Source: Aquabacterium sp. (GTDB lineage: Bacteria; Pseudomonadota; Gammaproteobacteria; Burkholderiales; Burkholderiaceae_C). Taken from it: a stretch of 44,293 bases of DNA. The position numbers and the translations under genes are program-made. A model generated the notes under the pieces. The model had not been told where the DNA came from, ran no database searches, and saw nothing but the letters and a program-made list of their open reading frames with translations. Shown one piece after another: positions 1 through 44,293 of the stretch (positions are counted from its first letter, which is position 1; each line of letters starts with the position of its first letter). The stretch lies in the NCBI GenBank assembly GCA_017994835.1, contig JAGOKC010000004.1:1-44293 (forward strand), in the 5' to 3' direction.

Positions 1-31
1 CAGGCGTGCATCGGCTCACCTGAAAGACCCC

Positions 32-40
32 TGCTAGAAT
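32..40 (+). promoter_or_regulatory. Extended -10 promoter element of the tRNA-Arg gene
   Basis: TGCTAGAAT combines a TG at -15/-14 with a TAGAAT hexamer ending 10 bases before the tRNA 5' end, as expected for a stable-RNA promoter. No good -35 hexamer is visible at 16-18 bases upstream, which fits an extended -10 promoter. The function is inferred from position and sequence only. Confidence 0.5.
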
Positions 41-50
41 CCGCGCTGCT

Positions 51-126
51 GCGCCCGTAGCTCAATGGATAGAGTACTGCCCTCCGAAGGCAGGGGTTGC
101 TGGTTCGATCCCAGCCGGGCGCACCA
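51..126 (+). tRNA. tRNA-Arg, anticodon CCG
   Basis: The cloverleaf can be folded by eye. The acceptor stem GCGCCCG (51-57) pairs with CGGGCGC (116-122). The anticodon stem CTGCC/GGCAG encloses the loop CTCCGAA, giving anticodon CCG at 84-86, and the T-loop motif GGTTCGATCC is present. The discriminator is A at 123 and the CCA tail is encoded (124-126). It reads CGG arginine codons, which suit a GC-rich genome. A rho-independent terminator follows within 20 bases, so it is a single-gene transcript. Confidence 0.97.
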
Positions 127-144
127 TGTGAATCAAGCAGTTCC

Positions 145-167
145 GCCACCTTCAGGGTGGCTTTTTT
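145..167 (+). terminator. Rho-independent terminator of tRNA-Arg
   Basis: GCCACC, a five-base loop TTCAG, then GGTGGC form a perfect 6-bp stem followed at once by six T residues. It closes the tRNA transcript and separates it from selD. Confidence 0.85.
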
Positions 168-284
168 ATTTTCAATGGGGCGCAAATCGACCCACCTGCG
201 GTGGTCGGCGCGAGCGAGTCGCAACGCGCCAGGGAACCCCGTTGCTACAGTACGCCACTGTTCTCCCTTTCCAGAAAGCCGTCG

Positions 285-1319
285 ATGTCCGAGCCCATTC
301 GCCTGACCCAATACAGCCACGGAGCCGGTTGTGGCTGCAAGATCAGCCCCAAGGTGCTGGACGTGATTCTGGCGGGCAGCGGGGCGCAGCACCTCGACCC
401 CAAGCTGTGGGTGGGCAACGCCTCGCGTGACGACGCGGCGGTCTATGCGCTGGACGACGAGCGCGGCGTGGTGTCCACCACCGACTTCTTCATGCCCATC
501 GTCGATGATCCGTTCGACTTCGGGCGCATTGCCGCCACCAACGCGATCAGCGACATCTACGCCATGGGCGGCGACCCCTTGATGGCGATTGCCATCCTGG
601 GCTGGCCCGTCAATGTCTTGCCGCCCGAGGTGGCGCGTGAGGTGGTGCGCGGCGGCCGGTCCATCTGCGACGAGGCGGGCATCCCGCTGGCCGGTGGCCA
701 CTCCATCGATGCGCCCGAGCCCATTTTTGGCCTGGCGGTGACGGGGGTGGTCGATAAGCGCCACCTCAAGCGCAACGACACGGCCACGGCCGGCTGCCGC
801 CTGTACCTGACCAAGCCGCTGGGCATCGGCATCCTGACCACGGCCGAAAAGAAGGCCAAGCTGCGGACGCAGGATGTGGGCCTGGCGCGCGACTGGATGT
901 GCACACTTAACTGCGCGGGCAGCCGCTTTGGCAAGCTGGCCGGCGTCCAGGCCATGACCGATGTGACGGGCTTTGGCCTGCTGGGGCACTTGGTGGAGAT
1001 GGCCGATGGCAGCGGGCTCAGCGCCTGGGTTCAGGATGCGGCCGTGCCCCGCTTGCCGGGCGTCGAGCACTATCTGGCCGAGGGCTGTGTGCCGGGCGGA
1101 ACCGGCCGCAATTTCGACAGCTATGGCGAGAAGGTGGGTGCCATCACCGAAGCGCAAAAGCAGCTCTTGTGTGATCCGCAGACCAGCGGCGGGCTGCTGG
1201 TGGCGGTGACGCCAGAGGGGGAAGCCGAGTTCCTCGCGGTGGCGACGCAGCTGGGCATGAACCTCCAGCCGATCGGGCAGTTGACCGCGCGTCAAGCTTT
1301 CGCGGTGGAGGTGCGCTGA
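285..1319 (+). CDS. selD: Selenide, water dikinase (selenophosphate synthase), cysteine form
   Basis: The 344-residue product makes selenophosphate from selenide and ATP in the cytoplasm. The N-terminus [19 protein letters not shown] is almost that of E. coli SelD. Cys16 sits where E. coli has catalytic Cys17 and Lys19 where it has Lys20, so this is the cysteine form, not the selenocysteine form. The length is normal for the family. The ATG at 285 was chosen because homology begins there; the frame stays open upstream. The stop overlaps the start of mnmH (TGATG), so the two genes are translationally coupled. This implies that at least one use of selenophosphate here is tRNA selenation. No selenocysteine gene (selA, selB) is in the window. 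Confidence 0.96.
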
Positions 1320-2422
1320 TGGCTGCCAGCACGGCACTCAACCGGGACGACTACCGCGCCATCTTCCTGAACGACGTCCCGATGATGGACGTGCGTGCAC
1401 CGGTGGAGTTCGCCAAAGGCGCGTTCCCGGGCGTGGTCAATCTGCCGCTGATGAACGATGCCGAGCGTGAGGCCGTGGGTACCTGCTACAAACAGCAAGG
1501 TCAGCAGGCGGCGATCGAGCTGGGGCATCGCCTGGTGGCAGGCGATCTCAAGGCCGAGCGCATTGCGGCGTGGGTGCGTTTTGCGCAGGCACATCCGGAT
1601 GGGTTGCTCTATTGTTTTCGGGGTGGGTTGCGCTCGCAGATCGTGCAGCAGTGGTTGCAAAGCGAAGCGGGCATCTGCTATCCGCGCGTCATCGGTGGTT
1701 ACAAGGCCCTGCGCTCGTTCCTGATCGAGTCTTTGCAGCAAGAGGTGGCGCAGTCGCGCTTTGTGGTGTTGGGTGGCCTGACGGGCTCGGGCAAGACCGA
1801 GTTGCTCAACCAGTTGTCGCACAGCCTGGACCTGGAGGGGTACGCCAACCACCGTGGCTCTGGGTTTGGCAGTCGCCCCACCGGGCAGCCTGGGCAGATT
1901 GATTTCGAGAACACCCTGGCCATTGACCTGCTCAAGAAGCGCGCCAGCGGGCACACCTGTTTTGTGCTGGAAGACGAAGGCACCCACATCGGACGTTGTT
2001 CGGTGCCGATGGTGCTGCGTCAGATCATGGCGCAGGTGCCGGTGGTGTGGGTGGAGGTGCCGTTTGAAGAGCGCGTGGCCCGCATTGTGAGCGACTACGT
2101 GGTGGCCCAGCATGCCGACTTTGTGGCGGTGTCAGGTGAACCACAGGGTGACGTGTCTTTCCGGGAGCACCTGCTGGGCAGCTTGGCGAAGATCGCCCAG
2201 CGCCTGGGGGGTGAGCGTCATCAGCGTCTGCACGCCGTCATGCAGGCTGCCCTGGCCGCCCCAGGTGCGGGTGATCTGGCCCTGCACCGTGAATGGATCA
2301 CGGCGCTGCTCACCGGTTATTACGACCCGATGTATGCCTATCAGCATCACCAGAAAGCCGAGCGCATTGTGTTTGCAGGCAATGCGGCCGATGTGCTGGC
2401 CTATCTGCGTACCGTGCGCTGA
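1319..2422 (+). CDS. mnmH: tRNA 2-selenouridine synthase (MnmH/SelU)
   Basis: The 367-residue protein replaces sulfur by selenium at the 2-thiouridine wobble base of tRNAs for Lys, Glu and Gln, using selenophosphate from SelD. An N-terminal rhodanese domain (about residues 10-130) carries the expected cysteine, Cys99, in [14 protein letters not shown]-loop domain follows, with GLTGSGKT at 153-160. Both parts are needed in the family and the length is close to that of the E. coli protein. Its ATG overlaps the selD stop by one base. A short GC hairpin without a T-run follows the stop. Confidence 0.95.
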
Positions 2423-2426
2423 TGTC

Positions 2427-2443
2427 GGGGCCGTGCAGGCCCC
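2427..2443. terminator. Weak hairpin between convergent mnmH and phoD-like gene
   Basis: GGGGCC, loop GTGCA, GGCCCC form a 6-bp perfect stem in the 30-base gap between two converging genes. No T-run follows on either strand, so it may act only as a weak or rho-assisted end. Confidence 0.3.
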
Positions 2444-2452
2444 GCGCAAGCT

Positions 2453-4156
2453 TTAGCCTGGCAGGGCCGGATAGGTGTGCCGCACGGTTTCGGCAACCGT
2501 GTAGCTGCGCCCACCGATGGTGTCAACAAAGACCCAGTCCCCGATGACGGTGCTGGGGGTGAAGGTCATTTTGAGGTAACCCCGGCGTGAGGGGTCCATC
2601 CACTTCAGGTCATCGACCACATTTTCAAAGATGAGCTTGACCTGCGCAGGCGGAATGGCCGCCAGGTACTCTTCCAGACCGGGTGAGCTGACGCTGGCGG
2701 TGGCGAACTCGGCACCCACTTGTGTGCCGGTCAAGGCGCTGTTGACGTAGCCGGCCAGTTTCAGGTCCGAGTGCCAGGCGTTGTGGGTGTCGCCGGCCAG
2801 GGTGATGAGCTGCTTGCCCAGCGCGTAAGCGGTCATCAGCAGCGTTTCGCGGGCGGCCAGGTAGCCGTCCCAGGCGTCGAGGTTGTAGCCCAGCTTGGGC
2901 TGCTCCAACAGGTCGTTCTGCTCCGGGGTGCGCGACCCTTCCGGGGTGGCCTTGGCCGTCAGGTAGGCCGTCACGGCAGCTGCAGCGGCGTTCACGTCAC
3001 CGCTTTCCAGGGTGCTCAGCACCGACACCGGAAACGCCATGTTGCCCATCAACACCTGTTGCCCCAGCACCTGCCAGGTGGCCGTCGAAGCCTGCATCTG
3101 CGCCTGCAGCCACGCCATTTGGGTGCTGCCCAGCATCTGGCGCGTGGGGGAGGTCAGGGTGGCCTGGGCTGTGGCTTGCGTTGCGGGGTTGAGCAGTTCG
3201 GCAAAGCTCACCTGCTTGTCGCGGCCGATCAGGCGCGTGTCGAGCATGTGCAGGCTGAGCAACTGGCCAAACTGGAAGCTGCGGTAGATGACGTTGACAT
3301 CCGACCCCGTGCGAATCGGCATCCACTCGTGATAGGCCTGCAGCGCTGCTTGTTTGCGTGCCGCAAAGCTGCCTTCGGTGGCAGGGTCGTGGTTGTCTGC
3401 ACCGTCCTTGTAGGCGTCGTTGGCGACTTCGTGGTCGTCCCACACGGCGATCATGGGCATGCGGGCATGCAAGGTCTTGCTGTCCGGGTCGGACTTGTAT
3501 TGCGCGTGGCGTGTCCGGTAGTGGCTCAACAGCGTGAGTTCTTCAGACGGTTGCGAGACCCGGCCCAAAGCGCTGGCATTGGCCGAGGCGTAAGCGGGGC
3601 TACCGTCGGCATTGGTGGCACCATATTCGTAGATGTAGTCGCCCAGGTGGATGGCAAACTGCGCGTCCGAGCGGGCTGCCGCGGCATAGACATTGAAAAA
3701 GCCTGCAGGGTAGTTGGCGCATGAGAACACCGCCAGCTTGACTTCGCTGACGTTGCCCGTGGGCAAGGTGCGCGTACGGCCCACCGGCGAGGCATTGCGG
3801 CCTTGGCGGAAGCGGTAGTAGTAAACCCTGTTGGCCGAGAGGCCGGTGGCATCGACTTTCACGGTGAAGTCGGTGCTGGCGCTGGCCTGCGTCAAGCCTT
3901 GACGCACGATCTGGGTGAAGGCGTTGTCGGTGGCGATCTCCCAGGTCAGGATCACGGCATCGTCACGATCAGGATAGCGTGCGTGCGTCCACAGGATGAC
4001 CCGATCAGCCAACGGGTCGCCGCTGGCCACGCCGTAGTCGAAGGCAGCGGGAGGGTTGCCACCGCCACAAGCCGACAGGGTCAGACCGGTGCTGCCCGCG
4101 GCCGACAGGGCCGCCAGTTTGATGACGAAATCGCGACGTGAAGACGAGTGAGACAT
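2453..4156 (-). CDS. phoD: PhoD-like alkaline phosphatase/phosphodiesterase, Tat-exported
   Basis: The 567-residue protein matches the PhoD metallophosphatase family, which hydrolyses phosphate mono- or diesters outside the cytoplasm. The N-terminus has a twin-arginine signal (SRRDFVIKL) and a lipobox-like LSAC, so it is probably Tat-exported and may be lipid-anchored. Metal-binding motifs follow in family order: VFSCANYPAGFF, HLGDYIYEYG, VWDDHEVANDAYKDG and AGDTHNAWHSDL. The start at 4156 was chosen because the signal peptide begins there; the frame runs on upstream across the divergent HDOD gene but that part has no PhoD character. The true substrate cannot be read from sequence. No Pho box was recognised upstream. 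Confidence 0.9.
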   Translation of the reverse strand: MSHSSSRRDFVIKLAALSAAGSTGLTLSACGGGNPPAAFDYGVASGDPLADRVILWTHARYPDRDDAVILTWEIATDNAFTQIVRQGLTQASASTDFTVKVDATGLSANRVYYYRFRQGRNASPVGRTRTLPTGNVSEVKLAVFSCANYPAGFFNVYAAAARSDAQFAIHLGDYIYEYGATNADGSPAYASANASALGRVSQPSEELTLLSHYRTRHAQYKSDPDSKTLHARMPMIAVWDDHEVANDAYKDGADNHDPATEGSFAARKQAALQAYHEWMPIRTGSDVNVIYRSFQFGQLLSLHMLDTRLIGRDKQVSFAELLNPATQATAQATLTSPTRQMLGSTQMAWLQAQMQASTATWQVLGQQVLMGNMAFPVSVLSTLESGDVNAAAAAVTAYLTAKATPEGSRTPEQNDLLEQPKLGYNLDAWDGYLAARETLLMTAYALGKQLITLAGDTHNAWHSDLKLAGYVNSALTGTQVGAEFATASVSSPGLEEYLAAIPPAQVKLIFENVVDDLKWMDPSRRGYLKMTFTPSTVIGDWVFVDTIGGRSYTVAETVRHTYPALPG

Positions 4157-4261
4157 GGGCGAGCCTGTCAAGACGAAGAAACACAGTTTGCCCGTTCGGC
4201 ATGACGACGCCGTGACGGGGGCCGATTGAGGTCTAATGGGAGTTCGAGGACAATTTTCACC

Positions 4262-5887
4262 ATGACGGCCCATTTGCCCACATCTGCTGCGCCTGCTGAA
4301 GACGAAGCCCATCTGACGCTGGATTATCTCTTGCGTCGCATGCGCTTCAAGAGCGACTTTCCTGCGCTGTCCACCTCGGTCACGCGCATCCAGTCCTTGT
4401 CTCATTCGGAAAGCCACACCCTGCACTCCTTGTGCGACGAGATCCTCAAGGATGTGGCGTTGACGCAAAAGCTGTTGCGGGTGGTCAACACGGCCCACTA
4501 TCGGCGCTCTGGCACCGATCCCATCAGCACCATCTCCCGCGCCGTCAGCCTCATTGGCATGGCCGGGGTGCGCAATCTGGCGCTGTCGCTGATGCTGCTG
4601 GAGCACATGGAAGACAAGGTCCATGCACAGCAGTTGAAGGTGGAGTTTTTGCGCACCGTGATGGCGGGCACCCTGGCCAGCGAGTTGTCGCATCAACCGC
4701 GTGAGTCCGAAGAGGCCTTTCTGGGTGCGCTGTTTCGCAACCTCGGGCGCTTGCTGGTGGCGTTTTACCTGCCCGAAGATGCCGAGCAGATCCGGGTGCT
4801 GACCACCGTCAGTCCCGAGCACCCTGAGCCCATGAGTGACGCGCAGGCGTCCCAGAAGGTGCTGGGGGTCAGCCACGAGCAACTGGCAGGACACATCGGC
4901 AAAAGCTGGGGCTTGCCGGACACCTTGCTGGCCTGCATGCGCACGCCAGAGGGCAAGGTACCCACGCGTTCGCTGGCTGCGCGCCCTGAGCGTTTGTGGT
5001 GGTTGGCAAGCCTGGCCAACGATGCGGCGCAAACCATGCTCCAGACCGATCCGGCCCAGCTTGGCGATGCCTTGACGGCGTTGGCCAACACGTATGCGAA
5101 GCCGCTGGATGTGACCTCGGGTGAGGTCACGCAGGCGGCCAGCCGGGCACGCAAGCGCCTCACCGAACTGACCCAGGCGATCAACCTGCATGTGCCTGCC
5201 CACTCGCCGGGGGAGCGCCTGCTGGAGACCTTCTACGTCGATGCCCCCAACAGTGGGCAAGGCGAGGGCCCCAGCCCCGAGGCGCTGGGCCTGTGTGATG
5301 ACAGTGGCACCCTGGCCCCAGATTTGCCACCACCGGCCATTGATTCGGCCAGCATCCTGACCAACGGCATTCAGGACATCACCAACTCGCTGGTGGAAAC
5401 CTTCCGCCTCAACGACGTGCTGCAGATGATTCTGGAGACGATGCTGCGCGCGCTCAATTGCCGCCGCGTGGTGTTCTGTCTGCGTGATGCGCGCACCGGT
5501 CAGCTCACCGGCCGACTCGGGCTGGGGGAGGGGGCCGATGTGGTCAGCGGTCTGTTCAAGGTGCCGTTGGTGCTGCGACCCGGCGAGAACGCCGACCTGT
5601 TTGCAGCGGTGTGTCTCAAACAGGTGGACACCCTCATTGCCGATGCCAGCGCACCCAACATCGTCACCCGCTTGCCGGTCTGGTTCCGCGACCGCGTGCA
5701 GGCTCCCACCTTCTTGTTGCTGCCGCTGGTGATGAAGCGTGCCGGACAGCCCGACATGGTGCTGGGGCTCATCTACGCCGACAAGGGGCAGGCCGACAGT
5801 CTGCAGATCAGCGAGCGTGAGCTGTCCTTGCTGCGCACCCTGCGCAACCAGGCTGTGATGGCCTTCAGGCAGGCCGCCAGCAGCTGA
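4262..5887 (+). CDS. HDOD-domain protein with C-terminal GAF domain
   Basis: The 541-residue protein has an N-terminal HDOD domain (about residues 20-230; SLIGMAGVRNLALSLMLLEHM and ALFRNLGRLLVAFYLPE are typical). After a linker, a GAF-like domain spans about residues 370-535. HDOD proteins are catalytically inactive relatives of HD phosphohydrolases and act in signalling, often with cyclic-di-GMP or two-component systems. GAF domains bind small ligands. No GGDEF, EAL or kinase domain is present, so output is probably by protein contact. The ATG at 4262 was preferred to a TTG 36 bases upstream in the same frame. It is divergent from the phoD-like gene and stands alone. Confidence 0.85.
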   Translation: MTAHLPTSAAPAEDEAHLTLDYLLRRMRFKSDFPALSTSVTRIQSLSHSESHTLHSLCDEILKDVALTQKLLRVVNTAHYRRSGTDPISTISRAVSLIGMAGVRNLALSLMLLEHMEDKVHAQQLKVEFLRTVMAGTLASELSHQPRESEEAFLGALFRNLGRLLVAFYLPEDAEQIRVLTTVSPEHPEPMSDAQASQKVLGVSHEQLAGHIGKSWGLPDTLLACMRTPEGKVPTRSLAARPERLWWLASLANDAAQTMLQTDPAQLGDALTALANTYAKPLDVTSGEVTQAASRARKRLTELTQAINLHVPAHSPGERLLETFYVDAPNSGQGEGPSPEALGLCDDSGTLAPDLPPPAIDSASILTNGIQDITNSLVETFRLNDVLQMILETMLRALNCRRVVFCLRDARTGQLTGRLGLGEGADVVSGLFKVPLVLRPGENADLFAAVCLKQVDTLIADASAPNIVTRLPVWFRDRVQAPTFLLLPLVMKRAGQPDMVLGLIYADKGQADSLQISERELSLLRTLRNQAVMAFRQAASS

Positions 5888-5899
5888 GGGCTGCCAGGT

Positions 5900-6961
5900 T
5901 CAGCAGGCACCGTCTGTTTGCTGCTTGCGCCATTGACCGGGCGGCAGTCCGGTCCACCGTTTGAATGCCTGCGAAAACGACGATTGATCGCTGAAACCCA
6001 GGCGGGTGGCCAACTCGTCGAGCGACAGCGACGCATCGCGCAAGCCTTCGCTGGCCAACTGCTGCAGCGCCATGGCCTGCAGTTCCCGAAAGCTCACCCC
6101 TTCATCCTGCAGCCGGCGTTTGAGGGTGCGCTCGCTGGTGTAGAGCAGTTGCGCCATCCGGGCGAGGTCCGGCAAGGTTTGCCCCTGGGCTGACAGCAGG
6201 TGCGCACGCACCAGCTCGGCCGTGCCATAGCGGGTGCGGCGCTTTTCGACCAGGGTGGCGCACAGTTGCTCGCACATCGACGCGGTCAGCGGGTTGGCAT
6301 TGGGCAGTGCGTGCGTGAGGTGGTCGGCGTGCAGATGCAGGGCGTGCACGTCGGCATCAAAGCTGCATGCGTGGCCCAGCCAATGCAGCGGCAGGTGTTG
6401 CAGCACCTCTGCGCTGGGCGCGGGGGCCATGATCTGGCTGCGTGTGAGGTGAACGTCGGGGCCGGTCAGATCGGCGATCAACCGCGACGCTGCAGCCAGG
6501 TCGCGCAAGGCCAGGAAGGAGCGCACCGGCTCATCGACATCCGGGGGGGCAAACTGCAAGACGATGTGTCCGTCTTGAAAGCTGGTCGTGATCTGGGTGA
6601 AGGCGTAGGTCAGCGGCATGAAGCGCATGGCCAGGTTCAGGGCGTCACCCACGGTGGCGCTGCTGATGAGCCCGTAACCCCAGATGCCGTAGGTGGTGAA
6701 GCCATAGCGGAACCCCACCTCCAGCCCCAGCATGGGCGGGTTCTTGAGGGCGCGGATCAGGTTGGCCACCACCTGCAACTCCTGCGCTGCCTGCAACTCG
6801 GTATGGGGGTCTTGCAGCTGCGCCTTCACCAGTCCGGTGTGGCGCAGCAAGGTGCCCGCGCCAATGCCGCGTTGCTCGCCGTAATCGACCAGCAAGCGCA
6901 CGCTCGACGGGTCGCGAATGAAGTGCCATGGCCGCACGGTGTTTTCCCTTGGTGTGCCCAT
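5900..6961 (-). CDS. AraC-family transcriptional regulator
   Basis: The 353-residue protein has an N-terminal ligand-sensing part of the kind found in OruR-type AraC regulators (about residues 15-200). The C-terminal AraC double helix-turn-helix covers about 245-350, with YTSERTLKRRLQDEG and LGFSDQSSFSQAFKRWTG as its two recognition regions. It is divergent from the acyl-CoA dehydrogenase unit at 7081, separated by about 120 bases that hold an imperfect palindrome. It therefore probably controls that unit and itself. The effector is unknown; an acyl-CoA or related acid would suit the neighbours, but that is inference. Confidence 0.85.
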   Translation of the reverse strand: MGTPRENTVRPWHFIRDPSSVRLLVDYGEQRGIGAGTLLRHTGLVKAQLQDPHTELQAAQELQVVANLIRALKNPPMLGLEVGFRYGFTTYGIWGYGLISSATVGDALNLAMRFMPLTYAFTQITTSFQDGHIVLQFAPPDVDEPVRSFLALRDLAAASRLIADLTGPDVHLTRSQIMAPAPSAEVLQHLPLHWLGHACSFDADVHALHLHADHLTHALPNANPLTASMCEQLCATLVEKRRTRYGTAELVRAHLLSAQGQTLPDLARMAQLLYTSERTLKRRLQDEGVSFRELQAMALQQLASEGLRDASLSLDELATRLGFSDQSSFSQAFKRWTGLPPGQWRKQQTDGAC

Positions 6962-6962
6962 A

Positions 6963-6982
6963 TTCGGGCCAGATGGCCTGAA
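6963..6982. promoter_or_regulatory. Imperfect palindrome between the AraC regulator and the dehydrogenase unit
   Basis: TTCGGGCC, spacer AGAT, GGCCTGAA are 8-base arms with one mismatch, directly before the start codon of the regulator. It could be an operator for autoregulation or simply an RNA hairpin. AraC proteins usually bind direct repeats, so the assignment is weak. Confidence 0.3.
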
Positions 6983-7080
6983 TCATAAAAAAATCGACCT
7001 CATCCAACATTGGCGAATGCCCTGCCATTGCAGATCATCAGGCCGTTGTGCAAGCCTGTTCACCGTTGAGGGAAGTTTTC

Positions 7081-8232
7081 ATGTCTTGGGATGCAGCAGA
7101 TGTCAGGATGATCATCGACGAGGTCGGGCGGTGGCGTGCGCGTGCGCTCGACCCTCAGGTGTCGAACTGGGCGCAGTGCATGACCGCCCCAGTGCTGTCG
7201 GGGCTGATGGCGCAGCTGACCGAAATTGGGGTGCTGTCCGAGGAGATGGGTCTGGACCCTGACGTGCCGGGTCTGTGGCGTGATCTGACCGATCCCCAGG
7301 CCATCGCCCTGGGCACCGGGATCCTGAGCGAGTTGGGGCAGGGCAACGCCGCGCTGGCGCTGGCCTGCCACCGGCGTGCGCTGGCCCAATGGTTGCTGAA
7401 CCAGATGCCCGAGCCCTTGGGGGCGGTCCTGCTGCCTGAGGGTGCAACGCTGGCGCTGGTGCTCACCGGGCACCACGGTTTGGCCCAGCACAGCCTGGGT
7501 CGCTGGTTGTCAGGTGCGGCGCTGCAGCCCGATGACACCGCCCTCTTGTCTGACTGGCTGGACCGTGACACCCATGACACCCAGCTCTGGAGCCCACACG
7601 GCTGGCAGCAGCTGGTGTGGCCTGTCTGGCGCGCGGGCACGGTGCAATGGGCGTGCTTGCTGCGCTCCGACCTGATCGTGCAGACCGGGGTGGCCCCTTA
7701 TGGTCTGCAGGAGTTGCACACCGCACGGGTGCAGGCGCGCTCTGCCGCTGCGGGCTGGGTTTCCGACCTGCCGGCAGAGGCTTCGCGGCACCTGTATGCG
7801 CAGGTGCTCAAGCTCGACATGATCGGGCTCATCGCCATCGGTTTGGGCGTGCTGCGCTCGGGTCGTCGTCTCGCACGCGACTTTGCACACCTGCGCCGAC
7901 AAGGGGGCGATGTGATCGTGCGGCATCCTGCCGTCCAGGCCATGCTCAGCGACCTCACGGCCACCGAGCACACGGTTGATGGCTTGCTGCAATCGCTGCA
8001 CCAGCCCTTGGCGGCGGTGTCCCTGGCCCGTGTGGTGTCTGCGCGTCTGCACACGGCCGACCTGCTGGTGCACGCCAACCATCAGGCCATTCAGGTGCAT
8101 GGCGGGGTCGGCTACATGCGTGATGTGGGCCCGGAAAAACTCGTGCGGGATCAAACCATGTTGCGTCTGGCCACAGGGGGCACGCGTGCGCTGCCCTTGC
8201 TGCTGCACGGACTTCAGGAGGTGGCATCGTGA
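7081..8232 (+). CDS. Acyl-CoA dehydrogenase-like protein, apparently lacking the catalytic glutamate
   Basis: The 383-residue protein resembles acyl-CoA dehydrogenases mainly in its C-terminal half: an ACAD-like helical region, then VHGGVGYMRDVGPEKLVRD. Where family members such as MCAD have the catalytic glutamate in an EGT motif, this protein reads LATGGT, so Gly367 seems to replace it. The N-terminal half is poorly conserved. The ATG at 7081 has a good ribosome binding site (GAGGGAAG, 5 bases upstream). The stop overlaps the GTG start of the next dehydrogenase by 4 bases, so the two are coupled and may form a mixed complex like the FadE pairs of actinobacterial steroid degradation. The substrate is unknown. 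Confidence 0.75.
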   Translation: MSWDAADVRMIIDEVGRWRARALDPQVSNWAQCMTAPVLSGLMAQLTEIGVLSEEMGLDPDVPGLWRDLTDPQAIALGTGILSELGQGNAALALACHRRALAQWLLNQMPEPLGAVLLPEGATLALVLTGHHGLAQHSLGRWLSGAALQPDDTALLSDWLDRDTHDTQLWSPHGWQQLVWPVWRAGTVQWACLLRSDLIVQTGVAPYGLQELHTARVQARSAAAGWVSDLPAEASRHLYAQVLKLDMIGLIAIGLGVLRSGRRLARDFAHLRRQGGDVIVRHPAVQAMLSDLTATEHTVDGLLQSLHQPLAAVSLARVVSARLHTADLLVHANHQAIQVHGGVGYMRDVGPEKLVRDQTMLRLATGGTRALPLLLHGLQEVAS

Positions 8233-9605
8233 AACAGACATCCCATTGCATCGACGGGCATCTGCCACTGCGCGATCCCCTCTCACCCCGCTGGCAGTAC
8301 GACGCCCTGCCGGTGTGGACCCGCTGGGTGGCCAGCTACCCGCAATCCGATCTGTGGCTGAGCGACACCCGACAGTTGCCCGCGCCCCTGGCCGCCTTGC
8401 GCCGCCGCGCACGTCAGTTTGCCGACGCACACATCGCACCCGTGTCGGCCGAACTGGACCTGGCACCGCATCTGCCCGCAGGGGGTGTGCACCCCCAGGC
8501 GTGGCAGTTGTTGCAGCGCGCCGGGCGTGAGGGGTGGCTGAGCCATCTGCTGCCGCCACCGTTCGGCTCCATGTCCCTGACCGCCGTCATGCACCCGCTG
8601 ATCTGGCAGTGTTGCCTGGTGGTCGAAGAGTTCTCGCGTGCCTGCGGGGGCTTGATGCTGCTGCTGTCGGCGCACCACCTGGGCACCATGCCCATCATTC
8701 TGTCGGGGCAGGTGGGCAAGATGGTCAAGTACCTGCGCCCCGTGTACCGCGACTGCCTGGCTGGCGACCCCCACCTCATGGCCTTTGCCATCACCGAGCC
8801 TGCCGGCGGCTCCGATGTTGAAGACGGCCACGGTGCCCAGCACTACAAACCTGGCGTTGTGGCTCGTTCGGTCGATGGTGGCTGGTTGCTCAACGGGCGC
8901 AAGTGCTTCATCAGTGGGGGCGACCTGGCCCGTTCGCTGACCGTGTTTGCGGCCCTGCAAGGCGAGGGCATGGCCTCGTGGACCTGTTTCAGGGTGGATG
9001 CGCGCGCGCCTGGTTTCAAAGTGATGCGCACCGAGCTGAAGATGGGCATGCGCGCCTCAGGTGCGGCCGAGCTGGAGTTCACGGACGTGTTTGTGCCTCA
9101 CGATGCGGTCATTGGTGAGCTGCGTCAGGGCTGGGCCTTGAACCGCGCCACGCTGAATGCCTCGCGCATGCCCGTGGCCTCGATGGGCGTGGGTCTGGCG
9201 CGCGCCGCCACCGAACAGGCCCTGGCCTTCGCACGCCGTTACCAACTTGGCGGCAAACCCCTGATCCACTATCAGGACGTGCAACTGCACTTGGCCACCA
9301 TGGTCGCCGAAACCCGCGCCTTGCGCAGCATGGTCTGGCAAGAGGCCCGACACGCCTGGCGACCCCGGCAACTGCAGGCCTCGGCGTGCAAGTTCCATGC
9401 AACCGACCGGGCGCAGCTGGTCTGCGAAATGGCGCTCGATTTGCTGGGCGACCACGGCAGCGCACACGAAGCGGGCATCGAACGCATCCTGCGCGACGTG
9501 CGCCTGACCCGCATCTTTGAAGGCACCAACCAGATCAACCGCCTCTCCCTCATCGAGGACTGGCAGCCGCAATTGCTGGCGCACGATCAACCTGCAGGAG
9601 TCTGA
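8229..9605 (+). CDS. Acyl-CoA dehydrogenase, catalytically complete
   Basis: The 458-residue FAD enzyme should make the alpha-beta double bond in an acyl-CoA. It has the flavin/substrate signature FAITEPAGGSD, the NGRKCFISGG motif and the C-terminal RIFEGTNQINR motif, in which Glu431 is the expected catalytic base. It is longer than typical 380-residue enzymes because of extra N-terminal residues before the helical domain. It starts with GTG inside the stop of the preceding homologue and ends one base before the acetoacetate-decarboxylase-like gene, so all three are one operon. The exact acyl chain cannot be told from sequence. Confidence 0.9.
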   Translation: MKQTSHCIDGHLPLRDPLSPRWQYDALPVWTRWVASYPQSDLWLSDTRQLPAPLAALRRRARQFADAHIAPVSAELDLAPHLPAGGVHPQAWQLLQRAGREGWLSHLLPPPFGSMSLTAVMHPLIWQCCLVVEEFSRACGGLMLLLSAHHLGTMPIILSGQVGKMVKYLRPVYRDCLAGDPHLMAFAITEPAGGSDVEDGHGAQHYKPGVVARSVDGGWLLNGRKCFISGGDLARSLTVFAALQGEGMASWTCFRVDARAPGFKVMRTELKMGMRASGAAELEFTDVFVPHDAVIGELRQGWALNRATLNASRMPVASMGVGLARAATEQALAFARRYQLGGKPLIHYQDVQLHLATMVAETRALRSMVWQEARHAWRPRQLQASACKFHATDRAQLVCEMALDLLGDHGSAHEAGIERILRDVRLTRIFEGTNQINRLSLIEDWQPQLLAHDQPAGV

Positions 9606-9606
9606 C

Positions 9607-10410
9607 ATGTCCCCTTCCCCCTGGGATCGCGATCCCTTCTTTCAGTACCCGTTGACCCGCTGCCAGACCAGTGCAGGCGAGATCGACATGCCCATCCTGT
9701 ACTACGACTGCTCCATTGCCATGGCGCTGTTCATGGTTGATGTGGACCGGGCTGCCGCCCTGGTGCGCGATCCGGGCCTGCAGGTGCTGCGCGTTGCGGG
9801 GGGCAAGACCCTGGTGGGCGTCGCCTTCTATGAATACCGCCAGACGGCCATTGGTGCCTACAACGAAGTGGGCGTGGCCATTGCCGTGGCCCCCACTGGC
9901 GTGCGCGTGCCCGCCTTGCCGCTGCTGTCGTACGTGAAGGCGCTCGACCGCAACCCGCTCGGTTTTCACATTGTTGACCTGCCCGTCACCACCGAGGCGG
10001 CCTGCGCAGCGGGCCGTGAGGTGTGGAGCTACCCCAAGTTCGTGACCCCCATTGCCTTCCAGCGGCACGGCCGCGAGTTCAAGGGGGTGGTCACCGACCC
10101 GGATGACCGCAGCGACCTGGTGCGCGTGGCAGGCCGGGCCGGCCTCGGCGTGCGCGGTCCTTTGCTGGATCTGGTGCTCTACTCGCGCCACCAGGGGCAA
10201 CTGCTGCGCACCGTGGTGCAGACGCGTGGCGGTGCCGTGCTGTATCTGCCGGGCAGCATGCGATTGCAGTTGTCGGCCACCTCACGCCATCCCATGACGG
10301 AGCGACTGCGCCAACTCGGGCTGGACGGGGCGCGCCCGGTCTGCGTGAGCATGAGTGACCGACTGCAACTGCGCCTCAACGCGGGCGCGCCCATCCCGAC
10401 ATCAAGCTGA
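9607..10410 (+). CDS. Acetoacetate decarboxylase family protein
   Basis: The 267-residue protein belongs to the acetoacetate-decarboxylase-like superfamily. The motif EVWSYPKF holds Lys144 at the place of the Schiff-base lysine. Classical decarboxylases have a second lysine directly after it that lowers its pKa; here that residue is phenylalanine. The enzyme may therefore be a superfamily member with another reaction on a keto acid or enoyl compound. Starting one base after the dehydrogenase stop, it is probably translated with it. Together they suggest degradation of an unusual acid, which the AraC protein upstream would control. Confidence 0.8.
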   Translation: MSPSPWDRDPFFQYPLTRCQTSAGEIDMPILYYDCSIAMALFMVDVDRAAALVRDPGLQVLRVAGGKTLVGVAFYEYRQTAIGAYNEVGVAIAVAPTGVRVPALPLLSYVKALDRNPLGFHIVDLPVTTEAACAAGREVWSYPKFVTPIAFQRHGREFKGVVTDPDDRSDLVRVAGRAGLGVRGPLLDLVLYSRHQGQLLRTVVQTRGGAVLYLPGSMRLQLSATSRHPMTERLRQLGLDGARPVCVSMSDRLQLRLNAGAPIPTSS

Positions 10411-10453
10411 GCGGCATCAACCCCAGCGGTGCGCAGCGTCGATAATCGGCGTC

Positions 10454-10924
10454 ATGTTCCGCATCGTCCTCGTCGAACCCGAAATCCCGCCCAACACGGG
10501 CAACGTCATCCGTCTGGCCGCCAACACCGGCTGCGAGCTGCACCTGATCGAGCCCCTGGGCTTTTCGATGGACGACAAGCTGCTGCGCCGCGCCGGGCTG
10601 GACTATCACGAGTACGCCCCGGTGCGTCGCCATGCCAACTGGCAGGCGTTCATTGAGGCCATGCAGCCGGACCCCAGCCGCATGTTCGCCTTCACCACGC
10701 GTGGCAGCCGCCCTTTTGGCGAGGTGGCCTGGCAGAGCGGCGACTGGTTTGTGTTCGGTTGCGAAACCCGCGGGCTTGATCCGGCCTTGCGCGAGGGCTT
10801 CCCGCTGGCGCAACGCGTGCGCCTGCCGATGCGCCCGGAGCAGCGCAGCCTGAATTTGAGCAATGCCGTGGCCGTGGCCGTGTTCGAAGCCTGGCGGCAA
10901 AACGGCTACGCGGGCAGCGTCTGA
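10454..10924 (+). CDS. trmL: tRNA (cytidine/uridine-34-2'-O)-methyltransferase TrmL
   Basis: The 156-residue SPOUT-class enzyme methylates the 2'-OH of the wobble base in leucine tRNAs with S-adenosylmethionine. It has the family N-terminus (VLVEPEIPPNTGNVIRLAANTG) in shortened form near residues 5-26 and the knot region PMRPEQRSLNLSNAVAVAVFE near the C-terminus. The length is that of the E. coli protein. The ATG at 10454 begins exactly at the family N-terminus. It converges with gpsA; no terminator is visible in the 27-base gap. Confidence 0.93.
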   Translation: MFRIVLVEPEIPPNTGNVIRLAANTGCELHLIEPLGFSMDDKLLRRAGLDYHEYAPVRRHANWQAFIEAMQPDPSRMFAFTTRGSRPFGEVAWQSGDWFVFGCETRGLDPALREGFPLAQRVRLPMRPEQRSLNLSNAVAVAVFEAWRQNGYAGSV

Positions 10925-10951
10925 GTTGGCCCGCGTGGTCTTGGCATCTGC

Positions 10952-11956
10952 TTAGAAAGCGCTGCCTTCGGCCTTGGCCTCACGGCCCATCAAAGCGCCC
11001 ACAGCTTGCGCCGGGCTGAGGCGGTCGTCCAGCACAGCCACCACCGCTTCGGTGATGGGCATGGACACGCCCAGCGCTTGCGCACGCTGCCACACCGTGG
11101 CGGCGCTGTACACCCCTTCGGCCACATGCCCCAGGTCGTGCAGGATTTGCGCGAGCTTTTTGCCCGAGGCCAGTTGCAACCCCACCGTGCGGTTGCGCGA
11201 CAGATTGCCCGTGGCCGTCAGGACCAGATCCCCCAGGCCCGACAGCCCCATGAAGGTGTCGGCGCGGGCGCCCAGGGCCACGCCCAGGCGGGTCATCTCG
11301 GCCAGCCCCCGCGTGATCAGCGCGGCGCGGGCATTCAACCCCAGTGACATGCCATCGGCAATGCCAGTGGCAATCGCCAGCACGTTCTTCACCGCGCCAC
11401 CCACCTCCACACCGATCGGGTCGGTCGAGGTGTACACACGCAGACTGTCGGAGTGGAAGGCCGTCACGGCCTGCTCAGCCAGGGCGGTGTCGCTGCTGGC
11501 CGCCACCAGGGCGGTGGGTTGACCCAGTGCCACCTCGTGGGCAAAGCTCGGGCCCGACAGCACACCATTGCGGGCGTTCGGGCGCAACGCTTCGGCAATT
11601 TCGTGACCGAGGCGGCCGCTGCCCTTTTCAAAGCCCTTGCACAGCCACAGCGCGGCGGCATCGTCGGGCAGGCTTTGCAGCATGCTGCCCAGTGCTGCCA
11701 TCGGCGTACCGATGATGATCAGCCCGTCGGGGCCGCGTGCGTGCGCCACGGCCTCTTGCAGGTCATGGGTCAGGCGCAAGGCCTCAGGAAACGGTGCGTC
11801 GGGCAGGTAGCGGGTGTTGCACCGCGCCGCCTGCATGTCGGCGACCTGCGCTGCGTCGCGCGCCCACAGCAGCACCTCCGGGTGGTGCCGCGCGGCGCTG
11901 ATGGCCAGCGCTGTGCCCCATGCGCCCGCACCCAGAATGGCGAGCCGGGTACCCAT
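10952..11956 (-). CDS. gpsA: Glycerol-3-phosphate dehydrogenase [NAD(P)+]
   Basis: The 334-residue enzyme reduces dihydroxyacetone phosphate to sn-glycerol 3-phosphate for phospholipid synthesis. The dinucleotide-binding [10 protein letters not shown] is at residues 9-18, [15 protein letters not shown] follows, and the catalytic-lysine region [13 protein letters not shown] lies in the second half. The length is normal. It is the last gene of the grxC-secB-gpsA group and starts 4 bases after the secB stop. Confidence 0.96.
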
Positions 11957-11960
11957 TCCT

Positions 11961-12410
11961 TCAGGCGTGACCGGCGGCAGCAGCTTGCTGCAACTGGGCT
12001 TCGTACATGGCCTGGAAGTTCACTTCGGTCAGGTGCACGGGCGGGAAGCCGGTGCGGTTGATGACGTCGGCCACGGTGGCGCGCAGGTAGGGGTACACGA
12101 TCTGCGGGCAGGCGATGGCGATGATCGGCTGCATCTGGTCTTCCGGCACGTTGCGGATCTCGAACAGACCGGCTTGCTTGGCCTCGACCAGGAACAGGGT
12201 CTTGTCATTGACCTTGGTGGTCACGGTGGCGGTCACGGCCACTTCGTAGAGCCCGTCTTGCACCGGTTCGGCATGCAGGTTCAGCTGCACGTCCACCTGA
12301 GGTTGACCTTGTTCCAGCAGAACCTGGGGTGCATTGGGCATCTCCAGGGACAGATCCTTCAGATAGATGCGCTGAATGCTGAACGAAGGTTGGTTGGCTT
12401 GGTCGCTCAT
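11961..12410 (-). CDS. secB: Protein-export chaperone SecB
   Basis: The 149-residue cytoplasmic chaperone keeps preproteins unfolded and hands them to Sec[21 protein letters not shown] and the conserved [18 protein letters not shown] segment identify it. The length is typical. In proteobacteria secB is very often followed by gpsA, as here. The 198 bases between grxC and secB hold no gene I can support. Confidence 0.97.
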
Positions 12411-12608
12411 GAGAAATCCTTTGTGTACGGGTGGTCAATCCAGGGCGCTGCGCATGGCGAAACAAGTTCTGGCCAGACAGGCGATCGCAGAGGATTATGA
12501 ACCAGCCCGATGGCACGTACCGCAGCATCCAGGCCCGTGTGCACCCGGAAGTCGTGGTGCAGCCCCCAAACAGGCGGGTCGGGTGTGCGGCCACGCCAGC
12601 CTGACCGA

Positions 12609-12869
12609 TCAGACCTGGTTGAGCAGTGGCAGCAACCCGCCTTGCTGGTCCAGGGCCATCAGGTCATCGCAGCCACCCACATGGGTCGCGCCGATGAAAA
12701 TTTGCGGCACGGTGCGGCGGCCCGTCAGGCTCATCATTTGGTCGCGCTGGGCGGGGTCCATGTCGATGCGGATTTCTTCGATGGCCTCGACCCCACGCTG
12801 CTTGAGCAGCATCTTGGCCCGCTGGCAGTAGGGGCAGACCTGGGTGGTGTACATCTTGACGGCTTGCAT
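12609..12869 (-). CDS. grxC: Glutaredoxin 3
   Basis: The 86-residue glutathione-dependent thiol-disulfide oxidoreductase has the dithiol motif CPYC at residues 12-15, the TVPQIFIG cis-proline loop and the GGCDDL glutathione-binding motif. The start at 12869 gives the normal glutaredoxin length; the frame could begin 8 codons earlier but those residues are not family-like. A terminator lies just upstream, so grxC probably has its own promoter. Confidence 0.95.
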   Translation of the reverse strand: MQAVKMYTTQVCPYCQRAKMLLKQRGVEAIEEIRIDMDPAQRDQMMSLTGRRTVPQIFIGATHVGGCDDLMALDQQGGLLPLLNQV

Positions 12870-12891
12870 GGTCGGGGGGTCCGTTCGGGGC

Positions 12892-12932
12892 AAAAAAAAT
12901 GGAACAGCAGAGGGATTGTCTCCGCTGTTCCA
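12892..12932 (-). terminator. Rho-independent terminator after the rhodanese gene
   Basis: On the minus strand a stem of 13 bp with one mismatch (TGGAACAGC arms) and a 7-base loop is followed by eight T residues. It ends the rhodanese transcript before grxC, so the familiar gene order is not a single operon here. Confidence 0.85.
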
Positions 12933-12967
12933 AGTCCGTCTGATCTGTGTGGAGATCGGCGCGGGGT

Positions 12968-13384
12968 TCAGGCCTTGTCAATGGGCAACTGCGCTTCGCG
13001 CCAGGCCTTCAGACCACCGGCGAGCGACTGGGCGTTTTCATGACCCAGCTTGTGCAACTCGGCCACAGCACGTGCCGAGCGGCTGCCCGACGCACACACC
13101 ACCACCAGGGGAATGGCCTTGTTGGAAGGCAACCCCTTGCCTTGCCCCAGTTGCCCCAAGGGGATGTTTTTGGCACCCGTCACATGGGCGGCCGCGAACT
13201 CGGCGGGCTCGCACACGTCGATCACCTGGGCCTTTTGCTTGTTGATGAGCTGGACAGCCTGGGCCGGGGTGAGGCCGCCGCCCACACCGCCCGACTTGAC
13301 CTGCTGCCACAGCAGCATGCCGCCCGATGCGGCTGCAGCCACCATCCAGTACCAGTTGTCGGTGATGAAGCTCGAAGAATTCAT
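12968..13384 (-). CDS. Membrane-anchored rhodanese-like protein
   Basis: The 138-residue protein has one N-terminal hydrophobic segment (about residues 11-27) and a single rhodanese domain. The active-site loop is [11 protein letters not shown] with Cys97, so it could carry a persulfide. It resembles small anchored rhodaneses often found next to grxC and secB; the substrate is not known. It is divergent from gpmA and has its own terminator. Confidence 0.85.
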
Positions 13385-13432
13385 GCAAGTGCTCTCTCGT
13401 ATGCCCGCGATCAGGAAGCCACGGGTCGGGGG

Positions 13433-13442
13433 ATTATAAAAT
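13433..13442. promoter_or_regulatory. Possible shared -10 region of rhodanese and gpmA promoters
   Basis: ATTATAAAAT lies between the divergent rhodanese and gpmA genes. Read on the minus strand it gives a perfect TATAAT about 50 bases before the rhodanese start; read on the plus strand it gives TATAAA before gpmA. Neither side has a clear -35 hexamer. Confidence 0.4.
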
Positions 13443-13500
13443 CGCTGGTTGCCCGGCTGGTCTCGACTGGCCCACTTTCACCTCGATGGGATCGCACGTC

Positions 13501-14244
13501 ATGTACAAACTCGTCCTGATTCGCCACGGCGAATCCACCTGGAACCTCGAAAACCGCTTCACTGGCTGGGTCGATGTCGATCTGACGCCCACCGGCGTGT
13601 CGCAGGCCATGTCGGCAGGTCAGCTGCTCAAGGCCGAGGGCTACGAGTTCGACATCGCCTACACCTCGGTGCTCAAGCGTGCCATCCACACCCTGAACTA
13701 CTGCCTCGACGAGATGGACCGCATCTGGTTGCCGGTGGTCAAGAGCTGGCACCTCAACGAGCGCCACTACGGTGGCCTGCAGGGCCTGAACAAGGCCGAA
13801 ACGGCCCAGAAGCACGGTGACGCGCAGGTGCTGGTGTGGCGTCGCAGCTATGACACCCCGCCGCCTGCCCTGGATGCCAACGACCCGATGGGCCAGCGCC
13901 AGGACCTGCGCTACGCCGGTCTGCCGGTCGATCAAGTCCCGCTGACCGAGTGCCTCAAGGACACCGTGGCCCGCGTGCTCCCGTACTGGAACGAAGAGAT
14001 CGCCCCGACCATCAAGGCGGGCAAGCGCGTCGTCATCGCCGCCCACGGCAACTCGATCCGCGCCCTGGTCAAGTACCTGGACAACATCAGCGATGACGAC
14101 ATCGTGGGTTTGAACATCCCCAACGGCATCCCCCTGGTGTACGAGCTGGACGCCGACCTCAAGCCCATCAAGCGCTACTACCTGGGCGATGCCGAAGCCG
14201 CAGCCAAGGCAGCCGCCGCGGTGGCCACGCAAGGCAAGGCCTGA
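13501..14244 (+). CDS. gpmA: 2,3-bisphosphoglycerate-dependent phosphoglycerate mutase
   Basis: The 247-residue glycolytic enzyme interconverts 3- and 2-phosphoglycerate. [10 protein letters not shown] has the phosphorylated histidine His9; [13 protein letters not shown] and [10 protein letters not shown] complete the active site. The ATG at 13501 begins exactly at the family N-terminus. The length matches other GpmA proteins apart from a short alanine-rich tail. It is monocistronic and convergent with the endonuclease-like gene. Confidence 0.97.
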
Positions 14245-14256
14245 TCAGGCGGTGAA

Positions 14257-14278
14257 GGTCAGCCTCACTCGGCTGACC
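14257..14278. terminator. Hairpin between convergent gpmA and endonuclease-like gene
   Basis: GGTCAGCC, six-base loop TCACTC and GGCTGACC form a perfect 8-bp stem that overlaps the end of the minus-strand gene. No T-run follows, so termination here is uncertain. Confidence 0.4.
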
Positions 14279-15305
14279 AGATCAAAGGACAGTGGTCGGA
14301 GAGTTGTCGGCCCCGGTCCTGAGGGTCATACGGCAGGCGCGTCATCCGCAAGGTGGCGCGCCTGTTCTCATGGCGGGCTTTCAGGCCGTCACTGAGCAGG
14401 ATGTCGTCGATGTAGCGGCTGTGGCGGTCGTCGGCATCGCAGGGCCAATAGCGCTCGCCGGCGGTGGCGCGGTGCAGCACGGCGCCCCGGGGCTGGTCGT
14501 CGCTCCAGGCGGGCAGCAGGTTCAGCGGGGCGGCCTCATCGGGTCCGGCCGAGCGGCGTTCGTCCTGGTCCAGGTGGCGGTTGAAATCCCCCAGGATGGC
14601 AAAGGCTACGCCGTCGCGCACACGCTGATCGATCCAGGCTTCCACCACCGGGGCCTGGCGTTGCAAGCCGCGACAGGGGCTGAAGGCGCGGTCCAGGTCG
14701 CCCCGAAAGCAACCGCTTTTCAGGTGCACATTGAGCAGGCGCACTTCCCTGGCGGTGCCCGGGTAGAGCGTGAGGTCGGCACCCGCGCGGGAGCCGCCGT
14801 CCACATCCAGGTCGCTCAGCTCGCCGTTGCAGCGGTAGGGCACCCCCTCGCGGATGGCAAAGCCGACTTTTTGCGGATGCGCGCGGCGCTCGAAGCAGTC
14901 CAGCTTCCAGCCCTGGCGAAACACCTGCCGGGCGGCGTCGGGGCCGTCCACCTCTTGCAAGGCCACCACGTCCACGCGGCGTGGGGTGTGCAGGGCCTGC
15001 GCCGTGCGCGCCAGGGCATCCAGGTCGGCGGTGGTGCGCGCTGGCGGCGGAGTGCGGCCCGGCGTGCAGGGCAGGGCCCGCTCATGGCTGCGCGGTTGCT
15101 GGCGCTGGCAGCGGGCACTCAGTTCAGCCTGGGTGGCGGGTGTCATCAGCCATTCCAGGTTCCAGGTGGCCAGGCTCAGGCTGGTGTTCGTGCTCGCTTT
15201 GCGGCCGCCGTCAAACCAGCCCGCGTGCGCTGACCATGCCGCCACAGCCGCCAGGCTCAGCGCAGCGATCCAGCGGCGGGCATGAGTGCCGCGTGTGCGA
15301 TGCAC
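14265..15305 (-). CDS. Exported endonuclease/exonuclease/phosphatase family protein
   Basis: The 346-residue protein has a Sec-type signal peptide (about residues 1-28, ending ...WSAHA) and an endonuclease/exonuclease/phosphatase fold. LATWNLEWL, VVALQEVDG, LNVHLKSGCF, ILGDFNRHL and the terminal LSDHCPLIW are the family's metal and catalytic motifs. It may be an extracytoplasmic nuclease or phosphodiesterase. The start is a GTG at 15305; no ATG upstream of the signal peptide exists in frame. It starts 15 bases after the PfkB kinase gene and ends the long minus-strand run. Confidence 0.85.
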   Translation of the reverse strand: MHRTRGTHARRWIAALSLAAVAAWSAHAGWFDGGRKASTNTSLSLATWNLEWLMTPATQAELSARCQRQQPRSHERALPCTPGRTPPPARTTADLDALARTAQALHTPRRVDVVALQEVDGPDAARQVFRQGWKLDCFERRAHPQKVGFAIREGVPYRCNGELSDLDVDGGSRAGADLTLYPGTAREVRLLNVHLKSGCFRGDLDRAFSPCRGLQRQAPVVEAWIDQRVRDGVAFAILGDFNRHLDQDERRSAGPDEAAPLNLLPAWSDDQPRGAVLHRATAGERYWPCDADDRHSRYIDDILLSDGLKARHENRRATLRMTRLPYDPQDRGRQLSDHCPLIWSAE

Positions 15306-15320
15306 CTTGATGGCTCAGAC

Positions 15321-16226
15321 TCAGACGCCCAGCGTGGCGCGGTCGAGCGTGTAGTTCTGCGGGCCGGCCACGGCGATCTTGATGGCGCCAATGCGGTTGG
15401 CCAGTGCCACCGACTTGACCAGGTCCCAGCCTTGCGACAGACCGAACAGCAGGCCGCCACGGAAGGCATCGCCACAGCCGGTGGGGTCCACCACCGCCTC
15501 GGCCTTCACGCCGGGCACATGGGTGACTTCGCCTTGCACGTACACATTGCAGCCCTCGGCACCCAGGGTCTCGATCAGGCCGCGCAGGTGACCGCGCGAC
15601 AGCTCGGCGAGGCTTTGACCGGTGCGTTCGGCCAGCATCTTGCCTTCGTAGTCGTTGACGGCCACCCAGCTCGCCTGGCTGACGAAGCGCTGGAGCTCTT
15701 CCCCATTGAACATGGGCAGACCCTGACCCGGGTCGAAGACGAAGGGGATGCCTGCGGCCTGCAGCTGCTCGGCGTGCTGGATCATGGCGTCGCGGCCATC
15801 CGGGGCCACGATGGCCAGTTGGACGCGCGGGTCGGTTTCGATGTGCTGGATGTGGGCCTGACCCATCGCGCCAGGGTGGAAGGCCGTGATCTGGTTGTTG
15901 TCCTGGTCGGTGATGATGATGGCCTGGGCGGTGTAGTCATCGTCCACCGTGCGCACGTGCTGCAGGCTGATGCCCAGGTTCTCCAGATGGTTGCGGTAGA
16001 GCACGCCATCCTTGCCCAGTGTGGCCATGATCAGTGGGTCGCCACCGAGTTGCTGCAGGCTGTAGGCGATGTTGCCTGCGCAGCCCCCGAACTCCTTGCG
16101 CATCGAGGGCACGAGGAAAGACACGTTCAGGATGTGCACCTGATCAGGCAGGATCTGCTGCGCGAAACGACCGGGGAAGGTCGTGATGGTGTCGAAGGCC
16201 AGGGAGCCGCAGATCAGGACGGACAT
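15321..16226 (-). CDS. PfkB-family sugar/nucleoside kinase (adenosine-kinase-like)
   Basis: The 301-residue ATP-dependent kinase has the PfkB signatures: the glycine-rich substrate motif EFGGCAGNIAYSLQQLGG (residues 45-62) and DPTGCGDAF at 247-255 with catalytic Asp253. The lidless, adenosine-kinase-like form is close to nucleoside kinases described from Burkholderia, so a nucleoside such as adenosine or inosine is the likely substrate; ribose cannot be excluded. It is 21 bases after the zinc-ribbon gene, in the same run. Confidence 0.85.
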   Translation of the reverse strand: MSVLICGSLAFDTITTFPGRFAQQILPDQVHILNVSFLVPSMRKEFGGCAGNIAYSLQQLGGDPLIMATLGKDGVLYRNHLENLGISLQHVRTVDDDYTAQAIIITDQDNNQITAFHPGAMGQAHIQHIETDPRVQLAIVAPDGRDAMIQHAEQLQAAGIPFVFDPGQGLPMFNGEELQRFVSQASWVAVNDYEGKMLAERTGQSLAELSRGHLRGLIETLGAEGCNVYVQGEVTHVPGVKAEAVVDPTGCGDAFRGGLLFGLSQGWDLVKSVALANRIGAIKIAVAGPQNYTLDRATLGV

Positions 16227-16247
16227 GGTGAGTCTCGGGTAAGGGAA

Positions 16248-17630
16248 TCAGGGGTAGAACAGCTCGGCGGTGTAGCCGGCAGGCTGCAAAGTCGGGGCGC
16301 GCAGTTGCCACACCAGGGTGGTGCTGCTTTGCGGCGGCACGGCCACAGGGCGCGGGGCAAACTGCTTTTGAACCTCGCTGCCATCGTGCCACTGCGCATC
16401 GGCGGGTGCGAAACTGCGGCGCGCCACCACCGCACCTGAAATGTCGGTCAGGGTCAGGTCCACATGGGGCCAGGCCACGGCGATGTTGGCACGGTTGTGA
16501 ACCACCACGGTCAGACGGTAGTGGTGCGGACCGGCGGAACTGGCGCGCAACAGGGTGGCACTGTCCACCTGCAGATCGTCGATGCGAAGGGGCGGCTGCA
16601 GCGTGCATTGCACCATCTCGCACCACTGTGTCAGGGCGGGGCGCAAGACCGGGTACTGCGCCGCCAGGGCATCCCGGAACTGGTGCGCCACCTGCACGCC
16701 CAGCGAAATCATCAACGCCAGGGTCAGACCCGTGAGCACACCGCGCACCGAGGGACGACGCCAGAAGGCCTGCCGCTGTGCGCGGCGAATGAAATCAGGG
16801 GTCGGAGCGGCGACCAGCGTCTTCTTGCTGGATGCGGTCCGCTTGGTTGGCGCAGCAGGCTTGGCGGGTGCGGTGGGTGCAGCGGTTGCAGCGGGTGAAG
16901 GCGTGGGCGCGGTTGAATTTCTGAGGAGTGCCTCTGGCTCGACCGAAGCTGCAGTGAAACGGGGGGCATGACGGTCTTCGGCGACGGGCACACTCGAGAC
17001 GTCGGCATCGGCATCCCGCCAGGCATCGGTCGGGAACTCCGCATCGGCAAACTCCGGGCCACGGGTGCGGCGGTGCTGAGCCGGGCGCTCCCGATGCGAT
17101 GGCATCAGATAGCGCGAGTCCAGCGCATCGGCCTCGTCGGTGCTCGGCAGATCGTCCACAGGCACGGGTGGCGGTGCCAGGGGCGACGCGGCGGATGTTG
17201 ATCGCCGTGGCGGCTCGGTGAACGTGGGTACCGCAGGCGCTGGTGCGGTGGGCGGTGGAGTTGGGGGTGCGCGCCGCGCCAGGTTCATTTCCTCGGCTGG
17301 CAGGCGCGTGTCGAGTTCGAAGTCGGTGGCGCTGCGCACGGGCCGGGGCGGCTCGGGTGGCATCGCATCTTCGGTGAGACGGGTCTGTGAGGGTGTCGCG
17401 GTTGGCGCGAACACCGGGACAGTCGTCACGGGCTCATGAACCGGGGCGGGCTGTGGCGGTGGCGTGCGACGCGGTGGCGGTGCCTCGCTCTCCATGTCGA
17501 ACAAGGTCGGCAAGGCATTGAAGACCTCCTGACAACGGCCGCAACGCACCCAGCCTTCCGAGACCTTCAATTGGTCTTCCACGATCTTGAAGATCGTGCC
17601 GCAGTGGATGCATCGGGTCGCCAGGCTCAT
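16248..17630 (-). CDS. Zinc-ribbon and DUF3426 protein, single-pass membrane
   Basis: The 460-residue protein begins with an MJ0042-type zinc ribbon (residues 6-36: CIHCGTIF and CGRCQEVF). A long proline- and alanine-rich linker follows, then one membrane segment (about residues 295-315, GVLTGLTLALMISLGVQV) and a C-terminal DUF3426 domain. The family is common beside prmA in betaproteobacteria, but its role is unknown. The topology suggests a cytoplasmic zinc finger joined to a periplasmic domain. The start at 17630 directly precedes the ribbon. It is 8 bases from prmA. Confidence 0.85.
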   Translation of the reverse strand: MSLATRCIHCGTIFKIVEDQLKVSEGWVRCGRCQEVFNALPTLFDMESEAPPPRRTPPPQPAPVHEPVTTVPVFAPTATPSQTRLTEDAMPPEPPRPVRSATDFELDTRLPAEEMNLARRAPPTPPPTAPAPAVPTFTEPPRRSTSAASPLAPPPVPVDDLPSTDEADALDSRYLMPSHRERPAQHRRTRGPEFADAEFPTDAWRDADADVSSVPVAEDRHAPRFTAASVEPEALLRNSTAPTPSPAATAAPTAPAKPAAPTKRTASSKKTLVAAPTPDFIRRAQRQAFWRRPSVRGVLTGLTLALMISLGVQVAHQFRDALAAQYPVLRPALTQWCEMVQCTLQPPLRIDDLQVDSATLLRASSAGPHHYRLTVVVHNRANIAVAWPHVDLTLTDISGAVVARRSFAPADAQWHDGSEVQKQFAPRPVAVPPQSSTTLVWQLRAPTLQPAGYTAELFYP

Positions 17631-17638
17631 AAGGCCGT

Positions 17639-18589
17639 TTATGCCATTGATTTGGCTGGTTTTTGCGCCGTCATGAGGATCCACCCCTCTTCAGCGTTGG
17701 CGACCTGCAACTGCAGGCCCACTTCCGCGTAGGCGTCCTTCAACTCTTGCTCCTGGCGCGCCAGGATGCCGGCGAGCACCAGATGGCCGCCTGGGGCCAC
17801 ATGACCGGCCAGCAGCGGCGACAGCATCTTCAGCGGCGTGGCCAGGATGTTGGCCAGCACCACCGGGTAGGTGGCCTGGGCTTCCCCCACGACATCGGGC
17901 AGGCCCGCCACGATGGGCAGGCTGCCGTCTGCGGCCTTCAGATGGGCCAGATTGGCCTGGGCATTGGCCACAGTGGACTCCACCGCCGCCGGGTCGATGT
18001 CGACCGCGTCCACGATGCCCGAGCCATGCAGCGCCGCGCCAATGGCCAGGATGCCCGAGCCACAGCCGTAGTCCAGCACGCGTTGGCCCTGGTAAGCGGC
18101 CGCGTTTTGCGCGATCCACTTCAGGCACATGCGGGTGGTGGGGTGGGTGCCGGTGCCAAAGGCCAGGCCCGGATCCAGTCGCATCACTGTCTTCGCTTCA
18201 GGGGGGATCTCGTGCCAGGTCGGCACGATCCAGAAGCTGTCGGTGATGGGCACAGGCTTGAACTGGGACTGCGTCAGGCGCACCCAGTCCTGCTCGTCCA
18301 CCGGCTGGATGCCTTGGACGTGGATGTCCGTGGCCCAGTCCTGCGACAGGATCAAGGTGGCGGCCTCCAGCGCCTCGGCCTCGCTCGGGAAGAGGCACTT
18401 CAGCGTCGAGCGCTGCCAGGCCTCGCGGGCCACCGGCATGCCGGGCTCGCCCCACAGGGCCTCTTCGTGCTCGGTGTCGGCGTCGGCGTCTTCCACCGAC
18501 ACGGACAGGGCGTCGATCTCCATGAGCGCATCGCTCAGGGTTTCGACTTCGGCCTCTTTGGCCAGCAGGGTCAGTTCAAACAATGCCAT
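17639..18589 (-). CDS. prmA: Ribosomal protein L11 methyltransferase
   Basis: The 316-residue enzyme trimethylates amino groups of ribosomal protein L11. An N-terminal substrate-recognition domain (about residues 1-90) is followed by a class I methyltransferase domain with LDYGCGSGILAIGA and VVLANILATPL. DPGLAFGTGTHPTTRMCL is diagnostic of PrmA. The length is slightly over the E. coli protein. It begins 12 bases after accC, a pairing frequent in proteobacteria. Confidence 0.95.
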   Translation of the reverse strand: MALFELTLLAKEAEVETLSDALMEIDALSVSVEDADADTEHEEALWGEPGMPVAREAWQRSTLKCLFPSEAEALEAATLILSQDWATDIHVQGIQPVDEQDWVRLTQSQFKPVPITDSFWIVPTWHEIPPEAKTVMRLDPGLAFGTGTHPTTRMCLKWIAQNAAAYQGQRVLDYGCGSGILAIGAALHGSGIVDAVDIDPAAVESTVANAQANLAHLKAADGSLPIVAGLPDVVGEAQATYPVVLANILATPLKMLSPLLAGHVAPGGHLVLAGILARQEQELKDAYAEVGLQLQVANAEEGWILMTAQKPAKSMA

Positions 18590-18601
18590 GGGGTGCAGAC
18601 C

Positions 18602-19951
18602 TCAACGCTTGCGCGCTGCCATCCAGTTTTCGAGGTAGTGGATGTCGGTGCCGCCTTCGACGAACTTGGCGTCCACCATCAACTCGCGGTGCAGCGGGAT
18701 GTTGGTGTTGATGCCTTCGACCACGGTTTCCGACAGGGCGGTGCGCATGCGGGCCAGGGCCTGGGCACGCGTGTCGCCGTGCACGATGATCTTGCCGATC
18801 ATCGAGTCGTAGTTGGGCGGCACGAAGTAGTTCGTGTAAATGTGCGAGTCCACGCGCACGCCGGGGCCGCCGGGGGCGTGCCAGGTCGTGATGCGGCCGG
18901 GCGAGGGGATGAACTTGACCGGGTCTTCGGCGTTGATGCGGCACTCGATAGAGTGGCCGCGCAGAGCGACCTGACGCTGTGTGAAGGGCAGCTTTTCGCC
19001 AGCGGCCACGCGGATCTGCATCTGCACGATGTCCACGCCCGTGACCTGTTCGGTCACCGGGTGCTCCACCTGCACGCGGGTGTTCATTTCAATGAAGAAG
19101 AACTCGCCGTTTTCGTACAGGAACTCGAAGGTGCCCGCACCGCGGTAGCCGATCTTTTTGCAAGCGGCGGCGCAGCGGTCGCCCACCTTTTCGATCAGGC
19201 GGCGGGGAATGCCCGGGGCCGGTGCCTCTTCGATGATCTTCTGGTGGCGGCGCTGCATGGAGCAGTCGCGCTCGCCCAGCCACACAGCGTTCTTGTGCGT
19301 GTCGGCCAGGATCTGGATTTCGATGTGGCGCGGGTGCTCCAGGAACTTTTCCATGTAAACCTGCGGGTTGCCGAACGCGGCACCGGCTTCGCTCTGGGTG
19401 GTTTGCACCGCGTGCAGCAGGGCTGCTTCGGTGTGCACCACGCGCATGCCGCGACCACCGCCGCCACCGGCGGCCTTGATGATGACCGGGTAGCCGACCG
19501 TGCGGGCAATTTTGATGATTTCCTTGGGGTCGTCAGGCAGGGCACCTTCGGAGCCGGGCACGCAGGGAACACCCGACTTGATCATGGCCTGCTTGGCCGA
19601 GACCTTGTCACCCATGATGCGGATGGACTCAGGGGTTGGGCCGATGAAGGTGAAGCCGGACTGCTCGACACGCTCGGCGAAGTCGGCGTTCTCCGACAGG
19701 AAACCGTAGCCGGGGTGGATGGCCTCGGCGTCGGTCACTTCGGCGGCCGAAATGATGGCCGGCATGTGCAAGTAGCTCTGCGCCGAAGGGGCCGGGCCAA
19801 TGCACACGGCCTCGTCGGCGAGCTTGACGTACTTGGCGTCGCGGTCGGCTTCGGAATAGACGACGACGGACTGGATGCCCATCTCACGGCAGGCGCGCTG
19901 GATGCGCAGGGCAATTTCGCCCCGGTTGGCGATGAGAATCTTTTTAAACAT
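18602..19951 (-). CDS. accC: Acetyl-CoA carboxylase, biotin carboxylase subunit
   Basis: The 449-residue ATP-grasp enzyme carboxylates biotin on AccB, the first step of fatty acid synthesis. It has the biotin-carboxylase N-terminus [15 protein letters not shown], the glycine-rich ATP loop [11 protein letters not shown], the EKF and [14 protein letters not shown] motifs and normal length. The start at 19951 has GGAG 9 bases upstream. Upstream, another frame starts with a near-copy of the first 11 accC codons and overlaps this start by 8 bases. Which start the cell uses is discussed in the findings; only this one gives a full protein. Confidence 0.97.
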
Positions 19952-20060
19952 GGTGCTCGGCTCCATTGCCCTGTTGGGCTGCGCCCAACGCGCAATTTGG
20001 CTTCGCCGCAAGGCCTGCGGCCTTGTCGCCTCGGTTGGCGATCAGAATTTTCTTGAACAT
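19944..20060 (-). CDS. 38-residue leader frame starting with an accC N-terminus copy
   Basis: The frame starts at ATG 20060 with a strong ribosome binding site (GGAGG, 7 bases upstream). It reads [12 protein letters not shown], then leaves homology and runs on through the two palindromes as an alanine-rich tail. Its TAA overlaps the accC start by 8 bases (ATGTTTAA). It could be a translated leader coupling ribosomes into accC, or simply the relic of a partial accC duplication. Its position 15 bases after the accB stop is where the accC start lies in a simple accBC operon. No function is claimed. Confidence 0.5.
19973..20025. repeat. Pair of short palindromes in the accB-accC gap
   Basis: GTTGGGC-TGC-GCCCAAC (19973-19989) and CAAGGCC-TGC-GGCCTTG (20009-20025) are perfect 7-base inverted repeats with the same TGC centre, 19 bases apart. 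Such twin hairpins look like a REP-type element or a structured mRNA spacer. I see no further copy in the window. Confidence 0.6.
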
Positions 20061-20075
20061 GGCGAAACCTCCGCC

Positions 20076-20528
20076 TTATTCAATGACAAACAGAGGCTGG
20101 CCGTATTCGACAGGCTGGCCGTTCTCGACCAGGATCTTGGAGATGACGCCGTCCTTGTCCGCCTCGATCTCGTTCATGATCTTCATGGCTTCGATGATGC
20201 AGACAGCCTGGCCTTCCTTGACCACGTCACCCACCTCGGCAAAGGACTTGGCACCCGGGCTGGAGGCACGGTAGAAAGTGCCCACCATCGGTGAGGTCAC
20301 CACATGACCGGCTTCCACAATCGGGGCTGGGACCACCGGGACAGCTTCAACGGCAGCTGGTGCGGCAGCGACAGCCTGAGCTGCTTGGGGCGCAGCCTGC
20401 ATCATCACCACAGGGGCGGCACCCGCCTTGACGATGCGAACTTTGCCGTCGGCTTCGGTGATTTCGAGTTCGGAGACGTTGGACTCGGAAACGAGGTCGA
20501 TCAGGGTTTTGAGTTTGCGCAGGTCCAT
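20076..20528 (-). CDS. accB: Acetyl-CoA carboxylase, biotin carboxyl carrier protein
   Basis: The 150-residue carrier holds the biotin carboxylated by AccC and delivers CO2 to the carboxyltransferase. The C-terminal biotinyl domain has EAMKIMNE with the biotinylated Lys116 and the [10 protein letters not shown] start typical of BCCP. An alanine-, proline- and valine-rich linker lies between residues 36 and 75. The length is typical. It stands between aroQ and accC on the minus strand. Confidence 0.97.
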
Positions 20529-20619
20529 GATGTGTTGACTCCAGCAATAAGCGGCGAGCGACTTGCGCTCGAAAAAGAGGTGAGGGCGGACCTGCTTCTA
20601 TCGAAGAAGGTGGGGCCGC

Positions 20620-21069
20620 TCAATCGCGTGACGATGCGCCCAGACGGGTCAGGGCGGCGTCCAGGGCATGGCGATAACCGGCTGCACCCAGGCCGACGAT
20701 CACGCCTTCGGCGAGGTCGGAGAAATAAGAGTGATGCCGGAAGGGCTCGCGCCGATGAACATTCGACAGGTGCACCTCGATGAAAGGCAGGGCCACCCCC
20801 GCCAGCGCGTCGCGCAAGGCGATGCTGGTGTGGGTGAATGCCCCGGGGTTGATGAGGATGAATTGTGTCCCGTCGGTGCGGGCGGCGTGTACCCGGTCAA
20901 TCAGGGCACCTTCGTGGTTGCTTTGAAAGCAACTCAGCATGGCACCCTGTCGGGCGGCCTGTTCGGCCAGCGCGCTGTCAATCTGAGCCAGCGTGGTTGC
21001 CCCATAAACCTCAGGTTCGCGGGTGCCCAACAGGTTGAGATTGGGGCCGTGGAGGACAAGAATCTGCAT
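20620..21069 (-). CDS. aroQ: 3-dehydroquinate dehydratase, type II
   Basis: The 149-residue shikimate-pathway enzyme dehydrates 3-dehydroquinate. [20 protein letters not shown] contains the catalytic Tyr22, followed by [19 protein letters not shown] and the histidine motif IEVHLSNVH. The length is standard. aroQ precedes accB in many proteobacteria, as here, with a 91-base gap that shows no clear promoter or terminator. Confidence 0.96.
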
Positions 21070-21142
21070 GTGTCTCTGGCAAACCCTTACACCGAGACTG
21101 CAACGGTGCGCGGAGTTAGACCAAGAAAATCAAAGTAGGCGG

Positions 21143-21148
21143 ATTTTA
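21143..21148 (-). promoter_or_regulatory. Possible -10 element upstream of aroQ
   Basis: The 139-base gap between the tlpA-like gene and aroQ holds TAAAAT on the minus strand, 74 bases before the aroQ start. A matching -35 hexamer is not clear. It is the best promoter candidate for the aroQ-accB-accC run. Confidence 0.35.
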
Positions 21149-21208
21149 GCCACAAATGTTGGCTGAGCCGGATATTTCTTGCGCCTGAGATGGTGATGGG
21201 GTTTTCGG

Positions 21209-21784
21209 TCATCCGGGGTGGATGCGCCGGGCCTGTTTGGCCAACTGAGCCAGGTCGGTGGCACCGGTCAGGCGGTGCCGTACACGGCTTTGTGCGTCGA
21301 TCAGGACCGTGAAGGGCAGTCCCGCTGTGGTGTTGCCCAGAGCCTGGGCCAGCCGGGTGCCGTCGAATCCTGCCACACCGATGTCGAATCCTACCCCTAC
21401 TTTGGTCAGAAATTTGCGAACTGGCTCAGCTTCGTCCACTGCCAGCCCCACCACTTTCCAGTTTTTTGGGGCGAATTCACGTTGAAAGCGATCCAGTTCT
21501 GGCATTTCTCGGACGCAAGGCGGACACCAGGTGGCCCAGAAATTGAGCACGATGGGGTGTCCTTTCAGGTCGGACCAGGCCAGCGGTGTGCCTGTTGGGG
21601 TGTTGAAATGCTGCTGCCAGAACGCTGCAGTGAGTTGATCCCCGACGATCAAGTCTGAGGGGTGGGTGGCGGGTGTTGGGTGTGTCAGGTGTTGCCAGGC
21701 CTGCCAGACCCCCGCGCACACGGCCCCCGTGCTGGCACTGATCAGCAGGGCACGACGCATCGACCGATTGACTGCGTCAGACAT
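21209..21784 (-). CDS. TlpA-like thioredoxin-family protein
   Basis: The 191-residue protein has an N-terminal membrane anchor or signal (about residues 9-30) and a periplasmic TlpA/ResE-type thioredoxin domain. LNFWATWCPPC has the active cysteines Cys87 and Cys90, and GLPFTVLID is the cis-proline loop. It likely reduces disulfides outside the cytoplasm, for example in cytochrome c maturation. The start at 21784 overlaps the upstream gene's stop by 8 bases; a second in-frame ATG eight codons later is an alternative. Confidence 0.88.
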   Translation of the reverse strand: MSDAVNRSMRRALLISASTGAVCAGVWQAWQHLTHPTPATHPSDLIVGDQLTAAFWQQHFNTPTGTPLAWSDLKGHPIVLNFWATWCPPCVREMPELDRFQREFAPKNWKVVGLAVDEAEPVRKFLTKVGVGFDIGVAGFDGTRLAQALGNTTAGLPFTVLIDAQSRVRHRLTGATDLAQLAKQARRIHPG

Positions 21785-22370
21785 GGAGGGGGGCGAGCAT
21801 GCGCCGCAGGGCCTGCAGATCGCCTCGCTCGGTGCGACCCAGGGCATCGGGTTTGAGGGTGCCGCGCAGGTCGTCGGCATCCAGAATGGTCAGGTGCAGG
21901 CCAATGGGTTCGTTCAGGGCCGGGCAGGGTACGGTCAGGCTCAGACGGTCCACCGGCTGGCCGCGCGGGCCGGGCGCGCTGCCGACGTCGTAGTCCATGC
22001 CCTGGTTGAGCAGCATGATCTCGGTCGATTTGGTGTCGTCGCAATAGAGCTGCAGGTGGATGTCGTTGAGCCGGGTGGCGGTGCCGCGCCAGACGGCGCC
22101 GGTCAGGTGAGGGCGGAACTCGGCCAGCCGTTCCATCCACAGCGCGGCCAGTTCGCGCAGGGCGTGCAGCTCCGCGGGCTGGGTGTCGGCACAGAACAGC
22201 GAGAGGTACTCGACGACGGCGGCCTCAACCTGGTCGTTGTCCGGCAGGTCGCCGCGGCCGGTCAGGCCCAGCTGTTTGGCCGCGCGGCGCTTGGCCGGGC
22301 CGTATTCCATGCCTTCTTCCACCACGATGCGGGCTGCTGTGAGGGCGATTTCGTTGCTGGCAGCGTTCAT
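21777..22370 (-). CDS. Unrecognised conserved-looking protein
   Basis: The 197-residue soluble protein has no signal peptide, membrane segment or motif I can name. Its N-terminal third is helical and charged (EEGMEYGPAKRRAAKQLGL) and the rest looks like a mixed fold (RLNDIHLQLYCDDTKSTEIM). Codon use matches the surrounding housekeeping genes and it overlaps the tlpA-like gene by 8 bases, so it is a genuine gene translated with it. Similar proteins are, as I recall, annotated without function in other Burkholderiales; this is not verified. Confidence 0.75.
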   Translation of the reverse strand: MNAASNEIALTAARIVVEEGMEYGPAKRRAAKQLGLTGRGDLPDNDQVEAAVVEYLSLFCADTQPAELHALRELAALWMERLAEFRPHLTGAVWRGTATRLNDIHLQLYCDDTKSTEIMLLNQGMDYDVGSAPGPRGQPVDRLSLTVPCPALNEPIGLHLTILDADDLRGTLKPDALGRTERGDLQALRRMLAPLHV

Positions 22371-22454
22371 GGGGGCATTGTGGACTGCGTGGCCTTTCGC
22401 GTCAGCGGTTTATCGCCGCTTGGCGTCACAGCCAAGGTAAAGCCTTTTCGCTGC

Positions 22455-23660
22455 TCAAGCGCTCAAGGCTCCATCTTGCGATGCTTTGAGGCGAGCTTCC
22501 ATTCGTTTGGCGATGGCGACACCACGTTTCCGGCACGGGGTTTCGATGAACCGATAGCTGAGCTCAACGGCGAGCACCATCAAGATGAGTGCGGTCAACG
22601 CAAAACGGATCGTGTAGCGCCCTGTGAACTGGGTGCCCAAGGGCATGAGGTGGAACCAAATTTCTCGGGTAAACGCGAAGGCGCTCATGTGGATCAAATA
22701 GATCGAGTAAGAACGAGACGCGATCCACAGGGTTAGCCGATTCCAGAGGCCTTCGTTTGGTGAGGTGGGCGTGTCGTAGCTGGCGATCCAAACCAGCAGG
22801 CCGCATACGATGGCCATCAGCCCGGTGCTAAACCGAACAATCGTTGGCTCGGCCGGCAAGACCATCAGCAACACGATCAGAAACCCTTGCAGGGTGTGTT
22901 TGTGCCAGGCGCGTGAGAACTGTGGACGCAGGGCGTGGTACAGCGGTGACTCGGTGAAAAGGGCAATCAAGACACCAATGCACATGGCATCTGTTCTAAA
23001 GCCCCAGCCCGAGGCCCAAGATCCTCGCTCGAGCGGAAGCTGAATGGCGATGACGGCACCGAGCAGCCAAGGGAGATACTTCTTGCCTGCGAACACCGCT
23101 AAGAAGGGGAACACGAAGTAAAACTGTTCTTCCAGTGAAAGGGACCAATAAACGCCGACCTGAGTCGGGAACCCACAAAGGCCGCGCTTGTTGTTAAAGC
23201 AATCGTACCAATGGAAGTTTGCAACGTGTAGCAAGGCTGCCAGCCCGTCGGCCATGAAGGTTCGGGCAGGCACAAATGCACCGGATTGCGTAAAAATCAA
23301 GCTGGCAACGCCTGGGATGGCAATCCACAGCAGGGCATTCGGCCATAAGCGCCAAGCACGGCGAATCCAGAACGGAATGGCGAATTGTGCGAAAGTCAGC
23401 GCACGATCACCACTTGTTGGAATGGCTGCTGGAATGCGTTGTAGCACCGACAGTGCAATCACATAACCAGAGATGCAGAAAAACAAATCGACGCCACCCC
23501 AGAATGTGATGTTGCGGCGAATGGCTTCGTAGTCGGCGCCACTCCAAAAGAACAGTCCATTCAGGTGATGAATGAGCGTTAAACCAATCGCCAGCGCGCG
23601 CAAATATTCGATCGATGTATTTCGCTGTGCTGGCACTGGGTTCAAAGCTTGCTCAGTCAT
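22455..23660 (-). CDS. OafA/YrhL-type membrane acyltransferase
   Basis: The 401-residue protein has about ten membrane segments of the acyltransferase 3 family, which move acetyl or other acyl groups onto surface sugars. The family's first-helix motif is present: EYLRALAIGLTLIHHLNG near residues 18-35, with the arginine and histidines conserved. Its coding sequence is clearly more AT-rich than its neighbours, which suggests acquisition by transfer. It sits between lysS and a housekeeping group, near the polysaccharide genes that start at 25308, and may decorate their product. The start at 23660 was chosen at the family N-terminus. Confidence 0.88.
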   Translation of the reverse strand: MTEQALNPVPAQRNTSIEYLRALAIGLTLIHHLNGLFFWSGADYEAIRRNITFWGGVDLFFCISGYVIALSVLQRIPAAIPTSGDRALTFAQFAIPFWIRRAWRLWPNALLWIAIPGVASLIFTQSGAFVPARTFMADGLAALLHVANFHWYDCFNNKRGLCGFPTQVGVYWSLSLEEQFYFVFPFLAVFAGKKYLPWLLGAVIAIQLPLERGSWASGWGFRTDAMCIGVLIALFTESPLYHALRPQFSRAWHKHTLQGFLIVLLMVLPAEPTIVRFSTGLMAIVCGLLVWIASYDTPTSPNEGLWNRLTLWIASRSYSIYLIHMSAFAFTREIWFHLMPLGTQFTGRYTIRFALTALILMVLAVELSYRFIETPCRKRGVAIAKRMEARLKASQDGALSA

Positions 23661-23724
23661 GATGGTGCGTATGTGCGTCCTTCTGGTGGTTCGAAGTCGA
23701 GCCGAGTTCCGCCTAGACAAATGA

Positions 23725-25251
23725 TCAAGCCTCGCGGCGCAGGGCCGGGAACAGGATCACGTCGCGGATGTTGGGTGCGTCGGTCAGCAGCATCATCAGG
23801 CGGTCAATGCCGATGCCGCAGCCGCCCGTCGGGGGCAGGCCGTATTCCAGCGCGCGGATGTAGTCGGCGTCGAAGTACATGGCCTCTTCGTCGCCGGCAT
23901 CCTTGGCGCTGGCTTGCGCGGCAAAGCGGGCGGCCTGCTCTTCAGGGTCGTTCAGCTCGCTGAAGCCGTTGCCGTACTCGCGGCCGGTGATGAACAGCTC
24001 GAAGCGCTCGGTGATGCTGGGGTTGCTGTCCGAGGCGCGGGCCAGGGGCGAGACCTCGACCGGGTAGTCGATGATGAAGGTCGGCTGCCAGAGCTTTTCT
24101 TCCACCACGGCTTCGAACATGCCGAACTGCAACTCGGCCAGGTTCCAGCGAGCGGGCGGCTCTTCGCCCAGGCTCTTGAGCTTGTCGTGCAGGAAGGCGG
24201 CGTTGTCGGCCTGCTCCGGCGTCAGCCCGGCGATCTGGATCAGCGAGTCACGCACGGTCAGGCGGGCAAAGGGCGACTCCAGGTCCACTTCCTTGCCACC
24301 GTACATGACCTTGGCGGTGCCGACGGCCGAGTGGGCCGCATGGCGCAGGATGGACTCGGTGAAGTCCATCAGGTCGTGGTGGTTCCACCAGGCCGCGTAG
24401 AACTCCATCATCGTGAACTCGGGGTTGTGTCGCACGGACACCCCTTCGTTGCGGAAGTTGCGGTTGATTTCGAACACGCGCTCGAAACCGCCCACCACCA
24501 GGCGCTTCAGATACAGCTCGGGCGCGATGCGCAGGAACATCTCCTGGTCAAGCGCGTTGTGGTGTGTGGTGAAGGGCTTGGCATTGGCGCCGCCGGGGAT
24601 GGGGTGCATCATCGGCGTTTCGACTTCCAGGAACTGGTTGTCAACCATGAAGGCGCGGATCGAGGCAATCGCCTTGGAGCGGGCCATAAAGCGCGCACGG
24701 GACTCTTCATCGACGATCAGGTCCACATAGCGCTGGCGGTACTTCTGCTCCTGGTCGGTCATGCCGTGGAACTTGTCGGGCAGCGGGCGCAGGGCCTTGG
24801 TCAGCAGGCGGATCTTCGTGACCTTGATCGACAGCTCGCCGGTCTTGGTCTTGAACAGCGTGCCTTCGGCACCCAGGATGTCGCCCAGGTCCCAGTGCTT
24901 GAAGGCCTGCAGGGCGTCGGGGCCGATGGCGTCCAGCGTCACGTAGATCTGGATGCGGCCGGTGGCATCCTGCAGGGTGCCGAAGCAGGCCTTGCCCATG
25001 ACGCGCTTGAGCATCAGGCGCCCGCCCACGCTGGCGGTGATGCCTTGGGCTTCCAGCTCGGGTGCTTCGGTGCCGCCGTGGGCAGCGTGCAGCAGGGCTG
25101 CACGGTCAGCGGGCTTGAAATCGTTGGGGAATGCCACGCCCTGAGCACGGATGGCGGCCAGCTTCTCGCGGCGCTCGGCCACCAGTTTGTTGGTGTCGAT
25201 CGAGGGTTCCGGAGCCGGTTCGTGCGGGAGATGGGTGTGCGACGTGGTCAT
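23725..25251 (-). CDS. lysS: Lysyl-tRNA synthetase, class II
   Basis: The 508-residue enzyme charges tRNA-Lys. An N-terminal OB-fold anticodon-binding domain (about residues 60-170) is followed by the class II core with motif 2 [20 protein letters not shown] and motif 3 [11 protein letters not shown] near the C-terminus. The length fits bacterial LysS. It is divergent from the flippase gene with a 56-base gap. The start at 25251 gives the usual short N-terminal extension. Confidence 0.97.
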
Positions 25252-25307
25252 GGTGGCAGCAAAAGTGAAGTCGGCCAAATCGTCGATTGTATGAAACCGT
25301 GGGCACA

Positions 25308-26690
25308 ATGACAGTCATGTCTGTGCAAGATTCCGATTCCCCTGTGTCTGCGTCTGTCTGGGGCAGGCTTTGGCAGGTCTTGCCAAAGGCGGCGCTGGGC
25401 AATCTGGTGGCGAAGTTGTTGATCGTGAGCCTGGGGCTGGCGATCACGGTGATGGTGGCGCGCCAGGGGCCGCGGGTGCAGGGTGCCTTTGCGTTGTTCG
25501 TGGCCGTGGAGGCCGGGCTGCTGACCTTGTTTTCAGGCTTGGGCCTGTGGCTGGCGCGGCAGATGTCGCAGCAGGTCGATGTCCGGTCGGCGCGCACGCT
25601 GCCCATGTTGCGCGCGGTGTTGCGGGCGGCGGTGGGCTTGGGTGCGGTGGCTTCCTTGGGCTTGCTGGCCTTGTCCTGGGGTGCCAAGACGTTGCCTTAT
25701 TCGCAGTTGTGGCTGCTGGCCCTGGCAGCACCGTTTTTGCTGCTGGTGCCGACGGCCACCGGCCTGTGGCTGGGAGAGGGGCGCATGTGGCCCATCAATC
25801 TGGCACAGGTGACGGCACCGGCGCTGGTGTTGACGGGCCTGGTGGGTGTTGCCTGGATTGGCGAGGGCACGACGCGCAGCACCTCCATGGTCGTGCTGGT
25901 GCTCACCGCCTGGGTCAGCGGCAAGTCGCTGGTGGCCGTGGTCACGGCCATTTATGCACTGCGCAATGCCAGCCAGCGCGACGAAGAACTGGCCGAGCAT
26001 CTGCGCTTGTCTGATCGTCCACCCATGCCCGAAGTGCAGGCGGTGTGGTGGCATCAGTGGCCGTTTGTCGCCACCATTGGCATCACCAATGTCGTCAGTT
26101 TGCTCAATTACCGGGCTTCGCTTTTTCTGGTCGAGCATTTTCGGGACTTGAGCACGGTGGGCACTTACTCGGTGGCGGTGTCCGTGGCCGAGTTGCTGTG
26201 GTTGTTGTCTTCGTCGGTGACCGTGTCGCTGTACGCCCGCATCGGGCATCCGGATGGGAAGGTGGCCGCGAGCATGACGGTGCAGGCGGTGCGCATCAAT
26301 GTGCTGGTGACCCTGGCCGCAGCGCCGGTGCTGTTGGGGCTGGCCTGGTGGGGTCTGCCCTGGCTGATGGGCAAGGCGTACACGGCCTCCTTGTGGCCGC
26401 TGGCGGCTTTGCTGCCCGGTGTGGCGGCTTACGCGGCGGCGTCCAGTCTGTCAGCGTTCTACACCAATCATCTGGGGCGACCGCATTTGTCGGGGGGCAT
26501 TGCTGGCTTGTCGTTGTTGGTCAGTTTCGGTCTGGGGTGGGTGTTGGTGCCGCATTGGGGCGCGCTGGGCGCGGCGGTGTCGTCCAGCCTGGGCTATGTC
26601 GTCGCCATCGTGGTGGCCTACGGGGTGTTCCTGCGCCATGCGGGGTTGCCGGTGCGGGCCTTGTGGCGAGCATCGCTGACGCCCCCCTAA
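25308..26690 (+). CDS. Polysaccharide flippase (Wzx-like, MATE/MOP superfamily)
   Basis: The 460-residue protein is hydrophobic throughout with about 12-14 predicted membrane helices, as in Wzx and related exporters of lipid-linked oligosaccharides. No single diagnostic motif is visible; assignment rests on length, topology and the following glycosyltransferase genes. ATG codons at 25308 and 25317 are both possible starts. It is the first gene of the plus-strand polysaccharide locus. Confidence 0.8.
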
Positions 26691-26701
26691 AGGGGCCGTG
26701 G

Positions 26702-26713
26702 TCCGGGCCCGGA
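26702..26713. repeat. 12-base perfect palindrome after the flippase gene
   Basis: TCCGGGCCCGGA is self-complementary and lies just after the flippase stop, before the hairpin and T-run at 26736. No function is evident. Confidence 0.4.
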
Positions 26714-26735
26714 TCAGAGACAATAGTGACCTGAG

Positions 26736-26764
26736 GGGGCCGGACCGCTCCGCCCCGGTTTTTT
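26736..26764 (+). terminator. Terminator-like hairpin between flippase and acyltransferase genes
   Basis: GGGG, a one-base bulge and CGGA pair with TCCG and CCCC around the loop CCGC; two G and six T follow. It lies only 15 bases before the next start codon, so it may attenuate rather than end the transcript. Confidence 0.5.
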
Positions 26765-26778
26765 GTTCATTCTTCACC

Positions 26779-27438
26779 ATGTCGTCCCTGATCCAACGAC
26801 TCAAACATCCTGTCGTGCGTACGCTGGCTGCCTTCACCGGGCCGCGCATCGTCTATGGCTGGCGCAATGCCGATGGCGGCTGGTGTGAGCACACGCGTGT
26901 CAGCACGCACAGTTGTTTTGAAGGACGCGAGGGCATGGTGCTGCACGACCACGTCTTCATTGGGCACTTCAATCGCCTGGATGGCTCCAATGGCCTGGTG
27001 ATCGAAGAAGGTGTGCAGGTGACCAACTACGTGTCCATTCTCAGCCACTCCAGTCACAAGGCGGTGCGGGTGATGGGGCGGCGATACGTGAACGATCCGA
27101 ATCCGCTCGGCTATGTGCGCAAGGCCACGCGCATCGGAGCCTACAGTTTCATCGGGCCCCACAGTGTGGTGGCACCCGGGGCGCACATTGGCAAGGGCGT
27201 GATCGTGCAGGGCTACAGCTTTGTGTCAGGCAGCGTGCCCGACTTCGCCATTGTCGCCACCCGAGAACAGGGCAAGCGTGCCGAAGTGGTGGGCGATACG
27301 CGTGAGCTGGATCGTGCCTTGTTGCAGCGTCATCCCGAGTTGCAGGCCTTGTATGCGCAATGGGCGGGCAAGGACCACCTGCGTCGCGCCTTGAACGGAG
27401 GGGCCGAGGCCCGCGTCAGTCAGAGAGGGCGTGCATGA
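26779..27438 (+). CDS. Hexapeptide-repeat acyltransferase
   Basis: The 219-residue protein has left-handed beta-helix repeats from about residue 50 to 160 (VFIGHFNRLDG, GVQVTNYVSILSHSSHK, RIGAYSFIGPHSVVAPG, HIGKGVIVQG). It resembles WbbJ-type acetyltransferases, with the histidine pair SHSSHK as the probable acceptor-activating site. It likely acylates a sugar of the polysaccharide made by the neighbours. Its TGA overlaps the next ATG by 4 bases. Confidence 0.85.
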   Translation: MSSLIQRLKHPVVRTLAAFTGPRIVYGWRNADGGWCEHTRVSTHSCFEGREGMVLHDHVFIGHFNRLDGSNGLVIEEGVQVTNYVSILSHSSHKAVRVMGRRYVNDPNPLGYVRKATRIGAYSFIGPHSVVAPGAHIGKGVIVQGYSFVSGSVPDFAIVATREQGKRAEVVGDTRELDRALLQRHPELQALYAQWAGKDHLRRALNGGAEARVSQRGRA

Positions 27439-28583
27439 CGTCCAGAGCTGGCAAAAAAGGCAAAACCCAAAAGCACCCACGTATCTTGTTTTTTGCCGAT
27501 GCGTCGAGCGTGCACACGCGCCGCTGGGTGGCCGCCGTGGCCGAGCGCGGAGCCCGCGCCATCGTCATCACGCGCCAGCCCGCCGAGGTGCCCGGTGCCG
27601 AAGAGGTGATCGCCGTGGCACCGGGTTCTGACAAACTGAGCTGGTTCACGGCCTTGCTGCAGGTGCGCCGCGTGGCGCGCGAGGTGGCCGCACGCTTCCA
27701 GCCCGATCTGGTGCACGGCCACTATGTGACCTCGTATGGCCTGTGGGCCACGGCCTGCGGGCTGCGCGTGCCCAAGGTGCTGACGGCCTGGGGCAGCGAC
27801 ATCCTGGTCACGCCGCGTCAGAGCCGCCTGATGCGCATGGTGGTGGCCTGGTCCATGCACCACGCCGACCTGGTCACGGCCGATTCGATGGACATGATCG
27901 ACGAGATCGCGCGCTATCACCCGGCCGGGCCTTGCCATCAGATCCTGTGGGGCGCTGACACCGACAAGTTCGTGCCGGCCACGCCCGCCGAGGGGTTCGA
28001 AGTGGTCAGCCTGCGCACCTGGGAGCCGAACTACAACATCGACGTGATCATTGATGCGTTTGCCAGGGTGGTGGCCGTGCGGCCTGACACGCAGATGACC
28101 TTGCACCTGCTGGGCGGTGGGCTGCAGCAGGCCGAACTGGAGCAGAAGGTCAAGCACCTGGGTGTTCAGGACCATGTGCAGTTCCACGGGAGGGTGGGTG
28201 ATGCGGCCATGGTGGCCGCCATCCAGCGCAGCCGCGTGTCGGTGTCCGTGCCCACCAGCGATGCCACCTCGGTGTCGGTGCTCGAATCCATGGCCTGCGG
28301 CCTGCCCATCATCGCCTCCGACCTGCCCGCCAACCACCAGTGGATCGACGCGCAAGGTGGCTGGATCGTGCCAGTGCGCGACGTGGATGCCTTGACCCAG
28401 GCCTTGTTGCAGGCCCACGACCAGCAGCAACAGGCCGCGAAGATGGGGCGGCACAACCATGCTCGCATCGAGCGTGAAGCCTCGCGCCGGGGGCAGATGG
28501 ACGCAATGTGGCGTCTGTACCAGCGTGCGCTGCACCCGCTGACGCCGCGCCTGGCGCGCCGTCGTCCGGCGGATCGCACCTGA
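27435..28583 (+). CDS. Glycosyltransferase, GT4-type
   Basis: The 382-residue protein has the GT-B fold of family 4. The N-terminal half starts with RILFFADASSVHTRRWV. The C-terminal half has the sugar-nucleotide binding signature DATSVSVLESMACGLPIIASD, with the catalytic-region glutamate, shortened here to its core SVLESMACGLPII. It moves a sugar onto a lipid-linked oligosaccharide in the cytoplasm. The donor is unknown. It overlaps the preceding gene by 4 bases. Confidence 0.88.
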   Translation: MTSRAGKKGKTQKHPRILFFADASSVHTRRWVAAVAERGARAIVITRQPAEVPGAEEVIAVAPGSDKLSWFTALLQVRRVAREVAARFQPDLVHGHYVTSYGLWATACGLRVPKVLTAWGSDILVTPRQSRLMRMVVAWSMHHADLVTADSMDMIDEIARYHPAGPCHQILWGADTDKFVPATPAEGFEVVSLRTWEPNYNIDVIIDAFARVVAVRPDTQMTLHLLGGGLQQAELEQKVKHLGVQDHVQFHGRVGDAAMVAAIQRSRVSVSVPTSDATSVSVLESMACGLPIIASDLPANHQWIDAQGGWIVPVRDVDALTQALLQAHDQQQQAAKMGRHNHARIEREASRRGQMDAMWRLYQRALHPLTPRLARRRPADRT

Positions 28584-28622
28584 GTCTTTGGCCCTGTTCA
28601 AACCCGCCACACCGAGTCACCC

Positions 28623-29723
28623 ATGTCTGAAGCCCGCATCGTTTCCGTCATCGTGCCGTGCCGCAACGAGCGAGACCACATCGAGGCCTTTTGCCGCAGC
28701 GTGGCCGCGCAGCAGGTGCCCGAGGGCTGGACACTGGAAGTGTGGGTGGCCGACGGCCTGAGCGACGATGGCACGCGTGAGCGCCTGAGTGTCTGGTGTG
28801 CGCAGGACGACCGTTTTCACATGATCGACAACCCAGGGCGCATCGTCTCGTGCGGCCTGAACCGCTGCATCGAGGCGAGCCACGGTGAGTTCATCGTGCG
28901 CCTGGATGTGCACACGGTGTACGCCGACGATTACATCGCCCAGTGTCTGGCCGTGTGGCAGGAAACGGGCGCCGACAACGTGGGGGGACCGTGGCGCGCG
29001 CAGGGCGAGAGCGGCCCGGCGGCGGTCGTGCAGCGGGCGGTGGCCGCGGCGTTCCAGTCTCGCCTGGTGGCAGGCGGCGCCTTGTCGCGCGACCTGGCCT
29101 ACAACGGCGAGGTGGACACGGTGTACCTGGGAGCTTGGCCTCGCGCCACCTTCGAGCGTTTCGATGGGTTTGACGAAAACCTGGTGCGCAACCAGGACGA
29201 CGAGCACAACCTGCGCATCCACAAGGGGGGTGGACGCATCTGGCAATCGTCGTCCATCCATTCGACCTACTTCCCGCGCGCCAGCAAGATGGACGTGTTC
29301 CGCCAGTACCGTCAGTACGGTTACTGGAAGCCGTTTGTCATGCTCAAGCATGGTCAGGCGGCAGCCTTGCGGCACCTGATTCCCGGCCTGTTCGTGGCCG
29401 CGCTGATCCTGCTCATGCTGGTGACCCTGATCGGGGTGCCGACCTTGATGTGGGCACCGCTGTCCCCGGGGCTGCGCGAGGGCTTGACCGGGGTGGTCAC
29501 CGCAGCCGCCACACTGGCTTTGTTGCAGGGCTGGCTGTACGGCACGGCGGTCTTGTGGATCAGCTGGCGCATTGCCCGCGAGCAGGGGCGCGATCTGCGC
29601 TGGCAACTGCCCGATGTCATCGCCGCCTATCATTTTGGTTACGGTCTGGGTTCGATCCGCGGCTGGTGGGACGCCCTCGTGCGCCGTCGCCCCGATCCGG
29701 CTTTTGGTCGCCTGACGCGTTGA
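28623..29723 (+). CDS. Membrane-anchored glycosyltransferase, GT2-type (ExoA-like)
   Basis: The 366-residue protein has an N-terminal GT-A domain of family 2: VSVIVPCRNERDHI, the WVADGLSDDGT region, RLDVHTVYADDY holding a DxH metal motif, and a QDDEHNLRI motif typical of ExoA-like enzymes. Two to three membrane helices follow from about residue 250. It resembles ExoA of succinoglycan synthesis, which extends a lipid-linked sugar. The donor is unknown. It lies 39 bases after the GT4 gene. Confidence 0.87.
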   Translation: MSEARIVSVIVPCRNERDHIEAFCRSVAAQQVPEGWTLEVWVADGLSDDGTRERLSVWCAQDDRFHMIDNPGRIVSCGLNRCIEASHGEFIVRLDVHTVYADDYIAQCLAVWQETGADNVGGPWRAQGESGPAAVVQRAVAAAFQSRLVAGGALSRDLAYNGEVDTVYLGAWPRATFERFDGFDENLVRNQDDEHNLRIHKGGGRIWQSSSIHSTYFPRASKMDVFRQYRQYGYWKPFVMLKHGQAAALRHLIPGLFVAALILLMLVTLIGVPTLMWAPLSPGLREGLTGVVTAAATLALLQGWLYGTAVLWISWRIAREQGRDLRWQLPDVIAAYHFGYGLGSIRGWWDALVRRRPDPAFGRLTR

Positions 29724-29744
29724 CCTGTTTTCAGTGAGATCCCC

Positions 29745-30923
29745 ATGAGTTCAGCTTCTGCCTCGCAGCCCTTCCTGCCCTTTGCCTTGCCCGAAATCGG
29801 CGAGGAAGAAATCGCGGAAGTGGTGGACACCTTGCGCTCAGGCTGGGTCACCACCGGCCCCAAAGCCCGCCTCTTCGAGCAGGCCTTTGTCGATTATCTG
29901 GGCGATGCCAGCCTGCAGGCCATTGCCGTCAACTCGGCCACCGCCGGCTTGCATCTGGCCCTGGAAGCCCTGGGTATCGGCCCCGGTGACGAGGTCATCA
30001 CCACCACCCACACCTTCACCGCCACCGCCGAGGTGGTGCGCTACCTCGGCGCGGACGTGAAGCTGGTCGACATCGACCCGGCCACCCTCAACATCGACCC
30101 GGCCGCCATCGAAGCGGCCATCACACCGCGCACCAAGGCGCTGATGCCGGTGCACTACGCCGGCCTGTCGGTGGACATGGATGCCATCCACGCCATTGCA
30201 CAGAAGCATGGATTAAAGGTGGTCGAAGACGCCGCCCATGCGCTGCCGACCACCTGGAAGGGGCAGACGATTGGCACGCTGCACAGCGATGCCGTGGTGT
30301 TCAGCTTCTACGCCAACAAGACCATGACCACGGGCGAAGGCGGCATGCTGGTGACGCGCGATGCGGCGCTGGCGGCCCGCGCCAAGGTCATGCGCCTGCA
30401 CGGCATCAACCGCGATGCCTTCGACCGCTTCACCGCCAAGGTGCCGAGCTGGTATTACGAGATCGTGGCGCCCGGCTTCAAGTACAACCTGACCGACATC
30501 GCCGCGGCCATGGGCCTGCACCAGCTCAAGCGTCTGCCCGGTTTCCAGACCCGCCGCGAGCAGATTGCCGCCCGCTATGACGCCGCCTTGGCCGACCTGC
30601 CGCTGATCCTGCCGCCGCGCCCGGTGCATGCCGGTGACCTGCACTCGTGGCACCTGTATGTGGTGCGCCTGAGTGACGACGCCACGCTCAACCGCGATCA
30701 GTTGATCGAGAGCCTGTTTGCCGATGGCATCGGCGTGAGCGTGCACTACATCCCGCTGCACCTGCACCCCTACTGGAAGGAGCGCTACGACCTGAAGCCC
30801 GAGCAGTTCCCGCACAGCCAGAAGGCCTACGAGCGCATGGTGACCTTGCCGCTGTACACCCGCATGACGGATGACGATGTCGAGCGCGTCATCACGGCGG
30901 TGCGCAAGGCCTGTGGCCGTTGA
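29745..30923 (+). CDS. DegT/DnrJ/EryC1-type sugar aminotransferase
   Basis: The 392-residue PLP enzyme adds an amino group to a nucleotide-linked keto-sugar. Lys192 in [13 protein letters not shown] is the cofactor lysine, [11 protein letters not shown] supplies the aspartate that holds the pyridine ring, and SGWVTTGPK opens the substrate site. It is the only sugar-modifying dehydratase/aminotransferase step seen here, so the keto-sugar must be made elsewhere. Its product would be a deoxyamino sugar, possibly the first sugar used by the next gene's product. Confidence 0.9.
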
Positions 30924-30954
30924 GGCGTGACGTGACGCTGAGGTCTTCTGCGCG

Positions 30955-31551
30955 ATGAGCAAGCGGCTGTTCGACTGGGTGATGTCGTCCCTGGGCCTGC
31001 TGGCGCTGGGGCCGCTGCTGATCCTGATCGCGTTGGCGGTCAAGCTGGATTCGCCGGGGCCGGTGTTTTTCCGGCAGGAGCGGGTGGGGCGCTTTGGCGT
31101 GTCGTTTCGCATCCACAAGTTCCGCACCATGCGGCACGACCCGGCGGGCAGCGGCTTGCAGATCACCGTGGGGGCCGATCGCCGCATCACGCGGGTGGGG
31201 CAATTTCTGCGTGGCAGCAAGCTCGATGAGCTGCCGCAGTTGATCGATGTGTGGCAAGGCACCATGAGCCTGGTTGGCCCACGCCCCGAGGTGCCGCGCT
31301 ATGTGGCGCATTACCCCGCTGCGCTGCGCGACAAGGTGCTGTCGGTACGCCCGGGCATCACCGACATCGCCTCGATCGAATACCGCGACGAGAGTGCCGT
31401 GCTGGCGCGTGCCGCCGACCCCGAGCGCGCTTACATCGACGAGGTGCTGCCCCACAAGCTGGCGCTGGCGGCCAGCTATGTCGATCAGGCCTCGGTCTGG
31501 CTGGACGTGCGTTTGATCATTCGCACCATCGTGGCGATTGTTCGTTCCTGA
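30955..31551 (+). CDS. Initiating sugar-phosphate transferase (PglC/WcaJ family)
   Basis: The 198-residue protein is a short phosphoglycosyl transferase. It has one re-entrant membrane helix (about residues 5-28), FRQERVG, the conserved HKFRTMRHD, SKLDELPQLIDV and MSLVGPRPEVPRY motifs. It attaches the first sugar phosphate to undecaprenyl phosphate. Its size is that of PglC-like enzymes rather than the long WbaP type. Placed last in the locus, it is followed by the converging nir cluster. Confidence 0.92.
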   Translation: MSKRLFDWVMSSLGLLALGPLLILIALAVKLDSPGPVFFRQERVGRFGVSFRIHKFRTMRHDPAGSGLQITVGADRRITRVGQFLRGSKLDELPQLIDVWQGTMSLVGPRPEVPRYVAHYPAALRDKVLSVRPGITDIASIEYRDESAVLARAADPERAYIDEVLPHKLALAASYVDQASVWLDVRLIIRTIVAIVRS

Positions 31552-31572
31552 TCGCAGGGTGGCCCACGTCCA

Positions 31573-31707
31573 TCAGCGCTTCAGGTACGGGCGCAGTTCT
31601 TTGTCATCGCGACGGATGTGGAGTGACAGCCAGTCACTCAGAATGGTGGAGAGTTGTGAGGCGACTGTGATGCTGCCCACCGCCAAAGCATGGGAGCGGC
31701 GCTCAGT
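31573..31707 (-). pseudogene. Truncated hemerythrin-like C-terminus after nirN
   Basis: A 44-codon open frame with no start codon in a sensible place overlaps the last bases of nirN and ends at TGA. It reads ...ILSDWLSLHIRRDDKELRPYLKR, much like the last helix of bacterial hemerythrins, with the His-x4-Asp pair that binds iron (HIRRDD). The start and first helices are missing. It is best read as the remains of a hemerythrin gene cut when nirN came to lie here. A 7-bp hairpin (31621-31639) falls inside it. Confidence 0.55.
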
Positions 31708-33322
31708 GAGACGTCCCCTCGGATTTGGTGATCTTGTTGTACACGTTGTACTTGCCCACGGGCTTGCTCATGGGCAGGCGCTTGACTTCCTTGAGCGTGC
31801 GCGCGTCGTACACGATCAGGGCCCCGTCCATCTCCCACAGGCTGGCCAGGGCGTACTTGCCATCGCGTGTGAATTCGATGTGGGTGAGGGTCTTGCCCGG
31901 TTCGCCTTCCAGGGTGTGGGCGGGTTTGAGGGTGACCTTGTCGATCAACATCAGCTTGTTCTTGGAGGCCGGGTGCATCATGGCATCGACCCAGGCGTAG
32001 CGGCTCGACTCGTGGCTGCGCATGAAGAATCCGGGTCCCAAGGTTGGAATCTGGGTGACGGTTTTCCAGGTCTGCATGTCGATCACGCTGATCACACCGT
32101 CTTTCAGGTTGGGTGAGGCGAGCACGGTGGTTTGACTGCCGTCCGGACGCTGCCAGGACCAGGTGATGCCGGAGCCCAGATGGGGCATGCCAGGCAGGTC
32201 GATGTGGGCGATGGCGCGTCGTGCATCCAGGCTGATGACCTGGCTGTCAGCTTGTGTCTCACCCGTGCGTGGGCGGGCCGATCCGATCGCGTAGCGGTAG
32301 TCCTGGTCAAAGAAGAAATCGTCCAGCGGAGCCGACAAGGGGGTGCGGCGCACGCCGAAGGTGCCGGGCTCGGGCAGGGACTCACCCATGCGGTAGTCGT
32401 GAACATAGCCGTTGTAGATCGGCTCTGCCTTGGGGTCGTACGAGATCTCCCACAACTCGGGCAGATCCTTGAGGGCCACCACAAAGCTTTGGCGCGGTGA
32501 GGCGTCGTACACGGCGGACACGCGCGAGGACTGTTTGCCATCAAGCGTGCGGACCGGATAAAGCTTGAGCAGGTTGAGACTGCTGTCAAACAGCACCACA
32601 CTGTGAGGCAGATAGTTAGCGGCCATCACATAGCGTCCATCACCCGATACGGCCACATTGCGCATGTTGATGCCTGCGCGCACCTCGGCCACGACCTTCA
32701 GGTTGTAGAGGTCGTATTTGGTGATCCAGCCGTCGCGCGAACCAAAGTAAACGTAGCGGCCATCGGGTGAGAACTTGGGACCCCCATGCAGCGCGAAGCG
32801 CGAGGCAAAGCGGTGGATGACCTTGAAGCGATCGCCGTCGAGCAGGGACACATGGTGGTCTCCGCCCTCGACCACCACGAACAGATTGAGTGGATCGGCC
32901 TTCCAGGCGGGTTTGGCGGGCCACTTGGCCCATCCGCTTGTTTCGGTGCGCGATGCGCGGATGTCGGTCTCGGCCCAATGGGGGCGCGGTTCTTGCGGGC
33001 TGTAGATCCACGCGGTCACAGCGTCGATGTCGGCGCTGCTGAGGGTGTCACCAAAGGCCGGCATCTGCGTGGCCGCGCGGCCGTGGGTGATGACCTCGAT
33101 GGCATCCTTGCGTTTGAGTCGCTCCAGGCTTTCCGGCATCAGTGCCGGCCCCATGCCCCCCAGGCGCTCGGCACCGTGGCAGGCCGCACAGTGCTGGGCA
33201 TAGAGCCGATGGGCCGGTGCGCCCGCAGCAGGGGTTGATGCAACAGCCTGGGCGTGGGCCATGTCCCAACCCATCCACATCATGCCCAGTGCCAGTCCGA
33301 TCTGGCTGATCCATCTCCACAT
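31703..33322 (-). CDS. nirN: Heme d1 biosynthesis c-type cytochrome NirN
   Basis: The 539-residue protein has a signal peptide (residues 1-25), a cytochrome c domain with CAACH at 45-49, and an eight-bladed d1-type propeller. It is a NirS paralogue that carries out the last dehydrogenation of dihydro-heme d1 in the periplasm. It is told from NirS by its different propeller sequence and from NirF by the heme c domain. It is somewhat longer than the Pseudomonas protein. It starts 12 bases after nirJ and is the last nir gene here. Confidence 0.88.
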   Translation of the reverse strand: MWRWISQIGLALGMMWMGWDMAHAQAVASTPAAGAPAHRLYAQHCAACHGAERLGGMGPALMPESLERLKRKDAIEVITHGRAATQMPAFGDTLSSADIDAVTAWIYSPQEPRPHWAETDIRASRTETSGWAKWPAKPAWKADPLNLFVVVEGGDHHVSLLDGDRFKVIHRFASRFALHGGPKFSPDGRYVYFGSRDGWITKYDLYNLKVVAEVRAGINMRNVAVSGDGRYVMAANYLPHSVVLFDSSLNLLKLYPVRTLDGKQSSRVSAVYDASPRQSFVVALKDLPELWEISYDPKAEPIYNGYVHDYRMGESLPEPGTFGVRRTPLSAPLDDFFFDQDYRYAIGSARPRTGETQADSQVISLDARRAIAHIDLPGMPHLGSGITWSWQRPDGSQTTVLASPNLKDGVISVIDMQTWKTVTQIPTLGPGFFMRSHESSRYAWVDAMMHPASKNKLMLIDKVTLKPAHTLEGEPGKTLTHIEFTRDGKYALASLWEMDGALIVYDARTLKEVKRLPMSKPVGKYNVYNKITKSEGTSH

Positions 33323-33334
33323 GATGATCTCCGA

Positions 33335-34540
33335 TCAGTGAGGGATGTAGGCAAAGGGGGTGACCTTGACGCGCTCGGTCGATGCGGTCACGCCGATCTC
33401 TTCATCGGTCAGGTAGCAGCCTGGGTCTTCGGCCCAGAACGAACGGGTCACCTGGTGTGCGCGCACACGTGTGTTGCCGTTGCAGATGGCCAGATGCTGA
33501 CAGCTGCCGCAACGACCCTGAACCGGGCGGGGGCGCTGCTTGAGCCCCGCCATCAAGGGGTCGGACGTGTCGGCCCAGATGTCACCAAAGGGGCGGTGGC
33601 GCACATCACCGAGGGTGTGGTGCCACCACATGGTGTCGGGATGGACCAGCCCGAGGTTGTCGATGTTGGCGACGTTCACGCCCGATGAGTTGCCGCCCCA
33701 CGCAACCAGAGCCTGTTGCACATCGTCGGCCCAGCGCGGCAGCTTGCGTTGAACCCATTGCAGCAGATACACGCCATCGGCATCGTTGTTGCCGGTCACG
33801 AACTCGTGGTCTCGACCGGCCTGGGCCTCGGTCCAGGCGGTTTCAAACAGCAGGTCGAGCGCCTGGCGGGTGGCCTCGAAGTAGGCATCTTTGGCACGAT
33901 TGAGGTTGCCGCGTCCTGCATAGTTCAGGTGCGAGAAATAGAACTTGCTGATGTCCTCACGCTTCATCAATTCAAGCAGGGGCGCGAGCTCGTTGCTGTT
34001 CATGGCCGTCATGGTGTAGCGCAAGCCGACCTTGACGCCCCGTTCGCGCAGCAGGTGAATGGCCTGAACCGAACGATCAAAAGCGCCTTCCAGCCGACGG
34101 AATTGGTCATGCACCGCACCGATGCCATCCAGGCTGATGCCCACATAGTTGAAACCGGTGGCGGCGATGCGGTCCGCGCAGGCGGCGTCGATCAGGGTGC
34201 CGTTGGTGGACAAGCCGGTGTAGAACTTCATCTGTCTGGCGTGTTCGGCCAGCTCGAAGATGTCGGGGCGCATGAGGGGCTCGCCACCTGACAGGATCAG
34301 GGCGGGCACCCCGGCTTGCTTGAGTTCGCCCATCACCTTGAGGGCTTCGGCCGTGCTCAACTCGCCGGCGTAGTCGGTGTCGGCAGACAGGGCATAGCAG
34401 TGCTTGCACGTGAGGTTGCAGCGGCGGATCAGGTTCCAGATCACCACGGGGCCACGTGGCTGGCGTTCGGGGCGGTGGGGATAATGACCTGTGCGCTCGG
34501 CCTGGGCCAAGGCATTCATGAATTCAGAAATGCGGAACAT
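33335..34540 (-). CDS. nirJ: Heme d1 biosynthesis radical SAM protein NirJ
   Basis: The 401-residue enzyme removes propionate side chains during heme d1 synthesis. The radical SAM motif CNLTCKHC (Cys41, Cys45, Cys48) binds the [4Fe-4S] cluster, and ILSGGEPLMRPD is the SAM-binding GGEP motif. A C-terminal SPASM-like region has CGSCQHLAICNGN and further cysteines for a second cluster. It starts 3 bases after nirH and precedes nirN. Confidence 0.95.
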   Translation of the reverse strand: MFRISEFMNALAQAERTGHYPHRPERQPRGPVVIWNLIRRCNLTCKHCYALSADTDYAGELSTAEALKVMGELKQAGVPALILSGGEPLMRPDIFELAEHARQMKFYTGLSTNGTLIDAACADRIAATGFNYVGISLDGIGAVHDQFRRLEGAFDRSVQAIHLLRERGVKVGLRYTMTAMNSNELAPLLELMKREDISKFYFSHLNYAGRGNLNRAKDAYFEATRQALDLLFETAWTEAQAGRDHEFVTGNNDADGVYLLQWVQRKLPRWADDVQQALVAWGGNSSGVNVANIDNLGLVHPDTMWWHHTLGDVRHRPFGDIWADTSDPLMAGLKQRPRPVQGRCGSCQHLAICNGNTRVRAHQVTRSFWAEDPGCYLTDEEIGVTASTERVKVTPFAYIPH

Positions 34541-34543
34541 GGC

Positions 34544-35062
34544 TTACTCCTGTGGACTGCGTTGGGCTTGAAGCCGCAGTCCGGTTTTCTTGAGAATCTG
34601 GCTGCTGTAAAGAATGTCGTGTTGTCTGAGCGCGGCCCCCAACACTTCGGCGATTTGCCGGGTCTGCTGCACCACCTCGTCGCGCGAATGCCCATGCACC
34701 ATCGCAAACAGGTTGTAGGGCCACACGGGCAAACGACGCGGGCGTCGATAACAGTGTGAGACAAAAGGCAGGTGGCCAACGGCCTCGCCCAGTGCATCGA
34801 CCTGCGTGTCGTCCACATCCCACACCGACATGCCGTTGGCGGTATAGCCCAGGCGGTAATGGTTAGGAACCGCACCGATGCGCCGGATCAGGCCGCGTTG
34901 CTGCATGGCGTGCAGGGTGGCGATGACGGTCTCTTCGCTCAGGCTCAATTGATGAGCTACATCACGATAGGGATGAGGCGTCAGGGGCAAACCAGCCTGG
35001 GTAGCGGCAATCAGCTGGCGTTCAAGGTCGCTGAGACCGGGGTGGGGGCATGTGGTGAGCAT
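34544..35062 (-). CDS. nirH: Siroheme decarboxylase subunit NirH
   Basis: The 172-residue protein has an Lrp/AsnC-like helix-turn-helix fold and the motif WPYNLFAMVHG shared by NirH and NirL. With NirG and NirDL it decarboxylates siroheme to didecarboxysiroheme, the first committed step to heme d1. It does not act as a regulator despite the fold. It is 18 bases after nirG. Confidence 0.85.
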   Translation of the reverse strand: MLTTCPHPGLSDLERQLIAATQAGLPLTPHPYRDVAHQLSLSEETVIATLHAMQQRGLIRRIGAVPNHYRLGYTANGMSVWDVDDTQVDALGEAVGHLPFVSHCYRRPRRLPVWPYNLFAMVHGHSRDEVVQQTRQIAEVLGAALRQHDILYSSQILKKTGLRLQAQRSPQE

Positions 35063-35080
35063 GGAGGTTTCTGGTGGCGC

Positions 35081-35533
35081 TCAGGCGGGCAGTCGAAGTT
35101 CGACAAAAAACTCGCGCTCTTTGGGGAAGGCCCACACTTGCAGGCCAGTCAGGGATTCGATGCGCTGGCACACGGTCTGCGCCTCAGCGGGGCTTTCGGC
35201 ACCGATCACAAACCACATGTTCAAGGCGTGCTCGCGACGGTAGTTGTGCGCCACCTCGGTCTGGTCATTGACGATGCGGGTGATTTCTTCGAAGCGCTCT
35301 TGCGGCACAGCGATGGCCGCCAGCACAAACTGCCCTCCAGCCGCCTCGATCTGGAACAAGGGGCCAAAGCGGGTCAGCCACCCGTCGCTCAACAGGCGAT
35401 CCAGTCGCGCGATCACCTCATCCTGGGTCAGACCCAGTTGCCTGCCGACCTCGGCATAGGGCGCGTGGCTCAAGGGAAAGCCGCCGTGAAGATGGTTGAT
35501 CAGCCGACGGTCCATGTCATCCAATGGGGTCAT
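35081..35533 (-). CDS. nirG: Siroheme decarboxylase subunit NirG
   Basis: The 150-residue AsnC-like protein has the motif HNYRREHALNMWFV shared by NirD and NirG, whose histidines take part in decarboxylation. It overlaps nirDL by 4 bases (ATGA), so the two are coupled. The split into G and H follows the order in Pseudomonas; which of the four subunits it most resembles by sequence was not computed. Confidence 0.83.
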   Translation of the reverse strand: MTPLDDMDRRLINHLHGGFPLSHAPYAEVGRQLGLTQDEVIARLDRLLSDGWLTRFGPLFQIEAAGGQFVLAAIAVPQERFEEITRIVNDQTEVAHNYRREHALNMWFVIGAESPAEAQTVCQRIESLTGLQVWAFPKEREFFVELRLPA

Positions 35534-36552
35534 GCTGCGGCCAGGATGGGTTGTGTGGGTGGTTGCCGAGGCGTGCTGCTGCGGAAGTAGCGACCCCCGG
35601 TCTGCTTGTAGCGGTGGGTGCTGAACAGCACGGCATGATCGAAGGCGTCCAGGCCGGTGCGCTGCCGGGCATGCGCGATGTGTGCGCGGGTTTCGGCTTC
35701 GGTGCGCCCATGCACCATGCAGTACAGGTTGTAGGGCCAGCCCTCGTCACGCTGGCGTGCGTAGCACAGGGTCACACCGGGCTGACGCGCCAGTTCCTGT
35801 CCGTAGGCCAGGAACTGATCTTCGGGTACGTTGAACACCGTCATCGCATTGGCGTTGACGCCCAGTTCGTGGTGACGCACGATCGCACCCATGCGGCGCA
35901 AGGCTCCGGCATTCAGCCATTGCTCGATCTTCAGCAGTGCCAGCGCCTCGGTGCAACCAGCTTGTTCGGCCCATTGGGCGTAGGGGCGGTCGATCAGGGG
36001 CATGCCAGATTCGATGGCCGCCGCCAGCGCGTGGTCTGCCGTGTCAATGGGGGCGCAACGGCGCGCCTGTGCTGCCTGGCAATGGCCGGTTTTCAGGTCA
36101 AAACCCAGGTCGATGCGGAATGCGCGTCGCATCGGCAGTCGCAAGGCGCGCAAGCAGGTCTGTGCCTCGATGTCGCTCACGCAGGCATCGCGATCTGTGG
36201 CGCTAGGGGCGGTGACCACGAACCACAGGTTCCAGTGGTGTTCGCGTGCGTAGTTGTGGTTGACGTACTCAAACTGGTTGACTTGCTGCGCCACGGCATC
36301 AAGACGATCCGGCGGAACGGCCAGGGCGCACAGCATGGCCGAACCCCCGGCTCCCACGCCGAAGATGCCGCCGATGCGGCTGAGCGCGCCGCATTGCATG
36401 AGGTGTTGATAGCGCGCCTGCACGGCCGCGCTGGTGTGACCGTAGCGTGCCGCGATCACGTCAAATGGACGTGTCACCAGTGGAAAGTCGCGCTGCCAGT
36501 CGTTGAGCAGGGCCAGATCCAGGGTGGACAGATTTTCGATGGCGACGGTCAT
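35530..36552 (-). CDS. nirDL: Fused siroheme decarboxylase NirDL
   Basis: The 340-residue protein is a tandem of two AsnC-like units. The first (about residues 1-155) has the NirD/NirG motif NHNYAREHHWNLWFVV; the second (about 175-330) has the NirL/NirH motif WPYNLYCMVHG. It is thus a natural fusion of NirD and NirL, as in Paracoccus. It begins 3 bases after nirF and works with NirG and NirH on siroheme. Confidence 0.92.
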   Translation of the reverse strand: MTVAIENLSTLDLALLNDWQRDFPLVTRPFDVIAARYGHTSAAVQARYQHLMQCGALSRIGGIFGVGAGGSAMLCALAVPPDRLDAVAQQVNQFEYVNHNYAREHHWNLWFVVTAPSATDRDACVSDIEAQTCLRALRLPMRRAFRIDLGFDLKTGHCQAAQARRCAPIDTADHALAAAIESGMPLIDRPYAQWAEQAGCTEALALLKIEQWLNAGALRRMGAIVRHHELGVNANAMTVFNVPEDQFLAYGQELARQPGVTLCYARQRDEGWPYNLYCMVHGRTEAETRAHIAHARQRTGLDAFDHAVLFSTHRYKQTGGRYFRSSTPRQPPTQPILAAA

Positions 36553-36555
36553 GGT

Positions 36556-37794
36556 TCAAAACCCGATTCGTCCGGAGCGTTGCGTGAGGAAAATGCCGCT
36601 GGGTGCATCCATGGGCAAGGTTTTCAGGGTTTCGAAGCTGCTGGGGTCGATCACGCTGACCAGGTTGGCATCGCGCGAGGAAATCCAGACCTGATCGGCG
36701 CGGGGTGTGAACTCCATGTGCAACACGGCCTTGCCTGGCTCCAGCGTGCGAACCACTTGCCGTGTGGTGGTGTCGATCACCTGCACGTGGCTGTAATCTG
36801 GCACGGCAAAGTTCACCCACACTTGGCGACCATCGGGCCGGGCCATGACAAACACAGGCTGACCCAGAACCGCGATGCGTGCGGTTTCCTGCCAGGTTTC
36901 GGTGTCCACCACCAGCACCTCCCTGCGGCCGATGGCGGGCAGATAGGCGTGACGTCCGGCAACCGCCCAGCCACGCAGGTGCGGCATCTTGTAAACCGGC
37001 AAAGGCTCCTGACCACGGCCATAGCCCGACAGAATCTTGCGGGCCTGAGGCTGGGCGGCCCACAGGTCGATCAGGGCCAGACCGTCTTCACCAAACAGGC
37101 CGGCGATGTAGTAGCGTCCGTTCGGGGTCACCAGCGCATCGTAGGGCTGGTGACCGATGTGCTTGATGCGTTGAATGCGAGAAGGGTGTCCCTTGCCTGA
37201 AACGTCGGCGATCCAGACCTCATCGGCATCGAACAGCGAAAACACAAAGCGCTGACCTTGTCCGGCGGTGGGCACATCGACCAGCCCCACCACGCGTGAG
37301 AGCTTGCCGGGTTCGTATTCAGCAGGGATGTCGGCAACCAGTTCCAGGGTCTGGGCATCGAACACCTTGACCCCACCCGGGGTGTAGTTCTGTGCGGCCA
37401 CATAACGGCCGTCTTGCGACATGGCTCCGCCAATGCTGTTGCCAGCCTGCATGATGCGGGCTTCGAGCTTGCGGGTCAGCATGTTGACCTTGCTCAGCGC
37501 ACCGTCGCGTCCGAAAATGAAAGCGTGCTGTTGATCGCGTGAGAACACCGCTGCCGCGTGCGACAGATCGCCCAGGCCGGTGATGTCACCGAGGTTCTGC
37601 AAGCGGGTGGTGTTGATGATCGCCACCGTGCCGGATGCGCGTTGAATGACCAGTCCGAGGTCACCCGTTCCGACCGGGGTGGAGGGCTGCAGCGCACAGG
37701 CTTGCAGGGCCAGCATCCCGGCCAACATGACCGTGCGGGCGGCATGGCGAACAGCACGAGACAGGGATGATCGAGATTGGATCCGGGCGTTCAT
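36556..37794 (-). CDS. nirF: Heme d1 biosynthesis lipoprotein NirF
   Basis: The 412-residue protein is a d1-type propeller without a heme c domain, as expected for NirF, which processes a precursor to dihydro-heme d1. The N-terminus has a signal ending in LALQAC (Cys33), a fair lipobox, so it is probably anchored to the inner face of a membrane on the periplasmic side. It is placed between nirC and nirDL as in other cd1 clusters. Confidence 0.92.
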   Translation of the reverse strand: MNARIQSRSSLSRAVRHAARTVMLAGMLALQACALQPSTPVGTGDLGLVIQRASGTVAIINTTRLQNLGDITGLGDLSHAAAVFSRDQQHAFIFGRDGALSKVNMLTRKLEARIMQAGNSIGGAMSQDGRYVAAQNYTPGGVKVFDAQTLELVADIPAEYEPGKLSRVVGLVDVPTAGQGQRFVFSLFDADEVWIADVSGKGHPSRIQRIKHIGHQPYDALVTPNGRYYIAGLFGEDGLALIDLWAAQPQARKILSGYGRGQEPLPVYKMPHLRGWAVAGRHAYLPAIGRREVLVVDTETWQETARIAVLGQPVFVMARPDGRQVWVNFAVPDYSHVQVIDTTTRQVVRTLEPGKAVLHMEFTPRADQVWISSRDANLVSVIDPSSFETLKTLPMDAPSGIFLTQRSGRIGF

Positions 37795-37815
37795 GTCAGC
37801 GCGCTCCCTGCAGGC

Positions 37816-38169
37816 TCATTCAGTTGGAAAGCCAACGATCAGTTGTTCGGCAATCCAGCGGGCGTCGGCTTCGGAGATCATGCCCTTCCAACCAGGCATG
37901 GGCGTGCCGTGACGTCCGTGATAAATCGTTGCCACCAGGCTGTCCAGCGGTTTGCCAGCCAGCGCGGTGGGCGTCAAAGGAGGCCCCAACCCGCCTGTCA
38001 GCGTCATGCCGTGGCATGAGCCGCAGTCTTGTCGCACCATGCGCACCAGTTTTTGCTGCTGCGCCTGGCCCGCCGTCAGGTTGGCCGACGACGGGGGCGG
38101 GGCCGTGCTGCATGCAGCGGCCAGCACCAGGCTGGACGCCACACAGAGCCAAGTCAGTCTTGTACGCAA
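37816..38169 (-). CDS. nirC: Small c-type cytochrome NirC
   Basis: The 117-residue cytochrome c has CGSCH at 49-53 and a methionine-ligand region TPMPGW. It can pass electrons to NirS or in heme d1 maturation. The start is a TTG two bases after nirM; the next methionine lies after the signal and would remove it. The signal ends in LAAAC followed by a proline- and serine-rich stretch, so it may be a lipoprotein, though alanine at -3 makes the lipobox weak. Confidence 0.85.
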   Translation of the reverse strand: MRTRLTWLCVASSLVLAAACSTAPPPSSANLTAGQAQQQKLVRMVRQDCGSCHGMTLTGGLGPPLTPTALAGKPLDSLVATIYHGRHGTPMPGWKGMISEADARWIAEQLIVGFPTE

Positions 38170-38171
38170 GA

Positions 38172-38492
38172 TCAGGACTTGAGGATGGACTCAACCGAAG
38201 CCTTCAGATCGGCATCGTTGATCTTTTCGGGTGCGTGTGCAGGCATGGGGATCGGACCCCACACACCCTTGCCGCCTGCGCGAACCTTCTCAGCCAGTTT
38301 GGCAGGGGCGGCCTTGTCGCCCTTGTACTTGGCTGCGATGTCCTTGAAGGCTGGTCCCACCATCTTCTTGTCCTTGGCATGGCAGGCCATGCAGCCTGCC
38401 TTGGTCATGGCTTCGTCGGGGGTGGCAGCCATGCTGCTGGTGGCGACCAGGGCCAGGCCCATGGCCGAGAGAATGAAAGTCAGCTTTTTCAT
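38172..38492 (-). CDS. nirM: Cytochrome c551, electron donor to nitrite reductase
   Basis: The 106-residue protein has a Sec signal peptide (residues 1-22), the heme motif CMACH at 34-38 and the axial-methionine region GPIPMPAHAP. It is a class I c551 that brings electrons from the respiratory chain to NirS in the periplasm. It lies 13 bases after nirS, the standard nirSM order. Confidence 0.93.
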   Translation of the reverse strand: MKKLTFILSAMGLALVATSSMAATPDEAMTKAGCMACHAKDKKMVGPAFKDIAAKYKGDKAAPAKLAEKVRAGGKGVWGPIPMPAHAPEKINDADLKASVESILKS

Positions 38493-38505
38493 GTGCTACT
38501 CCTGC

Positions 38506-40305
<1,800 letters not shown>

Positions 40306-40342
40306 TCAAGTTCCATCGTGCTCAGGTAAACCCCAGTGATCC

Positions 40343-40356
40343 TTAAAGCAAATCAA
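40343..40356 (-). promoter_or_regulatory. FNR/DNR-like box 1 upstream of nirS
   Basis: TTAAA-GCAA-ATCAA matches TTGAT-N4-ATCAA at 8 of 10 positions, with one perfect half-site. Its centre is about 120 bases before the nirS ATG. A start point 41.5 bases downstream would fall near 40308, with CACGAT as a plausible -10. It would be read by the Dnr-type protein encoded next to it. Confidence 0.6.
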
Positions 40357-40380
40357 GTGGACGCCATCGTCCCGGTCAAC

Positions 40381-40394
40381 ATGAGGCAAATCAA
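40381..40394 (-). promoter_or_regulatory. FNR/DNR-like box 2, overlapping the regulator stop
   Basis: ATGAG-GCAA-ATCAA matches the FNR consensus at 8 of 10 positions and shares the ten bases GCAAATCAAG with box 1, 38 bases away. It overlaps the stop codon of the regulator gene, so it may be chance or a second upstream site. Confidence 0.4.
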
Positions 40395-41140
40395 GCGCAA
40401 TGTGGCGTTTGTGTCACGCGTCTGGCGTGAGACACCGTGTATTGAGACAGTTGTTCCGTGTCACAGATGTGAATGTGGCGTTTGTCAACTTCGATGAGGC
40501 CGTGTTCGATCAATTCGTGCAGCACGTTGGAGAAATATTCCGGCGTCACTGACAGGCGCGACGCCAAGGTGGCCTTGCTGACAGGCAAGGTGATGGTGCG
40601 CTGCCGAGGGGCTTGTTCAAAGCTGCAGGGCAGGGCGGGGGTGTCGTCGCTCAGCAGGTACTCGATCACCCTTTGCATGCCCGAGTGCAGGGTGTAGCAC
40701 TCAACGTCGTGTGTCAGGCGGTTAAGGCTGTCAGAAATGCCGCTCAACATGCGCAAGGCAAAGCGGTGATTGGCATCGAGCTCACGCATGATGGCCGAGC
40801 GCCCGACCGTCAGCAGGGTGGTGTCCACCAAGGCTTGCGCGTTGACGAGGTAGGGGAGGTTGCTGAACATCAGGGCTTCGGCAAAAGCCTGGCCTGGGCG
40901 GATCAAGTCGAGCACCTTTTCCTGACCGTTGGCGGCCAGCACAAACAGCTTGACCTGTCCGCTGATCACCGCGTGCAGTTCATCGCAGGGGTCGCCTGCC
41001 TGGAACAGCAACTCGCCGCGCGAGGCCTGCCGCACGATGCAGTCCTCGGACAGACGCTCCAGCTCGCACGCGGGCATGTCCGAAAACAGCGGCAGGTCGC
41101 GCAGGTAGGGGATGACGGCATACGCGGTCTGACGTTTCAT
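40391..41140 (-). CDS. dnr: Crp/Fnr-family regulator, Dnr-like
   Basis: The 249-residue regulator has a cyclic-nucleotide-type sensor domain (about residues 20-130) and a C-terminal winged helix with SKATLASRLSVTPEYFSNVLHEL. It lacks the cysteine cluster of FNR, so it fits the Dnr/NnrR group that answers nitric oxide and switches on denitrification genes. It lies 160 bases upstream of nirS on the same strand. The start at 41140 has the family N-terminus; the frame runs upstream for 30 codons that are not family-like. The symbol is by position and type, not by search. Confidence 0.8.
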   Translation of the reverse strand: MKRQTAYAVIPYLRDLPLFSDMPACELERLSEDCIVRQASRGELLFQAGDPCDELHAVISGQVKLFVLAANGQEKVLDLIRPGQAFAEALMFSNLPYLVNAQALVDTTLLTVGRSAIMRELDANHRFALRMLSGISDSLNRLTHDVECYTLHSGMQRVIEYLLSDDTPALPCSFEQAPRQRTITLPVSKATLASRLSVTPEYFSNVLHELIEHGLIEVDKRHIHICDTEQLSQYTVSHARRVTQTPHCA

Positions 41141-41201
41141 GAAGCACTTTCCTGTCGGCCGGATACCGGGTGCGTGACTGAATCTGAAACTGTGATCCGA
41201 G

Positions 41202-41223
41202 GGCTGAGCCCATTGTTTCAGCC
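41202..41223. repeat. Inverted repeat upstream of the dnr-like gene
   Basis: GGCTGA and TCAGCC, 10 bases apart, lie in the 280-base gap between the divergent dnr-like and dehydrogenase genes. The rest of this gap shows no clear promoter, FNR box or small gene. Confidence 0.3.
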
Positions 41224-41420
41224 AATGCACGGTCCATCAAGCCCACCTGTGCTTTGGAAGTACGGCGATGGTCTGCGCACTGTGGTGAGGTCGTCCTTTC
41301 GGAGTAGCCGGTGGGGCGTGTGCGGTCTCGCGTGCACCCTTTGTGTTGGTGCAAGGATCAGGGTGAGGGATGATGTATGCCTTGCGATTGTTTTGATCTG
41401 TCACTGAGGCGAGATTTCCC

Positions 41421-42365
41421 ATGAGCACTTTGTCTTCTTCCGCTTCGCAGGATGGCCTGCGTTTTGACGGCCGCGTGGCCATCGTGACCGGTGCCGGAGG
41501 CGGACTGGGCCGCAGCCATGCGCTGCAACTGGCGGCACGTGGTGCCAAGGTGCTGGTCAACGACCTGGGCTCTGCCCGCGATGGCAGTGGCGGCAGCAGC
41601 GCCGCCGCCGAGGCCGTGGTGGCCGAGATCCGTGCCGCCGGTGGTGTGGCGATGGCCAATGGTGCGTCGGTGACCGATCCGGCGGGCGTGCAGGCCATGG
41701 TCGATCAGGTGATGGCCGAATGGGGCCGCATCGACATTCTGGTCAATAACGCCGGTATCTTGCGGGACAAGAGCTTCTCGAAGATGACGCTCGATGACTT
41801 CCGCCTCGTGGTCGATGTCCACCTGATGGGCAGCTTCTACACGACCAAGGTGGTGTGGGACATCATGAAGGCGCAGGGCTACGGTCGCGTCATCTTCACC
41901 ACCTCGTCGTCGGGCCTGTTCGGTAACTTTGGGCAGGCCAACTACGGGGCCGCCAAGATGGCGGTGGTGGGCTTGATGCAGACCTTGTCGCTCGAAGGCG
42001 AGAAGTACAACGTGCGCGTCAACTGCCTGGCACCCACTGCGGCCACGCGCATGACCGAAGACCTGATGCCACCAGCCGTGCTGGCCTTGCTCACGCCCGA
42101 GCGTGTGTCGCCGGGCGTGGTGTTTCTGGCCAGTGAGGAGGCACCGACTCGCACCATCTTGTGTGCGGGAGCAGGCGGGTTCGCCACCTCGCACATCACC
42201 TTGACCGAGGGCACCGTGGTGCTGGAAGGTGCCGACGCCGCCGAGCAGGTAGCCGCCCGTTTTGCGCAGATCGATGACCGTGCCGGCGAGATCGTGCCGG
42301 GCAGTGGTTCAGCCCAAACCCAAAACCAGTTGGCCCAGGTCATGGCCGTGCGTGCTGGAGGCTGA
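41421..42365 (+). CDS. Short-chain dehydrogenase, 3-hydroxyacyl-CoA dehydrogenase-like
   Basis: The 314-residue SDR has the NAD(P) motif TGAGGGLG (residues 23-30), NNAG (109-112), Ser162-164 and the catalytic pair Tyr175/Lys179 in YGAAK. The sequence (RSHALQLAARGAKVLVNDLG) is that of the (3R)-hydroxyacyl-CoA dehydrogenase part of multifunctional enzyme type 2. It probably oxidises a 3-hydroxyacyl-CoA. It is a lone gene, divergent from the dnr-like gene. Confidence 0.88.
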   Translation: MSTLSSSASQDGLRFDGRVAIVTGAGGGLGRSHALQLAARGAKVLVNDLGSARDGSGGSSAAAEAVVAEIRAAGGVAMANGASVTDPAGVQAMVDQVMAEWGRIDILVNNAGILRDKSFSKMTLDDFRLVVDVHLMGSFYTTKVVWDIMKAQGYGRVIFTTSSSGLFGNFGQANYGAAKMAVVGLMQTLSLEGEKYNVRVNCLAPTAATRMTEDLMPPAVLALLTPERVSPGVVFLASEEAPTRTILCAGAGGFATSHITLTEGTVVLEGADAAEQVAARFAQIDDRAGEIVPGSGSAQTQNQLAQVMAVRAGG

Positions 42366-42376
42366 GCCTCGCAGCG

Positions 42377-43060
42377 TCAGCGTTGGTAATGCAGCATGCG
42401 CCCCTTGTAAGGCGTGCCGTGGACATCGTCGCCGCTGAGGTCGATTTCTTCGAGCACAAAGCCCGCATGGGCCATGCGCTTGTTGAAGGCCGAACGGTTA
42501 CCCCGGTTGGGGTCCACGATCAGCACCTCGGCACAGGGCAGGGTGTGCAGCGCGATGAAGCCCGACAGCTTGCCTGATTCGTCGCGCTCATACAGCACGT
42601 CGCTGCCGATGATCAGGTCGAAACACCCTGTCACAGCAGGATGCCCTGGGCGTTGCACCGTCTCGGCGTCGTCACCCCAGTTGCCGTGCCGATAGGCCAG
42701 AGGCGGCAGATCATTGAGGTCGATGTTGCGATTGAGAAAGGTCTCGGTCAGCGGGTGACAGTCTGAAGCGGTCACGTCAGCCCCCTGGCGGTGCACCACC
42801 AGGCTGGCCAGCGCCAGGCCGCAACCTACTTCCAGAATCCGCTCGCCCGGCACCAGAGGCCGCTTGGCCATCCACAGGGCCAATTGCATGGACGAGGGCC
42901 ACAACAAGCCGAACAACGGCCAGGCGGCGCTGGAAATGCCCAACGCTTCGGCTTCGCCCAGCGGATCGGCATATTGCTGGCGATCGAGCAGGGACTGGAT
43001 GTGGAGGTCGGCGGTGCCATGGATGGCAACCCACTCTTGTTTGGTCTGGTAGCCCGGCAT
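42377..43060 (-). CDS. Class I SAM-dependent methyltransferase (family-16-like)
   Basis: The 227-residue protein has the SAM-binding motif ILEVGCGLALASLVVHRQGADVTASD in its core (shortened: LEVGCGLALASL) and IIGSDVLYE after it. WPSSMQLALWM before the motif is typical of the METTL21/family-16 group of protein lysine methyltransferases. The target is unknown. The start at 43060 omits a leading stretch without family features. Confidence 0.8.
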   Translation of the reverse strand: MPGYQTKQEWVAIHGTADLHIQSLLDRQQYADPLGEAEALGISSAAWPLFGLLWPSSMQLALWMAKRPLVPGERILEVGCGLALASLVVHRQGADVTASDCHPLTETFLNRNIDLNDLPPLAYRHGNWGDDAETVQRPGHPAVTGCFDLIIGSDVLYERDESGKLSGFIALHTLPCAEVLIVDPNRGNRSAFNKRMAHAGFVLEEIDLSGDDVHGTPYKGRMLHYQR

Positions 43061-43290
43061 GTGCGCGGTGCCCTTCGAGGGGAGTGGCACTCTGAGATGA
43101 GGGCGCACTCGGCGTGAATCGGCGCAATGCGGCGGGCTGTCGAGGTCGAACAGACATTCACGCGGGGCAAGACGAGAAGGCAGCCAAGCCCTTGATCCGG
43201 ATGGCCTGCCGTGCGGTCAGTGTAGCCCACGGACCCTTTGGGTTAGCATGGGCCGCTCTCACCACTGAATCGGCGTCACTTGCTAACCGG

Positions 43291-44136
43291 ATGAAAACAC
43301 CTCCCAGACTGCAGTCCCTTGTTGAAGAAGGCTTGATCGACACCGTCGTGCGTCAGCTGATGAGCGGCAAGGAGGCCATGGTGTACGTGGTCCGGCGTGG
43401 GGACCAAACGCTGTGCGCCAAGATCTACAAAGAGGCGACGAACCGCAGCTTCCGGCAGGCGGTCGACTACACCGAGAACCGCAAGACCAAGAACACCCGC
43501 CAGGCCCGTGCGATGGCCAAAGGCACCCGCTTTGGACGGCAGGCGCAGGAAGCTGCGTGGCAAAGCGCCGAGGTCGATGCCCTCTATCGCCTGGCCGCAG
43601 CGGGGGTGCGCGTGCCTCAGCCCTACACTTTTCTGGATGGCGTGCTGTTGATGGAGCTGGTGGCCGACGCCGAAGGCGATGCCGCCCCCCGGCTCAACGA
43701 TGTGTGCTTCACGGCGCAGGAAGCGCGCGACCACCATGCGACCTTGTTGACCGAAGTGGTGCGCATGCTGTGTGCCGGGGTGGTGCACGGCGACCTCTCC
43801 GAGTTCAACATCCTGCTGGCGCAAGACGGCCCGGTCATCATCGACCTGCCGCAGGCCGTGGATGCGGCCGGCAACAACCACGCCAAGCGCATGTTGCTGC
43901 GCGACGTGGGCAACCTGCGCGACTTCTTCGGCGGCTTCGCGCCCGATCTGCTGTCCACGGACTACGGGCCCGAGATCTGGGCGCTGTATGAGCAAGGTGT
44001 CTTGACACCTGAAACGCTGCTAACGGGCCAGTTCAAGCACGCGACCGGATCTGTGGATCTGGGTGGGGTGATCCGCGAGATCGACGATGCACGGGATGAA
44101 GAGACCATGCGACGCCTGCGGATGCAGCAGTCCTAG
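43291..44136 (+). CDS. RIO-family serine/threonine kinase
   Basis: The 281-residue kinase has RIO features: SGKEAMVYVV as the loop, Lys44 in CAKIYKE as the ATP lysine, VVHGDLSEFNILL with catalytic Asp168 and VIIDLPQAVD with the metal-binding Asp185. RIO kinases act in ribosome maturation in archaea and eukaryotes; the bacterial group is less studied. The ATG at 43291 begins the family N-terminus. The 230 bases upstream hold no other gene I can support. Confidence 0.9.
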   Translation: MKTPPRLQSLVEEGLIDTVVRQLMSGKEAMVYVVRRGDQTLCAKIYKEATNRSFRQAVDYTENRKTKNTRQARAMAKGTRFGRQAQEAAWQSAEVDALYRLAAAGVRVPQPYTFLDGVLLMELVADAEGDAAPRLNDVCFTAQEARDHHATLLTEVVRMLCAGVVHGDLSEFNILLAQDGPVIIDLPQAVDAAGNNHAKRMLLRDVGNLRDFFGGFAPDLLSTDYGPEIWALYEQGVLTPETLLTGQFKHATGSVDLGGVIREIDDARDEETMRRLRMQQS

Positions 44137-44196
44137 AGTGGCCTTGATGGCCCGTGTGGTGAGCGGTTTGCATACACACGAAGCGCACATGGCCTC

Positions 44197-44224
44197 TTGA
44201 AACTGCGCGCGTCGTCCCTATAAT
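44197..44224 (+). promoter_or_regulatory. Sigma-70-type promoter of a heat-shock operon
   Basis: TTGAAA (44197-44202), 16 bases, then a perfect TATAAT (44219-44224). It directly precedes the CIRCE element. CTTGAAA together with CCCTATAA might also be read by sigma-32, though the -10 fits poorly. Confidence 0.75.
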
Positions 44225-44227
44225 CTG

Positions 44228-44254
44228 TTAGCACTCACCATAGACGAGTGCCAA
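44228..44254. promoter_or_regulatory. CIRCE element, HrcA repressor site
   Basis: TTAGCACTC, nine bases, GAGTGCCAA: one mismatch from the consensus TTAGCACTC-N9-GAGTGCTAA. It lies just after the -10 element, as an HrcA operator should. In betaproteobacteria it stands before groES-groEL, which is expected right after the window. Confidence 0.95.
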
Positions 44255-44293
44255 TGACCAGGCCGCTTCGGCGGTCGTGTCTCGCATTCGTAC

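Follow-up and report, generated by a model that had tools for sequence, protein, structure and literature searches.

Why does a biotin carboxylase gene of an Aquabacterium strain appear to begin twice? The window, i.e. the whole stretch of 44,293 nucleotides that was analysed, carries accC at 18602..19951; this gene and all other window features located below lie on the minus strand. The product is the biotin carboxylase subunit of acetyl-CoA carboxylase (TIGR00514, 739 bits against a cut-off of 626.5; Biotin_carb_N and C domains). The first 34 bases of accC occur twice in the same orientation with a spacing of 109, once from 20060 (copy 1, 20027..20060) and once from 19951 (copy 2, 19918..19951), the latter being the accC start now in use according to sequence, ORF and repeat search. 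Five codons differ between the 34-mers (copy 1/copy 2: TTC/TTT, AAG/AAA, AAA/AAG, CTG/CTC, CGA/CGG), all five silently. Repeat search stretches the duplicate to 44 nt with 82% identity, the longest among 20 direct-repeat families shown for 3.5 kb. The gene ahead of the cassette is accB, coding for biotin carboxyl carrier protein (20076..20528; ORF; Pfam Biotin_lipoyl, 4.1e-26), and the accBC pair comes after an ORF at 20620-21069 which, judging by its motif, we take to resemble type II 3-dehydroquinase. The ATG of copy 1 follows the accB stop by 15 bases and opens a 38-codon frame (19944..20060) whose TAA overlaps the accC start; the accC ATG through the TAA takes up 8 bases, which puts the stop at +5. 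The better ribosome-binding site belongs to this upstream copy: GGAGG (20068..20072) has an anti-SD duplex energy of -9.0, against -5.6 for the last 20 nt before the true start, where GGAG (19961..19964) is a possible weak site. The 34-base repeat with its spacing and silent differences, the better site GGAGG, the 15-base distance from accB and the overlapping 38-codon frame had been noticed in the sequence-only reading of the locus and proved correct on the minus strand.

The copies are separated by a structured insert of 75 nt (19952..20026). It matches a covariance model of such inserts (see below) at G000:C145:19951-20029 with E 4.3e-8 and is the only strong copy in its own genome (next best E 0.097). 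The insert contains three hairpins, and the same hairpins are found in relatives with compensatory changes. Hairpin 1 (20010..20024) reads AAGGCC-GCA-GGCCTT, with the compensatory version AAAGCC-TTC-GGCTTT in L027. It is followed by a small middle hairpin, GGC-GAA-GCC (19999..20007), and by hairpin 2, GTTGGGC-GCA-GCCCAAC (19973..19989). Sharing its first base with hairpin 2, strand X, CAGGGCAAT (19965..19973), is the complement of accC codons 13-15, where its partner ATTGCCCTG is located (19907..19915). Pairing of X with the gene is seen in other members as well. In the window this duplex has 9 pairs only, and the predicted minimum-energy fold of the window RNA uses pairs other than X:gene.

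A layout in which a structured insert of some 75-110 nt separates two gene starts recurs in many genomes. The double-start pattern with a gap of 51-111 bases matches 47 of the family's 399 genomes and 30 of 141 genera, and a pattern scan with one genome per species yields at least 119 stretches with a double start (104 in Betaproteobacteria, 4 in Oceanospirillales, 1 in Hydrogenophilia, 10 unplaced). Among 30 accC loci of the window's genus, the layout is present in the window and in G023 (L027), G004 (L048) and G011 (L049); the hairpins of L027 and L048 are altered in sequence with pairing retained. A fifth accC carrier of the genus, G030 (L305), comes from the insert-model search. Carriers include Acidovorax temperans (L110) and Variovorax boronicumulans (L184). 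Arrays of at least two units occur at L145, L183, L132, L086, L088 and L073 and in G394, the one of L145 (Caldimonas mangrovi) having three units. Tandem units at L145, L183, L132, L086, L088, L082 and L276 are nearly identical, and the leader usually ends on the next start. In the drafts with L055 and L057, the contig end falls inside or just past such an array.

The assembly that contains the window is a draft in 162 contigs, which would suit an assembly or sequencing artefact, and an assembly error had been put forward as one way in which the first account of the duplicate could fail. The same arrangement is, however, present in independent assemblies, including the single-contig genomes G080, G136, G193 and G213, so both chance and faulty assembly are dismissed. 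For the family the artefact explanation is refuted, and we give it practically no weight. The window holds one member of an apparently undescribed cassette family at biotin-carboxylase gene starts; a recurrent structured element at many such genes is beyond the view of a single-window reading.

Which copy is the older one can be read from relatives that lack the insert. In G032 and G035, the nearest by AccC (99 and 98% identical), accC begins where the window has copy 1. Element-free nearest relatives carry the ribosome-binding site GGCGGAGG, like the window's, and GGAGG is at the same place in the element-free loci L022 and L023. Since copy 1 thus has the position and the ribosome-binding site of the accC start in L022 and L023, it is the old start. 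As judged from this empty-site comparison, the upstream copy is ancestral, and the insert plus downstream copy are the addition. The proposal that a fragment of a diverged accC allele had been recombined in upstream therefore had the direction wrong. The accB-accC gap, whose comparison across relatives had also been suggested, contains the duplicate in several members of the genus and lacks it in the nearest ones, G032 and G035. The position of window ATTGCCCTG reads ATCGCCCTG in L022 and L023. An empty site is also available for a second gene, where the element-free orthologs L330 and L331 can be set against L300.

Does the insert by itself lead to the same genes? Covariance model R1 was built from 78 inserts, the representatives of 168 units, with the duplicate excluded. 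It has matches in 61 of 170 genomes of the family at E 0.05, the weakest of these being chance; in 15 of 42 genomes of the window's genus at E 0.01 (antisense only in G003); and, at E 0.001, in 2 of 7 genomes of a second genus and 16 of 260 genomes across the order. Across the class, a single genome of 369 has a match under stricter filters (E 1e-4), namely the window's own, yet the pattern scan includes four Oceanospirillales. Of 89 R1 rows, 24 have no carboxylase start right after the match; 6 of these are in arrays or at a contig end, and the 18 located elsewhere have E 0.0088 or worse, except L257. Two further rows (L268, L312) are under the threshold of 20 identities for copy 1, which leaves 63. 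Together with 13 of 15 new matches from the order search they make 76 model-found units; L328, an internal array unit, and L316, which lies at a carboxylase start and failed the filter, are out, and L311 is excluded from both the 63 and the 76.

With the exception of L257 and the antisense L311, every R1 match examined with E <0.008 has a biotin-carboxylase start directly after it or belongs to an array at one. L257 (G000:C77:14249-14329, E 2.6e-4) has no carboxylase next to it and was taken as a chance match. Antisense matches on carboxylase starts (L293, L311) are expected because X resembles the reverse complement of the gene. Matches also precede starts of another type, e.g. MKKVLIANRGE, and besides AccC the carriers comprise further members of the biotin-carboxylase superfamily, of which some are divergent or larger. 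Some carrier genes are presumably MCC and PCC, labels that we assign by sequence type; the L078 and L134 proteins score below every curated cut-off. These two, divergent or larger biotin-carboxylase proteins with 38-44% identity to AccC over the compared stretch, have accC-type inserts. As R1, although blind to the duplicate, again finds carboxylase starts, the element belongs to biotin carboxylases as far as searched, and the duplicate accompanies it.

The predicted structure of the insert is retained across the family. Hairpin 2 has double changes at all six consensus pairs among 78 sequences. A shuffle test covering the set with spacing 118 (n=30, ungapped) gave hairpin 1, the middle hairpin and hairpin 2 more paired cells and double changes than 500 of 500 shuffles; the middle hairpin is paired in 94% with 24 double changes, reached by 0 of 500. 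Strand X, situated just 5' of the ribosome-binding site, is the reverse complement of gene codons 9-15 in most members. X:gene covariation beats 500 of 500 shuffles in the sets with spacings 118, 121 and 115 (n=30, 36 and 21), a significance that shuffles overstate since the sequences are related, and in these sets it is also seen when third codon positions are taken by themselves. The loci in these sets are mainly pattern-selected. At spacing 109, the class of the window, paired cells were reached by 27 and double changes by 210 of 500 shuffles; the corresponding figures are 41 and 208 for spacing 108, and 36 and 20 for spacing 110. Among the 152 of 168 units in which the gene follows copy 2, mainly pattern-selected loci, the X:gene duplex score is 14.2 with own partners and 12.1 with partners permuted within class (0 of 2000 permutations reach the former), and X is mainly paired with the gene in 135 of 152 predicted folds. 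The score is 6.96 for 25 element-free accC starts of the window's genus. Palindrome correction is a DNA-level process, and the complementarity of X could be kept at the DNA level by it, not by selection. Evidence for a further helix, AAATTGC/GCGATTT, is mixed: of 500 shuffles, none attains its paired cells and 47 attain its double changes. We make no claim for it.

Covarying hairpins that are tied to carboxylase genes, together with nine alignment columns at 90% or more, are also what a riboswitch or attenuator for biotin-dependent carboxylases might look like, the insert sensing a ligand or factor and the leader being part of the readout. Against such a sensor speak the absence of any fully invariant column among the 78 inserts, the wide variation of hairpin sequences and a patchy presence at carboxylases of different kinds. 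Rfam has no match in window 19500-20700 up to E 1; at eight loci it gave three matches only, all under the gathering score and outside the units, so that no Rfam family speaks for a sensor here. Alternation of X between copy 1 and copy 2 was considered and rejected: X:copy 1, the sole alternative pairing tested, was reached by 161 (paired cells) and 418 (double changes) of 500 shuffles and has 0.4 expected pairs in predicted folds. We regard a riboswitch as improbable.

The frame opened by copy 1 is conserved in a manner that points to translation. In all 76 model-found units it is open through the insert to -25, and in 57 of them the leader stops at -5..+9 of the true start. Stops at -5..+9 occur in 0 and 4 units in the other two frames, which have stops before -25 in 64 and 27 units. 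With shuffled inserts the frame stays open in 66% and stops at -5..+9 in 38%. Leaders are 29-48 codons long. The 76 units form 17 clusters by insert, and the stop at the start is kept in 11 of these; among the 19 leaders that stop outside -5..+9, 17 do so 12-23 nt upstream and one at +16, while one has no stop in the stretch read. For the 168 units, which unlike the 63- and 76-unit sets are mostly pattern-selected, spacing is 1 mod 3 in 130 and the leader stop is at +5 in 125.

Ways of making this stop differ by gene: ATGA, TGATG, and ATGTTTAA or ATGTTTGA, which give the +5 stop. The last two result from TTT as the second codon of the gene, a codon that 114 of the 117 units whose spacing is 1 mod 3 have there, versus 15 of the 35 others. 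ATGA overlap is used in 5 units whose gene begins with ATGA (ATGATC or ATGAAG). At L301 (G027:C288), copy 1 agrees with the element-free orthologs L343 and L345 (ATGATCAAA, ATGATCAAAAAAATC) and the gene starts with ATGCTTAAA; residue 2 is thus encoded by ATGATC (Ile) in copy 1 and relatives and by ATGCTT (Leu) in the gene, and the changed residue supplies the leader stop TAA, ATGCTTAA. Within arrays, 11 of 14 internal units have leaders that stop at +5 of the next ATG, and array units ending on the next start would make relays. The aligned position of copy 1 has no start codon in 6 of 63 units, two of which (L228, L230) have an in-frame ATG one codon upstream, and leaders of L241 and L254 are frameshifted. 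A similar 3' end, GCGATTGAGCCGAGGCAC, is common to L242, L248 and L287 of an accC-type subgroup, where the leader stop TGA lies 14 nt before the gene without overlap. Since the frame through hairpin 2 varies by insert type and the stop stays, conservation of the whole leader peptide is a weak idea; the first 11 codons of the leader look constrained. The other suggestion of the sequence-only reading, a translated coupling leader, gains support from this comparison of open frames, stop positions and differing overlaps.

Another explanation holds that the duplicate is a dead by-product, a functionless accC fragment duplicated by recombination with a related strain. The purely silent differences in the window had earlier been used as an argument against drift in a dead copy; across the family this argument fails, as copy 1 and copy 2 differ in 281 codons, 219 silent and 62 amino-acid-changing. 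Such changes, along with the few frameshifts, fit a dead copy. However, roughly three quarters of differences in an unconstrained copy are expected to be amino-acid-changing. Between related loci, copy 1 has 732 silent and 316 changing differences (1048) and the gene copy 729 and 177 (906), counted over 195 pairs of loci that are not independent; the proportion in copy 1 is below the unconstrained expectation. Frame constraint is not lost, given that every one of the 76 leaders is open, and a by-product is also disfavoured by the recurrence of the unit, its covariation, the conserved leader frame and the restriction to a single gene family. It is highly improbable in our estimate. Copy 1, the old start, is by these codon comparisons constrained, yet not frozen. 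Copy 1 and the gene often disagree at residue 3 (MFHK versus MFTK at L310; also L120, L123 and L154), which looks as if the present start of the gene had been taken from another carboxylase gene.

Further, the distribution of inserts suggests movement between genes. On the accC tree of 29 loci, the four carriers need four changes, the same as shuffled labels; this tree holds 29 of the 30 loci (L024 misfits the start pattern), has 13 open forks of 26 and is without carrier G030. Over all units, insert identity tracks gene identity only weakly (rho 0.23 and 0.10, values attained in 0 and 3 of 500 permutations). Two carboxylases of G382 (L078/L087) share 38% protein identity and 92% insert identity. 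Within the window's genus, the inserts of accC and of other carboxylase genes agree over their first 36 bases with a mean identity of 0.77 (45 comparisons), against 0.52 between accC of the genus and accC elsewhere (355 comparisons), a contrast that is approximate because genus membership was taken from a hand list and L196, counted as another genus, has the insert of the genus's L303. The 3' part gives 0.41 and 0.44 in the same comparisons and is not shared like the 5' part. The 5' module of the window is 0.972 identical to the Rhizobacter accC unit L131, 0.944 to Paucibacter L122, and 0.972 to the other-carboxylase units L299 and L300 of its own genus. Because L131 and L122 are as close, or nearly so, as the paralogs within the genus, the unit has probably moved between species too. 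The non-orthologous genes that carry similar inserts are all biotin-carboxylase genes.

Scattered presence, tandem arrays, and inserts that are alike across non-orthologous genes (L087/L078) and across genes within a genus all favour a selfish, target-specific mobile element, non-coding and with no regulatory role for the host. It would invade the most conserved spot of carboxylase genes and persist by way of its new ribosome-binding site and start, the leader frame being kept harmless. Several results argue the other way. Inserts are more alike where proteins are >0.9 identical (class means 0.66-0.87), so that part of the pattern is vertical. Hairpin sequences vary with structure retained, and the leader frame is retained though exact loss through recombination between the repeats looks easy. 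The insert has no match among viral contigs and none in plasmids (one query), and no carrier, coding sequence or transposition or recombination enzyme was seen in the inserts read. We consider a purely selfish element unlikely.

The reading that we prefer, with a probability of roughly 0.6, is a leader cassette that spreads between carboxylase genes and acts by termination-reinitiation coupling, as predicted from sequence. The sequence itself shows the old start surviving as copy 1, with the structured insert after it and then a second start, at which the gene begins. Ribosomes would load at the old start and translate the leader. Where X is paired with codons 9-15, the gene's own ribosome-binding site and ATG would be placed inside a hairpin loop; a ribosome translating the leader may open this hairpin, where present, and restart at the overlapping ATG. 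The gene would then be translated largely by termination-reinitiation, and enzyme output would follow translation of the leader. The unit would move between carboxylase genes, probably by recombination through the shared start sequence, with X fitted to the new host gene. Carboxylase starts give homology to both ends of the unit, which makes recombination the simplest candidate route of spreading. Mean ribosome-binding strength in the family is -5.1 for the old and -6.8 for the new start. The second start thus has the better site on average and could be used without coupling, the window being the reverse; degree of coupling should accordingly differ among members.

A related but more doubtful possibility is that parasite and translational regulator are one, i.e. 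that the conserved biotin-carboxylase start is the homing site of a mobile element, non-coding and about 75-110 nt long. This element would duplicate the start, add a ribosome-binding site and derive its 3' strand from the complementary sequence of the target; the old start would become a coupled leader, and several units in a row could form arrays of such leaders.

Biotin carboxylases control entry into several acyl-CoA pathways and, in the case of accC, into fatty-acid synthesis. If the leader cassette acts as proposed, these enzymes would have a naturally recurring, removable dial that works by re-routing their translation, and the cassette would show a route to a coupled leader: the old start is kept, a structured insert is added and translation restarts. 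If the unit moves on its own, it would be a gene-free mobile element aimed at a single protein motif. Array forms let coupling be tested by comparing unit count with output.

Both coupled leaders and small palindromic elements are familiar; we know of no combination of them that duplicates a start and is target-specific. REP and Rickettsia palindromic elements are small structured non-coding DNAs present at many places, in some genes in frame. To our knowledge they occur beyond any single gene family and lack the start of a target gene. In bicistronic designs, translation of the leader opens structure at the second start. Literature search, with preprints and most subscription journals outside its scope, gave no recognised description of the present element among the papers listed, and the words biotin and carboxylase are absent from the main text of PMC8632094 and PMC6429828. 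A 2013 study of frame transitions (PMC3711429) gives, in its accessible part, GeneTack cluster 697472870, 'Biotin carboxylase', with predicted translational coupling in 128 genes of 44 genera; 75% have the ATG of the second frame within 10 nt of the stop of the first. Unlike for our cassette, duplication of the start is not mentioned in that part of the study, and the first frame may simply be accB. The ilvB-II leader (PMC10272879), as portrayed in the accessible part of the paper, resembles the cassette in that a conserved uORF in a structured leader controls a metabolic gene. Its mechanism is transcription attenuation, the peptide having many branched-chain amino acids, and, unlike the cassette leader, it is not presented there as a duplicate of the gene start. 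Gene pairs coupled by termination-reinitiation have an upstream stop that overlaps the next start (Huber et al. 2019, PMC6728339, accessible part), and ATGA and TGATG are found among cassette units too; the upstream frame of the cassette is, however, a leader formed from a copied gene start with a structured insert, not a second gene. The leaders of bicistronic designs (PMC5995908, PMC11602170, in the parts accessible) are short and translated and precede the target gene, as we propose for the cassette. In contrast to these designs, the cassette is natural, occurs in one enzyme superfamily only, duplicates the start and appears to spread between genes.
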